Source: Burkholderiaceae bacterium (GTDB taxonomy: Bacteria; Pseudomonadota; Gammaproteobacteria; Burkholderiales; Burkholderiaceae_C). From it: a stretch of DNA of 39,686 nucleotides. Below are positions 1 to 39,686 of the stretch, piece by piece. Positions within the stretch are counted from its first letter, which is position 1. Each line of letters starts with the position of its first letter. The notes under the pieces are model-generated. The model saw only the letters and a list, made by a program, of their open reading frames with translations, was not told the origin of the DNA and searched no databases. The stretch covers positions 1-39,686 of the forward strand of contig JAEUOY010000042.1 of the NCBI GenBank assembly GCA_016790515.1. Reading direction: 5' to 3'. Both the position numbers and the translations under genes were made by a program.

Positions 1-712
1 CGGCGATGGTCTGCGGCACCGGGATCGCCACGATCTCGCCGCGCGCCAGGCTCTGCCGGGTGTCGTCGCCGGCCTCGGGCTCGACGCCGACCACGGTGAT
101 GCCGGGCAGCCGGTGCCTCGCGGCGACCGCGCAGCCCGAGATCAGCCCGCCGCCGCCGACGCAGACCAGCAGTGCATCGAGCGCGCCGACCTCGGCGATC
201 AGTTCGAGCGCCGCGGTGCCCTGCCCGGCCATCACCTGCGGGTGGTCGTACGGCGGGATCAGCGTCATCCCGCGCTCGGCGGCGATGCGCGCGCCGATCG
301 CCTCGCGGTCCTCGGTGTAGCGGTCGTAGATCACGACCTCGCTGCCGGCCTGGCCGGCCTGGTAGCCGCGGGTGGCGGCCAGCTTGGCCGCCGGCGCATC
401 CTGCGGCATCACGATCACCGTCGGGATGCCCAGCAGCCGGCCCGACAGCGCCGTCGCCTGCGCGTGGTTGCCCGAGCTGAACGCCAGCGCGCCGGCGCGG
501 CGCTGCGCGGGCGTGAACTGCGACAGCGCGTTGTAGGCGCCGCGGAACTTGAACGCGCCCATGCGCTGGAGGTTCTCGGCCTTGAAGAAGACCTGGGCGC
601 CGGTGCGTTCGTCGGCGCTGCGCGAGCGCAGCACCGGCGTGCGGTGGGCGACGCCGGCCAGGCGGGCGGCGGCGGCTTCGACGTCGGCGAAGGTGATGGC
701 GAGGTCGCTCAT
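1..712 (-). CDS. Threonine/serine dehydratase family PLP enzyme (3' end cut by the window)
   Basis: This is the N-terminal 237 codons of a fold-type II pyridoxal-phosphate enzyme of the threonine ammonia-lyase / serine racemase family. Such enzymes deaminate threonine or serine to the 2-oxo acid and ammonia in the cytoplasm. The protein begins MSDLAITFADVEAAAARL. It shows the PLP-lysine motif FKFRGAYNAL, the substrate loop SSGNHAQA and the phosphate-binding glycine run VGGGGLISG. The rest, including any C-terminal ACT domain, lies outside the window, so biosynthetic IlvA, catabolic TdcB and serine racemase cannot be separated. An in-frame ATG at 726 is an alternative start; 712 gives the usual family N-terminus. 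It diverges from the reductase gene at 824 across a 111 bp gap that probably holds both promoters. Confidence 0.9.
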   Translation of the reverse strand, partial: MSDLAITFADVEAAAARLAGVAHRTPVLRSRSADERTGAQVFFKAENLQRMGAFKFRGAYNALSQFTPAQRRAGALAFSSGNHAQATALSGRLLGIPTVIVMPQDAPAAKLAATRGYQAGQAGSEVVIYDRYTEDREAIGARIAAERGMTLIPPYDHPQVMAGQGTAALELIAEVGALDALLVCVGGGGLISGCAVAARHRLPGITVVGVEPEAGDDTRQSLARGEIVAIPVPQTIA

Positions 713-823
713 GCGGGCGAGCATAGCCGGCCGGCGCGCAGCCGTCAGGGTCGGGCCAGTTCCGGCGAGTATCCTTCCTCTCCCGAAAACATCGCCCCGA
801 CCCAGCGGGCCAGAGGAATCGAC

Positions 824-1639
824 ATGTCATTTTCGAACAAGGTGGCCGTGATCACCGGCGGCGCCAGCGGCATCGGCCGGGCGGTGGCCACCGCGATGGC
901 GCGCCGCAACGTCTGCGCGGTGGCGCTGGTGGACATGAGCCCGACGGTGGCCGAGGTGGCCGCCTCGATCAATGCCGAGGTCGGCCGCGACTTCGTGCTG
1001 CCGTTCCAGGGCGACACGACCGACCCCGCGTTCCGCACCCGCGTGTTCGACGAGATCAGCCGCGGCCGCGCGCCGGTCTCGCTGTGCGTGCCGGCGGCGG
1101 GCATCACCCGCGACGACCTGGCGATCCGCGTCGACAAGAACACCGGCAAGTCGCGGATCTACCCGCTCGAGCAGTTCCGCCTGGTGGTCGAGGTCAACCT
1201 GATCGCGCCGGTGTACTGGGCGCTGGAGATGATCGCCCGCATCGCCGAGGACCGCGCCGCGCGCGGCCTGAAGAAGTGGCACCCCGACGAGGGCGTGCAG
1301 GGCTCGGCGGTGTTCATCGGCTCGATCTCGTCGCAGGGCAACCGCGGCCAGCTCTCGTATGCCAGCACCAAGGCCGGGCTGGAGGGCGCGGCGGCGACGA
1401 TCATGAAGGAGGCGATCTTCCACGGCGTGCGCTGCAGCGTGATCCACCCCGGCTTCACCGACACGCCGATGGTGCGCGCGATGGGCATGGACTACGTGGC
1501 CAAGAACATCCTGCCCTACACCCAGCTCGGCCGGCTGATCCAGCCCGACGAGATCGCCGACGCGATCTGCTTCATGCTTTCCAACGCCGCGGTCAGCGGC
1601 GAGCTGTGGGTGGATGCCGGCTGGCACGCGCCGGCCTGA
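824..1639 (+). CDS. Short-chain dehydrogenase/reductase (FabG-like, 271 aa)
   Basis: A cytoplasmic NAD(P)H-dependent reductase of the classical SDR family. The nucleotide-binding motif GGASGIGRA lies near residue 10. The catalytic Ser is in the IGSISS stretch, and the Tyr179-xxx-Lys183 pair sits in SYASTKAG. The C-terminal stretch (SGELWVDAG) is also typical. The start at 824 is preceded by AGAGGAA at good spacing; the same frame runs open further upstream, but that part reads like GC-rich noise. The gene ends 73 bp before phaC on the same strand, which fits an acetoacetyl-CoA or 3-oxoacyl reductase feeding PHA synthesis. That role is inferred from the neighbour only. The loop around residues 95-130 is longer than in ordinary FabG, so the substrate may differ. 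Confidence 0.88.
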   Translation: MSFSNKVAVITGGASGIGRAVATAMARRNVCAVALVDMSPTVAEVAASINAEVGRDFVLPFQGDTTDPAFRTRVFDEISRGRAPVSLCVPAAGITRDDLAIRVDKNTGKSRIYPLEQFRLVVEVNLIAPVYWALEMIARIAEDRAARGLKKWHPDEGVQGSAVFIGSISSQGNRGQLSYASTKAGLEGAAATIMKEAIFHGVRCSVIHPGFTDTPMVRAMGMDYVAKNILPYTQLGRLIQPDEIADAICFMLSNAAVSGELWVDAGWHAPA

Positions 1640-1680
1640 GCACCACCGCCGCCGGGGCCGCCGCCGGCCGGTCCCGGTAT

Positions 1681-1700
1681 CGACAACGACAACGACAACG
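1681..1700 (+). repeat. Hexanucleotide tandem repeat (CGACAA)3 in the phaC leader
   Basis: Three perfect copies of CGACAA plus two more bases. They lie immediately before the GGAG ribosome-binding site (1700-1703) of phaC and 13 bp upstream of its ATG. It is the least GC-rich stretch nearby and probably keeps the translation start unstructured. Copy-number change would alter leader length without touching the reading frame. Confidence 0.75.
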
Positions 1701-1712
1701 GAGACCGCCACG

Positions 1713-3458
1713 ATGGCCAACAAACGCAGCGGGGCACTGCAGCCTCACGACTTCGACCGCGAGTTCCGCTCGCAGCGGGCGCAGATGACCGCCGGCCTGG
1801 CGCCCACCGCCTTCACCACCGCCTGGGCCGATTGGGCGATGCACCTGGCGCTGTCGCCGGCGCGCCAGCTCGAGCTGCAGCAGCACCTGCTCGAGCGTGC
1901 GCAGGACACCTGGGGCTTCGCGCTGCGCGCGTTGGCCGGCGCGCCGGTGTCGCCGGCCGACGGGCTGCAGGGCAATGCCGACCGCCGCTTCGCCGCGGCC
2001 GACTGGTCGACCTTCCCGTTCAATGTCTACGCGCGGGCCTACCAGAACAGCGCCGCGCTGGTCAACGAAGCGGTGAGCGACGTCGACGGCGTGACCGACT
2101 ACCACGCGCAGCTGATGGAGTTCGCGGTCCGCATGCTGCTCGACGCCAGTTCGCCGGCGAACTACCTGGCCTCCAACCCGGAGGTGCTGGCGCTGACCAA
2201 GGCCGAGAAGGGGCAGAACCTGGTGCGCGGCCTGCAGCAGCTGGCCGAGGACGTGCAGGGCCTGCTCGGCGGCGCCGCGCCGGCCGGCAGCGAGGACTTC
2301 GAGGTCGGCAAGGTGCTGGCGGTGACACCGGGCAAGGTGGTGTTCCGCAACGAGCTGATCGAGCTGATCCAGTACACGCCGACGACCCCGACGGTGCATG
2401 CCGAGCCGCTGCTGATCGTGCCGGCCTGGATCATGAAGTACTACATCCTCGACCTGAGCCCGCGCAACTCGATGGTCAAGTACCTGGTCGACCAGGGCCA
2501 CACGGTGTTCATGATGTCGTGGAAGAACCCCGACTCGGCCGACCGCGACGTCGGCATGGACGACTACCTGTCGAAGGGCTTCATGGCCGCGCTCGACGCG
2601 GTCAGCGCGATCGTGCCCGGCCGCAAGGTGCATGCGGTGGGCTACTGCATCGGCGGCACGCTGCTGACCATCGGCGCGGCGGCGCTGGCGCGCGAGCGCG
2701 ACGAGCGGCTGGCGTCGCTGACGATGTTCGCGGCGCAGACCGATTTCTCCGAGCCCGGCGAGCTCGCCTTCTTCATCAACCCGAGCCAGCTGGCGATGCT
2801 CGAGGCGTCGATGCACAAGAAGGGCGTGCTCGAGAGCCGGCAGATGGGCGGCGCCTTCGCGCTGCTGCGCGCGCAGGACCTGGTCTGGCAGCCGGCGGTC
2901 GACAACTACCTGAAGGGCCGGCGCCAGCCGATGATCGACCTGATGGCCTGGAACGCCGACGGCACGCGCATGCCCTGGCGCATGCATTCCGAGTACCTGT
3001 ACCGCCTGTACCTGGACAACGAGCTGGCCACCAACCGCTTCCCGGTCGACGGCAAGCCGGTGCGGCTGTCCGACATCCGCGTGCCGATGTTCGTCGTCGG
3101 CACCGAGGCCGACCATGTCGCGCCGTGGAAGTCGGTCTACAAGGTCGACAACCTGGTGCGTTCGGACGACTTCAGCTTCCTGCTCACCACCGCCGGCCAC
3201 AACGCCGGCATCGTCTGCGGGCCGGTGCACCCGAAGCGCCACTACCGGCTGAAGACCCGCCGCCTGGCCGACCCGCACCTGGCGCCGGAGGACTGGCTGG
3301 AGGCGGCGCCGCGGCACGAAGGCTCGTGGTGGCCGGCCTGGCAGCAGTGGCTGGCCGAGCACTCGGGCGGCCAGCTCCAGCCGCCGGCGATCGGCGCGCC
3401 GCGCAAGGGCTACGCCGTGCTGGACGACGCGCCGGGACTTTTCGTCCGCCAGCGCTGA
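1713..3458 (+). CDS. phaC: Class I polyhydroxyalkanoate synthase (581 aa)
   Basis: Polymerises (R)-3-hydroxyacyl-CoA, mainly 3-hydroxybutyryl-CoA, into storage polyester at the granule surface. The lipase-like box GYCIGG places the catalytic cysteine at residue 312. The other catalytic residues fit Asp467 (in GTEADHVAPW) and His496 (in TTAGHNAGIV). The length of about 580 residues and the N-terminal PhaC_N-type region (residues ~80-250) match class I synthases, which act without PhaE or PhaR. The start is set by GGAG nine bases upstream of the ATG. The gene follows an SDR reductase but is not followed by phaA/phaB, so this is not the classic phaCAB operon. It is intact, with no missing key residue. 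Confidence 0.96.
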   Translation: MANKRSGALQPHDFDREFRSQRAQMTAGLAPTAFTTAWADWAMHLALSPARQLELQQHLLERAQDTWGFALRALAGAPVSPADGLQGNADRRFAAADWSTFPFNVYARAYQNSAALVNEAVSDVDGVTDYHAQLMEFAVRMLLDASSPANYLASNPEVLALTKAEKGQNLVRGLQQLAEDVQGLLGGAAPAGSEDFEVGKVLAVTPGKVVFRNELIELIQYTPTTPTVHAEPLLIVPAWIMKYYILDLSPRNSMVKYLVDQGHTVFMMSWKNPDSADRDVGMDDYLSKGFMAALDAVSAIVPGRKVHAVGYCIGGTLLTIGAAALARERDERLASLTMFAAQTDFSEPGELAFFINPSQLAMLEASMHKKGVLESRQMGGAFALLRAQDLVWQPAVDNYLKGRRQPMIDLMAWNADGTRMPWRMHSEYLYRLYLDNELATNRFPVDGKPVRLSDIRVPMFVVGTEADHVAPWKSVYKVDNLVRSDDFSFLLTTAGHNAGIVCGPVHPKRHYRLKTRRLADPHLAPEDWLEAAPRHEGSWWPAWQQWLAEHSGGQLQPPAIGAPRKGYAVLDDAPGLFVRQR

Positions 3459-3607
3459 GAAAGCGCAGGGCGGGTGCTGGCTCCCGATCCGCTCCGTGTC
3501 CCTCGAGGCGGTGGCGGCAGGGCCGGCGGCGCAGCCCGGACCGGGAGACGACGGCGGCACCGCGCAGCGGCATCGGCCGGTCGCCGTCCATGGTTCGAGG
3601 ACCCGCC

Positions 3608-3950
3608 ATGAAGCTGAACATCCTCTCGGACCTGCATCTGGGATTCGGTGCCATGGATCCACCGGTCAACGACGCCGACCTGGTGTGCTGGCCGGCGACA
3701 TCGCGCGCCCGCGCGAAGCGGTGGCCTGGGCCCTGCAGGTCGACAAGCCCGTGGTCTAGGTGCCCGGCAACCATGAGTTCTACGGCGGCAGCATCGACGG
3801 CACGCTCGACAAGCTTGAACGCCTGTGCCGAGGCACCCGGGTCCGGTTGCGTCAACGAGACCCCGCTTTCGATGCCGGCTTCATCGTCGTGCTGAACGCG
3901 TAGTGCGGACCGTTCCGGTTCCCGTTCGACGGGCTGACCGGGTCGCATCA
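3608..3950 (+). pseudogene. Decayed calcineurin-like metallophosphoesterase
   Basis: The frame starting at 3608 (MKLNILSDLHLGFG) has the first metal-binding motif DLH of the metallophosphoesterase family. At about 3680 it loses frame: restoring one G in the GGTGTGCTGG stretch gives LVVLAGDIARP, which carries the second motif GD. The restored frame hits an amber codon at 3757-3759, then continues directly with VPGNHEFYGG (3760-3789), the third motif GNHE. Another TAG follows at 3901-3903, after which family resemblance fades. Intact relatives are roughly 250-270 residues; here only the first half is recognisable, so the 3' half was lost as well. One frameshift, two in-frame stops and truncation make this a clear pseudogene. 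It lies 150 bp downstream of phaC. Confidence 0.85.
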
Positions 3951-4011
3951 GCTGTTGCGGGGAACTCGCCGGCCCGACAGGAGTCCGACTCGGGGTGTGT
4001 CGGAGCCTGCA

Positions 4012-4329
4012 ATGAGCACTGCGAACAGTCTGGTTCAGCAGCACATCCTCGAGTGCGAGGCGCGCCTGAAACACATCGACGAGCTGATGTCCGGCTTGCG
4101 GCAGGGCTCGGCAGAGGGGCCCGTCTTCGGTGATGTCGGTGCCCGGATGGACCGGCTGCGCGCCCATCGTGACCGGTTTGCCGTCGAACTCGAAGGCCTG
4201 AAGTCGCTGCCACGGGGCGAGGGGCACCAGCTCGCCGGCCGCGCCGAGCGGCACGGCCGCGTCCTCGAAGCCATCGGCCTGGAGCTCGAGAAGGCGCTGG
4301 CCGCGGTGATCGTGCCGGGTCGCGACTGA
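4012..4329 (+). CDS. Small hypothetical helical protein (105 aa)
   Basis: I do not recognise a family. The protein begins MSTANSLVQQHILECEARL and is rich in Ala, Leu, Glu and Arg in heptad-like spacing over most of its length, which suggests two or three amphipathic helices or a coiled coil. There is no signal peptide, membrane segment or metal motif, so it is probably cytoplasmic. The ATG at 4012 is preferred over an upstream in-frame start at 3955 because the upstream codons look like decayed pseudogene sequence. It stands alone between the broken phosphoesterase and the convergent dioxygenase gene. Codon use is like that of its neighbours, so it is probably real. Confidence 0.6.
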   Translation: MSTANSLVQQHILECEARLKHIDELMSGLRQGSAEGPVFGDVGARMDRLRAHRDRFAVELEGLKSLPRGEGHQLAGRAERHGRVLEAIGLELEKALAAVIVPGRD

Positions 4330-4451
4330 TCGTCACCCGCGGGGGCGAGGCCGACCGTCGCGGCGCCGCGTGGGCCATGACGGGAGCGCTACCGCGGCGA
4401 CCGGCCGACGGCGGCCGACGTCGTGTGCCCGGCATGGCGGCCCGCCCGAGG

Positions 4452-5207
4452 TCAGCCCGGCCCCTGGAACCCGCCGCGGCGGAACGTCAGCACCAGCGTG
4501 TCGCGGTGGCCGCCGGCGGCCGGCTCCAGCGGCTGGATCGGCGTGCTCTCGTGGATCACCCGTTCATCGTCGAGCAGCAGCGCGCTCCACGGTTCGCTCA
4601 GCGTGAAGCGCAGCCCCTGCGGGCCGCGGGCGTCGAAGACGCGGGTCTCGGCACCCTTGATGCCGACGCGCGAGACCAGGATCACGACGACCAGGTCGAC
4701 GCCGTCGCGGTGCGCGCCCTCGGGGGTCGGCCGGCCGATGCCGTCGGTGGTGTCGATGCGGAACGGGTGCGCTTCGGCGAACCAGGGCTCGGCGCCCGGC
4801 GCCGGTCCGCGCAGCACGGCGGCACGGGCCGCCAGCGCGCACAGCAGCCGGCTCCAGGCCGGTGCTTCGGCCAGCGCCGGGGGCAGCGGCTCGAACCAGC
4901 GCTCGATGCCGCCGTGCAGCGCGTTGTATTCGACCGGCTGCCAGTGCGCGCGGTGCGCCTGCAGCGCCACCCGGCCGGCGCCGGGTTCGACGACGAAGCT
5001 GCCGTGGCGGCGGCGCCGGTAGCGGCCTCCGTCCTTCAGGAAGGCGTCGGGCGGCAGGTCGTCCCACATCGGCGCCCAGGAAGCCAGTTCGGCAGGCGAG
5101 ACGCCGGCCAGCCGGGCCAGCGAGGCGGCGTCGAGCACGGCATAGCCGCTGCCGGCGAGCTGGGCGTCGAGGTCGTTCAGCGAGGTCAGGGGCGGTGGCA
5201 GCGTCAT
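4452..5207 (-). CDS. 2-oxoglutarate/Fe(II)-dependent dioxygenase family protein (251 aa)
   Basis: Resembles the 2OG-Fe dioxygenase family typified by bacterial L-isoleucine 4-hydroxylase (2OG-Fe_Oxy_2 type). The likely iron ligands are the His and Asp of EGAHRDGVDLV and the later His of VIHESTPI. The Arg of HRDTLVLTFRR fits the 2-oxoglutarate carboxylate-binding residue. The hydrophobic strand DLVVVILVSR between them matches the jelly-roll core. The length is normal for the family. Members hydroxylate free amino acids or related small molecules in the cytoplasm; the substrate here is unknown. It diverges from the multi-PAS kinase gene over a 307 bp gap. An upstream in-frame start is possible, but this ATG gives a typical N-terminus. 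Confidence 0.78.
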   Translation of the reverse strand: MTLPPPLTSLNDLDAQLAGSGYAVLDAASLARLAGVSPAELASWAPMWDDLPPDAFLKDGGRYRRRRHGSFVVEPGAGRVALQAHRAHWQPVEYNALHGGIERWFEPLPPALAEAPAWSRLLCALAARAAVLRGPAPGAEPWFAEAHPFRIDTTDGIGRPTPEGAHRDGVDLVVVILVSRVGIKGAETRVFDARGPQGLRFTLSEPWSALLLDDERVIHESTPIQPLEPAAGGHRDTLVLTFRRGGFQGPG

Positions 5208-5514
5208 CGGGCGATTGTCTCAGGCGGGTCTCGGGCCTGTCAGGCGGCATCCGGCCGGGAGAACACGACTGCAGCGGCGGCCAGGTGTCGATGCCGGTGC
5301 CGGGGATGCCCGGCGGGCAGTACACCCCCGGGGCACCAGGCGCCTACGCTGCCGCTGACGGCGGCCGGGCTCGCGATGCTGGCCTGGCGCCGCCGCCGGC
5401 CGAGCGTGATGCAACGCGCGCCCGGTGGGCGGGCCGGCACGGCCGGCCGCGCCGCGACCGTTAGACTTTGCCACCGCGCCCGTACGTGCGGCACCGACCC
5501 CCGGCCCAGCCTGC
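5208..5514. other. Divergent intergenic region with a PEP-CTERM-like coding relic
   Basis: This 307 bp gap between two divergent genes should hold both promoters, but no strong -35/-10 pair is visible. On the plus strand, 5334-5411 reads as a peptide beginning HQAPTLPLTAAGLAML and followed by AWRRRR. It has the layout of a PEP-CTERM sorting tail: a proline motif with Thr, a hydrophobic helix, then an arginine cluster. The PEP triplet itself has become QAP. No signal peptide or body of an exported protein is recognisable upstream in the same frame, so if real this is only a remnant. It could also be chance in GC-rich DNA. Confidence 0.35.
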
Positions 5515-8500
5515 ATGCTCCCGTTGCCCCTCGATCCCGACCCGCAGGCGCCGGCCACCGCGGAGGCGTTCGTGGCCGCCTTCCAGTGGGTCGACACGCC
5601 GATCGCCTGGACCGATGCGGCCGGGCGGCTGCTGGGCGCGAACCCGGCGTTCGAAGCTGCGCTGGCAGCGCCGCTGGCCGCGCTGCGCGGCCGATCGATG
5701 GGCCCGTTGCTGGGCCTGCGCCGCGACACCGACCCGGCCCTGGTCGCCGCGCTGGAGCGCGGCGACGAGTTCACGCCGACGGCGCTGGCCGGCCGCCGGG
5801 CCGACGGCCAGCCGCTGCACGGCCGGCTGGGCCAGCGCCGCGCCGGTGCGCTGCGCATCCTGAGCCTGCAGCTGGCCCCCGCCGAGGCGCCGGCAGCCGC
5901 CGACGAGGACACCGCGCCCTCGGCCGCGAAGCTGCTGGAGATGGCGCAGTCGCTGGGCCGCTTCGGCGTCTGGCAGCACGACCTGCGCACCGGCGCCAGC
6001 CACTGGGACCCGCAGGTCTGGCAGTACTTCGGCCTGGCGCCGCGCAACGGCGCGCTCGATTTCGCGGCGCTGCTGCAGACCGTGCACCCCGACGACCACG
6101 CAGCGGTGGTCGGCGGCTACCTGGCATCGCTGAAACAGCCCGGCCGTCACGGCCACCGCTACCGGCTGCGCGGCGGCGACGGCCGCTACCGTGCCGTGCG
6201 CGCGGCCTGGGAGGTGCGGCCCGGCGCGGACGGCCGGCCGGCGCAGGTCTGGGGCCTGCTGCTCGACGACAGCGAGGCGACCCGGCTGGCGCAGAGCTTC
6301 GACGACACCACCGCGCGGCTGAACCTGGCGATCACGCTGGCCGGCGTGGCGATCTGGCAGCACGACCAGGCCACCGACCGGGTGCAGGCCAACGACCTCG
6401 GCTGGTCGCTGCTGGGCCTGGCGTCGCGACCGCAGGGCCGGCCGGCGGCGACACTGAAAGCCCTGCTGCATCCGGACGACCTGGCCGCCTTGGCGCAGCC
6501 CCACCAGCGGGTGCCCAGGACCCGGCCGGGCGCCGCGGGCGGCATGTCCGAGGGGGCGATCGACTTCGGCGCCCGCTGGCGCCATGCCGACGGCAGCTGG
6601 CGCTACCTGCTGACCCGCCGCGTGCCACAGCGCGATGCCCGGGGCCAGCTGCTCGGCCATGTCGGCGTCGCGCTCGACCTGAGCGAGGGCTTCGACCAGC
6701 AGCAGCGCGCGCTGGCGCTGGCCCGGCGACTGGAGATGGTCACCGCCGCGGCCGGCGTCGGGGTCTGGGACGTGCTGCTGGCCGACCCGCCGCTGGTCTA
6801 TTTCGACGAGCAGATGCGCGCGCTGCACGGCATGAGCGCCGACGAGCCGGCGCCGCTGATGGCCGACTACATCGCGCGCCACGTCCATCCCGACGATCGC
6901 GACCCTGCCTTCGACAGCTTCAAGCAGCTGCTGCGGCGCCACGACGGCCTGCTCGACATGGACTTTCGCATCGTCCGCGCCGACGGCCAGGTCCGGCGGC
7001 TGTCCACCCGCTCGTCGATCAGCGGCGACGAGGGCCAGCGCCACCTGCACGGCGTGATGTTCGACGTGACCGAGCGCCACGCCACCGCGGAACGCCTGCG
7101 CCAGGCCCATGAGCGGGCGGCACTGGCCGCCCGCGGCGCAGGCATCGGCACCTGGGAGTCCGACGCCGACGCGTCGCAGGGCTGGTGGGACGAGCAGATG
7201 TTCCACCTGCGGGGGCGCGAACCGCGGACGACCCCGGTGCCGGTGGCCGAGATGCTGCAGTGGCTGCACCCCGACGACCGCGAGCGGCACGTGCGGCGAC
7301 TGCAGGCGGCGCTGGTCGAGGACCGGCCGAGCAACCAGGAGTTCCGCGTCGTCTGGCCGGACGGCAGCGTGCGCTGGCTGGCTTCGCGCTCGACCCCGGT
7401 GCGCGACGAACACGGCCGCACCGTGCGTCGCATCGGCATCAACTGGGACATCACCGACGCCCGCAACGCCGCCGCGGCGCGCGAGGGGCGCCTGCTCGCC
7501 CAGCGCGAGAGCCAGGCCAAGTCGCGCCTGCTGGCCCGCGTCAGCCACGAGCTGCGCACGCCGCTGAACGCGGTGCTGGGCTTCTCGCAGCTGCTGCTGA
7601 CCGAGACCGCGCCCGGCAGCGCCCCCGACCCGGCCACCTGGCGCCGCCGGGTCGAGCATGTGCAGGCCTCGGGCGAGCACCTGCTGGCGCTGATCGACGA
7701 CGTGCTCGAGCTGTCGAGCCTGGATTCGGGCGAGCTGCCGCTCACGCTGCAGCCGGTGGCGATCGCGCCACTGGCCGAGAGCTGCCTGCCGCAGGTCGAA
7801 CTGCTGGCCGGCGAGCACGGCGTGACGGTCGAGCTGGGTGCACTGGACGGCTGGGCGCTGGCCGATCCGGTGCGGCTGCGCCAGGTGCTGCTGAACCTGC
7901 TGAGCAACGCAATCAAGTACAACCGCCGCGGCGGTCGCGCAACGGTCGGCAGCGCCGTCGACGGCGAGCACCTGCTGCTGCGGGTGCAGGACACCGGCCG
8001 CGGCCTCGACGAGCAGCAGCTGCGCCACCTGTTCGAGCCCTTCAACCGCCTGGGCGCCGAGCGCGAAGGCATCGCCGGCACCGGCATCGGCCTGGCCATC
8101 GTGCAGGCCTCGATGCGGCAGATGGGCGGCACGGTGGCGGTGGACAGCCGGCCCGGCGAGGGCAGCTGCTTCGCGCTGAGGCTGCGGCGCGCGCAACCGC
8201 CGCAGGCGCCGCTGCGGCCCGCGGAGCAGCCGCTGCCGGCGTCGCTGCCGCCGCTGCCGCCGCTCCTGAGTGGCCGCCGGCTGCTCTACATCGAGGACAA
8301 CGAGGTCAACCTGATGATCGTCGGCGAGCTGATGCGCCAGCGCAGCGACCTCGAATTCCGGTTCGCGACCGACGGTGCCGCCGGCCTGGCGCTGGCCCGC
8401 GCCGAGCTGCCCGCGCTGATCCTGCTGGACCTGCAGCTGCCCGACGTCGACGGCCATGAGGTCCTGCGCCAGTTGCGCGCCGACCCGACGACGGCGGACA

Positions 8501-8649
8501 TCCGCTGCATCGCGGTGTCGGCCAATGCCATGCCCGAGGACATGCGGCGGGCGCGCGACGCCGGCTTCGACGGCTACTGGACCAAACCGCTCGACCTGGG
8601 CGCCTTCCTGCGTTCGCTCGACGAACTGTTCGGCAGCGCGACGTCCTGA
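5515..8649 (+). CDS. Soluble multi-PAS hybrid sensor histidine kinase (1044 aa)
   Basis: No transmembrane segment is visible, so this is a cytoplasmic sensor. About five PAS/PAC-type modules occupy residues ~15-650; four of them contain HPDD-type or related PAS turns and end in a strand such as GVMFDVTER or GINWDITDA. Then follow HisKA with the phospho-accepting His678 (RVSHELRTPLN), a HATPase_c domain (N-box around Asn798, DTGRGLD, GTGIGLAIV) and a C-terminal receiver with phospho-acceptor Asp972 (LILLDLQLPD) and the conserved lysine in YWTKPLD. The chain therefore allows His-to-Asp transfer within one protein; a separate HPt or output regulator is not encoded nearby. The ATG at 5515 starts just before the first PAS; an in-frame start at 5425 is less likely. 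The ligands (haem, flavin or small molecules) cannot be predicted. Confidence 0.9.
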   Translation: MLPLPLDPDPQAPATAEAFVAAFQWVDTPIAWTDAAGRLLGANPAFEAALAAPLAALRGRSMGPLLGLRRDTDPALVAALERGDEFTPTALAGRRADGQPLHGRLGQRRAGALRILSLQLAPAEAPAAADEDTAPSAAKLLEMAQSLGRFGVWQHDLRTGASHWDPQVWQYFGLAPRNGALDFAALLQTVHPDDHAAVVGGYLASLKQPGRHGHRYRLRGGDGRYRAVRAAWEVRPGADGRPAQVWGLLLDDSEATRLAQSFDDTTARLNLAITLAGVAIWQHDQATDRVQANDLGWSLLGLASRPQGRPAATLKALLHPDDLAALAQPHQRVPRTRPGAAGGMSEGAIDFGARWRHADGSWRYLLTRRVPQRDARGQLLGHVGVALDLSEGFDQQQRALALARRLEMVTAAAGVGVWDVLLADPPLVYFDEQMRALHGMSADEPAPLMADYIARHVHPDDRDPAFDSFKQLLRRHDGLLDMDFRIVRADGQVRRLSTRSSISGDEGQRHLHGVMFDVTERHATAERLRQAHERAALAARGAGIGTWESDADASQGWWDEQMFHLRGREPRTTPVPVAEMLQWLHPDDRERHVRRLQAALVEDRPSNQEFRVVWPDGSVRWLASRSTPVRDEHGRTVRRIGINWDITDARNAAAAREGRLLAQRESQAKSRLLARVSHELRTPLNAVLGFSQLLLTETAPGSAPDPATWRRRVEHVQASGEHLLALIDDVLELSSLDSGELPLTLQPVAIAPLAESCLPQVELLAGEHGVTVELGALDGWALADPVRLRQVLLNLLSNAIKYNRRGGRATVGSAVDGEHLLLRVQDTGRGLDEQQLRHLFEPFNRLGAEREGIAGTGIGLAIVQASMRQMGGTVAVDSRPGEGSCFALRLRRAQPPQAPLRPAEQPLPASLPPLPPLLSGRRLLYIEDNEVNLMIVGELMRQRSDLEFRFATDGAAGLALARAELPALILLDLQLPDVDGHEVLRQLRADPTTADIRCIAVSANAMPEDMRRARDAGFDGYWTKPLDLGAFLRSLDELFGSATS

Positions 8650-8684
8650 CGCGCGCGCCGCCTGCACGCCGTCCGACCTTTCGC

Positions 8685-9614
8685 ATGCACGGTCCGCCCG
8701 CCGACTCCGGTTCGCAGCCGCCCTGGACCGGCCTGGCCTGGGGCCTGCTGGCCGCGGCGATCTGGGCCAGCTACTCGGTGCTGGCCCGGCTGGCGGTCAA
8801 GTCCGGATTGAGCCCGGGCGACCTGACGCTGCTGCGCTTCGCGCCGGGCGCCCTGCTGATGGCGCCCTGGCTGTGGCGCTGGGGGCTGCGCGACCTGGCC
8901 GGCATCGGCTGGCGGCGCGGCCTGCTGCTGGCCTTGCTGGCCGGGCCCGGCTTCAGCCTGCTGTTCATGAGCGGCTTCACCCATGCGCCGCTGGCCCATG
9001 GCGCGGTGATCGCCCCGGCCTGCCAGATGCTGGCCGGCCTGGGGCTGTCGGCGGCGCTGGCCGGCCAGCGGCTGACGCGCGAGACCGGCGTCAGCGCCGC
9101 CTTCGTGCTGCTGGGCCTGATGTTCATCGGCGGCGACAGCCTGCTGCACCAGGCCGGCGGCCTGACGCTGCTGGGCGACGCGCTGTTCGCGGCGGCCGGC
9201 ACCTGCTGGGGCGCGTTCGGCGCGCTGTCGCGGCGCTGGCAGGTCGACCCGCTGCGCGTCACTGCGGTGGTCGTGGTGCTGGCCTTCGTGCTGTTCGCGC
9301 CGGCTTTCGCGTTGCTGTCCGACCTGACCCGGATGGCCGCCGCCAGCCCCGGCATGCTGCTGATGCAGGTGCTGGCCCAGGGCCTGGGCGCCGGCCTGGT
9401 CGCGGTGCTGGCGTTCAGCCGCGCTGCGGCCTTGCTCGGTTCGGGCCGGGCCGCGTTCTTCGGCGCGCTGGTGCCGGGCGCAGCGTCGCTGCTGGCCGTT
9501 CCCGTGCTCGGCGAGGTGCCGTCGCTGCTGCAGGTGATGGGCATCGCCGCGGTGGTTTCGGGGCTGCTGATCGCCTTCGGCGCCGCGCGGCTGCTGGTCG
9601 CGCGCAGCCGCTGA
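8685..9614 (+). CDS. EamA/DMT-family transporter (309 aa)
   Basis: An inner-membrane protein of the drug/metabolite transporter superfamily. About ten hydrophobic helices form two EamA repeats, for example WTGLAWGLLAAAIWASYSVLARLAV near the N-terminus and the repeat-like LGDALFAAAGTCWGAFGALSRRW in the middle. A polar segment follows the first helix, and the C-terminus is short and basic, as is typical. These proteins usually export amino acids, purines or other metabolites; the substrate is not evident. It begins 35 bp after the hybrid kinase gene on the same strand and could be co-transcribed with it. It converges on the M3 peptidase gene, leaving only 16 bp between the stop codons. Confidence 0.88.
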   Translation: MHGPPADSGSQPPWTGLAWGLLAAAIWASYSVLARLAVKSGLSPGDLTLLRFAPGALLMAPWLWRWGLRDLAGIGWRRGLLLALLAGPGFSLLFMSGFTHAPLAHGAVIAPACQMLAGLGLSAALAGQRLTRETGVSAAFVLLGLMFIGGDSLLHQAGGLTLLGDALFAAAGTCWGAFGALSRRWQVDPLRVTAVVVVLAFVLFAPAFALLSDLTRMAAASPGMLLMQVLAQGLGAGLVAVLAFSRAAALLGSGRAAFFGALVPGAASLLAVPVLGEVPSLLQVMGIAAVVSGLLIAFGAARLLVARSR

Positions 9615-9630
9615 CGTGCCCGGGGCCGCG

Positions 9631-11682
9631 TCAGTCGAGCAGCCCGCGCGCCCTCAGCATCGGCTCGACGCGGGCATCGCGGCCGCGGAAGGCGCGGTAG
9701 GCCGCGCCCGGCTCGACGCTGTCGCCGCGGCTGTAGATGCAGTCCTTCAGCCGCGCCGCCAGCGCCGGGTCGAAGGCGCTGCCGGCCTCGGCGAAGGCCT
9801 CCCAGGCGTCGGCCTCGAGGACCTCGGCCCACAGGTAGACGTAGTAGCCGGCGGCATAGCTGTCGCCCGAGAACAGGTGCTGGAAATGCGGCAGCCGGTG
9901 GTTCAGGCCGGTGTCGGCGGGCAGGCCGCGCGCGGCCATCAGCTGCTGCTCGAAGGCGACGATGTCGCCGACCGGCTCGGCGCGCTCGTGGGCGGCGAGG
10001 TCGACGATCGCGCTCGCCGTGTAGCGCACCGTCTCGTAGCCCTGGCCGAAGCGGCGCGCCGCGTCGAGCCGGTCGAGCAGGCTCTCGGGGATGGCCTCGC
10101 CGCTGCGCCAATGGCGGGCATGGCGGCGCAGCACCTCGCGCTCCTGGCCCCAATGCTCGAACAGCTGCGAGGGCAGTTCGACGAAGTCGCGCAGCACCCG
10201 GGTGCCCGACAGGCGCAGGTAGCCGACGTCGCTGAGCAGCCCGTGCAGCGCGTGGCCGAACTCGTGGAACAGGGTGCGCACGTCGTCGGGCGAGAGCAGG
10301 GTCGGCGCGCCCGCTGCGGCCTTGGCGAAGTTGTTGTTGTTCAGCACCACCGGCAGCGCAGCGCGGCCATCTCCAGTGTTGCGGTGCTGCACGCTCAAGC
10401 TGCTCATCCAGGCGCCGCTGCGCTTGGTCGGCCGCGAGAAGTTGTCGTGCAGGAACAGCCCGATCGCCCGGCCCTGCTCGTCGCCGACCTCGTAGACCTC
10501 GACATCGGCGTGGTAGGCCGCCAGGTCGGAGCGCGGCCTGAAGCGCAGGCCGAACAGCCGGCCGGCGCATTCGAAGGCCGCGGCCACCATGTTGGGCAAC
10601 GCGAAATAGGGCTTCAGCGCCGCGTCGTCGAGCGCATAGCGCGCCTGGCGCACCTGCTCGGCCCAGTAACGCCAGTCCCAGGGCTGCAGATCGCTGCCGG
10701 CGCCGGCCTCGGCCATCGCCTCGCGCAGCATCGCGCGCTCGCGCTCGAGCGCCGCCAGCGCGGGCGCCCACACCGAATCGAGCAGCGCCCACACCCGATC
10801 GCGGCCCTGCGCCATCGTGTCGGCGAGCTTGTAGTCGGCGTAGCTCGCGGCGCCCATCAGCCGGGCCTGGCGCTGGCGCAGGGCCAGGATCTGCGCCGCC
10901 ACCGGCCGGTTGTCGTGCTCGCCGGGCTGCTCGCCACGGCCGACCCAGGCACGCCAGGCGGTCTCGCGCAGGTCGCGCCGGGTCGAGAAGCTCAGGAAGG
11001 GCACGATCAGCGACCGGCTGAGCGTGATCACCGGCACCGCCAGCCCGCGCTCGGCCGCCGCCTGGCGCGCCGCGTCGCGCAGGAAGTCGGGCAATCCGGC
11101 CAGCGCCGCCTCGTCGGGCAACGGCAGCGCGAAGGCGGCCTCGTCGTGCAGCACGTTCTGCGCGAAGCGGGTCGACAGCTCGGCCAGCTGGCCATCCAGC
11201 GCCGCGAATTCGGCCCGCGCGGCCGGCGGCAGGCAGGCACCGGCGCGAACGAAGTCGGCGTGCAGGCGCTCGACCAGCCGCTGCTGCTCGGGTGTCAGAC
11301 CCGCGTCCCGGCGCGCGGCGTGCACCGCATCGAGACGGGCGAAGAGGCCGGCGTCCTGGTGCACCGCGCTCCAGTGGGCGGCCTGCGGTGCGGCCATCTC
11401 GCGCTGCACGGCCTGCAGCGCCGGCGTGGTGGCCGACGCCGCCAGGTTGTGGAACACCGCCTCGATGCGCCGCAGCAGCGCGCCGCTGCGGTCGAATGCG
11501 GCCACCGTGTTGTCGAAATCCGGCGCCGCTGCCTGCGTTGCCAGCGCCGCCACCTGCTCGAGGTGCAGCGCCATCGCGCGCGCCATCGCCGGGGGAAACT
11601 GCTCGGCACGGATGTGGTCGAACGCCGGCAGCCCGAGCGGTGCATCGGCGTCGATCAGCAGGGCATTGGTGGGGGCGTCCAT
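9631..11682 (-). CDS. prlC: M3-family oligopeptidase A (683 aa)
   Basis: A cytoplasmic zinc metallopeptidase of the thimet oligopeptidase / oligopeptidase A family, which degrades short peptides and cleaved signal peptides. The zinc motif HEFGH is present with His473, Glu474 and His477 (in LFHEFGHALHG). The third ligand is expected in the ELPSQLFEHW stretch shortly after. The length matches the E. coli enzyme. The start at 11682 (MDAPTNALL) gives the family N-terminus; the same frame stays open to 11922, but that extension contains no family sequence. It diverges from the second hybrid kinase gene over 266 bp. Confidence 0.94.
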   Translation of the reverse strand: MDAPTNALLIDADAPLGLPAFDHIRAEQFPPAMARAMALHLEQVAALATQAAAPDFDNTVAAFDRSGALLRRIEAVFHNLAASATTPALQAVQREMAAPQAAHWSAVHQDAGLFARLDAVHAARRDAGLTPEQQRLVERLHADFVRAGACLPPAARAEFAALDGQLAELSTRFAQNVLHDEAAFALPLPDEAALAGLPDFLRDAARQAAAERGLAVPVITLSRSLIVPFLSFSTRRDLRETAWRAWVGRGEQPGEHDNRPVAAQILALRQRQARLMGAASYADYKLADTMAQGRDRVWALLDSVWAPALAALERERAMLREAMAEAGAGSDLQPWDWRYWAEQVRQARYALDDAALKPYFALPNMVAAAFECAGRLFGLRFRPRSDLAAYHADVEVYEVGDEQGRAIGLFLHDNFSRPTKRSGAWMSSLSVQHRNTGDGRAALPVVLNNNNFAKAAAGAPTLLSPDDVRTLFHEFGHALHGLLSDVGYLRLSGTRVLRDFVELPSQLFEHWGQEREVLRRHARHWRSGEAIPESLLDRLDAARRFGQGYETVRYTASAIVDLAAHERAEPVGDIVAFEQQLMAARGLPADTGLNHRLPHFQHLFSGDSYAAGYYVYLWAEVLEADAWEAFAEAGSAFDPALAARLKDCIYSRGDSVEPGAAYRAFRGRDARVEPMLRARGLLD

Positions 11683-11708
11683 CGTCGCTGGCGTGCTGCG
11701 GGGGCCTG

Positions 11709-11719
11709 GGGTCAGACCC
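11709..11719. repeat. Short inverted repeat GGGTC-A-GACCC
   Basis: A perfect 5 bp inverted repeat with a one-base centre, 27 bp upstream of the prlC start codon inside the 266 bp divergent gap. It could be a small operator or an intergenic repeat of the kind scattered in Burkholderiales genomes. Only this copy was noticed in the window, so its role is unknown. Nothing else distinct was seen in the gap (11683-11948). Confidence 0.35.
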
Positions 11720-11948
11720 AACCTCCGTTGATCATGCCACCCGGCGCAGCGCCCTGTCGCCAGCAGGGCCGGCGACGCGGCGGCATTGCAAGCAAGGGTA
11801 TCTCCTGCGTCGCGCCGCTGCGTGCACCGGCGGCTGCCGCCGATCGGACGCATACTCAGCGCCACGCCGAGGCGGGCACCGCCTGCAGGGCCCGGCACCG
11901 GCTGGCCTGCGCGACAGCCCACCCCCGTGACCGCTGCAGGGAGCCGCG

Positions 11949-13781
11949 TTGATCGACCGTTATCTCGAACCAGGCCCGACCGCGCTCGAGCGCGCGGCGC
12001 GGGAGATCGGCCTCACGCTGACGCCGGCCCACCGCCAGCAGGTGGTGCACGAGCAGATGCGCATGGTGCTGCTGCACACCCGCGTCGGCACGCTGGCGGC
12101 CACCGTGTTCGCGGTGCTGCTGGCCTGGCATCTGCAGCCGCTGGTGCCGGGGCTGCCGGTGGCCGGCTGGCTGGCCGTGAAGCTGGCGGTGGCGCTGGCG
12201 CGCATCGCGCTGGCGCAGGCCTACCAGCGCCTTGGCGCCGGCAGTCCGCACTGGCTGCGCTGGCAGCGGGCGATGCTGCTGCTGCTGGCCGCCGACGGGC
12301 TGGTCTGGGGCCTGGCAGGCTGGCGGCTGAGCGGCGAGTCCCTGCCGGTGATGGCGCTGGCGGTGGCCGCGCTCGACGGCGTGAGCTGCATCGCCACCTT
12401 CGGCCTGCAGGTGCGGCTGGCCGCCACCGCCGCCTACGTGCTGCCGATGCTGCTGCTGGTGGCGCTGGGGCTGGCAATGCGGGCCGACGAGAATGCGCTG
12501 TTCGCTGCCGCGGCGCAGCTGATCCTGCTGGTGCTGCTGCTGCTGACCGCGCGCGCCACCTCGCGGCAGCTGGTCGCCGGGATGCTGCTGCGGCTGCAGG
12601 CCGACCGGCTGGTTGCCGAGAAGGACGCTGCGCTGCGGCTGGCCCAGGAGCGCAGCGCCGAGCGCGACCGCTTCCTGGCCAAGGTCAGCCACGAGCTGCG
12701 CACGCCGCTGCACGGCATGCTGGGGCTGGCGCGGCTGCTGCACCTGGAGTCGCGCGAACCCACGCTGAGCCATCGGCTGGAACTGATCGAGAGCTCTGGC
12801 ACCCACCTGCTGGGCCTGATCAACGACCTGCTCGAAGTCTCGCGCATCGACGCCGGGCACTTCACGCTGCGCGAGGACGTGTTCGACCTGGCCGCGCAGC
12901 TGCAGCAGATCGCCGACCTGTTCACGCTGCGCGCGGCCGACAAGGGCCTGGGCTTCACGCTGCGGCTGGAACTGCCGCGACCCTGCTGGGTGCGCGGCGA
13001 CGCCGCCCGGCTGCGCCAGGTGCTGAACAACCTGCTGGGCAACGCGATCAAGTTCACCCGCCAGGGCGGCATCCTGCTGGAAGCGCGGCCGGGCGCGCAG
13101 CCCGACCGGGTGCGGCTGGCGGTGCACGACACCGGCGTGGGCATCAGCGCGGCCGAGCTGGCGCGCATCTTCCAGCCCTTTCACCAGGCCGGCACCGGCA
13201 GCAGCGGGATGCACACCACCGACGGCGTCGGCCTCGGCCTGACCATTGCCCGCGAGATCGCGATCGCGATGGGCAGCGACATCCAGGTGCACAGTGCAAC
13301 GGGCGTGGGCTCGAGCTTCAGCTTCGAGGCGGCACTGCCGCGCGCCGATCCGACCGTCGTGCCCGCCGGGCCGGCGCAGGGCGGCCCCCGCCTGCCGCGG
13401 CTGGTGCTGGTGGCCGAGGACGACGAGGTCAACGCGCTGATCGTCAACGCCTTCCTCGACAACCTGGGCGTGCGCTGCGAACGGGTGGCCGACGGCAAGC
13501 AGGCGGTCAGCCGCGCGCTGCGCGAGACCGACCGGCCCGAGCTGGTGCTGATGGACTGCCGCATGCCGGTGATGGACGGCCTGGCCGCCACCGCCGAGAT
13601 CCGCCGCCAGGAGCACACGCTGGGGCTGCGGCGCTTGCCGATCATCGCGCTGACCGCCACCGCCACCGAGGTCGACCTGCAGTCCTGCCTGGCCGCCGGC
13701 ATGGACGCGGTGATCGCCAAGCCCTTCACGCCGGTGCAGCTGGCGCAGGCGATGCGCGACGCGGCGGCGCTGCCGCACTAG
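11949..13781 (+). CDS. Membrane-bound hybrid sensor histidine kinase (610 aa, TTG start)
   Basis: Residues ~30-200 contain about five to six hydrophobic helices, so this is an inner-membrane sensor with little periplasmic sequence. The cytoplasmic part has HisKA with His248 (KVSHELRTPLHG), HATPase_c (LLGNAIKF, DTGVGIS, GVGLGLTIA) and a C-terminal receiver with phospho-acceptor Asp536 (LVLMDCRMPVMDG) and Lys in IAKPFT. No ATG is available at the right place; the TTG at 11949 is preceded by AGGGAG at good spacing. The stop codon TAG lies inside the CTAG at which an IS1182-type element is inserted. Because CTAG is present at both junctions, the protein's end is unchanged by the insertion. Confidence 0.9.
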   Translation: MIDRYLEPGPTALERAAREIGLTLTPAHRQQVVHEQMRMVLLHTRVGTLAATVFAVLLAWHLQPLVPGLPVAGWLAVKLAVALARIALAQAYQRLGAGSPHWLRWQRAMLLLLAADGLVWGLAGWRLSGESLPVMALAVAALDGVSCIATFGLQVRLAATAAYVLPMLLLVALGLAMRADENALFAAAAQLILLVLLLLTARATSRQLVAGMLLRLQADRLVAEKDAALRLAQERSAERDRFLAKVSHELRTPLHGMLGLARLLHLESREPTLSHRLELIESSGTHLLGLINDLLEVSRIDAGHFTLREDVFDLAAQLQQIADLFTLRAADKGLGFTLRLELPRPCWVRGDAARLRQVLNNLLGNAIKFTRQGGILLEARPGAQPDRVRLAVHDTGVGISAAELARIFQPFHQAGTGSSGMHTTDGVGLGLTIAREIAIAMGSDIQVHSATGVGSSFSFEAALPRADPTVVPAGPAQGGPRLPRLVLVAEDDEVNALIVNAFLDNLGVRCERVADGKQAVSRALRETDRPELVLMDCRMPVMDGLAATAEIRRQEHTLGLRRLPIIALTATATEVDLQSCLAAGMDAVIAKPFTPVQLAQAMRDAAALPH

Positions 13782-13798
13782 GAGCCTGCGCGGCAGAA
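13782..13798 (+). repeat. Left terminal inverted repeat of the IS1182-type element
   Basis: Reads GAGCCTGCGCGGCAGAA and directly follows CTAG (13778-13781). It matches the reverse complement of 15313-15329 at 16 of 17 positions. Confidence 0.85.
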
Positions 13799-13846
13799 CC
13801 GGGTAGTTCCTGATGTCGGGTGGCAGGTTGGGTGCGTTGATGGGGC

Positions 13847-15160
13847 ATGCCCACGAGCTACCGCCCCTACGAGCCTGACCAGGTGATGCTGCTGCCGGCC
13901 GCGCCGCAAGACTGGCTGCCCGCAGGCCACCTGGCCCACTTCATCAACGACACAGTCGACGCGCTGGACCTCAAGGCGTTCTACGCCCGGTACGAGGGTG
14001 GGGGCTCGCGCAACCAGCCCTTTCACCCGGCGATGATGGTCAAGGTGCTGGTCTACGCCTGCGCCACGGGCGTGTTCAGCTCGCGCAAGATCGAGCGCCG
14101 GTTGCACGAGGACCCGGCGTTTCGGATGCTGGCGGCGGGCAACTTCCCGCGCCACCGCACCCTGTGCGACTTCCGGGCGTTGCACCTCGAGGAGCTGTCG
14201 GATCTGTTCGTGCAAGTCGTCAGGCTCGCCCGCGAGCTGGGTCTGGTCAAGCTGGGCACGGTGGCCATCGACGGCACCAAGGTCAAGGCCAACGCCAGCC
14301 GCCACAAGGCGATGAGCTAGGAGCGCATGCAGCAGGCCGAGATCGAGCTCAAGGCGCAGATCGACGCGCTGCTGGCCCGTGCCAAGGCCATCGACGAGAC
14401 CGAAGCGAACGAGCCTGAGCTGGACCTGCCGGCGGAGATCGAGCGGCGCGAGCAGCGGCTGGCGGCCATCGGCCAGGCCCGCGAGCGGCTGGAGCAACGC
14501 CAGCGCGAGGCGGACCTCGAGCGTGGCCGCAGCGACGACGACCGCCGCCCGCGGGGCCCAGACGGCCAGCCCAAGGGCAGGCGCTACAAGCGCGAGTTCG
14601 GCGTGCCCGAGGCCAAGGCGCAGGAGAACTTCACCGACCCGGACAGCCGCATCATGAAGCGCGCTGGTGGTGGGTTCGACCCGGCGTACAACGCGCAGAC
14701 CGCGGTGGACGAGGCCGCGCACATCATCGTGGCGGCCGACCTGGACAACACCGCACCGGACGCCAACTGGCTGCTGCCGATGATCCAGGCGGTGGGCAAC
14801 AACCTGGGTGAACTCCCTGAACTCGGTCTGGCCGACGCGGGCTACCGCAGCGAAGACAACCTCGAGCATGCGCCGATCGAGCTGGTGGTCGCACTCGGCC
14901 GGGAAGGCAAGGAGCACGCCGAGGTCGACGCAAAGCAGTACCCACACACCGCGGCAATGGCGGCCAAGCTCAAGACCGAAGAAGGCCGGGCGGCCTACCG
15001 CAAGCGCAAGTGGATCGCCGAGCCGCCCAACGGCTGGATCAAGAACGTGCTGGGGTTCGGGCAGTTCAGCATGCGAGGGCTGCACCGGGTGCGGGCCGAG
15101 TGCAAGCTCGTGTGCATGGCGCTGAACCTGCGGCGCATGGCGGTGCTGAGCGCAGGCTGA
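13847..15160 (+). pseudogene. IS1182-type transposase interrupted by an amber codon
   Basis: The first part (13847-14320, 157 aa) carries the N-terminal DUF772-type region (YRPYEPDQ, FHPAMMVKVLVY, SSRKIERRL) and the first DDE aspartate in VAIDGTKVKANAS. A TAG at 14318-14320 stops it after HKAMS. The same frame continues without any shift and carries a second aspartate (LADAGYRSEDN) and the catalytic glutamate region (IAEPPNGWIKNVLGF), ending at 15160. Relatives usually have Tyr after AMS, so one base change (TAC or TAT to TAG) explains the break. Read through, the protein would be 437 residues, normal for the family. Internal restart at the ATG at 14327 could give the C-terminal part, but that would lack the first catalytic residue. 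Confidence 0.88.
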
Positions 15161-15200
15161 ACGGCCTGAACGCCAGAAAAGCACTCGTCAGACTGACTGG

Positions 15201-15223
15201 AGCCTCCCTCCCGGAGGGAGGCT
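15201..15223. terminator. Perfect hairpin after the transposase gene
   Basis: An 11 bp perfect inverted repeat (AGCCTCCCTCC / GGAGGGAGGCT) with a single central base, 41 bp after the transposase stop and inside the IS. No T-run follows, so it is not a canonical intrinsic terminator. It may still block transcription leaving the element or act as a subterminal structure. Confidence 0.5.
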
Positions 15224-15246
15224 GGAGGGTGCGGTCCAACATGCTG

Positions 15247-15269
15247 GAGCTCCCTCTCGGAGGGGGCTC
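15247..15269. repeat. Second, imperfect hairpin in the IS 3' region
   Basis: GAGCTCCCTC pairs with GAGGGGGCTC across three bases, with one mismatch. It is related in sequence to the hairpin at 15201-15223 (both have CTCCCTC against GAGGG arms), so the two look like diverged copies. Confidence 0.5.
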
Positions 15270-15293
15270 GGGGGAGCCGTGCGTACAGCCGCA

Positions 15294-15335
15294 GGCTAGG
15301 AGGCTGGGCGGCTTCTGCCGCGCAGACTCCTAGCC
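15294..15335. repeat. Inverted repeat straddling the right end of the IS
   Basis: GGCTAGGAG (15294-15302) is the exact reverse complement of CTCCTAGCC (15327-15335), which spans the right junction and includes the outer CTAG. No such structure is seen at the left end. It may be a leftover of an earlier end or a structure recognised during transposition. Confidence 0.6.
15313..15329 (-). repeat. Right terminal inverted repeat of the IS1182-type element
   Basis: On the minus strand it reads GAGTCTGCGCGGCAGAA, one mismatch to the left repeat, and is followed outward by CTAG (15330-15333). Confidence 0.85.
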
Positions 15336-15339
15336 GGGC

Positions 15340-16032
15340 TCAAGCCGCCTGGCGCAGCGGCCGCAGCAGCGGCAGCGCAGCCTCTTCGACCTGCTCGGCC
15401 TCGGGCTCGGCCAGCAGTTGCAGGTCGGGGTGCCAGGTCTCGACCATGAAGGCATACAGCGGGTGGCGCTGCTCGCGCCAGCGGCGCTCGGCGCCCACCA
15501 CGTCGAAGCCCAGCACGCTGTGCGGCAGGCCGCCGGCATGGGCCAGCGGCACCTGCCGGCCCTCGCCCAGCAGGTCGTCGAAGCCCAGGCCGCGGTAGAT
15601 GCGCACCAGCGACGGGCTGCGCGCGCCGATCACCAACTGGCGGGTCTGGCTGGCCACCGAGGCCAGGTAGCAGGCCTTGACGAGCAGGGTCCGCACCAGC
15701 GCGTCGGCGCCGGCGCGGATCGCCAGCCGGGTGATCTCGGCGCGCGGCAAGGCGGCCAGCGCCGGTGGCAGCGCCACGCTGGCCTCGATCGGCAGCGGCC
15801 GGCCGCCGCTGCGCTGCAGCCGCGCGGTGCCGATGACCTCGCCGCTGGCCTTGTCGCGGCACACCAGCACGACGGTGCCGCGCGCCCGGTCGACGGCGTC
15901 GGGCTCGGCCAGCGCCTGCGCCAGCGCCGGCAGGTGATGGCCGTAGGCCGCGGCACGCAGGGCGCAGACTTCGCGCAGCTCGGCGGCGTGGCGCGCGATG
16001 CGGACAGTGAAACCCAGTTCGGACATGGACAT
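15340..16032 (-). CDS. FeeM-like N-acyl amino acid synthase / GNAT acyltransferase (230 aa)
   Basis: Resembles the FeeM-type branch of the acyltransferases, which links long-chain acyl groups from acyl carrier protein to amino acids and is structurally related to acyl-homoserine lactone synthases. Seen here are an N-terminal [21 protein letters not shown] segment (the 'R-x-x-Y' entry helix), a D-x-x-D-type stretch (PDAVDRARG), and core strands [19 protein letters not shown] and [19 protein letters not shown] resembles the GNAT CoA/ACP loop. ATG at 16032 is preferred (MSMSELGF); 16026 and 16083 are in frame. It lies convergent to the hybrid kinase, separated only by the IS. The product, if any, could be a lipoamino acid signal or surfactant; this is family knowledge, not shown here. 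Confidence 0.72.
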
Positions 16033-16254
16033 CGTGCTGTGCTCCCGGGCCCGCCCTGGGCCTTGTGTCTGACGACGTGGCATCGGTCACGAGAGACGCG
16101 CACCACTGCCGTTAGGGTGCCTCGGCTCGGTGCCTGCCGATGCGCCGAACAGCAGGGCAGCGCACCGGCTGTTCCGGCCCGGCGGCGCACCGGCGACGGC
16201 GGCGGCTACAGTAGCGGCCCGTTTCCCGTCCGGCGGCCCGACGCCGCGCCGTGC

Positions 16255-16800
16255 ATGCCCGCAGCCAAACCCTCACGTGTCCAGCCTTCCCCGCGCGCCG
16301 GCGCCGCCACGCCGCTGGCGCTGTGGCTGGGCCTGGCGCTGCTGGTGATCGTGGCCGACCAGCTGACCAAGACCCTGGTCGTCTCGCAGTTCGCACTGGG
16401 CGACAGCCGCCAGGTGACCTCGTACTTCAACCTGGTGCGCGCCCACAACAGCGGCGCGGCGTTCTCGTTCCTGGCCGGCGCCTCGGGCTGGCAGCGCTGG
16501 TTCTTCGTCGCGCTGGGCACGGCAGCCTCGGGTTTCATCGTCTGGATGCTGCGCCGCCACCCCGGCGAGCGCCTGTTCTGCCTGGCGATCAGCCTGATCC
16601 TGGGCGGCGCGGTGGGCAACGTGATCGACCGCCTGCTGCACGGCCATGTCGTCGACTTCCTGCAGTTCCACTGGGCCTTCCTGGCGCCGATGTTCCCCGG
16701 CGGCTACTTTCCCAGCTTCAACCTGGCCGACAGCGCGATCACCGCCGGCGCGGCAGCGCTGATCCTCGACGAGTTGCTGCGGGTGCGCCGAAGCCGATGA
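16255..16800 (+). CDS. lspA: Lipoprotein signal peptidase (signal peptidase II, 181 aa)
   Basis: An inner-membrane aspartyl protease that removes signal peptides from diacylglyceryl-modified prolipoproteins. Four hydrophobic helices are visible. The catalytic pair fits Asp125 ([10 protein letters not shown]) and Asp159 (FNLADSAIT), and the conserved NSGAAFSFL motif is present. The first ~15 residues are a Pro/Ala-rich cytoplasmic extension. The ATG at 16255 is the natural start; the frame is open much further upstream, but only as GC-rich shadow. In many proteobacteria lspA follows ileS; here no ileS precedes it, and its left neighbour is a divergent acyltransferase gene. Confidence 0.96.
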
Positions 16801-16876
16801 CCACAGCGCCGCGCACGCCACCGCGCGGGGCTGCCCCCCTGGCCGCCCGGGTCCGGCGGCGTTACCCTCACAGGCC

Positions 16877-17698
16877 ATGAACGCCTTGCCCCAGCCACCC
16901 TCCCCACCCGATCCCCGGCCGGCCGGCGGACCCGCAGCCGGCGACGGCGCCGAGCGGTCGGCCTTCGCGATCGAGCTGCGGCCGCTGGGCTTCGGCGCGC
17001 CGCTGCGCTGGCTGGCGCAGGGCTGGCGCGACTTCCGCCGCTGCCCCGGCATCGGGCTGTTCTACGGCGCCTGCTTCATGGCGATGGGCTGGCTGCTGAT
17101 GACGGTGTTCGAGCACGCGCCGGCCTACGTGCTGGCGCTGTCGGCCGGCTTCCTGCTGACCGGGCCGTTCTTCTGCCTCGGCCTGTACCAGGCCAGCCGC
17201 CACCTCGAGCGCGGCGAGCAGCCCGACCTCGGCGATTCGCTGCTGGCCTGGGACCGCCGCGCCGGCACGCTGGCGATCTTCGGCTTCGTGCTGCTGGTGC
17301 TGGAGATGCTGTGGGGCCGCGCGTCGCTGATCGTCTTCGCGGTCAGCTTCGACGGCATGCCCGACTTCAAGGGCTCGCTGCTGGCCCTGGTGAACCCGGA
17401 GAACCTCCAGTTCATCGTCGCCTACCTGCTGGTGGGCGGGCTGTTCGCCGGGCTGATCTTCGCCGTCAGCGTGGTCTCGATCCCGATGATCCTCGACCGC
17501 CAGACCGATGCGATCACGGCCGGGCTGACCAGCCTGCGGCTGGTGCTGACGCAGCCGGCGGTGATGCTGTTCTGGGGCGCACTGATCACGCTGATCGTGG
17601 TGCTGGCGATGCTGCCCTGGTTCGCCGGCCTGCTGGTGGCCGGCCCGGTGCTCGGGCATGCCTCGTGGCACGCCTACCGCGCAGCGGTGGCCGATTGA
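16877..17698 (+). CDS. DUF2189-type integral membrane protein (273 aa)
   Basis: A predicted inner-membrane protein with about six hydrophobic helices after a Pro/Gly-rich cytoplasmic N-terminus of ~35 residues. The motif region GFGAPLRWLAQGWRDFRRCP followed by a helix, and the later DRQTDAITAGLTSLRLV, are typical of the DUF2189 family. The function of the family is not known. It begins 76 bp after lspA. Its stop TGA overlaps a TTG that could start the following protease gene (the sequence ATTGA), suggesting translational coupling of the two. Confidence 0.85.
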   Translation: MNALPQPPSPPDPRPAGGPAAGDGAERSAFAIELRPLGFGAPLRWLAQGWRDFRRCPGIGLFYGACFMAMGWLLMTVFEHAPAYVLALSAGFLLTGPFFCLGLYQASRHLERGEQPDLGDSLLAWDRRAGTLAIFGFVLLVLEMLWGRASLIVFAVSFDGMPDFKGSLLALVNPENLQFIVAYLLVGGLFAGLIFAVSVVSIPMILDRQTDAITAGLTSLRLVLTQPAVMLFWGALITLIVVLAMLPWFAGLLVAGPVLGHASWHAYRAAVAD

Positions 17699-17731
17699 AC
17701 CCGCGCTGCGGTGGCCGCTTGAACCCGCGCC
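17684..17731 (+). repeat. 24-bp tandem duplication over the protease start
   Basis: Two adjacent 24 bp units (17684-17707 and 17708-17731) differ at only 2 positions. Each contains the sequence TTGAACCCGCGC. The first copy holds the stop codon of the DUF2189 gene and one TTG start candidate; the second holds another. Being a multiple of three, the duplication keeps the frame. Confidence 0.85.
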
Positions 17732-18507
17732 GCGCCGCGCTGCTGCAGTTCGCCGCGCTGGCCGCCGCCGCCGCGCGGCCGGCCCGGGCGGGCCTGCCCG
17801 AGGTGGTGGCCGGCAGCCGGCGCTCGGTGGTGGCGGTGGGCCTGTTCAATGCGCTGACCAACCCGCGGTTCAGCTTCCGCGGCACCGGCTTCGTCGTCGC
17901 CGACGACCAGGGTGCGGGCCGGCTGCTGGCGACCAACGCCCATGTGCTGCCCGAGGAGACCGCGGCCCTGCAACAGCTGGCGCTGCAGGTCGCCGGCAAC
18001 CGCAATGCCAGCGGTGACGGCGTGCCCGAGACCCGCAAGCTCGAGCTGCTGGCGGTGGACCGCGTGCACGACGTGGCGCTGCTGCGCATCGCCGGCGATC
18101 CGATGCCGCCGCTGGCGCTGGCCGACGGCCCCGCGCGCGAGGGCCAGGCGGTGGCCTTCATCGGCTTTCCGATCGGCGGGCTGCTGGGCTACTCGCCGGT
18201 CACCCACCGCGGCATCGTCTCGTCGATCACGCCGATCGCGCTGCCGCCGCCCAACGCGCGCCAGCTCGACGCCGCCGCGGTGGCGCGGCTGCGCCAGGGC
18301 GCTTTCGACATCTACCAGCTCGATGCCACCGCCTACCCCGGCAACAGCGGCGGCCCGCTGCTCGACGCCGAGACCGGCCAGGTGCTGGGGCTGGTCAACA
18401 TGGTGCTGGTCAAGGCCGGCCGCGAATCGCTGCTGAGCCAGCCCTCGGGCATCAGCTACGCGATCCCGGTGCGCTTCCTGCGCGAGCTGCTGGCCGCCCC
18501 GCGCTGA
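17719..18507 (+). CDS. Exported trypsin-like serine protease (S1 family, 262 aa)
   Basis: A serine endopeptidase of the trypsin/HtrA type without a PDZ domain. The catalytic triad fits His75 (TNAHV), Asp118 (VHDVALLR) and Ser210 (GNSGGPL). The N-terminus MNPRRAALLQFAALAAAA carries two arginines before a hydrophobic stretch and an ARA site, so export, possibly by the Tat route, followed by a periplasmic location is likely. No ATG or GTG is in frame near the start. TTG at 17719 gives the compact signal peptide, and TTG at 17695 adds eight residues; the two arose by the 24 bp duplication. It overlaps or nearly abuts the DUF2189 gene. Its stop codon directly abuts the stop of the convergent quinone oxidoreductase gene. 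Confidence 0.86.
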   Translation: MNPRRAALLQFAALAAAAARPARAGLPEVVAGSRRSVVAVGLFNALTNPRFSFRGTGFVVADDQGAGRLLATNAHVLPEETAALQQLALQVAGNRNASGDGVPETRKLELLAVDRVHDVALLRIAGDPMPPLALADGPAREGQAVAFIGFPIGGLLGYSPVTHRGIVSSITPIALPPPNARQLDAAAVARLRQGAFDIYQLDATAYPGNSGGPLLDAETGQVLGLVNMVLVKAGRESLLSQPSGISYAIPVRFLRELLAAPR

Positions 18508-19491
18508 TCACGGCAGCAGGATGCTGCAGCCGGTGGTGTTGCGCGATTCCAGCTCGCGGTGCGCGCGCGCCACCTCGGCCAGCGGGTAGCGCTGGTCGAT
18601 GCGGATCTTCACCGCGCCGCTCTCGACCACCGCGAACAGGTCGTCGGCCATCTTCTGCGTGGCCTCGCGGCTGGCGATGTGGGTGAACAGCGTCGCCCGG
18701 GTGATGTACAGCGAGCCCTTGGCGCCGAGGATGCCCGGCGCGAACGGCGGCACCGGACCCGAGGCGTTGCCGAAGCTGGCCAGCAGGCCGAACGGCCGCA
18801 GCACGTTCAGGCTGCCCTCGAAGGTGTCCTTGCCGACCGAGTCGTAGACCACCTTGACGCCGGCACCGCCGGTGATCGCCTTGACGCGGGCGACGAAGTC
18901 CTCGCTGCGGTAGTTGATCGCATGCGCCGCGCCGTGTTCCAGCGCCAGCTGGCACTTGGCATCGCTGCCGGCGGTGGCGATCAGCTGCAGGCCCAGCGCC
19001 CTGGCCCACTGGCAGGCGATCAGGCCGACGCCGCCGGCCGCGGCATGCCACAGCACGAAGTCGCCGGCCTGCAGGCCCTCGACCGGCAGCGTCTTCTTCA
19101 GCAGGTACTGCGCGGTCAGGCCCTTGAGCATCATCGCCGCGCCGGTCTCGAACGAGATCGCCTCGGGCAGCCTGCACACCGTCTTCGCCGGCATCACCCG
19201 CGCCTGGCTGTAGCTGCCCGGCGGGTTGCTGGCATAGGCGGCGCGGTCGCCGGCCTTCAGGTGCGACACGCCCTCGCCCACCGCCTCGACGACGCCGGCA
19301 CCCTCCATGCCCAGGGCCAGCGGCAGCGGGTTCTGGTAGAGGCCGGTGCGCTGGTAGACGTCGATGAAGTTCAGGCCGATCGCGTGGTGGCGGATGCGGA
19401 TCTCGCCGGGGCCGGGCTCGCCGACCGGCAGATCGACGAGCTGCATCACCTCGGGGCCGCCGAACTGCGCGATCTGGATGGTCTGGGGCAT
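18508..19491 (-). CDS. NAD(P)H:quinone oxidoreductase, zinc-independent MDR family (327 aa)
   Basis: A cytoplasmic quinone reductase of the QorA type in the medium-chain dehydrogenase superfamily. The N-terminal GroES-like half has the motif GLNFIDVYQRTGLY and GMEGAGVV. The Rossmann half has AAAGGVGLIACQWA and the NADPH-phosphate region. The cysteines of zinc-dependent alcohol dehydrogenases are absent, and the length equals E. coli QorA. It transfers electrons from NADPH to quinones and may detoxify them. The start at 19491 gives MPQTIQIAQFGG, the usual N-terminus. The two convergent stop codons (protease TGA, this gene's TCA on the plus strand) form the palindrome TGATCA with no spacer. Confidence 0.92.
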   Translation of the reverse strand: MPQTIQIAQFGGPEVMQLVDLPVGEPGPGEIRIRHHAIGLNFIDVYQRTGLYQNPLPLALGMEGAGVVEAVGEGVSHLKAGDRAAYASNPPGSYSQARVMPAKTVCRLPEAISFETGAAMMLKGLTAQYLLKKTLPVEGLQAGDFVLWHAAAGGVGLIACQWARALGLQLIATAGSDAKCQLALEHGAAHAINYRSEDFVARVKAITGGAGVKVVYDSVGKDTFEGSLNVLRPFGLLASFGNASGPVPPFAPGILGAKGSLYITRATLFTHIASREATQKMADDLFAVVESGAVKIRIDQRYPLAEVARAHRELESRNTTGCSILLP

Positions 19492-19650
19492 GGGGGGTCT
19501 CCGGTGGTCCGTCCTTGGGGGCCGCCAGATTAACCGCTGCCGCCAGGGCTCGCCGACGCGCCTCGCCGAAACACCCATGCGACGGACGGCGCCGCCGCGG
19601 GCGCCACAATCACGCCCGATGTCGCGCCCCATGCCCCGCCGCCCGCCGCC

Positions 19651-20592
19651 ATGCCCGTGAGCCCGCGCCTGGCGCTGATGCTGTCGGTGCCGCCACTGCT
19701 GTGGGCCGGCAACGCGGTGGTCGGCCGGCTGGCGATCGGCAGCATCACGCCGCTGTGGCTGAATGCCGGGCGCTGGGCGCTCGCCTTGCTGCTGCTGTTG
19801 CCGCTGGGCTGGCGCGCCTTCGGCTCGGCGCCGCGGCGCGCGCAGATCGTCGAGCGCTGGCCGCAACTGGCGCTGCTGAGCCTGACCGGGGTGGGCGCCT
19901 ACAACGCGCTGCAGTACCTGGCGCTGAAGACCAGCACGCCGCTGAACGTGACGCTGATCGCCGCCAGCTCGCCGGTGTGGATGCTGGCCATCGGCGCGCT
20001 GTGCTACGGCGAGCACCCGCGGCGGTCGCAACTGATCGGCGCGGGGCTGTCGCTGGCCGGTGTCGCGGTGGTGCTGTCGCGCGGCGAGGCGGCGGCGCTG
20101 CTGCGGGTGCAGCTGGTGCCGGGCGACCTGCTGATGCTGCTGGCGGTGTTCTGCTGGTGCGTCTACAGCTGGCTGCTGGCGCGGCCGCCGGCTTCGATGC
20201 GCCCCGGGCAGCGGCCCGACTGGGACTGGGCCGAGTTCCTGTGCATCCAGATCGTGCTCGGGCTGGGCTGGGCCACGGCCGCGGCGGGCGTCGGCGAATG
20301 GCTGCAGCCGACCACCCGGCCGATCGCCTGGACGCCGTGGCTGGTCGCCGCGGTGCTGTACGTGGCGATCGGCCCGTCGCTGATCGCCTACCGGCTGTGG
20401 GGCCTGGGCGTCGCGCAGGCCGGGCCGGCGCTGGCGGCGTTCTTCGCCAACCTGACGCCGCTGTTCGCCGCGCTGCTGTCGGCGGCGCTGCTCGGCGAAT
20501 GGCCGCAGCTGTTCCACGCGCTCGCCTTCGCGCTGATCGTCGCCGGCATCATCGTGTCGTCGCGGCCGGCGCACCGGCCCCGCCGGTCATGA
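19651..20592 (+). CDS. EamA/DMT-family transporter (313 aa)
   Basis: An inner-membrane exporter of the DMT superfamily with about ten hydrophobic helices in two EamA repeats. The first starts LSVPPLLWAGNAVVGRLA; the second has LLMLLAVFCWCVYSWLL. GVGAYNALQYLALKTSTPLNVTLI is the characteristic helix 3-4 region. Substrates of this group are metabolites such as amino acids; none can be assigned. It diverges from the quinone oxidoreductase gene (159 bp). Its stop overlaps the start of the DUF2007-like gene as ATGA, so the pair is translationally coupled. It is unlike the other DMT gene in this window apart from fold. Confidence 0.88.
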   Translation: MPVSPRLALMLSVPPLLWAGNAVVGRLAIGSITPLWLNAGRWALALLLLLPLGWRAFGSAPRRAQIVERWPQLALLSLTGVGAYNALQYLALKTSTPLNVTLIAASSPVWMLAIGALCYGEHPRRSQLIGAGLSLAGVAVVLSRGEAAALLRVQLVPGDLLMLLAVFCWCVYSWLLARPPASMRPGQRPDWDWAEFLCIQIVLGLGWATAAAGVGEWLQPTTRPIAWTPWLVAAVLYVAIGPSLIAYRLWGLGVAQAGPALAAFFANLTPLFAALLSAALLGEWPQLFHALAFALIVAGIIVSSRPAHRPRRS

Positions 20593-20900
20593 AGAAGCTG
20601 ATCCAGGCACCCAACCTGGCGATCGCCACGCTGTGGGCCGACGTGCTGAACGACGCCGGCTGCAAGGTCACGGTGCAGCGGGCTTACGCCAGCGGCATCG
20701 CCGGCGAGATCCCGCCCGACCAGTCGCTGCCCGAGCTGTGGCTGACCGACGAGGCACGCGAACCGGCGGCCCGCGCGCTGCTGCACACGCTGCAGCACCC
20801 GCCGGAACGGCGCTGGGCCTGCCCGGCCTGCGGCGAGATCGTCGACGGCCCGTTCGACCGCTGCTGGTGCTGCGGCACGGCGGCGCCGCCGATCGGTTGA
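20589..20900 (+). CDS. DUF2007-like protein with C-terminal zinc ribbon (103 aa)
   Basis: A small cytoplasmic protein. The N-terminal ~70 residues (LIQAPNLAIATLWADVLNDAG and VQRAYASGIAGEIP) match the DUF2007 fold, annotated as putative signal-transducing or PII-like. It is followed by a zinc ribbon-like CPACGEI... CWCCG with four cysteines in two pairs. The start ATG overlaps the stop of the EamA gene by four bases (ATGA). Together with a transporter this suggests a modulatory partner, but the partner and ligand are unknown. The cysteine pairs suggest zinc binding. Confidence 0.78.
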   Translation: MKKLIQAPNLAIATLWADVLNDAGCKVTVQRAYASGIAGEIPPDQSLPELWLTDEAREPAARALLHTLQHPPERRWACPACGEIVDGPFDRCWCCGTAAPPIG

Positions 20901-20924
20901 GCGGCGCCACAATCGCCGGCGACG

Positions 20925-21581
20925 ATGACCCCCGAGCCCGATGCCCCCGACGACCCCGACGACGGCGCGGCCGACCTGACCCGGCTGGTGCTGACGCTGA
21001 TCGGCAGCCGCCATTCGGTGGCCCCCAAGCGCCTGTTGGCGCCGGGGCCCGACGCGACACAGTTGCTGCAGCTGGTCGACGCCGCGGCCTGCGCGCCCGA
21101 CCATCGCGGGCTGCGGCCTTGGCGGCTGGTCCGCATCGCCGACCACCAGCGCGACGCGCTGGCCGACCTGTTCGAGGCCTGCACCCGCGAGCGCATGGCC
21201 GACGACGACCCGCCGGCCGGCGCCGACGACATCGCCCGCAGCCGCGACAAGGCCTACCGCGCGCCGACGCTGCTGCTGGCGGTGCTGAAGGCCGAGCCGG
21301 CCGACCCCGAGGTGCCGCTGATCGAGCGCGCGGTGACGCTGGGCGCCGCGCTGATGAACCTGCTGCTGGCCGCGCATGGCCTGGGCTTTGCCGCGATGCT
21401 GACCAGCGGCCGCGCGGTGCGCAGCGCGCGCTTCGCGCAGGCGATGGGGCTGGCCACCGGCGAGCAGGCGGTGTGCTTCGTCTCGATCGGCACGGCTGCC
21501 GTCGGGCAGCGGCGCGGCCGCGGCAGCGCCGCCGACTACCTGGGCGACTGGTGCCCCGGCGCGGCGGGCCCGGCGCGCTGA
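20925..21581 (+). CDS. Nitroreductase family protein, YdjA-like (218 aa)
   Basis: A cytoplasmic FMN-dependent oxidoreductase of the nitroreductase superfamily. The N-terminal SRHSVAPKRLL region (S/R-x-S-x-x-x-F/K-type FMN contact), APDHRGLRPWRLV, the middle KAYRAPTLLLAV and GAALMNLLLAAHGLGFAA, and the C-terminal FVSIGTA are family hallmarks. The nearest well-known relative is E. coli YdjA. Such enzymes reduce nitro groups, quinones or flavins with NAD(P)H. The first ~18 residues are acidic and variable. It starts 24 bp after the DUF2007-like gene on the same strand and could be transcribed with it. The substrate is unknown. Confidence 0.88.
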   Translation: MTPEPDAPDDPDDGAADLTRLVLTLIGSRHSVAPKRLLAPGPDATQLLQLVDAAACAPDHRGLRPWRLVRIADHQRDALADLFEACTRERMADDDPPAGADDIARSRDKAYRAPTLLLAVLKAEPADPEVPLIERAVTLGAALMNLLLAAHGLGFAAMLTSGRAVRSARFAQAMGLATGEQAVCFVSIGTAAVGQRRGRGSAADYLGDWCPGAAGPAR

Positions 21582-21672
21582 GCGCTGGCACCTTGGCGAC
21601 TGCGCCCGCCCCGGTCCGGCCGCGACACTGCCCTGTTTTCGCCCCTCACCCCCCGCAAGCGCCCCACCCGCG

Positions 21673-22608
21673 ATGAACCGCGTCCTCGCCCACACCGGCG
21701 CCCGCTACCCGATCGTCCAGGCCCCGATGGGCTGGATCGCCCGCAGCCCGCTGGCCAGCGCCGTCTCGCGCGCCGGCGGCCTGGGCATCATCGAGACCTC
21801 GTCGGGCGAGACCGAAGCCTGCCGGCAGGAGATCGGCCGGATGCTCGCGCTGGGGCTGCCGTTCGGCGTCAACCTGCCGATCCGCTTCCTGAAGGACGAC
21901 GCGATGCTGCGCTTCGTCTGCGAATCGGGCATCCGCTTCGTCACCACCTCGGCCGGCAGCCCGGCCAAGTTCATCGCGCCGCTGCACGCTGCCGGCATCG
22001 TCGTCTACCACGCGGTGCCGACGCTGGACCTGGCGCTGAAGTGTCGCGACGCCGGCATCGACGGCCTGGTCGTCGAGGGCGCGGAGGGCGGCGGTTTCAA
22101 GAACCCCGAGGAGGTCGGCACGCTGGTGCTGCTGCAGGCGATCCGCGAGCGTGTCGAGCTGCCGCTGATCGCCGCCGGCGGCATCGTCGACGGCCGCGGC
22201 ATGGCCGCCGCGTTCGCGCTCGGCGCCGAGGGCATCCAGATGGGCACGCGCTTCGTCGCCAGCGCCGAGAGCCCGGTGCACGACGCCTACAAGCAGGCGA
22301 TCGTCGACGCCGAGGCCACCGGCACCTGGGTGCTGAACAAGAAGTCGACCCCCTGCATCCGGGCGCTGAAGACCGGGTTCACGCAGGCCATCCACGAGGC
22401 CGGGCTGATGCCGGGCGACGCATTCAAGGGCATCCGCGGCGTCTACTTCGGCGGCGACATGAACGCCGCGCCGGCACTGGCCGGCCAGTCTGCCGGGCTG
22501 ATCCACGGCGTGCCGAGCGTGCAGCAGATCATCGAGCAGACGGTGGCCGAATTCCACGCCATCGGCGCCCGGCTCGGCGCGCTGGCGGCGGCATCGGACT
22601 TCGGCTGA
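21673..22608 (+). CDS. Nitronate monooxygenase / FabK-like flavoprotein (311 aa)
   Basis: A TIM-barrel FMN enzyme of the 2-nitropropane dioxygenase family. The N-terminal YPIVQAPMGWIA (phosphate-side loop), the central GLVVEGAEGGGF and the C-terminal PLIAAGGIVDGRGMAAAFALGAEGIQMGTRF are hallmark segments that bind FMN. Members oxidise nitronates or, in FabK, reduce enoyl-ACP. This sequence alone does not decide between them, so the broad name is used. It is 27 bp upstream of an SDR gene and probably shares its transcript, which could fit fatty-acid or hydroxyacyl metabolism. Confidence 0.88.
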   Translation: MNRVLAHTGARYPIVQAPMGWIARSPLASAVSRAGGLGIIETSSGETEACRQEIGRMLALGLPFGVNLPIRFLKDDAMLRFVCESGIRFVTTSAGSPAKFIAPLHAAGIVVYHAVPTLDLALKCRDAGIDGLVVEGAEGGGFKNPEEVGTLVLLQAIRERVELPLIAAGGIVDGRGMAAAFALGAEGIQMGTRFVASAESPVHDAYKQAIVDAEATGTWVLNKKSTPCIRALKTGFTQAIHEAGLMPGDAFKGIRGVYFGGDMNAAPALAGQSAGLIHGVPSVQQIIEQTVAEFHAIGARLGALAAASDFG

Positions 22609-22635
22609 GACAACGAACCGAAAGGACATCACGAC

Positions 22636-23400
22636 ATGAGCAAACTCTTCTCGCTGGACGGCCGCATGGCGCTGGTCACCGGCGGCTCGCGCGGCATCGG
22701 CCGCATGATCGCCGCCGGCTTGCTGCGCCAGGGCGCCACCGTCTACATCTCGGCGCGCAAGGCCGAGGCCTGCGACGCCGCGGCGGCGGAGCTCTCGGCG
22801 ATCGGTCCGTGCCACTCGCTGCCGGCCGATGTCGGCACGCCGGCCGGCATCGCGGCGCTGGCGGCGGCGTTCGCGGCGCGCGAATCGCGGCTCGACATCC
22901 TGGTCAACAACGCCGGCGCCGCCTGGGGCGCGCCGTTCGACGAGTTTCCCGAGAAGGGCTGGGACAAGGTCGTCGACCTGAACCTGAAGACGCCGTTCTT
23001 CCTGACCCAGGCGCTGCACGGCCTGCTGAAGGCCGGCGCGGCGGCGCAGCCGGCCAAGGTGATCAACATCGCGTCGATCGACGGCCAGACGGTCAACCCG
23101 CTCGAGACCTACAGCTACGCCGCCAGCAAGGCCGGGCTGATCCACCTGACCAAGCGCATGGCGCTGCGGCTGGTCGAGGACGGCATCGTCGTCAACGCGC
23201 TGTGCCCCGGCGCCTTCGCCAGCGAGATGAACCGCGCCGCGCGCGACGAGGCCGATGCGGTGGCCGCGCGCATCCCGGCGCGGCGCATCGGCGTCGACGA
23301 CGACATGGCCGGCGCGGCGATCTACCTGGCCTCGCGCGCCGGCGATTACGTCGTCGGCACCACGCTGACGGTGGACGGCGGCGTCAACCTGGTGCGCTGA
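22636..23400 (+). CDS. Short-chain dehydrogenase/reductase, RhlG-like (254 aa)
   Basis: A classical cytoplasmic SDR. The cofactor motif TGGSRGIGRM, LVNNAGAAWG, Ser in NIASIDGQ, and the Tyr/Lys pair of YSYAASKAGL are all present, so the enzyme should be active. The sequence resembles NADPH-dependent 3-oxoacyl-ACP reductases of the RhlG type. It follows the nitronate monooxygenase gene at 27 bp, with the ribosome-binding AAAGGA before the ATG. Its last 17 bases overlap the end of the convergent CinA-type gene. Its precise substrate is unknown; it may work with hydroxyacyl groups also used for PHA. Confidence 0.9.
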   Translation: MSKLFSLDGRMALVTGGSRGIGRMIAAGLLRQGATVYISARKAEACDAAAAELSAIGPCHSLPADVGTPAGIAALAAAFAARESRLDILVNNAGAAWGAPFDEFPEKGWDKVVDLNLKTPFFLTQALHGLLKAGAAAQPAKVINIASIDGQTVNPLETYSYAASKAGLIHLTKRMALRLVEDGIVVNALCPGAFASEMNRAARDEADAVAARIPARRIGVDDDMAGAAIYLASRAGDYVVGTTLTVDGGVNLVR

Positions 23401-23908
23401 TCGGCGCAGCGGCGGCCGGTGCGGCGTCGATCGCCTGCGCCAGCAGCTCCAGCGCCGCGATCGCAAAGGCGAGCATGTTGCCCTGCCGGTCGTCCTGGCC
23501 GGTGCGCAGCATCCGCTCGAGCACCACCGGGCCGTCGACGGCCAGGCAGCTGTGGCCGGCGGGGTCGCCGTAGGGGTTGCCGCTCGGCCCGGCGGCGCCG
23601 GTCTCGGCCAGGCCCCAGCTGGCCCGGAAGCGCGAGCGCTGGTGGGCGGCCAGCAGTCGGGCATAGGGCAGGCTCGACGAACGCATGCCGGCGGTGTCGT
23701 CGGAGGTCAATGTCGTCAGCAGCCGGCGCGAGCGGCGGGTGTAGAGCACCGCGCCGCCGAAGAAGTAGGCCGACGCGCCGGCCCGCGCCAGCAGGGCCGC
23801 CGAGACCAGCCCGCCGGCCGACGACTCGGCCACCGCGATCGTCTCGCCACGCGCCACCAGCCGGTCGCCCACACGCCGGCCCAGCGCCAGCAATTCGGCG
23901 AAGTCCAT
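23384..23908 (-). CDS. CinA C-terminal-type nicotinamide-nucleotide amidohydrolase (174 aa)
   Basis: A single-domain CinA family protein related to PncC, which hydrolyses nicotinamide mononucleotide to nicotinate mononucleotide in NAD recycling. The motif IAVAESSAGGLVSAALL and the later GLAETGAAGPSGNPYG are the characteristic active-site segments, and the length is about that of stand-alone PncC. The middle differs somewhat: SDDTAGMRSSSLPYARLLAA. A family role is likely, but the amidase activity is inferred. It overlaps the convergent SDR gene by 17 bp and diverges from the marR gene over 370 bp. Confidence 0.85.
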   Translation of the reverse strand: MDFAELLALGRRVGDRLVARGETIAVAESSAGGLVSAALLARAGASAYFFGGAVLYTRRSRRLLTTLTSDDTAGMRSSSLPYARLLAAHQRSRFRASWGLAETGAAGPSGNPYGDPAGHSCLAVDGPVVLERMLRTGQDDRQGNMLAFAIAALELLAQAIDAAPAAAAPISAPG

Positions 23909-24278
23909 GGTCGTCGGGCCCCGTCCGGGGCCACCAGTCTAGCCCGCCGGACCGGGCCCTTGCCCGCGGCCCGAACCCGGGTCACTGTCGAGGGCCGCCC
24001 GCACCCGCCCGCGACCCTGTGGGGTCGGCCCGGCGCCCACCCCCCGAGGCGGGTGGTTTCACCGATCACCGGGATGCATTTCGACAAATACAATCGGCTG
24101 TCGACCACCTGTCCAGCAGTCTTGGTCGGCATCAGGAGCGAAGACTTTCCGGGGCCCGACGAGGGTCCCGTTTTTTGCCTGGCCCGCCGTGCTGCCGAGG
24201 CCGTGGTCCGGCCGATGCGCCCGCCGTGGAGTTGGCGCTGCCCCGCCCGACGAGATTGCGATGCCTGGAGGAAACTGC
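23909..24278. promoter_or_regulatory. Divergent regulatory region between the CinA-type and marR genes
   Basis: A 370 bp non-coding gap. Most is GC-rich, but around 24070-24100 there is an AT-rich patch containing TACAAT (24089-24094), a plausible -10 element toward marR; no matching -35 stands out. The same patch carries the inverted repeat described at 24081-24104. No RNA gene was recognised, and the rest shows nothing distinct. Confidence 0.4.
24081..24104. promoter_or_regulatory. Candidate MarR operator (TCGACA-N12-TGTCGA)
   Basis: A perfect 6 bp inverted repeat separated by 12 bp, overlapping the candidate -10 TACAAT. It lies about 175 bp upstream of the marR start. MarR regulators usually bind such palindromes and repress their own promoter. 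The spacing and position fit, but the site is only inferred. Confidence 0.45.
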
Positions 24279-24782
24279 GTGGTCGAGCCGGTCGCCGTCG
24301 ATGTTGCCGCAGCACCCGAATCCACGCCCGCCGCCGCACGCGTGCTCAGGCGGTTTCGTGTCGTGTTCAACGCGGTCAAGACCCATTTCCAGCAGGTCGA
24401 GCGGCGCTCCGGCGTCGGTGGCGCGCAGCTGTGGGCGCTCAGCATCATCGGCGCGCATCCGGCCATCGGCGTCGGCGGCCTGGGCCGGTCGATGGACGTG
24501 CACCAGACGACCGCCAGCAATCTGGTCAAGGCGCTGGTGCAGCGGGAACTGGTCGTCGCCCAGCGCAGCGGGCCCGACCGGCGCGCGGTGCAGCTGCGGC
24601 TGACACCGACCGGGGCCCGCATCCTGCGCAAGGCGCCGGGACCGTTCGCCGGCGTGTTGCCGGACGCCCTGGCACGGCTCGACGCCGCAACCCTGGCGCG
24701 GATGGACCACGACCTCGGCAGGCTGATCGATCTGCTGCAGGCCGACCAGCGCGCCGCAGGCATCCCGCTGGCCCAGATGTAG
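24279..24782 (+). CDS. MarR-family transcriptional regulator (167 aa, GTG start)
   Basis: A winged helix-turn-helix regulator. The central part has GGAQLWALSIIGAHPAIGVGGLGRSMDVHQTTASNLVKAL as helix-turn-helix and DRRAVQLRLTPTGARILR as the wing, followed by C-terminal dimerisation helices. The GTG at 24279 is chosen because GGAGGA (24267-24272) lies at ideal spacing; an ATG at 24261 in the same frame lies upstream of that site and lacks one. It is followed by the ClC channel gene after 34 bp on the same strand, so the regulator may control the channel. The ligand is unknown. Confidence 0.85.
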   Translation: MVEPVAVDVAAAPESTPAAARVLRRFRVVFNAVKTHFQQVERRSGVGGAQLWALSIIGAHPAIGVGGLGRSMDVHQTTASNLVKALVQRELVVAQRSGPDRRAVQLRLTPTGARILRKAPGPFAGVLPDALARLDAATLARMDHDLGRLIDLLQADQRAAGIPLAQM

Positions 24783-24816
24783 CCGCGCCTGCGGGCCACA
24801 GCAGTCAGCAGCGCCC

Positions 24817-26379
24817 ATGCCGAGCCCCGACGACACGGCCGGCCACCCGCCCGATCGCGCCCCCGATCGCGCCCCCGAGCGCGCCCCCGGGCCGCCGCCA
24901 GACGCCGCCGACACGCTGCCGCGGCGGCTGGCGATCGCCGACCTCCTGCGCCTGCTGCGCGCCCTGCTGCACGGCGGCTGGCGCGCGGTGCATGAGGTCG
25001 AACCCGACTTCTGGCGCAACCTGCGCGCCGAGCTGTCGGCCGGCCGGCAGTGGATCGACCGTGCCGTGGTGCTGGCCTGCGCGGCCGCGACCGGTGGGGT
25101 CGTCGTCGGCTTCACGCTGCTGGCCGAGGCCGCCAGCCACGGCTTCCAGCAGCTGGCGCAGTGGGGGCCGCACGGCCGCTGGCTGGCGCTGCTGTGGACA
25201 CCGGCGCTCACCGTGGCCCTGCTGTGGTGGACACGCCGCTGCGTGCCCGGGGCGCTCGGGTCGGGCATTCCGCAGGTCGTTCGCGCGCTCGAAGACGACC
25301 TCGAGCCGGCGCGGCGAGCCGGGCTGGTCTCGCTTCGGGTTTCGCTGCACAAGATCGGCCTGGTCTCGGGCGGGCTGCTGGCCGGGCTGTCGATCGGCCG
25401 CGAAGGCCCGACGGTGCAGGTGGGCGCCGGCGTCATGGTCCACGCCGAGCGCTGGCTGTCGCCGCGCGCGGGCATCGACGCCCACGACCTGATGGTCGCC
25501 GGCGCCGCCGCGGGCATCGCGGCGGCGTTCAACACGCCCCTGGGCGGCATCGTGTTCGCGCTCGAGCAGCTGACGCGCCGCCGCGGCATCTCGCACAGCT
25601 CGCTGGTGATCTCGGGCATCGTGCTGGCCGGTCTCGTCGCGGTGGCGGTGTTCGGCAACGAGACCTACTTCGGCCGCCTGCGCGTGCAGCAGCTGTCGGC
25701 GTCGCTGCTGCTGCCCGGGTTGCTGGTGGCCCTGATCGCCGGGCTGACCGGCGGGCTGTTCGCCCGCCTGATCGTGGTCTCGGCCCGCGGCCTGCCCGAT
25801 CGCTTCAGCCGTTGGCGGGCCGCGTACCCGCTGCGCTTCGCCGCTGCCTGTGGACTGGCCGTCGCGCTGATCGGCCTGGCCAGCGGCGGCGCGACCGCCG
25901 GTGCCGGCTACGCGACGACCCGGGCCCTGCTCGAAGGCCAGGCCGACCTGCCGGGCGTCTACACGCTGCTGAAGTTCTGCGCCACCTGGCTGTCGGCGTG
26001 GACCGGCGTCCCGGCGGGCGTCTTCGCGCCGTCGCTGGCGATCGGTGCCGGCATCGGGCACGACGTGGCGGCGCTGACCGGCGTCAGCAGGGAAGCGGCC
26101 ATCCCGTTGATCGCGCTGGGCATGGCCGGCTTCCTGGCCGCCACCACGGGCGGCCCGATCACCGCCTTCATCATCGTGATGGAGATGGTGTCGGGGCATG
26201 CGATGGTGCTCAGCCTGATGGCCTGCGCACTGCTGGCCAGCGGCGTGGCCCGCCTGGTGACCGCGCCGATGTACGTGGAACTGGCCGCGCTGCTGCTGCC
26301 GACCGCGCCCGCTGCGGCAGCATCGACCGACGCCGGGCCGGCACGGCAGGCCGCGGGTGGGTCGACGCCGCAGATGTGA
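24817..26379 (+). CDS. ClC-family chloride channel or H+/Cl- antiporter (520 aa)
   Basis: An inner-membrane ClC protein with many hydrophobic helices. Three filter motifs are intact: GSGIPQV, GREGPTVQVG (with the gating glutamate) and GVFAPSLAIGAGIG. The N-terminal ~75 residues are cytoplasmic; residues ~13-24 are three copies of the tetrapeptide D/E-R-A-P. Transport is of chloride or other small anions, perhaps with protons, in acid or ionic stress. No C-terminal CBS domains are visible, so it is of the short bacterial type. It follows marR by 34 bp and is probably in its operon. Confidence 0.93.
   Translation: MPSPDDTAGHPPDRAPDRAPERAPGPPPDAADTLPRRLAIADLLRLLRALLHGGWRAVHEVEPDFWRNLRAELSAGRQWIDRAVVLACAAATGGVVVGFTLLAEAASHGFQQLAQWGPHGRWLALLWTPALTVALLWWTRRCVPGALGSGIPQVVRALEDDLEPARRAGLVSLRVSLHKIGLVSGGLLAGLSIGREGPTVQVGAGVMVHAERWLSPRAGIDAHDLMVAGAAAGIAAAFNTPLGGIVFALEQLTRRRGISHSSLVISGIVLAGLVAVAVFGNETYFGRLRVQQLSASLLLPGLLVALIAGLTGGLFARLIVVSARGLPDRFSRWRAAYPLRFAAACGLAVALIGLASGGATAGAGYATTRALLEGQADLPGVYTLLKFCATWLSAWTGVPAGVFAPSLAIGAGIGHDVAALTGVSREAAIPLIALGMAGFLAATTGGPITAFIIVMEMVSGHAMVLSLMACALLASGVARLVTAPMYVELAALLLPTAPAAAASTDAGPARQAAGGSTPQM
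24853..24888 (+). repeat. 12-bp tandem repeat, three copies, inside the ClC gene
   Basis: GATCGCGCCCCC is present twice perfectly and a third time with one change (GAGCGCGCCCCC). It encodes the repeated Asp/Glu-Arg-Ala-Pro of the channel's cytoplasmic N-terminus. Loss or gain of units keeps the frame. Confidence 0.9.
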
Positions 26380-26420
26380 TGAACTCGCTCACTCCGCCCG
26401 CCTACCGCCACCGAGCCACC

Positions 26421-27047
26421 ATGACCCTGCTGATCATCCGCCACGGCGAGACGCCGCTGAACGTGGCCCGCGTGCTGCAGCCCGCCGACACGCCGCTGTC
26501 CGGCCACGGCCAGGCGCAGGCCGCCGCATTGGCGCAACGCCTGGCGGCCGACCCGGCCTTGCGGCCGGCGGCGCTGGTCAGCAGCGACCTGCCGCGCGCG
26601 CTGCAGACGGCGCAGGCCATCGCCGCGGCCTGCGGCCTGGCCGTGCTGACGACGCCGCTGCTGCAGGAACGCAACTTCGGCGAGCTGCGCGGCCGGCCCT
26701 ACGACACCCTGGGCTTCGACCCGCTGACCCGCGACGAGGCGCCGCCGGGCGGCGAGTCGACTGCGCAGTTCGGCGTACGCTGTGCCGCCGCCTTCGCCTG
26801 GGTGCTGGCGCAGCAGGCGGCGCTGGGCGGCCGGCTCGCGGTGGTCAGCCACGGCCTGCTGATCCGCCACTGGCTGCAGCAGGGGCCGCTGCAGCTGCCG
26901 CCCGGCATGCAGGCGCCGGGCCGGCTGGCCAACACCTCGCTGACGGTGGCCGGCGCGGCGCCGCCGCACCGGGTGAGCCGGGTCGATTGCACCGAACACC
27001 TGGCCGGCGGCGTCGGCGAGGACAGCGCCAGCCTGTCGGGCGGCTGA
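26421..27047 (+). CDS. Histidine phosphatase (phosphoglycerate mutase-like, 208 aa)
   Basis: A cytoplasmic member of the histidine phosphatase superfamily. The catalytic RHGE occurs in LLIIRHGETPLN near the N-terminus, the proton-donor glutamate in ERNFGELRG, and the second catalytic His in VVSHGLLIRH. The fold is that of cofactor-dependent phosphoglycerate mutases, but the short length and lack of the mutase loop fit a phosphatase (GpmB/CobC/PhoE-type). The substrate is unknown. It starts 41 bp after the ClC gene and is likely in the same transcript. The ATG at 26421 gives the MTLLIIRHGE start typical of the family. Confidence 0.9.
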   Translation: MTLLIIRHGETPLNVARVLQPADTPLSGHGQAQAAALAQRLAADPALRPAALVSSDLPRALQTAQAIAAACGLAVLTTPLLQERNFGELRGRPYDTLGFDPLTRDEAPPGGESTAQFGVRCAAAFAWVLAQQAALGGRLAVVSHGLLIRHWLQQGPLQLPPGMQAPGRLANTSLTVAGAAPPHRVSRVDCTEHLAGGVGEDSASLSGG

Positions 27048-27105
27048 TCGGCCGCCGACAGCCGGCGCAGAATGGCGGCCTACCCAGCCACCCGGGAGCC
27101 CGCCG

Positions 27106-27954
27106 ATGAGCGCCGACAACGCCGAGCAGATCGCCGAATGGAACGGTGAACAGGGCCGGCGCTGGGCCGCCCGGCAGCAGTGGCTCGACACGATGACCCT
27201 GCCCTTCGGCCAGGCCGCGCTGGACGCCGCCGGCGCCCGGCCCGGTGAACGCGTGCTCGACATCGGCTGCGGCTGCGGCAGCACCACGTTGATGCTGGCG
27301 CGCCAGGTCGGCGCCGGCGGCGAGGTGCTGGGCGTCGACGTTTCGCAGCCGATGCTCGAAGTGGCACGCCGCCAGGCCGCCGAGACCGGCCTGCCGGTGT
27401 CGTTCGTCGAGGCCGACGCCGCCGATGCCGCGCTGCCCGGCGGGCGCGACCTGCTGCATTCGCGCTTCGGTCTGATGTTCTTCAACGACCCGGCAGCCGC
27501 ACTGCGCCACCTGCGCGGCCGCCTGCGGCCGGGCGGCCGCATCGCCTTCGTCTGCTGGCGCACGCCGCGCGACAACCCCTGGGCGATGGCGCCGCTGATG
27601 GCGGCGCGCCAGGCGCTGGGCATCACGCCGGCAGCGGCCGATCCGCTGGCGCCGGGGCCGTTCGCGTTCGCCGACGACGCGAGGCTGGGCAGCCTGCTGG
27701 CCGAAGCCGGCTTTGCGGCGGCCGACCTGCAGCGCTTCGATGCGGCGATCCCGATCGGCGATTCGGCGCGTGCCGCCGCCCAGACCGCGCTGCAGATCGG
27801 CCCGGTCGCGCGGCTGGCCCGCGAGGCCGGCACCGACCGCGCGGCCGGCCTGGTCGACGCGATCGAGCGCGCGTTGCTGCCGTTGGCCGCCGCCGACGGC
27901 GCGGTGCGGCTGAACGGCTCGACCTGGGTCGTGACGGCAACGAACCCGGGCTGA
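27106..27954 (+). CDS. Class I SAM-dependent methyltransferase (282 aa)
   Basis: A cytoplasmic methyltransferase. Motif I is VLDIGCGCGSTTLMLAR, motif II ends GVDVSQPMLEVARR, motif III is FVEADAADAALPGG, and the post-motif LLHSRFGLMFFNDPAAALRHLRGRLRPGGRIAFVCW is the typical Methyltransf_11/25-type strand. The catalytic residues for a specific acceptor are not evident; a small-molecule or lipid substrate is plausible. The start follows a GGGAG ribosome-binding site. It converges with the amidase gene at 27958, with only three bases between the stops. Confidence 0.88.
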   Translation: MSADNAEQIAEWNGEQGRRWAARQQWLDTMTLPFGQAALDAAGARPGERVLDIGCGCGSTTLMLARQVGAGGEVLGVDVSQPMLEVARRQAAETGLPVSFVEADAADAALPGGRDLLHSRFGLMFFNDPAAALRHLRGRLRPGGRIAFVCWRTPRDNPWAMAPLMAARQALGITPAAADPLAPGPFAFADDARLGSLLAEAGFAAADLQRFDAAIPIGDSARAAAQTALQIGPVARLAREAGTDRAAGLVDAIERALLPLAAADGAVRLNGSTWVVTATNPG

Positions 27955-27957
27955 ATC

Positions 27958-29430
27958 TCAGCGCGGCGTGCCCGCCAGCGCCGGCGGCGGCACGAAGGCC
28001 CGGTATTCGCGCTCGATCCATTGCGCGAAGCGCAGGCAATCCGGGTCGGCGAACACCGGTCCGATGACCTGTGCGCCCACCGGCAGGCCTTCCGGGCTGA
28101 GCCCCAGCGGGATCGCGGTGGCCGGCAGCCCGACGATGCCGGGGTAGCCGGCCCAGAACAGCGCGTCGGTGCTCGGCTGGGTGTGGCCGTTGACCGGGAT
28201 CATGCGGTCCCAGCGCTCGCCGGTCTGCAGGTGCGGGAACGCGGGGGTCGTGGCCACCGGGCAGACCAGCAGGTCGTGCTGCTCGAAGAACGCCGCCCAG
28301 CGCTGCTGCAGCCGCACCCGCCGCTCGTGCATGGCCACCCAGTCGCGGTGGCTGCTGGCGATGCCGCGGAAGTGGCGCGCGGGGTAGCGCGCATCGTCGA
28401 CGGCGTAGTCGCGCGAGCGGGCGACCGCCTCGGCATGGGCGGCATCGTCGTACTGCGAGCCGGTGGCCGCGCGCAGCAGGTGGGTGTAGACCGCATTGGC
28501 CTCGGCGCTGTCGACCGGCCGCGCGTCCTCGGCCACCACCACGCCCTGGTCGCGCAGGAAGGCCACCAGGTCGCGCAGCGCGCGCTGCACGCTGGCATCG
28601 ACCTCGGCCTGGGCGTCGTCGTAGAGCACCGCGATGCGCAGGCGGCGCGGCGGCGTGCCGCGGTCGCGCCAGGCGGCCGGCAGGCGGCCGAGCGGCGTCA
28701 TCGCCTCCAGCGGCGAGGCCAGGATGTCCATCGCCAGCGCCAGGTCGAAGGCGCTGCGCGCCAGCGGGCCGACCGCGGCGATGTCGAAGTCGTCGGCGCG
28801 CACCGCCGGGGTCAGCTCATGGCCGGCCATCGGCACCACGCCCCAGGTCGGCTTGTGGCCCCAGACGCCGCAGTAGTGCGCCGGGTTGCGGATCGACGCG
28901 CCGATGTCGCTGCCCAGCTCCAGCGCGGTGAAGCCGGCGGCCAGCGCCGCGGCGGAGCCGCCCGACGATCCGCCCGGCGTGCGCGTCGTGTCCCAGGGGT
29001 TGGCGGTGGTGCCGTAGACCGGGTTGAAGCTCTGCCAGTCGGCCAGCGAGACCGGCACGTTGGTCTTGCCGAAGATCACCGCGCCGGCGCCGAGCAGGCG
29101 CTGCACCGTCAGCGCGTCGCCGGTCGCGATGTTGTTCGCGTAAGCCGTGAAGCCGTAGGTCGTCGGCAGCCCGGTGACGTTGAACGACTCCTTCACCGTC
29201 ATCGGCACGCCGTGCAGCGGGCCCCACAGCTCGCCGCGGGCCAGCGCCGCGTCGGCCGCGCGGGCGCGGGCGTGGGCACGCTCGGCGTCGAGCACCGGCA
29301 CCGCGTTGATCGGGCCGCCCAGCCGGGCGATGCGGTCGAGGTACAGCGCCAGCAGTTCGCTGGCCGACACCTGCTTGCGGCGGATGCGCCGGGCCAGTTC
29401 GTGCGCCGGCAGGAATGCGAGATCAGACAT
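27958..29430 (-). CDS. Amidase-signature family hydrolase (490 aa)
   Basis: A cytoplasmic Ser-cisSer-Lys amidase. The catalytic Lys is in TVKESFN; the glycine/serine-rich signature GGSSGGSAAA carries the cis-Ser, and the nucleophile Ser follows in SDIGASIRNPAHYCG. The triad thus looks intact. Family members hydrolyse many amides, including indole-3-acetamide, nitrile-derived and nylon-type amides; the substrate cannot be named. Its ATG (29430) lies inside the last codons of the upstream TIR-STAND gene: the sequence ATGTCTGA contains this start and that stop, an 8 bp overlap. It therefore is very probably translationally coupled to that gene. Confidence 0.92.
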   Translation of the reverse strand: MSDLAFLPAHELARRIRRKQVSASELLALYLDRIARLGGPINAVPVLDAERAHARARAADAALARGELWGPLHGVPMTVKESFNVTGLPTTYGFTAYANNIATGDALTVQRLLGAGAVIFGKTNVPVSLADWQSFNPVYGTTANPWDTTRTPGGSSGGSAAALAAGFTALELGSDIGASIRNPAHYCGVWGHKPTWGVVPMAGHELTPAVRADDFDIAAVGPLARSAFDLALAMDILASPLEAMTPLGRLPAAWRDRGTPPRRLRIAVLYDDAQAEVDASVQRALRDLVAFLRDQGVVVAEDARPVDSAEANAVYTHLLRAATGSQYDDAAHAEAVARSRDYAVDDARYPARHFRGIASSHRDWVAMHERRVRLQQRWAAFFEQHDLLVCPVATTPAFPHLQTGERWDRMIPVNGHTQPSTDALFWAGYPGIVGLPATAIPLGLSPEGLPVGAQVIGPVFADPDCLRFAQWIEREYRAFVPPPALAGTPR

Positions 29431-32400
29431 TCGGATCCTTCTGCGCCGGCCCGCGCCGGCTCGGTCGACATTCTGGGCGACCGGGCGCGCCGACGGCCGC
29501 CGCAGCGAGCACCGCCTGCCACTGCTCGCAGCGCTGCAAGGCGGCCGCGTCGCCCAGCGCCCGCGCCGTCGCGACGATGGCCGCGGCGGCGACGCGGTGC
29601 GACTGGGCCGTCGCGATGGCCCAGGCCTCGTCGAGCCGCGACAGGGCGCGCGCCTCGTCGCCGGCGGCCGCCGAGACGCGGGCCTCGAGGGCCAGGACTT
29701 CGGCGGCGTAATAGGTCTCCCGGCTGCCCGATCCGGCCTCCCTGCCCTGCCTCGCCGCTTCGCCGGCCCGGGCGAGGTCGCCTGCCAGCGCATGCCCGGC
29801 GGCCAGCCGCAGCTGCATGAACGGGAGCCAGACCCGCGCGCCGGTGGCCGCGTAGGCGGCGATCGCCGCGGCCATGCGTTCCAGCGATCGGCCGCCGTGG
29901 TCCTGCTCCCAGGCGGCGTTGGCAGCGACGAAGTCGGCCCAGGCGCGCCAGTACGGGAATGCCTGCTCCTCGGCCAGGTTGGCCGCGATGCCGGCCAGTT
30001 GCGCCGCCGCCTCGAAGCGGCCCTGGGCATCGTTGACGATGCCGCCGAACGTGCAGGCGAAGATGCGGTCCAGGCCCTGCCGCTGCGAATCGGCGCGTTC
30101 CCGGGCCGCCCGCCATTGCGCCTGGGCAGCCGCGAAATCGCCCAGGTAGCTCAGGCAGAGCGCTCGCCAGCAGCCCATGGCCACCACCGGGTCCTGGCCG
30201 TAGACCTCGGCATGGCCTTCGCAGCCCGCTTCGGCGCACAGCGCGAGCCCGCTGTCCAGCCGTGCCAGCGCTTCGTGGAACCGGCCCTGGTTGAAGTGGG
30301 TGATGGCCACGGCATGGTGGGCCTCGATGCGCGACGCCGGCTCGGCGCCGGCATCGGCCACCTGGTCGAGCTCGGCGGCCAGCTGCCGGGCGCCGTCGAA
30401 CTCTGCCCGCACGATCGCGTAGGCCCAGGCGCCGAACAGCGCCGCGACGCGCTGGCTCGAATCGCCGACCTGGCGGCTCAGCAGCCGGGCCCGCTCGTAG
30501 GTCTGCGCCGTCTCGGCGGCGGCATAGCCGCTGACCGCGACCAGCACCGCGCCGTAGTCCAGCCGCAGCGACAGCTCCACCGCGGCCTGCTCGGCCTCGG
30601 GCAGCGCCGGTACCAGCTGCAGGGCCTGGTCCAGGTCGTGGCGGGCCTCCCAGCCGGCGGATCGGGCCATGTCGCGTCGCGCAGACTGCCGCCAACAGGG
30701 GATCGCGAGGGCCTTGTCGTTGCCCCGGGTCAGGTGATGGGCGACGAGGGCCGGGTTCGCGCATGGCGCCTGGGCAGCGAGCGAGGCCGCGACCAGCGCG
30801 TGGTAGCGGCGGCGCTCGCGGCTCGGCAGCCGGTGGTAGGCCACATCGCGCATCAGGCCGTGGCGGAAGGCGTGGCGGTCGTGGCCGGGCCGCCCGCTGC
30901 GGCGCGCCACGCCCAGCTCGAGCATGCGCGCCAGGCCCGCTTCCGGCGCCTCGATGCCCGCCTTGCGCGCGACCTCGAACAGCAGCGCCGGATCGAACTC
31001 GAAGCCGATCACCGCGGCCAGCTCGGCGCAGGGCTTGGCGCTGCCGAGGCTGTCCAGGCGCTGCTCCAGCAGACCGCTCAGCCGGCCGGGAACGGCCTCC
31101 TCGGCGCCGCTGCCGTCCAGCAGCATCTTCACGTACTCTTCGACGAACAGCGGAATGCCGTCGGTGGCGACCATGATCGCGGGCAGCGACGACGCCGGGA
31201 TGCGCCGCTGCGGGTCGAGCCGGGCGACGAGCTCGGCCGCGACCTCCGGCCCGAAACGGTCGAGGTGGATCTCGCAGACGCCGCCGACCCGGTGCAAGGC
31301 TTCGGCAAAGGGCTCGCTGCTGCTGGCAACGGCCAGGATCCGCGACCCGTCCAGGTAGTCGGTCAGGGTCGTGAACCACTCCAGGGTCGAGGGGTCGGCC
31401 CACTGGGCGTCCTCCAGGCTCAGCAGCACCGGCTCGCGATCGGCGACGGCGAGCACCCAGGTGGCCAGCGCCTCCAGCAGGTCGCGGCGGATCGCGGCCG
31501 GGCTGGACGCGGCCTGCGCATCGCCGAACAGCGGGGCCAGCGCGGGCACCGCGACCGCCTCGTCGAGCCCGTCGCGGGTCAGCGCGGCCGCGAGCGCCGC
31601 CATGTCCGGCACCTGATCGTCGCGCATCTGCAGCCGCCGCCGGAGGTGGTCGAGCACCGGATGCAGGCTGTCGTTCGTGTGCAGGGGCGAGCACTTCAGC
31701 CGGATGTCGCGCCAGGCAGGGCCCCCCGCGACCTGCCGCAGGCCCTGGAGCAGGCGGCTCTTGCCCATGCCGCGATCGCCGCGCAGCAGCACCAGGCCGC
31801 CGCGGCCGTCGCGGGCCCGGTCCCAGGCCGAGCGCAGCACCGCCAGTTCGGCGTCGCGGCCGAGCAGCAGGACGTCGTCCGCCCGGCCCTGCCCGAGGCT
31901 CGGCGCGCCGACCCGGCAGCCGGGCCGGTCGACGGCCGTCGACAGCTCGAAGTGCGGCGCCAGCAAGGGGACCATCCGCGCGCTGGCGAGCATCTCGCCG
32001 GGGCCTGCGGCCGCGCGCAGGCGGTCCGCCTCGTCGATCGAGGTGCCGCTCAGGCGGCCCTCGGGCGTGGCCATCACGATGCCGTAGTCGATGCCGGCGC
32101 GCAGCACGACGCGATCGCCGTTCGTGCCCGGAAGCCGGCCGAGCTTCGTCGCGAGCTCCTGCAGCGCCAGTACCGCCTGGCGGGCATCGTGCTCATGGGC
32201 CCGCGGATAGCCGAAGTGCAGCCGGACCCCCTGCGACGTGGTCTCCAGGTGGCCGTCGAAACGTTCGGCGACCTGCCCGGCGAGCCGCTCGAAGGCCGGC
32301 ATCGCCGCAAGCACGACCTCGAGCGCTTCGTCGGGCTCCAGCCCGGCCGCCGCCGGGCGCAGCTCGCAGCTGGCGGTCGCCACATGCCTGCGTTCGGCCG

Positions 32401-32896
32401 TCGGCGGGGCGGCCCGCGCTGCGTTGCGGGCGCACGCTGCATCGGCCAGGCGCGCCAGTTCGCTGCGGATCTGCAGGCAGAGCCGCTTGAACGGGCCGGG
32501 TTCGCCGAAGTCCTCTTCGACGGTCTTGCCGTCGCGCGGCAGGAACTGCAGCCGGGCGAGCCACGGCTGCGCCATCCAGTCGCACGGCGAGAGCAGGACC
32601 GGCAGCAGCGCCAGTTCGGGCCGCGGGCGTTCGAGCAGGCTGCGGATCTCGACCTTGGCGATGTAGTCGGAGTCCAGGAAAGCCTGGCTGACCAGCAGCA
32701 GCGCGACATCGGCAGCGGCGAGTTGCTCGCGTATCGCCTTGTCCCAGTCTGCGCCTTGATCTATATCGCGGTCGGTCCAGAATTCGATGCCGGTGTTGCG
32801 CAGGCCATGAAGAAACCCATACAGGGAATCCCGGCGCATATAGGCCTCGTCCAGGTGGCTGTAGCTGACGAAGACCTTGATGCGGGCCCTGACCAC
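29423..32896 (-). CDS. TIR / degenerate cyclase-like / STAND-type ATPase / helical-repeat fusion (1157 aa)
   Basis: Domains in order: a TIR_2-type domain (residues ~5-130: KVFVSYSHLDEAY, EFWTDRDI, DSDYIAKVEIRSLLE, with Glu83 as candidate catalytic glutamate); a class III nucleotidyl cyclase-like domain (~172-320); an AAA/STAND ATPase (Walker A GDRGMGKS at 373-380, Walker B LLSLEDAQW with Glu/Asp 495-496); and a C-terminal half (~620-1140) rich in Ala-Leu helices like TPR repeats (for example LARLDSGLALC, HFNQGRFHEAL). The cyclase metal sites are lost: CEL replaces CDL, and SQG replaces GDG before HFGYP. It probably senses or scaffolds rather than makes cAMP. There is no signal peptide or membrane span. 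TIR domains often cleave NAD+, and STAND proteins oligomerise on ligand binding. A defence or signalling role is inferred. Confidence 0.85.
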   Translation of the reverse strand: MVRARIKVFVSYSHLDEAYMRRDSLYGFLHGLRNTGIEFWTDRDIDQGADWDKAIREQLAAADVALLLVSQAFLDSDYIAKVEIRSLLERPRPELALLPVLLSPCDWMAQPWLARLQFLPRDGKTVEEDFGEPGPFKRLCLQIRSELARLADAACARNAARAAPPTAERRHVATASCELRPAAAGLEPDEALEVVLAAMPAFERLAGQVAERFDGHLETTSQGVRLHFGYPRAHEHDARQAVLALQELATKLGRLPGTNGDRVVLRAGIDYGIVMATPEGRLSGTSIDEADRLRAAAGPGEMLASARMVPLLAPHFELSTAVDRPGCRVGAPSLGQGRADDVLLLGRDAELAVLRSAWDRARDGRGGLVLLRGDRGMGKSRLLQGLRQVAGGPAWRDIRLKCSPLHTNDSLHPVLDHLRRRLQMRDDQVPDMAALAAALTRDGLDEAVAVPALAPLFGDAQAASSPAAIRRDLLEALATWVLAVADREPVLLSLEDAQWADPSTLEWFTTLTDYLDGSRILAVASSSEPFAEALHRVGGVCEIHLDRFGPEVAAELVARLDPQRRIPASSLPAIMVATDGIPLFVEEYVKMLLDGSGAEEAVPGRLSGLLEQRLDSLGSAKPCAELAAVIGFEFDPALLFEVARKAGIEAPEAGLARMLELGVARRSGRPGHDRHAFRHGLMRDVAYHRLPSRERRRYHALVAASLAAQAPCANPALVAHHLTRGNDKALAIPCWRQSARRDMARSAGWEARHDLDQALQLVPALPEAEQAAVELSLRLDYGAVLVAVSGYAAAETAQTYERARLLSRQVGDSSQRVAALFGAWAYAIVRAEFDGARQLAAELDQVADAGAEPASRIEAHHAVAITHFNQGRFHEALARLDSGLALCAEAGCEGHAEVYGQDPVVAMGCWRALCLSYLGDFAAAQAQWRAARERADSQRQGLDRIFACTFGGIVNDAQGRFEAAAQLAGIAANLAEEQAFPYWRAWADFVAANAAWEQDHGGRSLERMAAAIAAYAATGARVWLPFMQLRLAAGHALAGDLARAGEAARQGREAGSGSRETYYAAEVLALEARVSAAAGDEARALSRLDEAWAIATAQSHRVAAAAIVATARALGDAAALQRCEQWQAVLAAAAVGAPGRPECRPSRRGPAQKDPNV

Positions 32897-32935
32897 GAAA
32901 CTTTCGCTCCTGCCTGATTTTCTGATAAATTGTTC

Positions 32936-32965
32936 AGTCTAGTTTGGAGCCGCGCGACCTGTCAA
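32936..32965 (-). promoter_or_regulatory. Predicted sigma-70 promoter for the TIR-STAND/amidase operon
   Basis: On the minus strand, TTGACA (32960-32965) is a perfect -35 element, followed after 18 bp by TAGACT (32936-32941), which matches the -10 consensus at four of six positions. The expected transcript start lies about 35 bp before the ATG at 32896. The region is the most AT-rich of the window, unlike the flanking genes. Confidence 0.55.
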
Positions 32966-33022
32966 ACTGGAATCCATCGTGTGTTCGCAGGAGAATGATT
33001 CGTCGAAACACCGGAGATTTCC

Positions 33023-34336
33023 ATGGTGAGCCGGCTGCCTGGGCGGCGCGTCGCGGCGGCGCGCTTGGCGCTTTCATTCCTGGCGCTGTCTTGCCGGGTC
33101 GGCATGGCGAGCGCGGCGACGCTCGGCATTCCCCTCGGCGATGCACCGGTGCTGGAACGGATCTTCGCCTATCCGAACAAGCCCGACCCGTCGCTCGATC
33201 TGGCCGGGACGATCGAGCATTACCTGCGGCAGAGCCTGGCGCGCGACGGTTTCGCCGGCGCGTCGGTCCGGGTCGTCCAGGACGGGAATGGCCATCGCGC
33301 GGAACTGACCGCCGACAGCCCCGACCTGGCCCGCTATGGCGAGCGCCTGCCGGGCTTTCTGCGGAACGGCCGGATGGCTGACGAGGCATTTGCCGGAATC
33401 CAGGATGCGGGCCAGTGGAATCCGCAATGGCGGGTGTATCTGCCGCTCGGCCTGCCGCTGGCGCGAGCACGGTCGGTGCAATTGCTGCACTTCCCGCCCG
33501 ACTATTCGCTCAGCTGCCAGGACTATCTCGGCTCGAGGACCAGCCGGCGCTGGGAGGCCTTGCTGCTGGCCAACGGCGCGCCGCAGGACAGCCTGGCCCG
33601 CCACGAGGCCATCGTCGACATCGTGCCGATCGCAGCGCCGGCAGACTCGGGCAACCGGCTGCCGGTCGTGCCGTTCCGCGGCTATGCCAAGGCCCAGCTG
33701 CAGTTGCTGACGGCGGCCGCTGACCCGGGGGGCGACGCCCACACCCTGCCCGTTCTGGCCTACGGCCAGCCGGTGCGCCAATGGGTCAACGACATGCTCG
33801 GGCAGGACTTGCAGCGCGTGCTCGACACCCGCTACGTCGAGCTGCAAAGCGGGCGCAAGACCCCGCTGCTGGTCGCCAATCACCCCAGCTACTTCTGGCG
33901 GGCCTGGGAAGAATCGCCGGACAAGGGCCGCAAGGTGATGCAGGAGGACCTGGTGGCCGCCTGCTGGCAGAAGGCCCTCGGCGACGACCCCGGCGCCGAC
34001 ATCCGCGCCACGCTGAGCCTGTGCCAGGCACGCTGGCAGGCCAGGCCGGAGGAGGTCTGCGTGCTGACTCGAGTGCAGGCCTGCGGCGACCCGTGGCCGC
34101 AGGCCGAGTCGCAATGCCGGCAGAGCCCGCAGTCGCCGCCGGCCTGCGCCGCGAAGGCGCCGGTGGACGCATCGCCCGCCGGCAGCCAGGCCGCCGAGGC
34201 AGCATCGGCACCGCAGCAGGTCGAAGCCTGCGTGCCGACGCAGATGCAGCAGTGCGGCTACGTCCGGCAGCAGGCCGAAGCCCTGTGCCGGCAGTACCGG
34301 CAGCCACCGGCCTGCCCCAAAGCCTGTCCCCTGTAG
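33023..34336 (+). CDS. Secreted protein with duplicated cysteine motif, function unknown (437 aa)
   Basis: I do not recognise a family. The N-terminus (residues 1-31, RLALSFLALSCRVGMASA) is a signal peptide with a cleavage-like ASA, so export is likely. The middle (residues ~40-350) is a globular region with no known catalytic motif. The C-terminal region carries two ~28-residue units: C-x-x-T-R-V-Q-A-C-G ... QAESQCRQ and C-x-x-T-Q-M-Q-Q-C-G ... QAEALCRQ. Each has cysteines at like positions, and a Pro/Ala-rich linker separates them. They may form disulfide-bonded loops in the periplasm or outside. It is divergent from the TIR-STAND gene across 126 bp. The start has GGAGA ahead of the ATG. 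It uses TAG as stop, unlike most neighbours. Confidence 0.8.
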   Translation: MVSRLPGRRVAAARLALSFLALSCRVGMASAATLGIPLGDAPVLERIFAYPNKPDPSLDLAGTIEHYLRQSLARDGFAGASVRVVQDGNGHRAELTADSPDLARYGERLPGFLRNGRMADEAFAGIQDAGQWNPQWRVYLPLGLPLARARSVQLLHFPPDYSLSCQDYLGSRTSRRWEALLLANGAPQDSLARHEAIVDIVPIAAPADSGNRLPVVPFRGYAKAQLQLLTAAADPGGDAHTLPVLAYGQPVRQWVNDMLGQDLQRVLDTRYVELQSGRKTPLLVANHPSYFWRAWEESPDKGRKVMQEDLVAACWQKALGDDPGADIRATLSLCQARWQARPEEVCVLTRVQACGDPWPQAESQCRQSPQSPPACAAKAPVDASPAGSQAAEAASAPQQVEACVPTQMQQCGYVRQQAEALCRQYRQPPACPKACPL

Positions 34337-34350
34337 GAGCGGCCCCGGCG

Positions 34351-35418
34351 ATGTCCGACAACCCATGGCACCCATGGCAACAACGGCTGGCGGACGCCCC
34401 CGCCGCCGCCCGCCCGCACTTCGAGGCGCTGCTGCACGGTGCCGGCCGCCTCGGCGCCGCCGGCGTGCGCGCGCTGGCACAGGCCCTCGAACTGCCGCTG
34501 CACCGGCTGATGATGCACCTGCTGCCCTTCGCGCAGCGCCTGGCCGTTCCGGCGATCTCCGACTTCTACGTCGGCGCGGTGGCCAGCGGCGAGCCGGGGC
34601 CGGACGGCTGGCCCGCGCTCTATTTCGGCGCCAACGTCGAGTTCCGGGGCCAGGCGCTCGGCTTCGTGGTCCATGCCGAACAGTCGGCGGTGAACCACGC
34701 CTGGCTGTGCGGCGAGCCGCGATTGCACGCGCTGGCCGTCTCCGCGGCGCCCTGCGGCTATTGCCGGCAGTTCCTGTTCGAACTGGCCGGCGGCGCCGAC
34801 CTGCCGATCCTGCTGCCTGAAAAGAACCTCGAGGGACTGGTCGCCCGAACACTCGGCAGCTACCTGCCCCACGCCTTCGGCCCCGCCGACCTCGGCAAGA
34901 CGGCCCGGCTGATGGCGCCGAGCCAGCCGCCGCTGCGGCTCGAGCTGGCTTCCGGCGACCCGGACGACCCGCTGGTGCGGGCGGCGCTGCAGGCGGCCGC
35001 GCTCTCCCATGCCCCCTACAGCGGCGGCCATGCCGGTTGTGCTTTGCAGACGCAGCGCGGCCGCATCCATGCCGGACGCTACGCGGAGAACGCCGCCTAC
35101 AACCCGAGCCTGCCGGCGCTGGCCTCGGCGATCGCCAATCAGCGCGTGAGCCAGCCGCCGGACGAGCACGATCCGATCACGAGGGCGGTGCTGGTGGAGG
35201 TCGCCTCCTCCGCCGGGCAGCGCAGCGCCAGCCGGGCCATGCTCGACTCCTGGGCGCCGGGCGTCGAACTGGTGTACTGCCCGGCGCACAGGTCGACAGA
35301 CCCCGGGCATCGCGGCAGATCGGCTCGGTCGGCTGTCGCCTCGGCGATGGCTGCAGCGCCCTGCTGCGGCATCATCGCGCCACCCCCATCCCCCACCCCG
35401 CCGGAGCCACCGCCATGA
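34351..35418 (+). CDS. cdd: Two-domain cytidine deaminase (355 aa) with extended C-terminus
   Basis: A cytoplasmic enzyme that deaminates cytidine and deoxycytidine to uridine and deoxyuridine in pyrimidine salvage. It is of the E. coli type, in which the N-terminal half carries the zinc site: His108 and Glu110 (HAEQSAVNHAW) with Cys135 and Cys138 (PCGYCRQF). The C-terminal half is the non-catalytic repeat (LSHAPYSGGHAGCAL, GRYAENAAYNPSL). E. coli Cdd is 294 residues. Here about 40 residues rich in Ser, Ala and Pro follow VELVYCPAH, so the original stop may have been lost by mutation. The new end overlaps the next gene as ATGA. It begins 14 bp after the secreted-protein gene. Confidence 0.93.
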   Translation: MSDNPWHPWQQRLADAPAAARPHFEALLHGAGRLGAAGVRALAQALELPLHRLMMHLLPFAQRLAVPAISDFYVGAVASGEPGPDGWPALYFGANVEFRGQALGFVVHAEQSAVNHAWLCGEPRLHALAVSAAPCGYCRQFLFELAGGADLPILLPEKNLEGLVARTLGSYLPHAFGPADLGKTARLMAPSQPPLRLELASGDPDDPLVRAALQAAALSHAPYSGGHAGCALQTQRGRIHAGRYAENAAYNPSLPALASAIANQRVSQPPDEHDPITRAVLVEVASSAGQRSASRAMLDSWAPGVELVYCPAHRSTDPGHRGRSARSAVASAMAAAPCCGIIAPPPSPTPPEPPP

Positions 35419-36905
35419 AGCTCGTCATCGCGCAGATGAAGCACGAGACCAACACCTTCTCGCCGGTGCCCACGCCGCTGGCGCGCTTCGCCACCGGCGC
35501 CGAGGTCCCGCCCGAGGGCGACGCGGCGGTGTCCGCCTACCGCGGCACCGGTTCGGCAATCGCCGCCTTCATCGACCTGGCCGAAGCCGCCGGCGCCGAG
35601 TACACGGTGCCGATCGCCGCTGCGGCCTGGCCCAGCGGCCCGGTGCACGACGCGGCCTTCGAATACATCGCGCGCAAGATCTGCGCCGCGGTGGTCCAGG
35701 GCTGCGATGCGGTGCTGCTCGACCTGCACGGCGCGATGGTCACGCAGAGCCTGGCCGACGGCGAAGGCGAGCTGCTGCGCCGCATCCGCGCGATCGCGCC
35801 CGACGTGCCGATCGGCGTCGCGCTGGACATGCACACCAACCTGTACGACGCGATGGTCGACCACAGCACGGTGATCGCCGGCTACCAGACCTACCCGCAT
35901 GTCGACGTCTACGAGACCGGCCTGCGCGCCGGCAAGGTGGTGCTGGCGATGCTCGCGGGCAAGGCCAGGCCGACGATGGCCGCCGGCCGCGCGCCGATGC
36001 TGCCGCACGTGATGCGCCAGGGCTCGGACGATTCGCCGAACCAGGAACTGCAGGCGCGCTGCCGCGAGATGGAGGCGCAGGGCGCGCTGTGCGCCAGCCT
36101 GTTCGTCGGCTTTCCGAACGCCGACATCGAGTTCGCCGGCCTGTCGGCGGTGGTGGTGACCGACGGCGACCCGGCGCTGGCCACCCGCTGGCGCGACGAG
36201 CTGCTGGCGATGGCCTGGGAGAAGCGGCAAGCCTTCGTCTACCGGATCGAGCCGCTGGCCGAGTCGATGGCCCGTGCGAAGGCGCTGGCCGACGCCAAGC
36301 CGGCCGGCTCGGGCCCGGTGGTGCTGCTCGACCACAGCGACAACTGCGCCTCGGGCGGCACGATGGACACGATGACGGTGCTGGGCGCGATGCTCGACGC
36401 CGGCCTCGACGGCGCCGCCGCGTTCGCGATCTACGACCCGGCCGCGGTGCAGCAGATGATCGCCGCCGGCGTCGGTGCCGGGATCACGCTGGCGCTGGGC
36501 GGCAAGCTCGACATGCCGGCGATCGGGCTGAAGGGCGAGCCGCGCACGGTCACCGGCCGCGTGAAGCTGGTCTGCGACGGCCGCTTCCGCAACTACGGGC
36601 CGATGGGCCGCGGCGAACAGGTCGACATGGGGCCGACCGCGGTGCTCGACACCGGCAAGATCCAGATCGTCGTGATCAGCGACCATGTCGAACCGCATGA
36701 CCTGGCCGCCTTCACCGCGGTGGGCATCGCCCCCGAACGCTGCCGCTACCTGATGCTCAAGAGCCGGGTGCACTGGCGCGCCGGGCTGCGATCGCTGGCC
36801 CACGCGGTGGTCGAATGCGCCGGCACGGGCGTGTGCAGCTCCGACTACGCGCTGCTGGGCCTGCACAAGGTGCGGCGGCCGATCTACCCGCTCGACCCGA
36901 TGTGA
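35415..36905 (+). CDS. M81-family metallopeptidase, MlrC-like (496 aa)
   Basis: Resembles MlrC, the third hydrolase of the microcystin/nodularin degradation pathway, and the wider M81 family found in many bacteria without that pathway. Characteristic segments are the N-terminal MKHETNTFSP, VLLDLHGAMVT, ALDMHTNL and the TYPHVDVYETG stretch; the conserved His and Asp residues are the probable metal ligands. The C-terminal part holds LLDHSDNCASGGTMDTM and CSSDYALLG. No mlrA/B/D genes are seen nearby, so microcystin is an unlikely substrate; small peptides or D-amino-acid/lactam compounds are possible. Its start overlaps the stop of cdd. It is convergent with the next gene, six bases apart. Confidence 0.92.
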   Translation: MKLVIAQMKHETNTFSPVPTPLARFATGAEVPPEGDAAVSAYRGTGSAIAAFIDLAEAAGAEYTVPIAAAAWPSGPVHDAAFEYIARKICAAVVQGCDAVLLDLHGAMVTQSLADGEGELLRRIRAIAPDVPIGVALDMHTNLYDAMVDHSTVIAGYQTYPHVDVYETGLRAGKVVLAMLAGKARPTMAAGRAPMLPHVMRQGSDDSPNQELQARCREMEAQGALCASLFVGFPNADIEFAGLSAVVVTDGDPALATRWRDELLAMAWEKRQAFVYRIEPLAESMARAKALADAKPAGSGPVVLLDHSDNCASGGTMDTMTVLGAMLDAGLDGAAAFAIYDPAAVQQMIAAGVGAGITLALGGKLDMPAIGLKGEPRTVTGRVKLVCDGRFRNYGPMGRGEQVDMGPTAVLDTGKIQIVVISDHVEPHDLAAFTAVGIAPERCRYLMLKSRVHWRAGLRSLAHAVVECAGTGVCSSDYALLGLHKVRRPIYPLDPM

Positions 36906-36911
36906 ACGACC

Positions 36912-37865
36912 TCAGGCGCTGCGGCCGAGTGCCCGCGCCTCGCTGTCGTAGGCGGCATAAGACGCCTTCAGCGTCGCGCTGTTGAGGACGATCTCGCCGA
37001 CCAGCGCGCGGCTGACGCCGTCGAAGATGCGCGTGCGCACCCAGACCGACTCGGTGCGCGCGCTCTCCGACAGCGCGACGATCTCGCGCTCGAGCTCGTA
37101 GGGGTGGTCGACGAACAGCGGCCCCCGCAGCAGCCGGATCTCCTGCCCGGCAAACAGCCCCACCGCCGGGCCGCGGCCGCGAAAGCCGGCGCGGTCCATG
37201 CTGCTGCCCAGCAGCACGCTGATCATCTCGAACGGAATGATCGCCCGGCCCCAGGGCGAGGCCGGCCCGCCCTCGGGCGTGTACCAGGCGCAGGGCTCGG
37301 TGATCACCTTCAGCTTGTCGGCCAGCGTGAACGGGTAGTGCGGCCCCATGTGCTGGTCGAAGCCCATGCGCACCGTCTCGGGGTTGCCGGCGCCCTGCTG
37401 GCCGACCCGCAGGTCGCGGTTGATCACCAGCGGACCCGGCGGCCGCAGCCTGGCGATGCGCTGCTCGATCTCGCTGGGCGAGCCCGGCTCGGCACCGACC
37501 GACGCGGTGCCGGTCAGCACCGGCGTGCCGTCGCGCTTCTCGGCCCAGATCCGGGTGAAGCGCCCGCCCTCGGCGGGCAGTTGCACGAACGCGCGCACCT
37601 GCTCGCCCTCGACGACCATGGTCTGGTAGTGCGCGCTGATGCAGCCGGTCTCGAACCACGCGCGGCCGAACAACCGGAACAGCAGCGGGTCGAACTGGCT
37701 GAAATGCGTCGGGCCCTCGATCGGGCCGGCGCGCAGCCCGAGGCCGGCGGCCATCGCATCGTCGTGGATCGACTTGTGGCCGTCGTAGACCTGGTCGGCC
37801 AGCATCTGGCGCGGCTCGCGCAACGGGCTGCACAGCGACGGCACCTGGGCAAACGGCGAGCTCAT
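36912..37865 (-). CDS. Hot-dog/MaoC-like protein of unknown substrate (317 aa)
   Basis: No family is recognised with certainty. The sequence has a loose double hot-dog look: an N-terminal half with DGHKSIHDDAMAAGLGLRAGPIEGPTHFSQFDPLLFRLFG, in which the His-x-Ser is reminiscent of MaoC-type dehydratases (enoyl-CoA hydratase 2), and a C-terminal half ending EIVLNSATLKASYAAYD. No signal peptide or membrane helix is visible. It overlaps the following acyl-CoA thioesterase-type gene (TCAT, four bases), so the pair is co-translated. An acyl-CoA hydratase or thioesterase role is plausible but unproven. Confidence 0.6.
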   Translation of the reverse strand: MSSPFAQVPSLCSPLREPRQMLADQVYDGHKSIHDDAMAAGLGLRAGPIEGPTHFSQFDPLLFRLFGRAWFETGCISAHYQTMVVEGEQVRAFVQLPAEGGRFTRIWAEKRDGTPVLTGTASVGAEPGSPSEIEQRIARLRPPGPLVINRDLRVGQQGAGNPETVRMGFDQHMGPHYPFTLADKLKVITEPCAWYTPEGGPASPWGRAIIPFEMISVLLGSSMDRAGFRGRGPAVGLFAGQEIRLLRGPLFVDHPYELEREIVALSESARTESVWVRTRIFDGVSRALVGEIVLNSATLKASYAAYDSEARALGRSA

Positions 37866-38809
37866 CGCGGCGTCTCCGTCGCGCCGGCATCGGCGGCGGC
37901 CGTCAGCAGGAAGTGGCCGCGCGCCACTGCGATCGGGTGCTCGGGGCCGCGACCCTGCCAGCAGCGCACCTGCACCAGCGCGACCCGCGAGCCGACCCGC
38001 ACCAGCTCGCACGAGGCGAAGGTCTCCTCGGGCCGGCCGGCGCGCAGGTAGTCGATCGAGAAGTCGACGCCCTTGGGGAACTTGGCGCCGTGCAGCGTTC
38101 GGATCAGGTGCAGGATTGCCGCGGTCTCGGCAAAGCCGGCGATCACGCCGCCGTGCAGCGCCGGCAAGTAGGGGTTGCCGATCAGCTTCTCCTGGTACGG
38201 CAGGCGAAACAGCGGCTGCGCGCCGTCGGGCGCAACGCGGATGCCCAGGTACTCGACATAGGGGATCGTGCTGCCCGGCAGCACCGGCTCGCTGCCGGCG
38301 GGCGGCTGCCAGGCGCCGGGCCCGGCGTCGGCGTCGGCGGCAGCGGCGGGCGCGGCGGGCATCGGGTCCTTGGACCGCCGGGTGCCCGCCGGCGTCGACA
38401 GCATGAACGACGCCTGCGCCACCGCGATCGGCTCGTCGCGCTCGGCCTGCCAGACCTCGGCGCGGACGAAGGCGACGTTGCGGGTCAGGCGGAAGCAATG
38501 CGCGTCGCAGTGCACGTCGTGGCCGGGGCCGGCGGGCCGCAGGTAGTCCATGCGCAGGTCCAGCGTCGCGTAGGGCATGCGCTGGTCGAGCGCCGCGCCC
38601 ACCGCCAGGCCGCAGGCCGAATCGGCCAGCACCGTCAGCGCGCCGGGGTGCAGCAGGCCGCGCACCGGGTCGCCCAGCCATTCCGGCCTGTCGGGCAACA
38701 TCATCGAGCCGCGGTTGCGCTCGACCGCGGTGATGCGCGCGCCGATGTCGCTCATGTGCGGCGTGCGCGACACGAACTTGCGATTGAGATCGTCGAGGAT
38801 GGCGTTCAT
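37862..38809 (-). CDS. Double hot-dog acyl-CoA thioesterase-like protein (315 aa)
   Basis: Two PaaI-type hot-dog thioesterase domains in one chain. The first domain (~residues 1-145) has RGLLHPGALTVLADSACGLAVG with the typical H-P/G helix start and DLRMDYLRP. The second (~190-310) has LPALHGGVIAGFAETAAI and DFSIDYLRAG; an Ala/Pro-rich linker of ~40 residues joins them. Both carry the expected hydrophobic helix and the Asp/Asn-type catalytic region. Such proteins hydrolyse acyl-CoA esters, often aromatic or medium-chain. The start at 38809 (MNAILDDLNRK) is preferred over upstream in-frame codons. It is coupled to the 317 aa gene downstream by the overlap. Confidence 0.85.
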   Translation of the reverse strand: MNAILDDLNRKFVSRTPHMSDIGARITAVERNRGSMMLPDRPEWLGDPVRGLLHPGALTVLADSACGLAVGAALDQRMPYATLDLRMDYLRPAGPGHDVHCDAHCFRLTRNVAFVRAEVWQAERDEPIAVAQASFMLSTPAGTRRSKDPMPAAPAAAADADAGPGAWQPPAGSEPVLPGSTIPYVEYLGIRVAPDGAQPLFRLPYQEKLIGNPYLPALHGGVIAGFAETAAILHLIRTLHGAKFPKGVDFSIDYLRAGRPEETFASCELVRVGSRVALVQVRCWQGRGPEHPIAVARGHFLLTAAADAGATETPR

Positions 38810-38955
38810 CTTGACGATGGTAGCGAGGCTTGCGGCGGGTCGGCGCTGGCCGTCGCCGCCGCCGGCGCTGCGCTGCAGCCGCTTGCTGGGCGTCACCAAG
38901 CCTCGAAGCGCTGAAGGCCTTCGGGAGCAAGGCCGGCGTGCTTGGCCATCCGCGC

Positions 38956-39378
38956 TCACTCGGCTTCGGCGGCCGGGCCCTCGAGCTCGACGACGTTGCC
39001 GTCCGGGTCCTCGATGGTCAGCGCCGGCCCGACCCCTTCGGCGCCGAAGTTCTGCACGACCGGCCCGCGGGGCGCGAGGCCGTGTGCGCCGAGGTGGCGA
39101 CGCAGCGCCTGTTCGTCGAACGGCTCGACGCGCAGACAGAGGTGGTCCATGTTCCTGGCACCCGCCGCCGGAGCGGGGCCGCCCGGCAGCCCGAGGCTTC
39201 CCGCGACGTCGACCAACTCGATCAAGGAGCTGCCCGCGCGCAGGTGAACCAGCCCCAGGTCTGGCCGGCGCCGCTCCACGCAGCAACCGAGGACCGTCTC
39301 GTAGAAGCGAATGCTCCGATCCAGGTCGCGGACGCGGAGCACGACGTGGTCGATGCGTCGGACCTTGAACGGGACCAT
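38956..39378 (-). CDS. VOC-family (glyoxalase/bleomycin-resistance fold) protein (140 aa)
   Basis: A small cytoplasmic VOC-superfamily protein. It begins MVPFKVRRIDHVVLRVRDLD, with the first metal-type His in RIDHVVLRV. The second half carries HLCLRVEPFD and ends IEDPDGNVVELEG, the usual Glu ligand position. The length is one VOC unit pair. The substrate is unknown; family members include glyoxalases, dioxygenases and fosfomycin/bleomycin resistance proteins. The start at 39378 is chosen because the upstream in-frame codons (to 39498) are not conserved-looking. It is 146 bp upstream of the thioesterase gene on the same strand. Confidence 0.85.
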   Translation of the reverse strand: MVPFKVRRIDHVVLRVRDLDRSIRFYETVLGCCVERRRPDLGLVHLRAGSSLIELVDVAGSLGLPGGPAPAAGARNMDHLCLRVEPFDEQALRRHLGAHGLAPRGPVVQNFGAEGVGPALTIEDPDGNVVELEGPAAEAE

Positions 39379-39609
39379 GCTCGGTGCGTGGTGGAGCCGG
39401 CGGTGGGTGCCAGGCGCGGCAGGCTCAGGGCATGGCGGCGCCGACGGCTCGACGAGCCGGTACCCCGCCGGGCTCGAAGTCTCGAAGGCAGAACACATTG
39501 ATGCCGAAATGGTCCGGCGTGACGCGTTTGCGATGGAATGGGTAACCCGAGTTCGACACCAACCGCCGTAAGTGCTTGATCCGTATAGGTCAGCCCTTCG
39601 GAATTGCCA
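39379..39609. other. Non-coding region before the right-edge fragment
   Basis: A 231 bp stretch, slightly less GC-rich toward its right half, with no supported gene, hairpin or promoter. A minus-strand frame around 39490-39590 reads like protein (DHFGINVFCLRDFE) but has no start or recognisable family. Confidence 0.3.
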
Positions 39610-39686
39610 CTACAGCAGCGTCAGCTGGGTGTCGAGGGTGGGTTTCTTGATGCGTAATGCGGCCAGCGCTTGGGCCTGGCGGGGTT
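39610..39686 (-). CDS. 3' end of an unidentified gene, possibly mobile-element related
   Basis: The minus strand reads in one frame QAQALAALRIKKPTLDTQLT followed by two Leu and TAG at 39610-39612. It covers only 25 codons and runs off the window, so neither start nor family can be given. The other two frames are broken or carry a stop sooner after the edge. Whether this is a real C-terminus is uncertain. Confidence 0.3.
   Translation of the reverse strand, partial: PRQAQALAALRIKKPTLDTQLTLL

Follow-up and report, generated by a model that had tools for sequence, protein, structure and literature searches.

The locus and the architecture of its protein

The window analysed here is the whole stretch of 39,686 nucleotides. 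Its minus strand carries a gene that runs from 32896 to 29423 with a GTG start and no internal stop. The plus-strand reading of the same interval is likewise free of stops, and the minus strand was taken as the coding strand because of its GC pattern (0.79/0.52/0.91) and the homology of its product. The features are as follows.

29423..32896, minus strand: gene of 1157 codons for a protein with a TIR domain, a degenerate cyclase-homology domain (CHD), a STAND ATPase and a TPR-like tail (open frame, translation, Pfam, NCBIfam, PADLOC, AlphaFold and Foldseek)
32936..32965, minus strand: promoter-like site TTGACA-18-TAGACT, 5' of the TIR gene (consensus match only)
32540..32875, minus strand: TIR domain, Pfam TIR_2, residues 8-119 (Pfam; TIR-only model with Foldseek)
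32648..32650, minus strand: codon of Glu83, candidate NADase glutamate (invariant in three TIR alignments; role by analogy with TIR NADases)
32411..32494, minus strand: long helix linking TIR and CHD, about residues 135-162 (both AlphaFold models)
31901..32395, minus strand: CHD, residues 168-332, catalytically degenerate (alignment to intact homologues, AlphaFold, Foldseek)
32363..32365, minus strand: E178 in place of the first metal-binding Asp (same alignment)
32231..32233, minus strand: Q222 in place of the second metal-binding Asp, GDG to SQG (same alignment)
32033..32035, minus strand: D288 in place of the catalytic Asn, with R292 kept (same alignment)
31358..31867, minus strand: STAND-type P-loop ATPase, AAA_16, residues 344-513 (Pfam)
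31757..31780, minus strand: Walker A GDRGMGKS, residues 373-380 (translation and alignment)
31409..31429, minus strand: Walker B VLLSLED, residues 490-496 (alignment)
29489..30823, minus strand: TPR-like helical-repeat tail, residues about 692-1136, presumed sensor (DSSP of the model, Foldseek)
27958..29430, minus strand: amidase-signature amidase of 490 aa, in one unit with the TIR gene by position only

The protein is thus composed, in order, of a TIR domain, a class III CHD, a STAND-type ATPase and a TPR-like helical tail. An earlier note on this DNA had proposed these four parts in one 1157-residue protein, and Pfam, NCBIfam, AlphaFold and Foldseek all support that reading; the combination, which it had called unusual, was indeed uncommon among the genomes sampled. 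A search of 84,980 species with the single sequence, able to reach only close relatives, returned no relative of the window protein, and none of the 317 plasmid records that matched it had one place covering 80%. The promoter-like site was found once where 0.1 was expected.

Pfam recognised the TIR domain at 52.9 bits (cut-off 28; E-value 6.4e-14). A TIR-only AlphaFold model of moderate confidence (pLDDT 75) matched TIR structures, as the note's assignment of this fold predicted: all 24 of the best PDB matches carry TIR domains, only four of them at E<=0.001. Glu83, which the note had singled out, lies at the position it gave and is invariant in the three TIR alignments (A4, A8 and A9), so that a TIR fold, in a model of moderate confidence, is found together with the conserved glutamate expected of TIR NADases. 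By analogy with these enzymes, Glu83 is the candidate catalytic residue kept in the window TIR. The helix that follows spans residues 135-161 in one AlphaFold model and 135-162 in the other.

Pfam AAA_16 covers the ATPase with an E-value of 3.7e-19, and the P-loop that the note had read as GDRGMGKS is found at residues 373-380. The tail is made of TPR-like helix pairs according to DSSP of the AlphaFold model, with a solved STAND-TPR protein and Avs3 as its best Foldseek matches. A Walker A/B ATPase of the AAA_16 type followed by a helical-repeat C-terminus is the arrangement of a STAND NTPase, which bears out the logic assumed in the note, and the tail is the presumed sensor.

A degenerate cyclase-homology domain

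Pfam Guanylate_cyc was not listed for the window protein at E<=1, the CHD being too degenerate. NCBIfam TIGR03903 aligns over residues 168-1103 (E 3e-93, below its own cut-off), homologues align through the CHD, AlphaFold models it with a pLDDT of about 90, and Foldseek matches it to CyaB, CyaC and guanylate cyclases (3r5g, 1wc1, 6aoa). The class III cyclase fold is therefore present. An active enzyme of this class carries two metal-binding Asp and a catalytic Asn/Arg pair, and the window protein has E178, Q222, D288 and R292 at these positions. Lacking the catalytic Asn as well as the metal-binding pair of Asp, the CHD is predicted to be catalytically dead and should not make cyclic nucleotides. 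A nucleotide-making TIR-cyclase hybrid, in effect a one-protein Pycsar, is ruled out by the same loss. The earlier note had suggested that the cyclase part had become a nucleotide-sensing module; the change of role stands, but the sensing of nucleotides does not fare well, since ordinary NTP-metal binding is unlikely once the metal Asp pair and the catalytic Asn are gone, though the domain could bind some other ligand.

To place this loss in the family, we compared the kind of N-terminal head with the state of the cyclase residues. Removal of near-copies reduced 204 family frames to 185, and 24 short or cut rows as well as L183 (a cut row with a degenerate cyclase) were dropped before the tally. 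Heads were classed by phmmer against reference N-termini or by a zinc-ribbon pattern, with a Pfam check on representatives only; large heads comprise TIR, kinase, transcription-factor-like and unnamed ones, and the remaining proteins have small N-termini. Among the 160 classifiable members, all four cyclase residues were kept in none of the 37 large-headed proteins vs 114 of the 123 small-headed ones (109/117 for the zinc-ribbon and SAM rows), and the second Asp was D in 7/37 and 123/123, respectively. Loci from the contig search alone (the best 80 among the matches listed) gave 0/8 intact large-headed vs 70/73 intact small-headed proteins. The substitutions recur: E at the first Asp was seen in 12 of 24 TIR-, kinase- or winged-helix-headed proteins and D at the catalytic Asn in 13 of them, each against 0/123 small-headed proteins. 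Exceptions exist on both sides, with both metal Asp kept in four proteins with unnamed large N-termini (DDHR) and in one kinase-headed protein (DDNE), and nine of the 123 small-headed proteins lacking the intact set. The four unnamed heads were first labelled CHAT by eye, and Pfam found nothing on the N-terminus of the two that were searched.

On well-supported branches only two independent pairs bear on the association, which is not significant. Counting every branch of the best tree raises the number of pairs to nine; loss of any of the four residues goes the same way in 4-7 and the other way in none, and loss of a metal Asp goes the same way in 6-8 and the other way in 0-1 (six commonest outcomes). 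Independence of the association on the tree is thus weakly supported and, because the independent pairs are few, the rule may rest on few events. Taken from sequence comparison, these data suggest that, below a head whose output has changed, the CHD persists as a dead element with a structural or oligomerising role.

TIR-headed relatives, head exchange and known systems

The same architecture recurs in six more genes from three other genomes: G800 (an Acidobacteriota MAG) has three, G1111 two and G844 one. These counts are lower bounds, as the family searches scored at most two candidates per genome. The three G800 genes stand uninterrupted in tandem on contig C131. In the seven TIR-headed proteins of the four genomes, neither the full set of cyclase residues (D, D, N, R) nor both metal Asp were kept in any (0/7 each), and the position of the second Asp reads Q, G, S, H, P, P and T. 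Walker A GKS and Walker B ED were kept in 7/7; the TIR glutamate was aligned in six, and in the remaining protein, the third G800 copy, it is visible in the sequence itself.

The window TIR is nearest to those of G1111, with 151 and 142 bits against 89 for the next best (247 + 299 genomes drawn, totals that include repeats). Its identity to these two is 46% and 44%, and none of the other 11 TIRs in the comparison exceeds 38%; a fusion that is recent, private and drew its TIR from the same genus is therefore disfavoured. The body belongs, by its profile match, to a large family related to TIGR03903. Body trees, in which the window body is a long branch, did not place it with those of G1111, and grouping was not rejected (p-AU 0.584); a single clade of the two was neither rejected nor shown. 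No TIR relative was found in viral contigs with alignment A4; alignment A8 gave seven TIRs there, and seven body relatives were also found. These viral-contig sequences served in alignments and not as evidence of phage carriage.

The N-terminus is exchangeable. On another G800 contig, C123, a tandem pair carries one Trans_reg_C winged-helix head and one kinase head on bodies 78 and 77% identical to that of the TIR-headed copy used as query (heads checked by Pfam in both genes of the pair and in one TIR copy). Near-alike bodies in one genome thus bear TIR, kinase or winged-helix heads.

The closest named family is TIGR03903, TOMM_kin_cyc (TOMM system kinase/cyclase fusion protein), which has the CHD, ATPase and tail in common over residues 168-1103, with a kinase where the window protein has a TIR domain. 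The window protein reaches 313.6 bits against a cut-off of 705.75, whereas a kinase-headed relative from the window's class (L017) passes with 1011.7 bits. No Ser/Thr kinase is among its Pfam hits at E<=1, and Pfam recognised no TOMM precursor or cyclodehydratase gene in 28 window frames, a scan outside which short precursors fall. With the kinase absent and the score below the cut-off, a TOMM kinase/cyclase protein was ruled out. The same body, at roughly 24-35% identity, is found in adenylate/guanylate cyclase–AAA_16–TPR proteins, many of them from Bradyrhizobium, whose N-terminus is a zinc ribbon or SAM; they differ from the window protein by this small N-terminus and by mostly keeping all four cyclase residues.

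Avs3 (PDB 8dgc) and other Avs/NLR-like STAND proteins (Foldseek ranks 2 and 3) share the plan of N-terminal effector, central STAND ATPase and helical-repeat C-terminus. The window protein differs by its extra CHD, and no Avs profile was among its three PADLOC hits at E<=1. In Pycsar with PycTIR, a cyclase of class III and a NADase of the TIR type work in one pathway; they are separate proteins, the cyclase is active, and the TIR protein bears a cyclic-nucleotide-binding domain, according to the portion available of PMC11224242. Here a single polypeptide carries both, its cyclase is dead, and its Pfam hits include no domain for binding cyclic nucleotides. The PADLOC profile of Thoeris ThsB matches residues 7-174 (E 1.7e-22), but this TIR is fused to CHD-STAND-TPR, and no ThsA was recognised by Pfam in the 28 frames, a part of those on the 39.7 kb contig. 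The Swarozyc/DUF4062 TIR-like NADases and TEP1 have a TIR-like NADase head, beside a NACHT ATPase in eukaryotes (PMC13174449, a preprint, in part), whereas the window protein has a TIR_2-type TIR, another ATPase family by profile and a CHD in between. Neither a TIR-cyclase-STAND fusion nor the head/cyclase rule was described in the open literature searched (titles and abstract starts among the matches listed).

A proposed switch and its alternatives

We consider it fairly probable that the window protein is a one-polypeptide, NLR-like STAND switch with TIR output, in which the CHD is a dead structural element. This reading is built on the architecture and fold, the loss of cyclase residues beside retention of those of TIR and ATPase, the recurrence of the combination and the exchange of heads; from these we infer sensing, oligomerisation, NAD+ cleavage and the part played by the CHD. 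The TPR-like tail would sense a trigger, after which the P-loop ATPase would swap its nucleotide and oligomerise, as in other STAND proteins. This would bring the N-terminal TIR domains together to cleave NAD+ or produce a nucleotide signal via Glu83. The CHD would be a former output that has kept its fold and probably its tendency to pair, has given up cyclic-nucleotide synthesis, and may now act as a spacer or oligomerisation platform between TIR and ATPase. In the family, the same chassis carries varied heads: TIR, Ser/Thr kinase, and winged-helix or BTAD transcription-factor heads.

The neighbourhood bears on whether such a protein serves defence. The TIR gene and the amidase gene share 8 nt (ATGTCTGA), the stop of the former overlapping with the ATG of the latter, and no amidase was among the ten neighbour proteins scanned at the loci of homologues (two in G1111, one in G800). 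A divergent neighbour of 437 aa is nearly private, being found in 2/60 genomes, its own included. The earlier note had seen no defence genes nearby, and neither Pfam on 28 further window frames nor PADLOC on three window neighbours and seven proteins at the three homologue loci found a recognisable defence system; the two PADLOC matches on neighbours, of about 45 and 34 residues, both fall in one amine-oxidase protein. This absence among the frames and ten neighbour proteins scanned, together with the overlapping amidase gene and the regulator-like heads of relatives, would suit a regulator of metabolism or of development in which the TIR head serves protein interaction or signalling. We think this doubtful, as the TIR glutamate is conserved and the patchy, multi-copy occurrence is that usual for defence genes. 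Moreover, STAND or iSTAND proteins headed by TIR are described from conflict systems in the parts available of PMC10907252 and PMC7159879. The non-defence reading overlaps with the NLR-like switch, which does not need defence.

A second alternative, the one put forward in the note, keeps the switch: having lost catalysis, the degenerate CHD would sense a ligand (nucleotide) and thereby gate the TIR. The domain is well folded in the model and present in 7/7 TIR-headed proteins, its recurrent E and D substitutions could mean a new function, and inactive cyclase domains that may merely bind a nucleotide have been suggested for other conflict systems (PMC7159879, in part). The metal site for the triphosphate is gone, however, and the second-Asp position varies among the seven proteins, unlike a kept ligand site, which makes a sensor improbable. 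That selection on the gene is relaxed and the gene is on its way out, with its cyclase simply in decay, as the degenerate residues, the long branch and the lack of a close relative in the species scan might suggest, is very hard to reconcile with an intact 1157-codon frame of coding GC pattern, kept ATPase and TIR motifs, and the recurrence of this architecture, with the same kind of loss, in three further genomes, one of which has three unbroken copies in tandem.

For the family, the NLR-like reading would mean that CHD-STAND-TPR proteins are prokaryotic NLR-like receptors with swappable heads. The cyclase would have been retired to a dead oligomerisation adaptor where a TIR, kinase or transcription-factor head was gained, and the chassis repeatedly rewired, even within one genome, so that NAD+ cleavage, phosphorylation or transcription replaced the cyclic-nucleotide signal; we see this wider proposal as evenly poised between right and wrong. 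Such proteins are often annotated as adenylate/guanylate cyclases. If the proposal is true, many annotated “cyclases” with a STAND ATPase and a TPR-like tail would be better viewed as NLR-like receptors, and the TIR-headed members would offer a readable output, NAD+ loss, for seeking the triggers of the whole family. The set assembled here makes it testable why a dead cyclase stays between head and motor.

The gene, its neighbours and the parts of its product

Read on the minus strand, the TIR gene starts with a GTG at 32896 and ends at 29423, a stop-free frame of 1157 residues with the codon GC pattern of a coding frame (0.79/0.52/0.91). The features of this gene, its product and its surroundings were as follows.

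Features around and within the TIR gene
13847-15160, plus strand: transposase pair (two frames, with DUF772 and DDE domains), at a distance of about 14 kb from the TIR gene
27958-29430, minus strand: amidase-signature amidase (PF01425, E 1.2e-97; NF004816 above cut-off)
Upstream of the GTG, minus strand: AGGAG
32965-32936, minus strand: promoter-like site, a consensus match only
Residues 8-119 of the protein: TIR_2 (Pfam)
Residues 344-513 of the protein: AAA_16 (Pfam)

The amidase gene, absent from the earlier note, lies directly downstream of the TIR gene, its ATG at 29430 giving an 8-nt overlap with the TIR gene stop, and translational coupling of the two is plausible. A 437-aa protein (33023-34336, plus strand) is encoded divergently from the TIR gene and has a signal-like N-terminus by eye; it had no Pfam match, and a relative was found in one of the 59 other genomes searched. 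The window is the entire 39,686-base contig of a MAG that is 82% complete, and its remaining Pfam-named genes are ordinary: PHA synthase, histidine kinases, EamA transporters, peptidase M3, nitroreductase, nitronate monooxygenase, short-chain dehydrogenases, CinA, a ClC channel, a methyltransferase, an M81 metallopeptidase and a thioesterase.

Residues 168-1103 were aligned by NCBIfam TIGR03903 (kinase/cyclase fusion) at E 3e-93, far under the family cut-off, and the protein matched the ThsB TIR profile of PADLOC. A sequence search of the PDB at E<=1 returned a plant TIR resistance protein as its sole match (E 0.99, not significant). The Walker motifs are intact, and Glu83, proposed earlier as the candidate glutamate, is invariant across the TIR alignments. 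The full-length AlphaFold model, built from 71 sequences, had a mean pLDDT of 84.4 and a pTM of 0.62, with values near 90 in the cyclase-homology domain (CHD), mostly >80 in the ATPase and mostly >90 in the tail; confidence in the TIR was poor because just three alignment rows reach it. In the Foldseek search Avs3 took ranks two and three behind a solved STAND-TPR protein, and a protein of the maltose system (MalT) came fourth; lower ranks held further TPR proteins, the apoptosome, class III cyclases (CyaB, CyaC, soluble and rhodopsin guanylate cyclases) and the NLR RPP1. A TIR-only model built from 9 sequences (pLDDT 74.9, pTM 0.71) had TIR domains as its 24 best structural matches, plant, animal, SPARTA and AbTir among them (best E 1.6e-4, TM-scores about 0.4-0.6), with ArsH and deoxyribosyltransferases ranking below. 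The TIR fold, set beforehand as a refutable point, was thus borne out at moderate confidence. Together with the Pfam and NCBIfam domains, the models and structural matches uphold the four-part architecture proposed earlier: all four parts are real, the TIR with moderate structural confidence.

Family, recurrence and kinship of the TIR

Relatives of the body, the CHD-STAND-TPR part, are common without a TIR. Counting the window's own genome, matches were found in 27 of 369 genomes of its class (E<=1e-40), 16 of 398 of its phylum (E 1e-70) and 21 of 40 relatives (E 1e-20). Their N-termini include zinc ribbons, SAM, kinases, BTAD, winged-helix, other small helical and unnamed domains, classes checked with Pfam for representatives. 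Loci L190 (6765-9299) and L191 (6365-9016) hold same-family STAND proteins whose frames seem too short for a cyclase or a large head. A single-sequence scan of 84,980 species, with only close relatives within reach, confirmed none of 13 candidates.

An alignment scan gave at least 515 confirmed stretches, the best 80 of which were used; among the matches listed, one locus aligned from residue 5, in a MAG titled Thermoanaerobaculum sp. (Acidobacteriota; L074, genome G800). Contig C131 of this genome (L168, 1973-12934) carries three tandem TIR-CHD-STAND-TPR genes with 9 nt between each, the other two copies sharing 83 and 81% identity with the query copy. Contig C123 (L167, 292-7992) carries a tandem pair with bodies 78 and 77% identical to that copy, one headed by a Trans_reg_C winged helix and the other by Pkinase. 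Searches from this genome led to two further TIR-headed genes in G1111 and one in genome G844, the latter truncated where its contig stops. The combination, described earlier as unusual, is indeed rare in the genomes sampled, but it recurs, in seven TIR-headed proteins from four genomes, window included.

Searches with the window TIR covered 299 genomes of the window's phylum and 247 of that of G1111. Apart from itself, this TIR scored highest with the two of G1111 (151 and 142 bits; next 89 bits), and among 44 TIR frames read at matching loci, body homology was confined to the window's and G1111's two. These TIRs have in common DSLxGFLxGL, FWxD, LSPC[DE]W and QFLP. This kinship points to inheritance or transfer of the fusion in one piece. 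The body tree did not group the window and G1111 proteins, placing the window protein elsewhere on a long branch without strong support; forcing it together with L194 and L196, the G1111 proteins, was not rejected (p-AU 0.584, likelihood slightly better). At L060 (4673-6664, minus strand), in a same-genus genome, a C-terminal TIR sits on a frame resembling a subtilisin-type protease by eye.

Head type and the cyclase site

Aligned with intact relatives, the window CHD has FCD changed to SCE (E178), GDG to SQG (Q222) and the Asn of TPNxAAR to D288, with R292 retained; the adjoining stretch FGYPRAHEHDARQAV remains near the family consensus. These positions serve metal binding and transition-state stabilisation in class III cyclases. 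Judged by these residues, the window cyclase is dead.

After near-copy removal the family alignment comprised 185 rows, from which L183 and 24 rows that were short or cut were excluded before the tally. D,D,N,R were all kept in none of the large-headed proteins (0/7 TIR, 0/15 kinase, 0/9 BTAD, 0/2 winged-helix, 0/4 unnamed), as against 38/43 zinc-ribbon, 71/74 SAM and 5/6 other small N-termini (Fisher's exact, 4e-28, the rows being related, so that this is not a measure of independent events). Exceptions occur on both sides: four unnamed heads (DDHR) and one kinase-headed protein (DDNE) keep both Asp, and 9 of the 123 small-headed rows lack an intact site. Large unnamed N-terminal domains with residues D,D,H,R were seen at L002 (contig C130 of the window's genome, G000), L054, L056 and L058; Pfam found no match in this domain of L002 and L058. 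The second Asp is kept in 123/123 small-headed versus 7/37 large-headed proteins, while E at the first Asp (12/24) and D at the Asn position (13/24) mark TIR, kinase and winged-helix proteins versus 0/123 small-headed ones in each case. In a contig-scan subset found with search patterns that exclude the cyclase residues (the best 80 of at least 515 stretches, sorted by how closely they resemble the window protein), D,D,N,R were kept in 0/8 large-headed versus 70/73 small-headed proteins.

A tree of the ATPase region was built from 100 rows, comprising every one of the 37 large-headed rows and the 9 small-headed ones without an intact site, plus 54 intact rows drawn at random. On this tree head type requires 9 changes, cyclase state likewise 9, and the TIR label 5, at least 2 of these forced by starred branches. 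Strongly supported branches gave only 2 independent pairs, which is not significant; all branches of the best tree gave 9 pairs, with 4-7 the same way and 0 opposite over 200 random pairings. Scoring the metal Asp alone gave 6-8 the same way and 0-1 opposite (six commonest outcomes). The association is therefore striking in the counts and agrees with the tree, the independence of the events not being established.

A possible mode of action

The window protein belongs to the CHD-STAND-TPR family, bears a TIR head and has a retired cyclase; its architecture is real, rare in the sample and recurrent. Class III cyclases act as dimers, and the CHD may have been retained because a dead CHD could still pair. 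Kaur et al. note that other conflict systems contain cyclase domains that are inactive, for which they suggest nucleotide-binding or dominant-negative roles, and describe fusions of TIR with iSTAND domains (PMC7159879). TIR fusions within MoxR-vWA ternary systems (PMC8195603) and a large Ser/Thr kinase adjoining TOMM precursors (PMC2887384) are also described. In antiviral STAND proteins, the tail senses, the STAND ATPase oligomerises and the N-terminal effector is activated (PMC10907252), and oligomerisation activates TIR NADases (PMC13174449, PMC11224242). Applied to the window protein, this scheme predicts TIR clustering by ATPase assembly: the tail would sense, the STAND ATPase would assemble, and the TIRs would cluster via helix 135-162 and the CHD. 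A putative defence function of the window protein is plausible.
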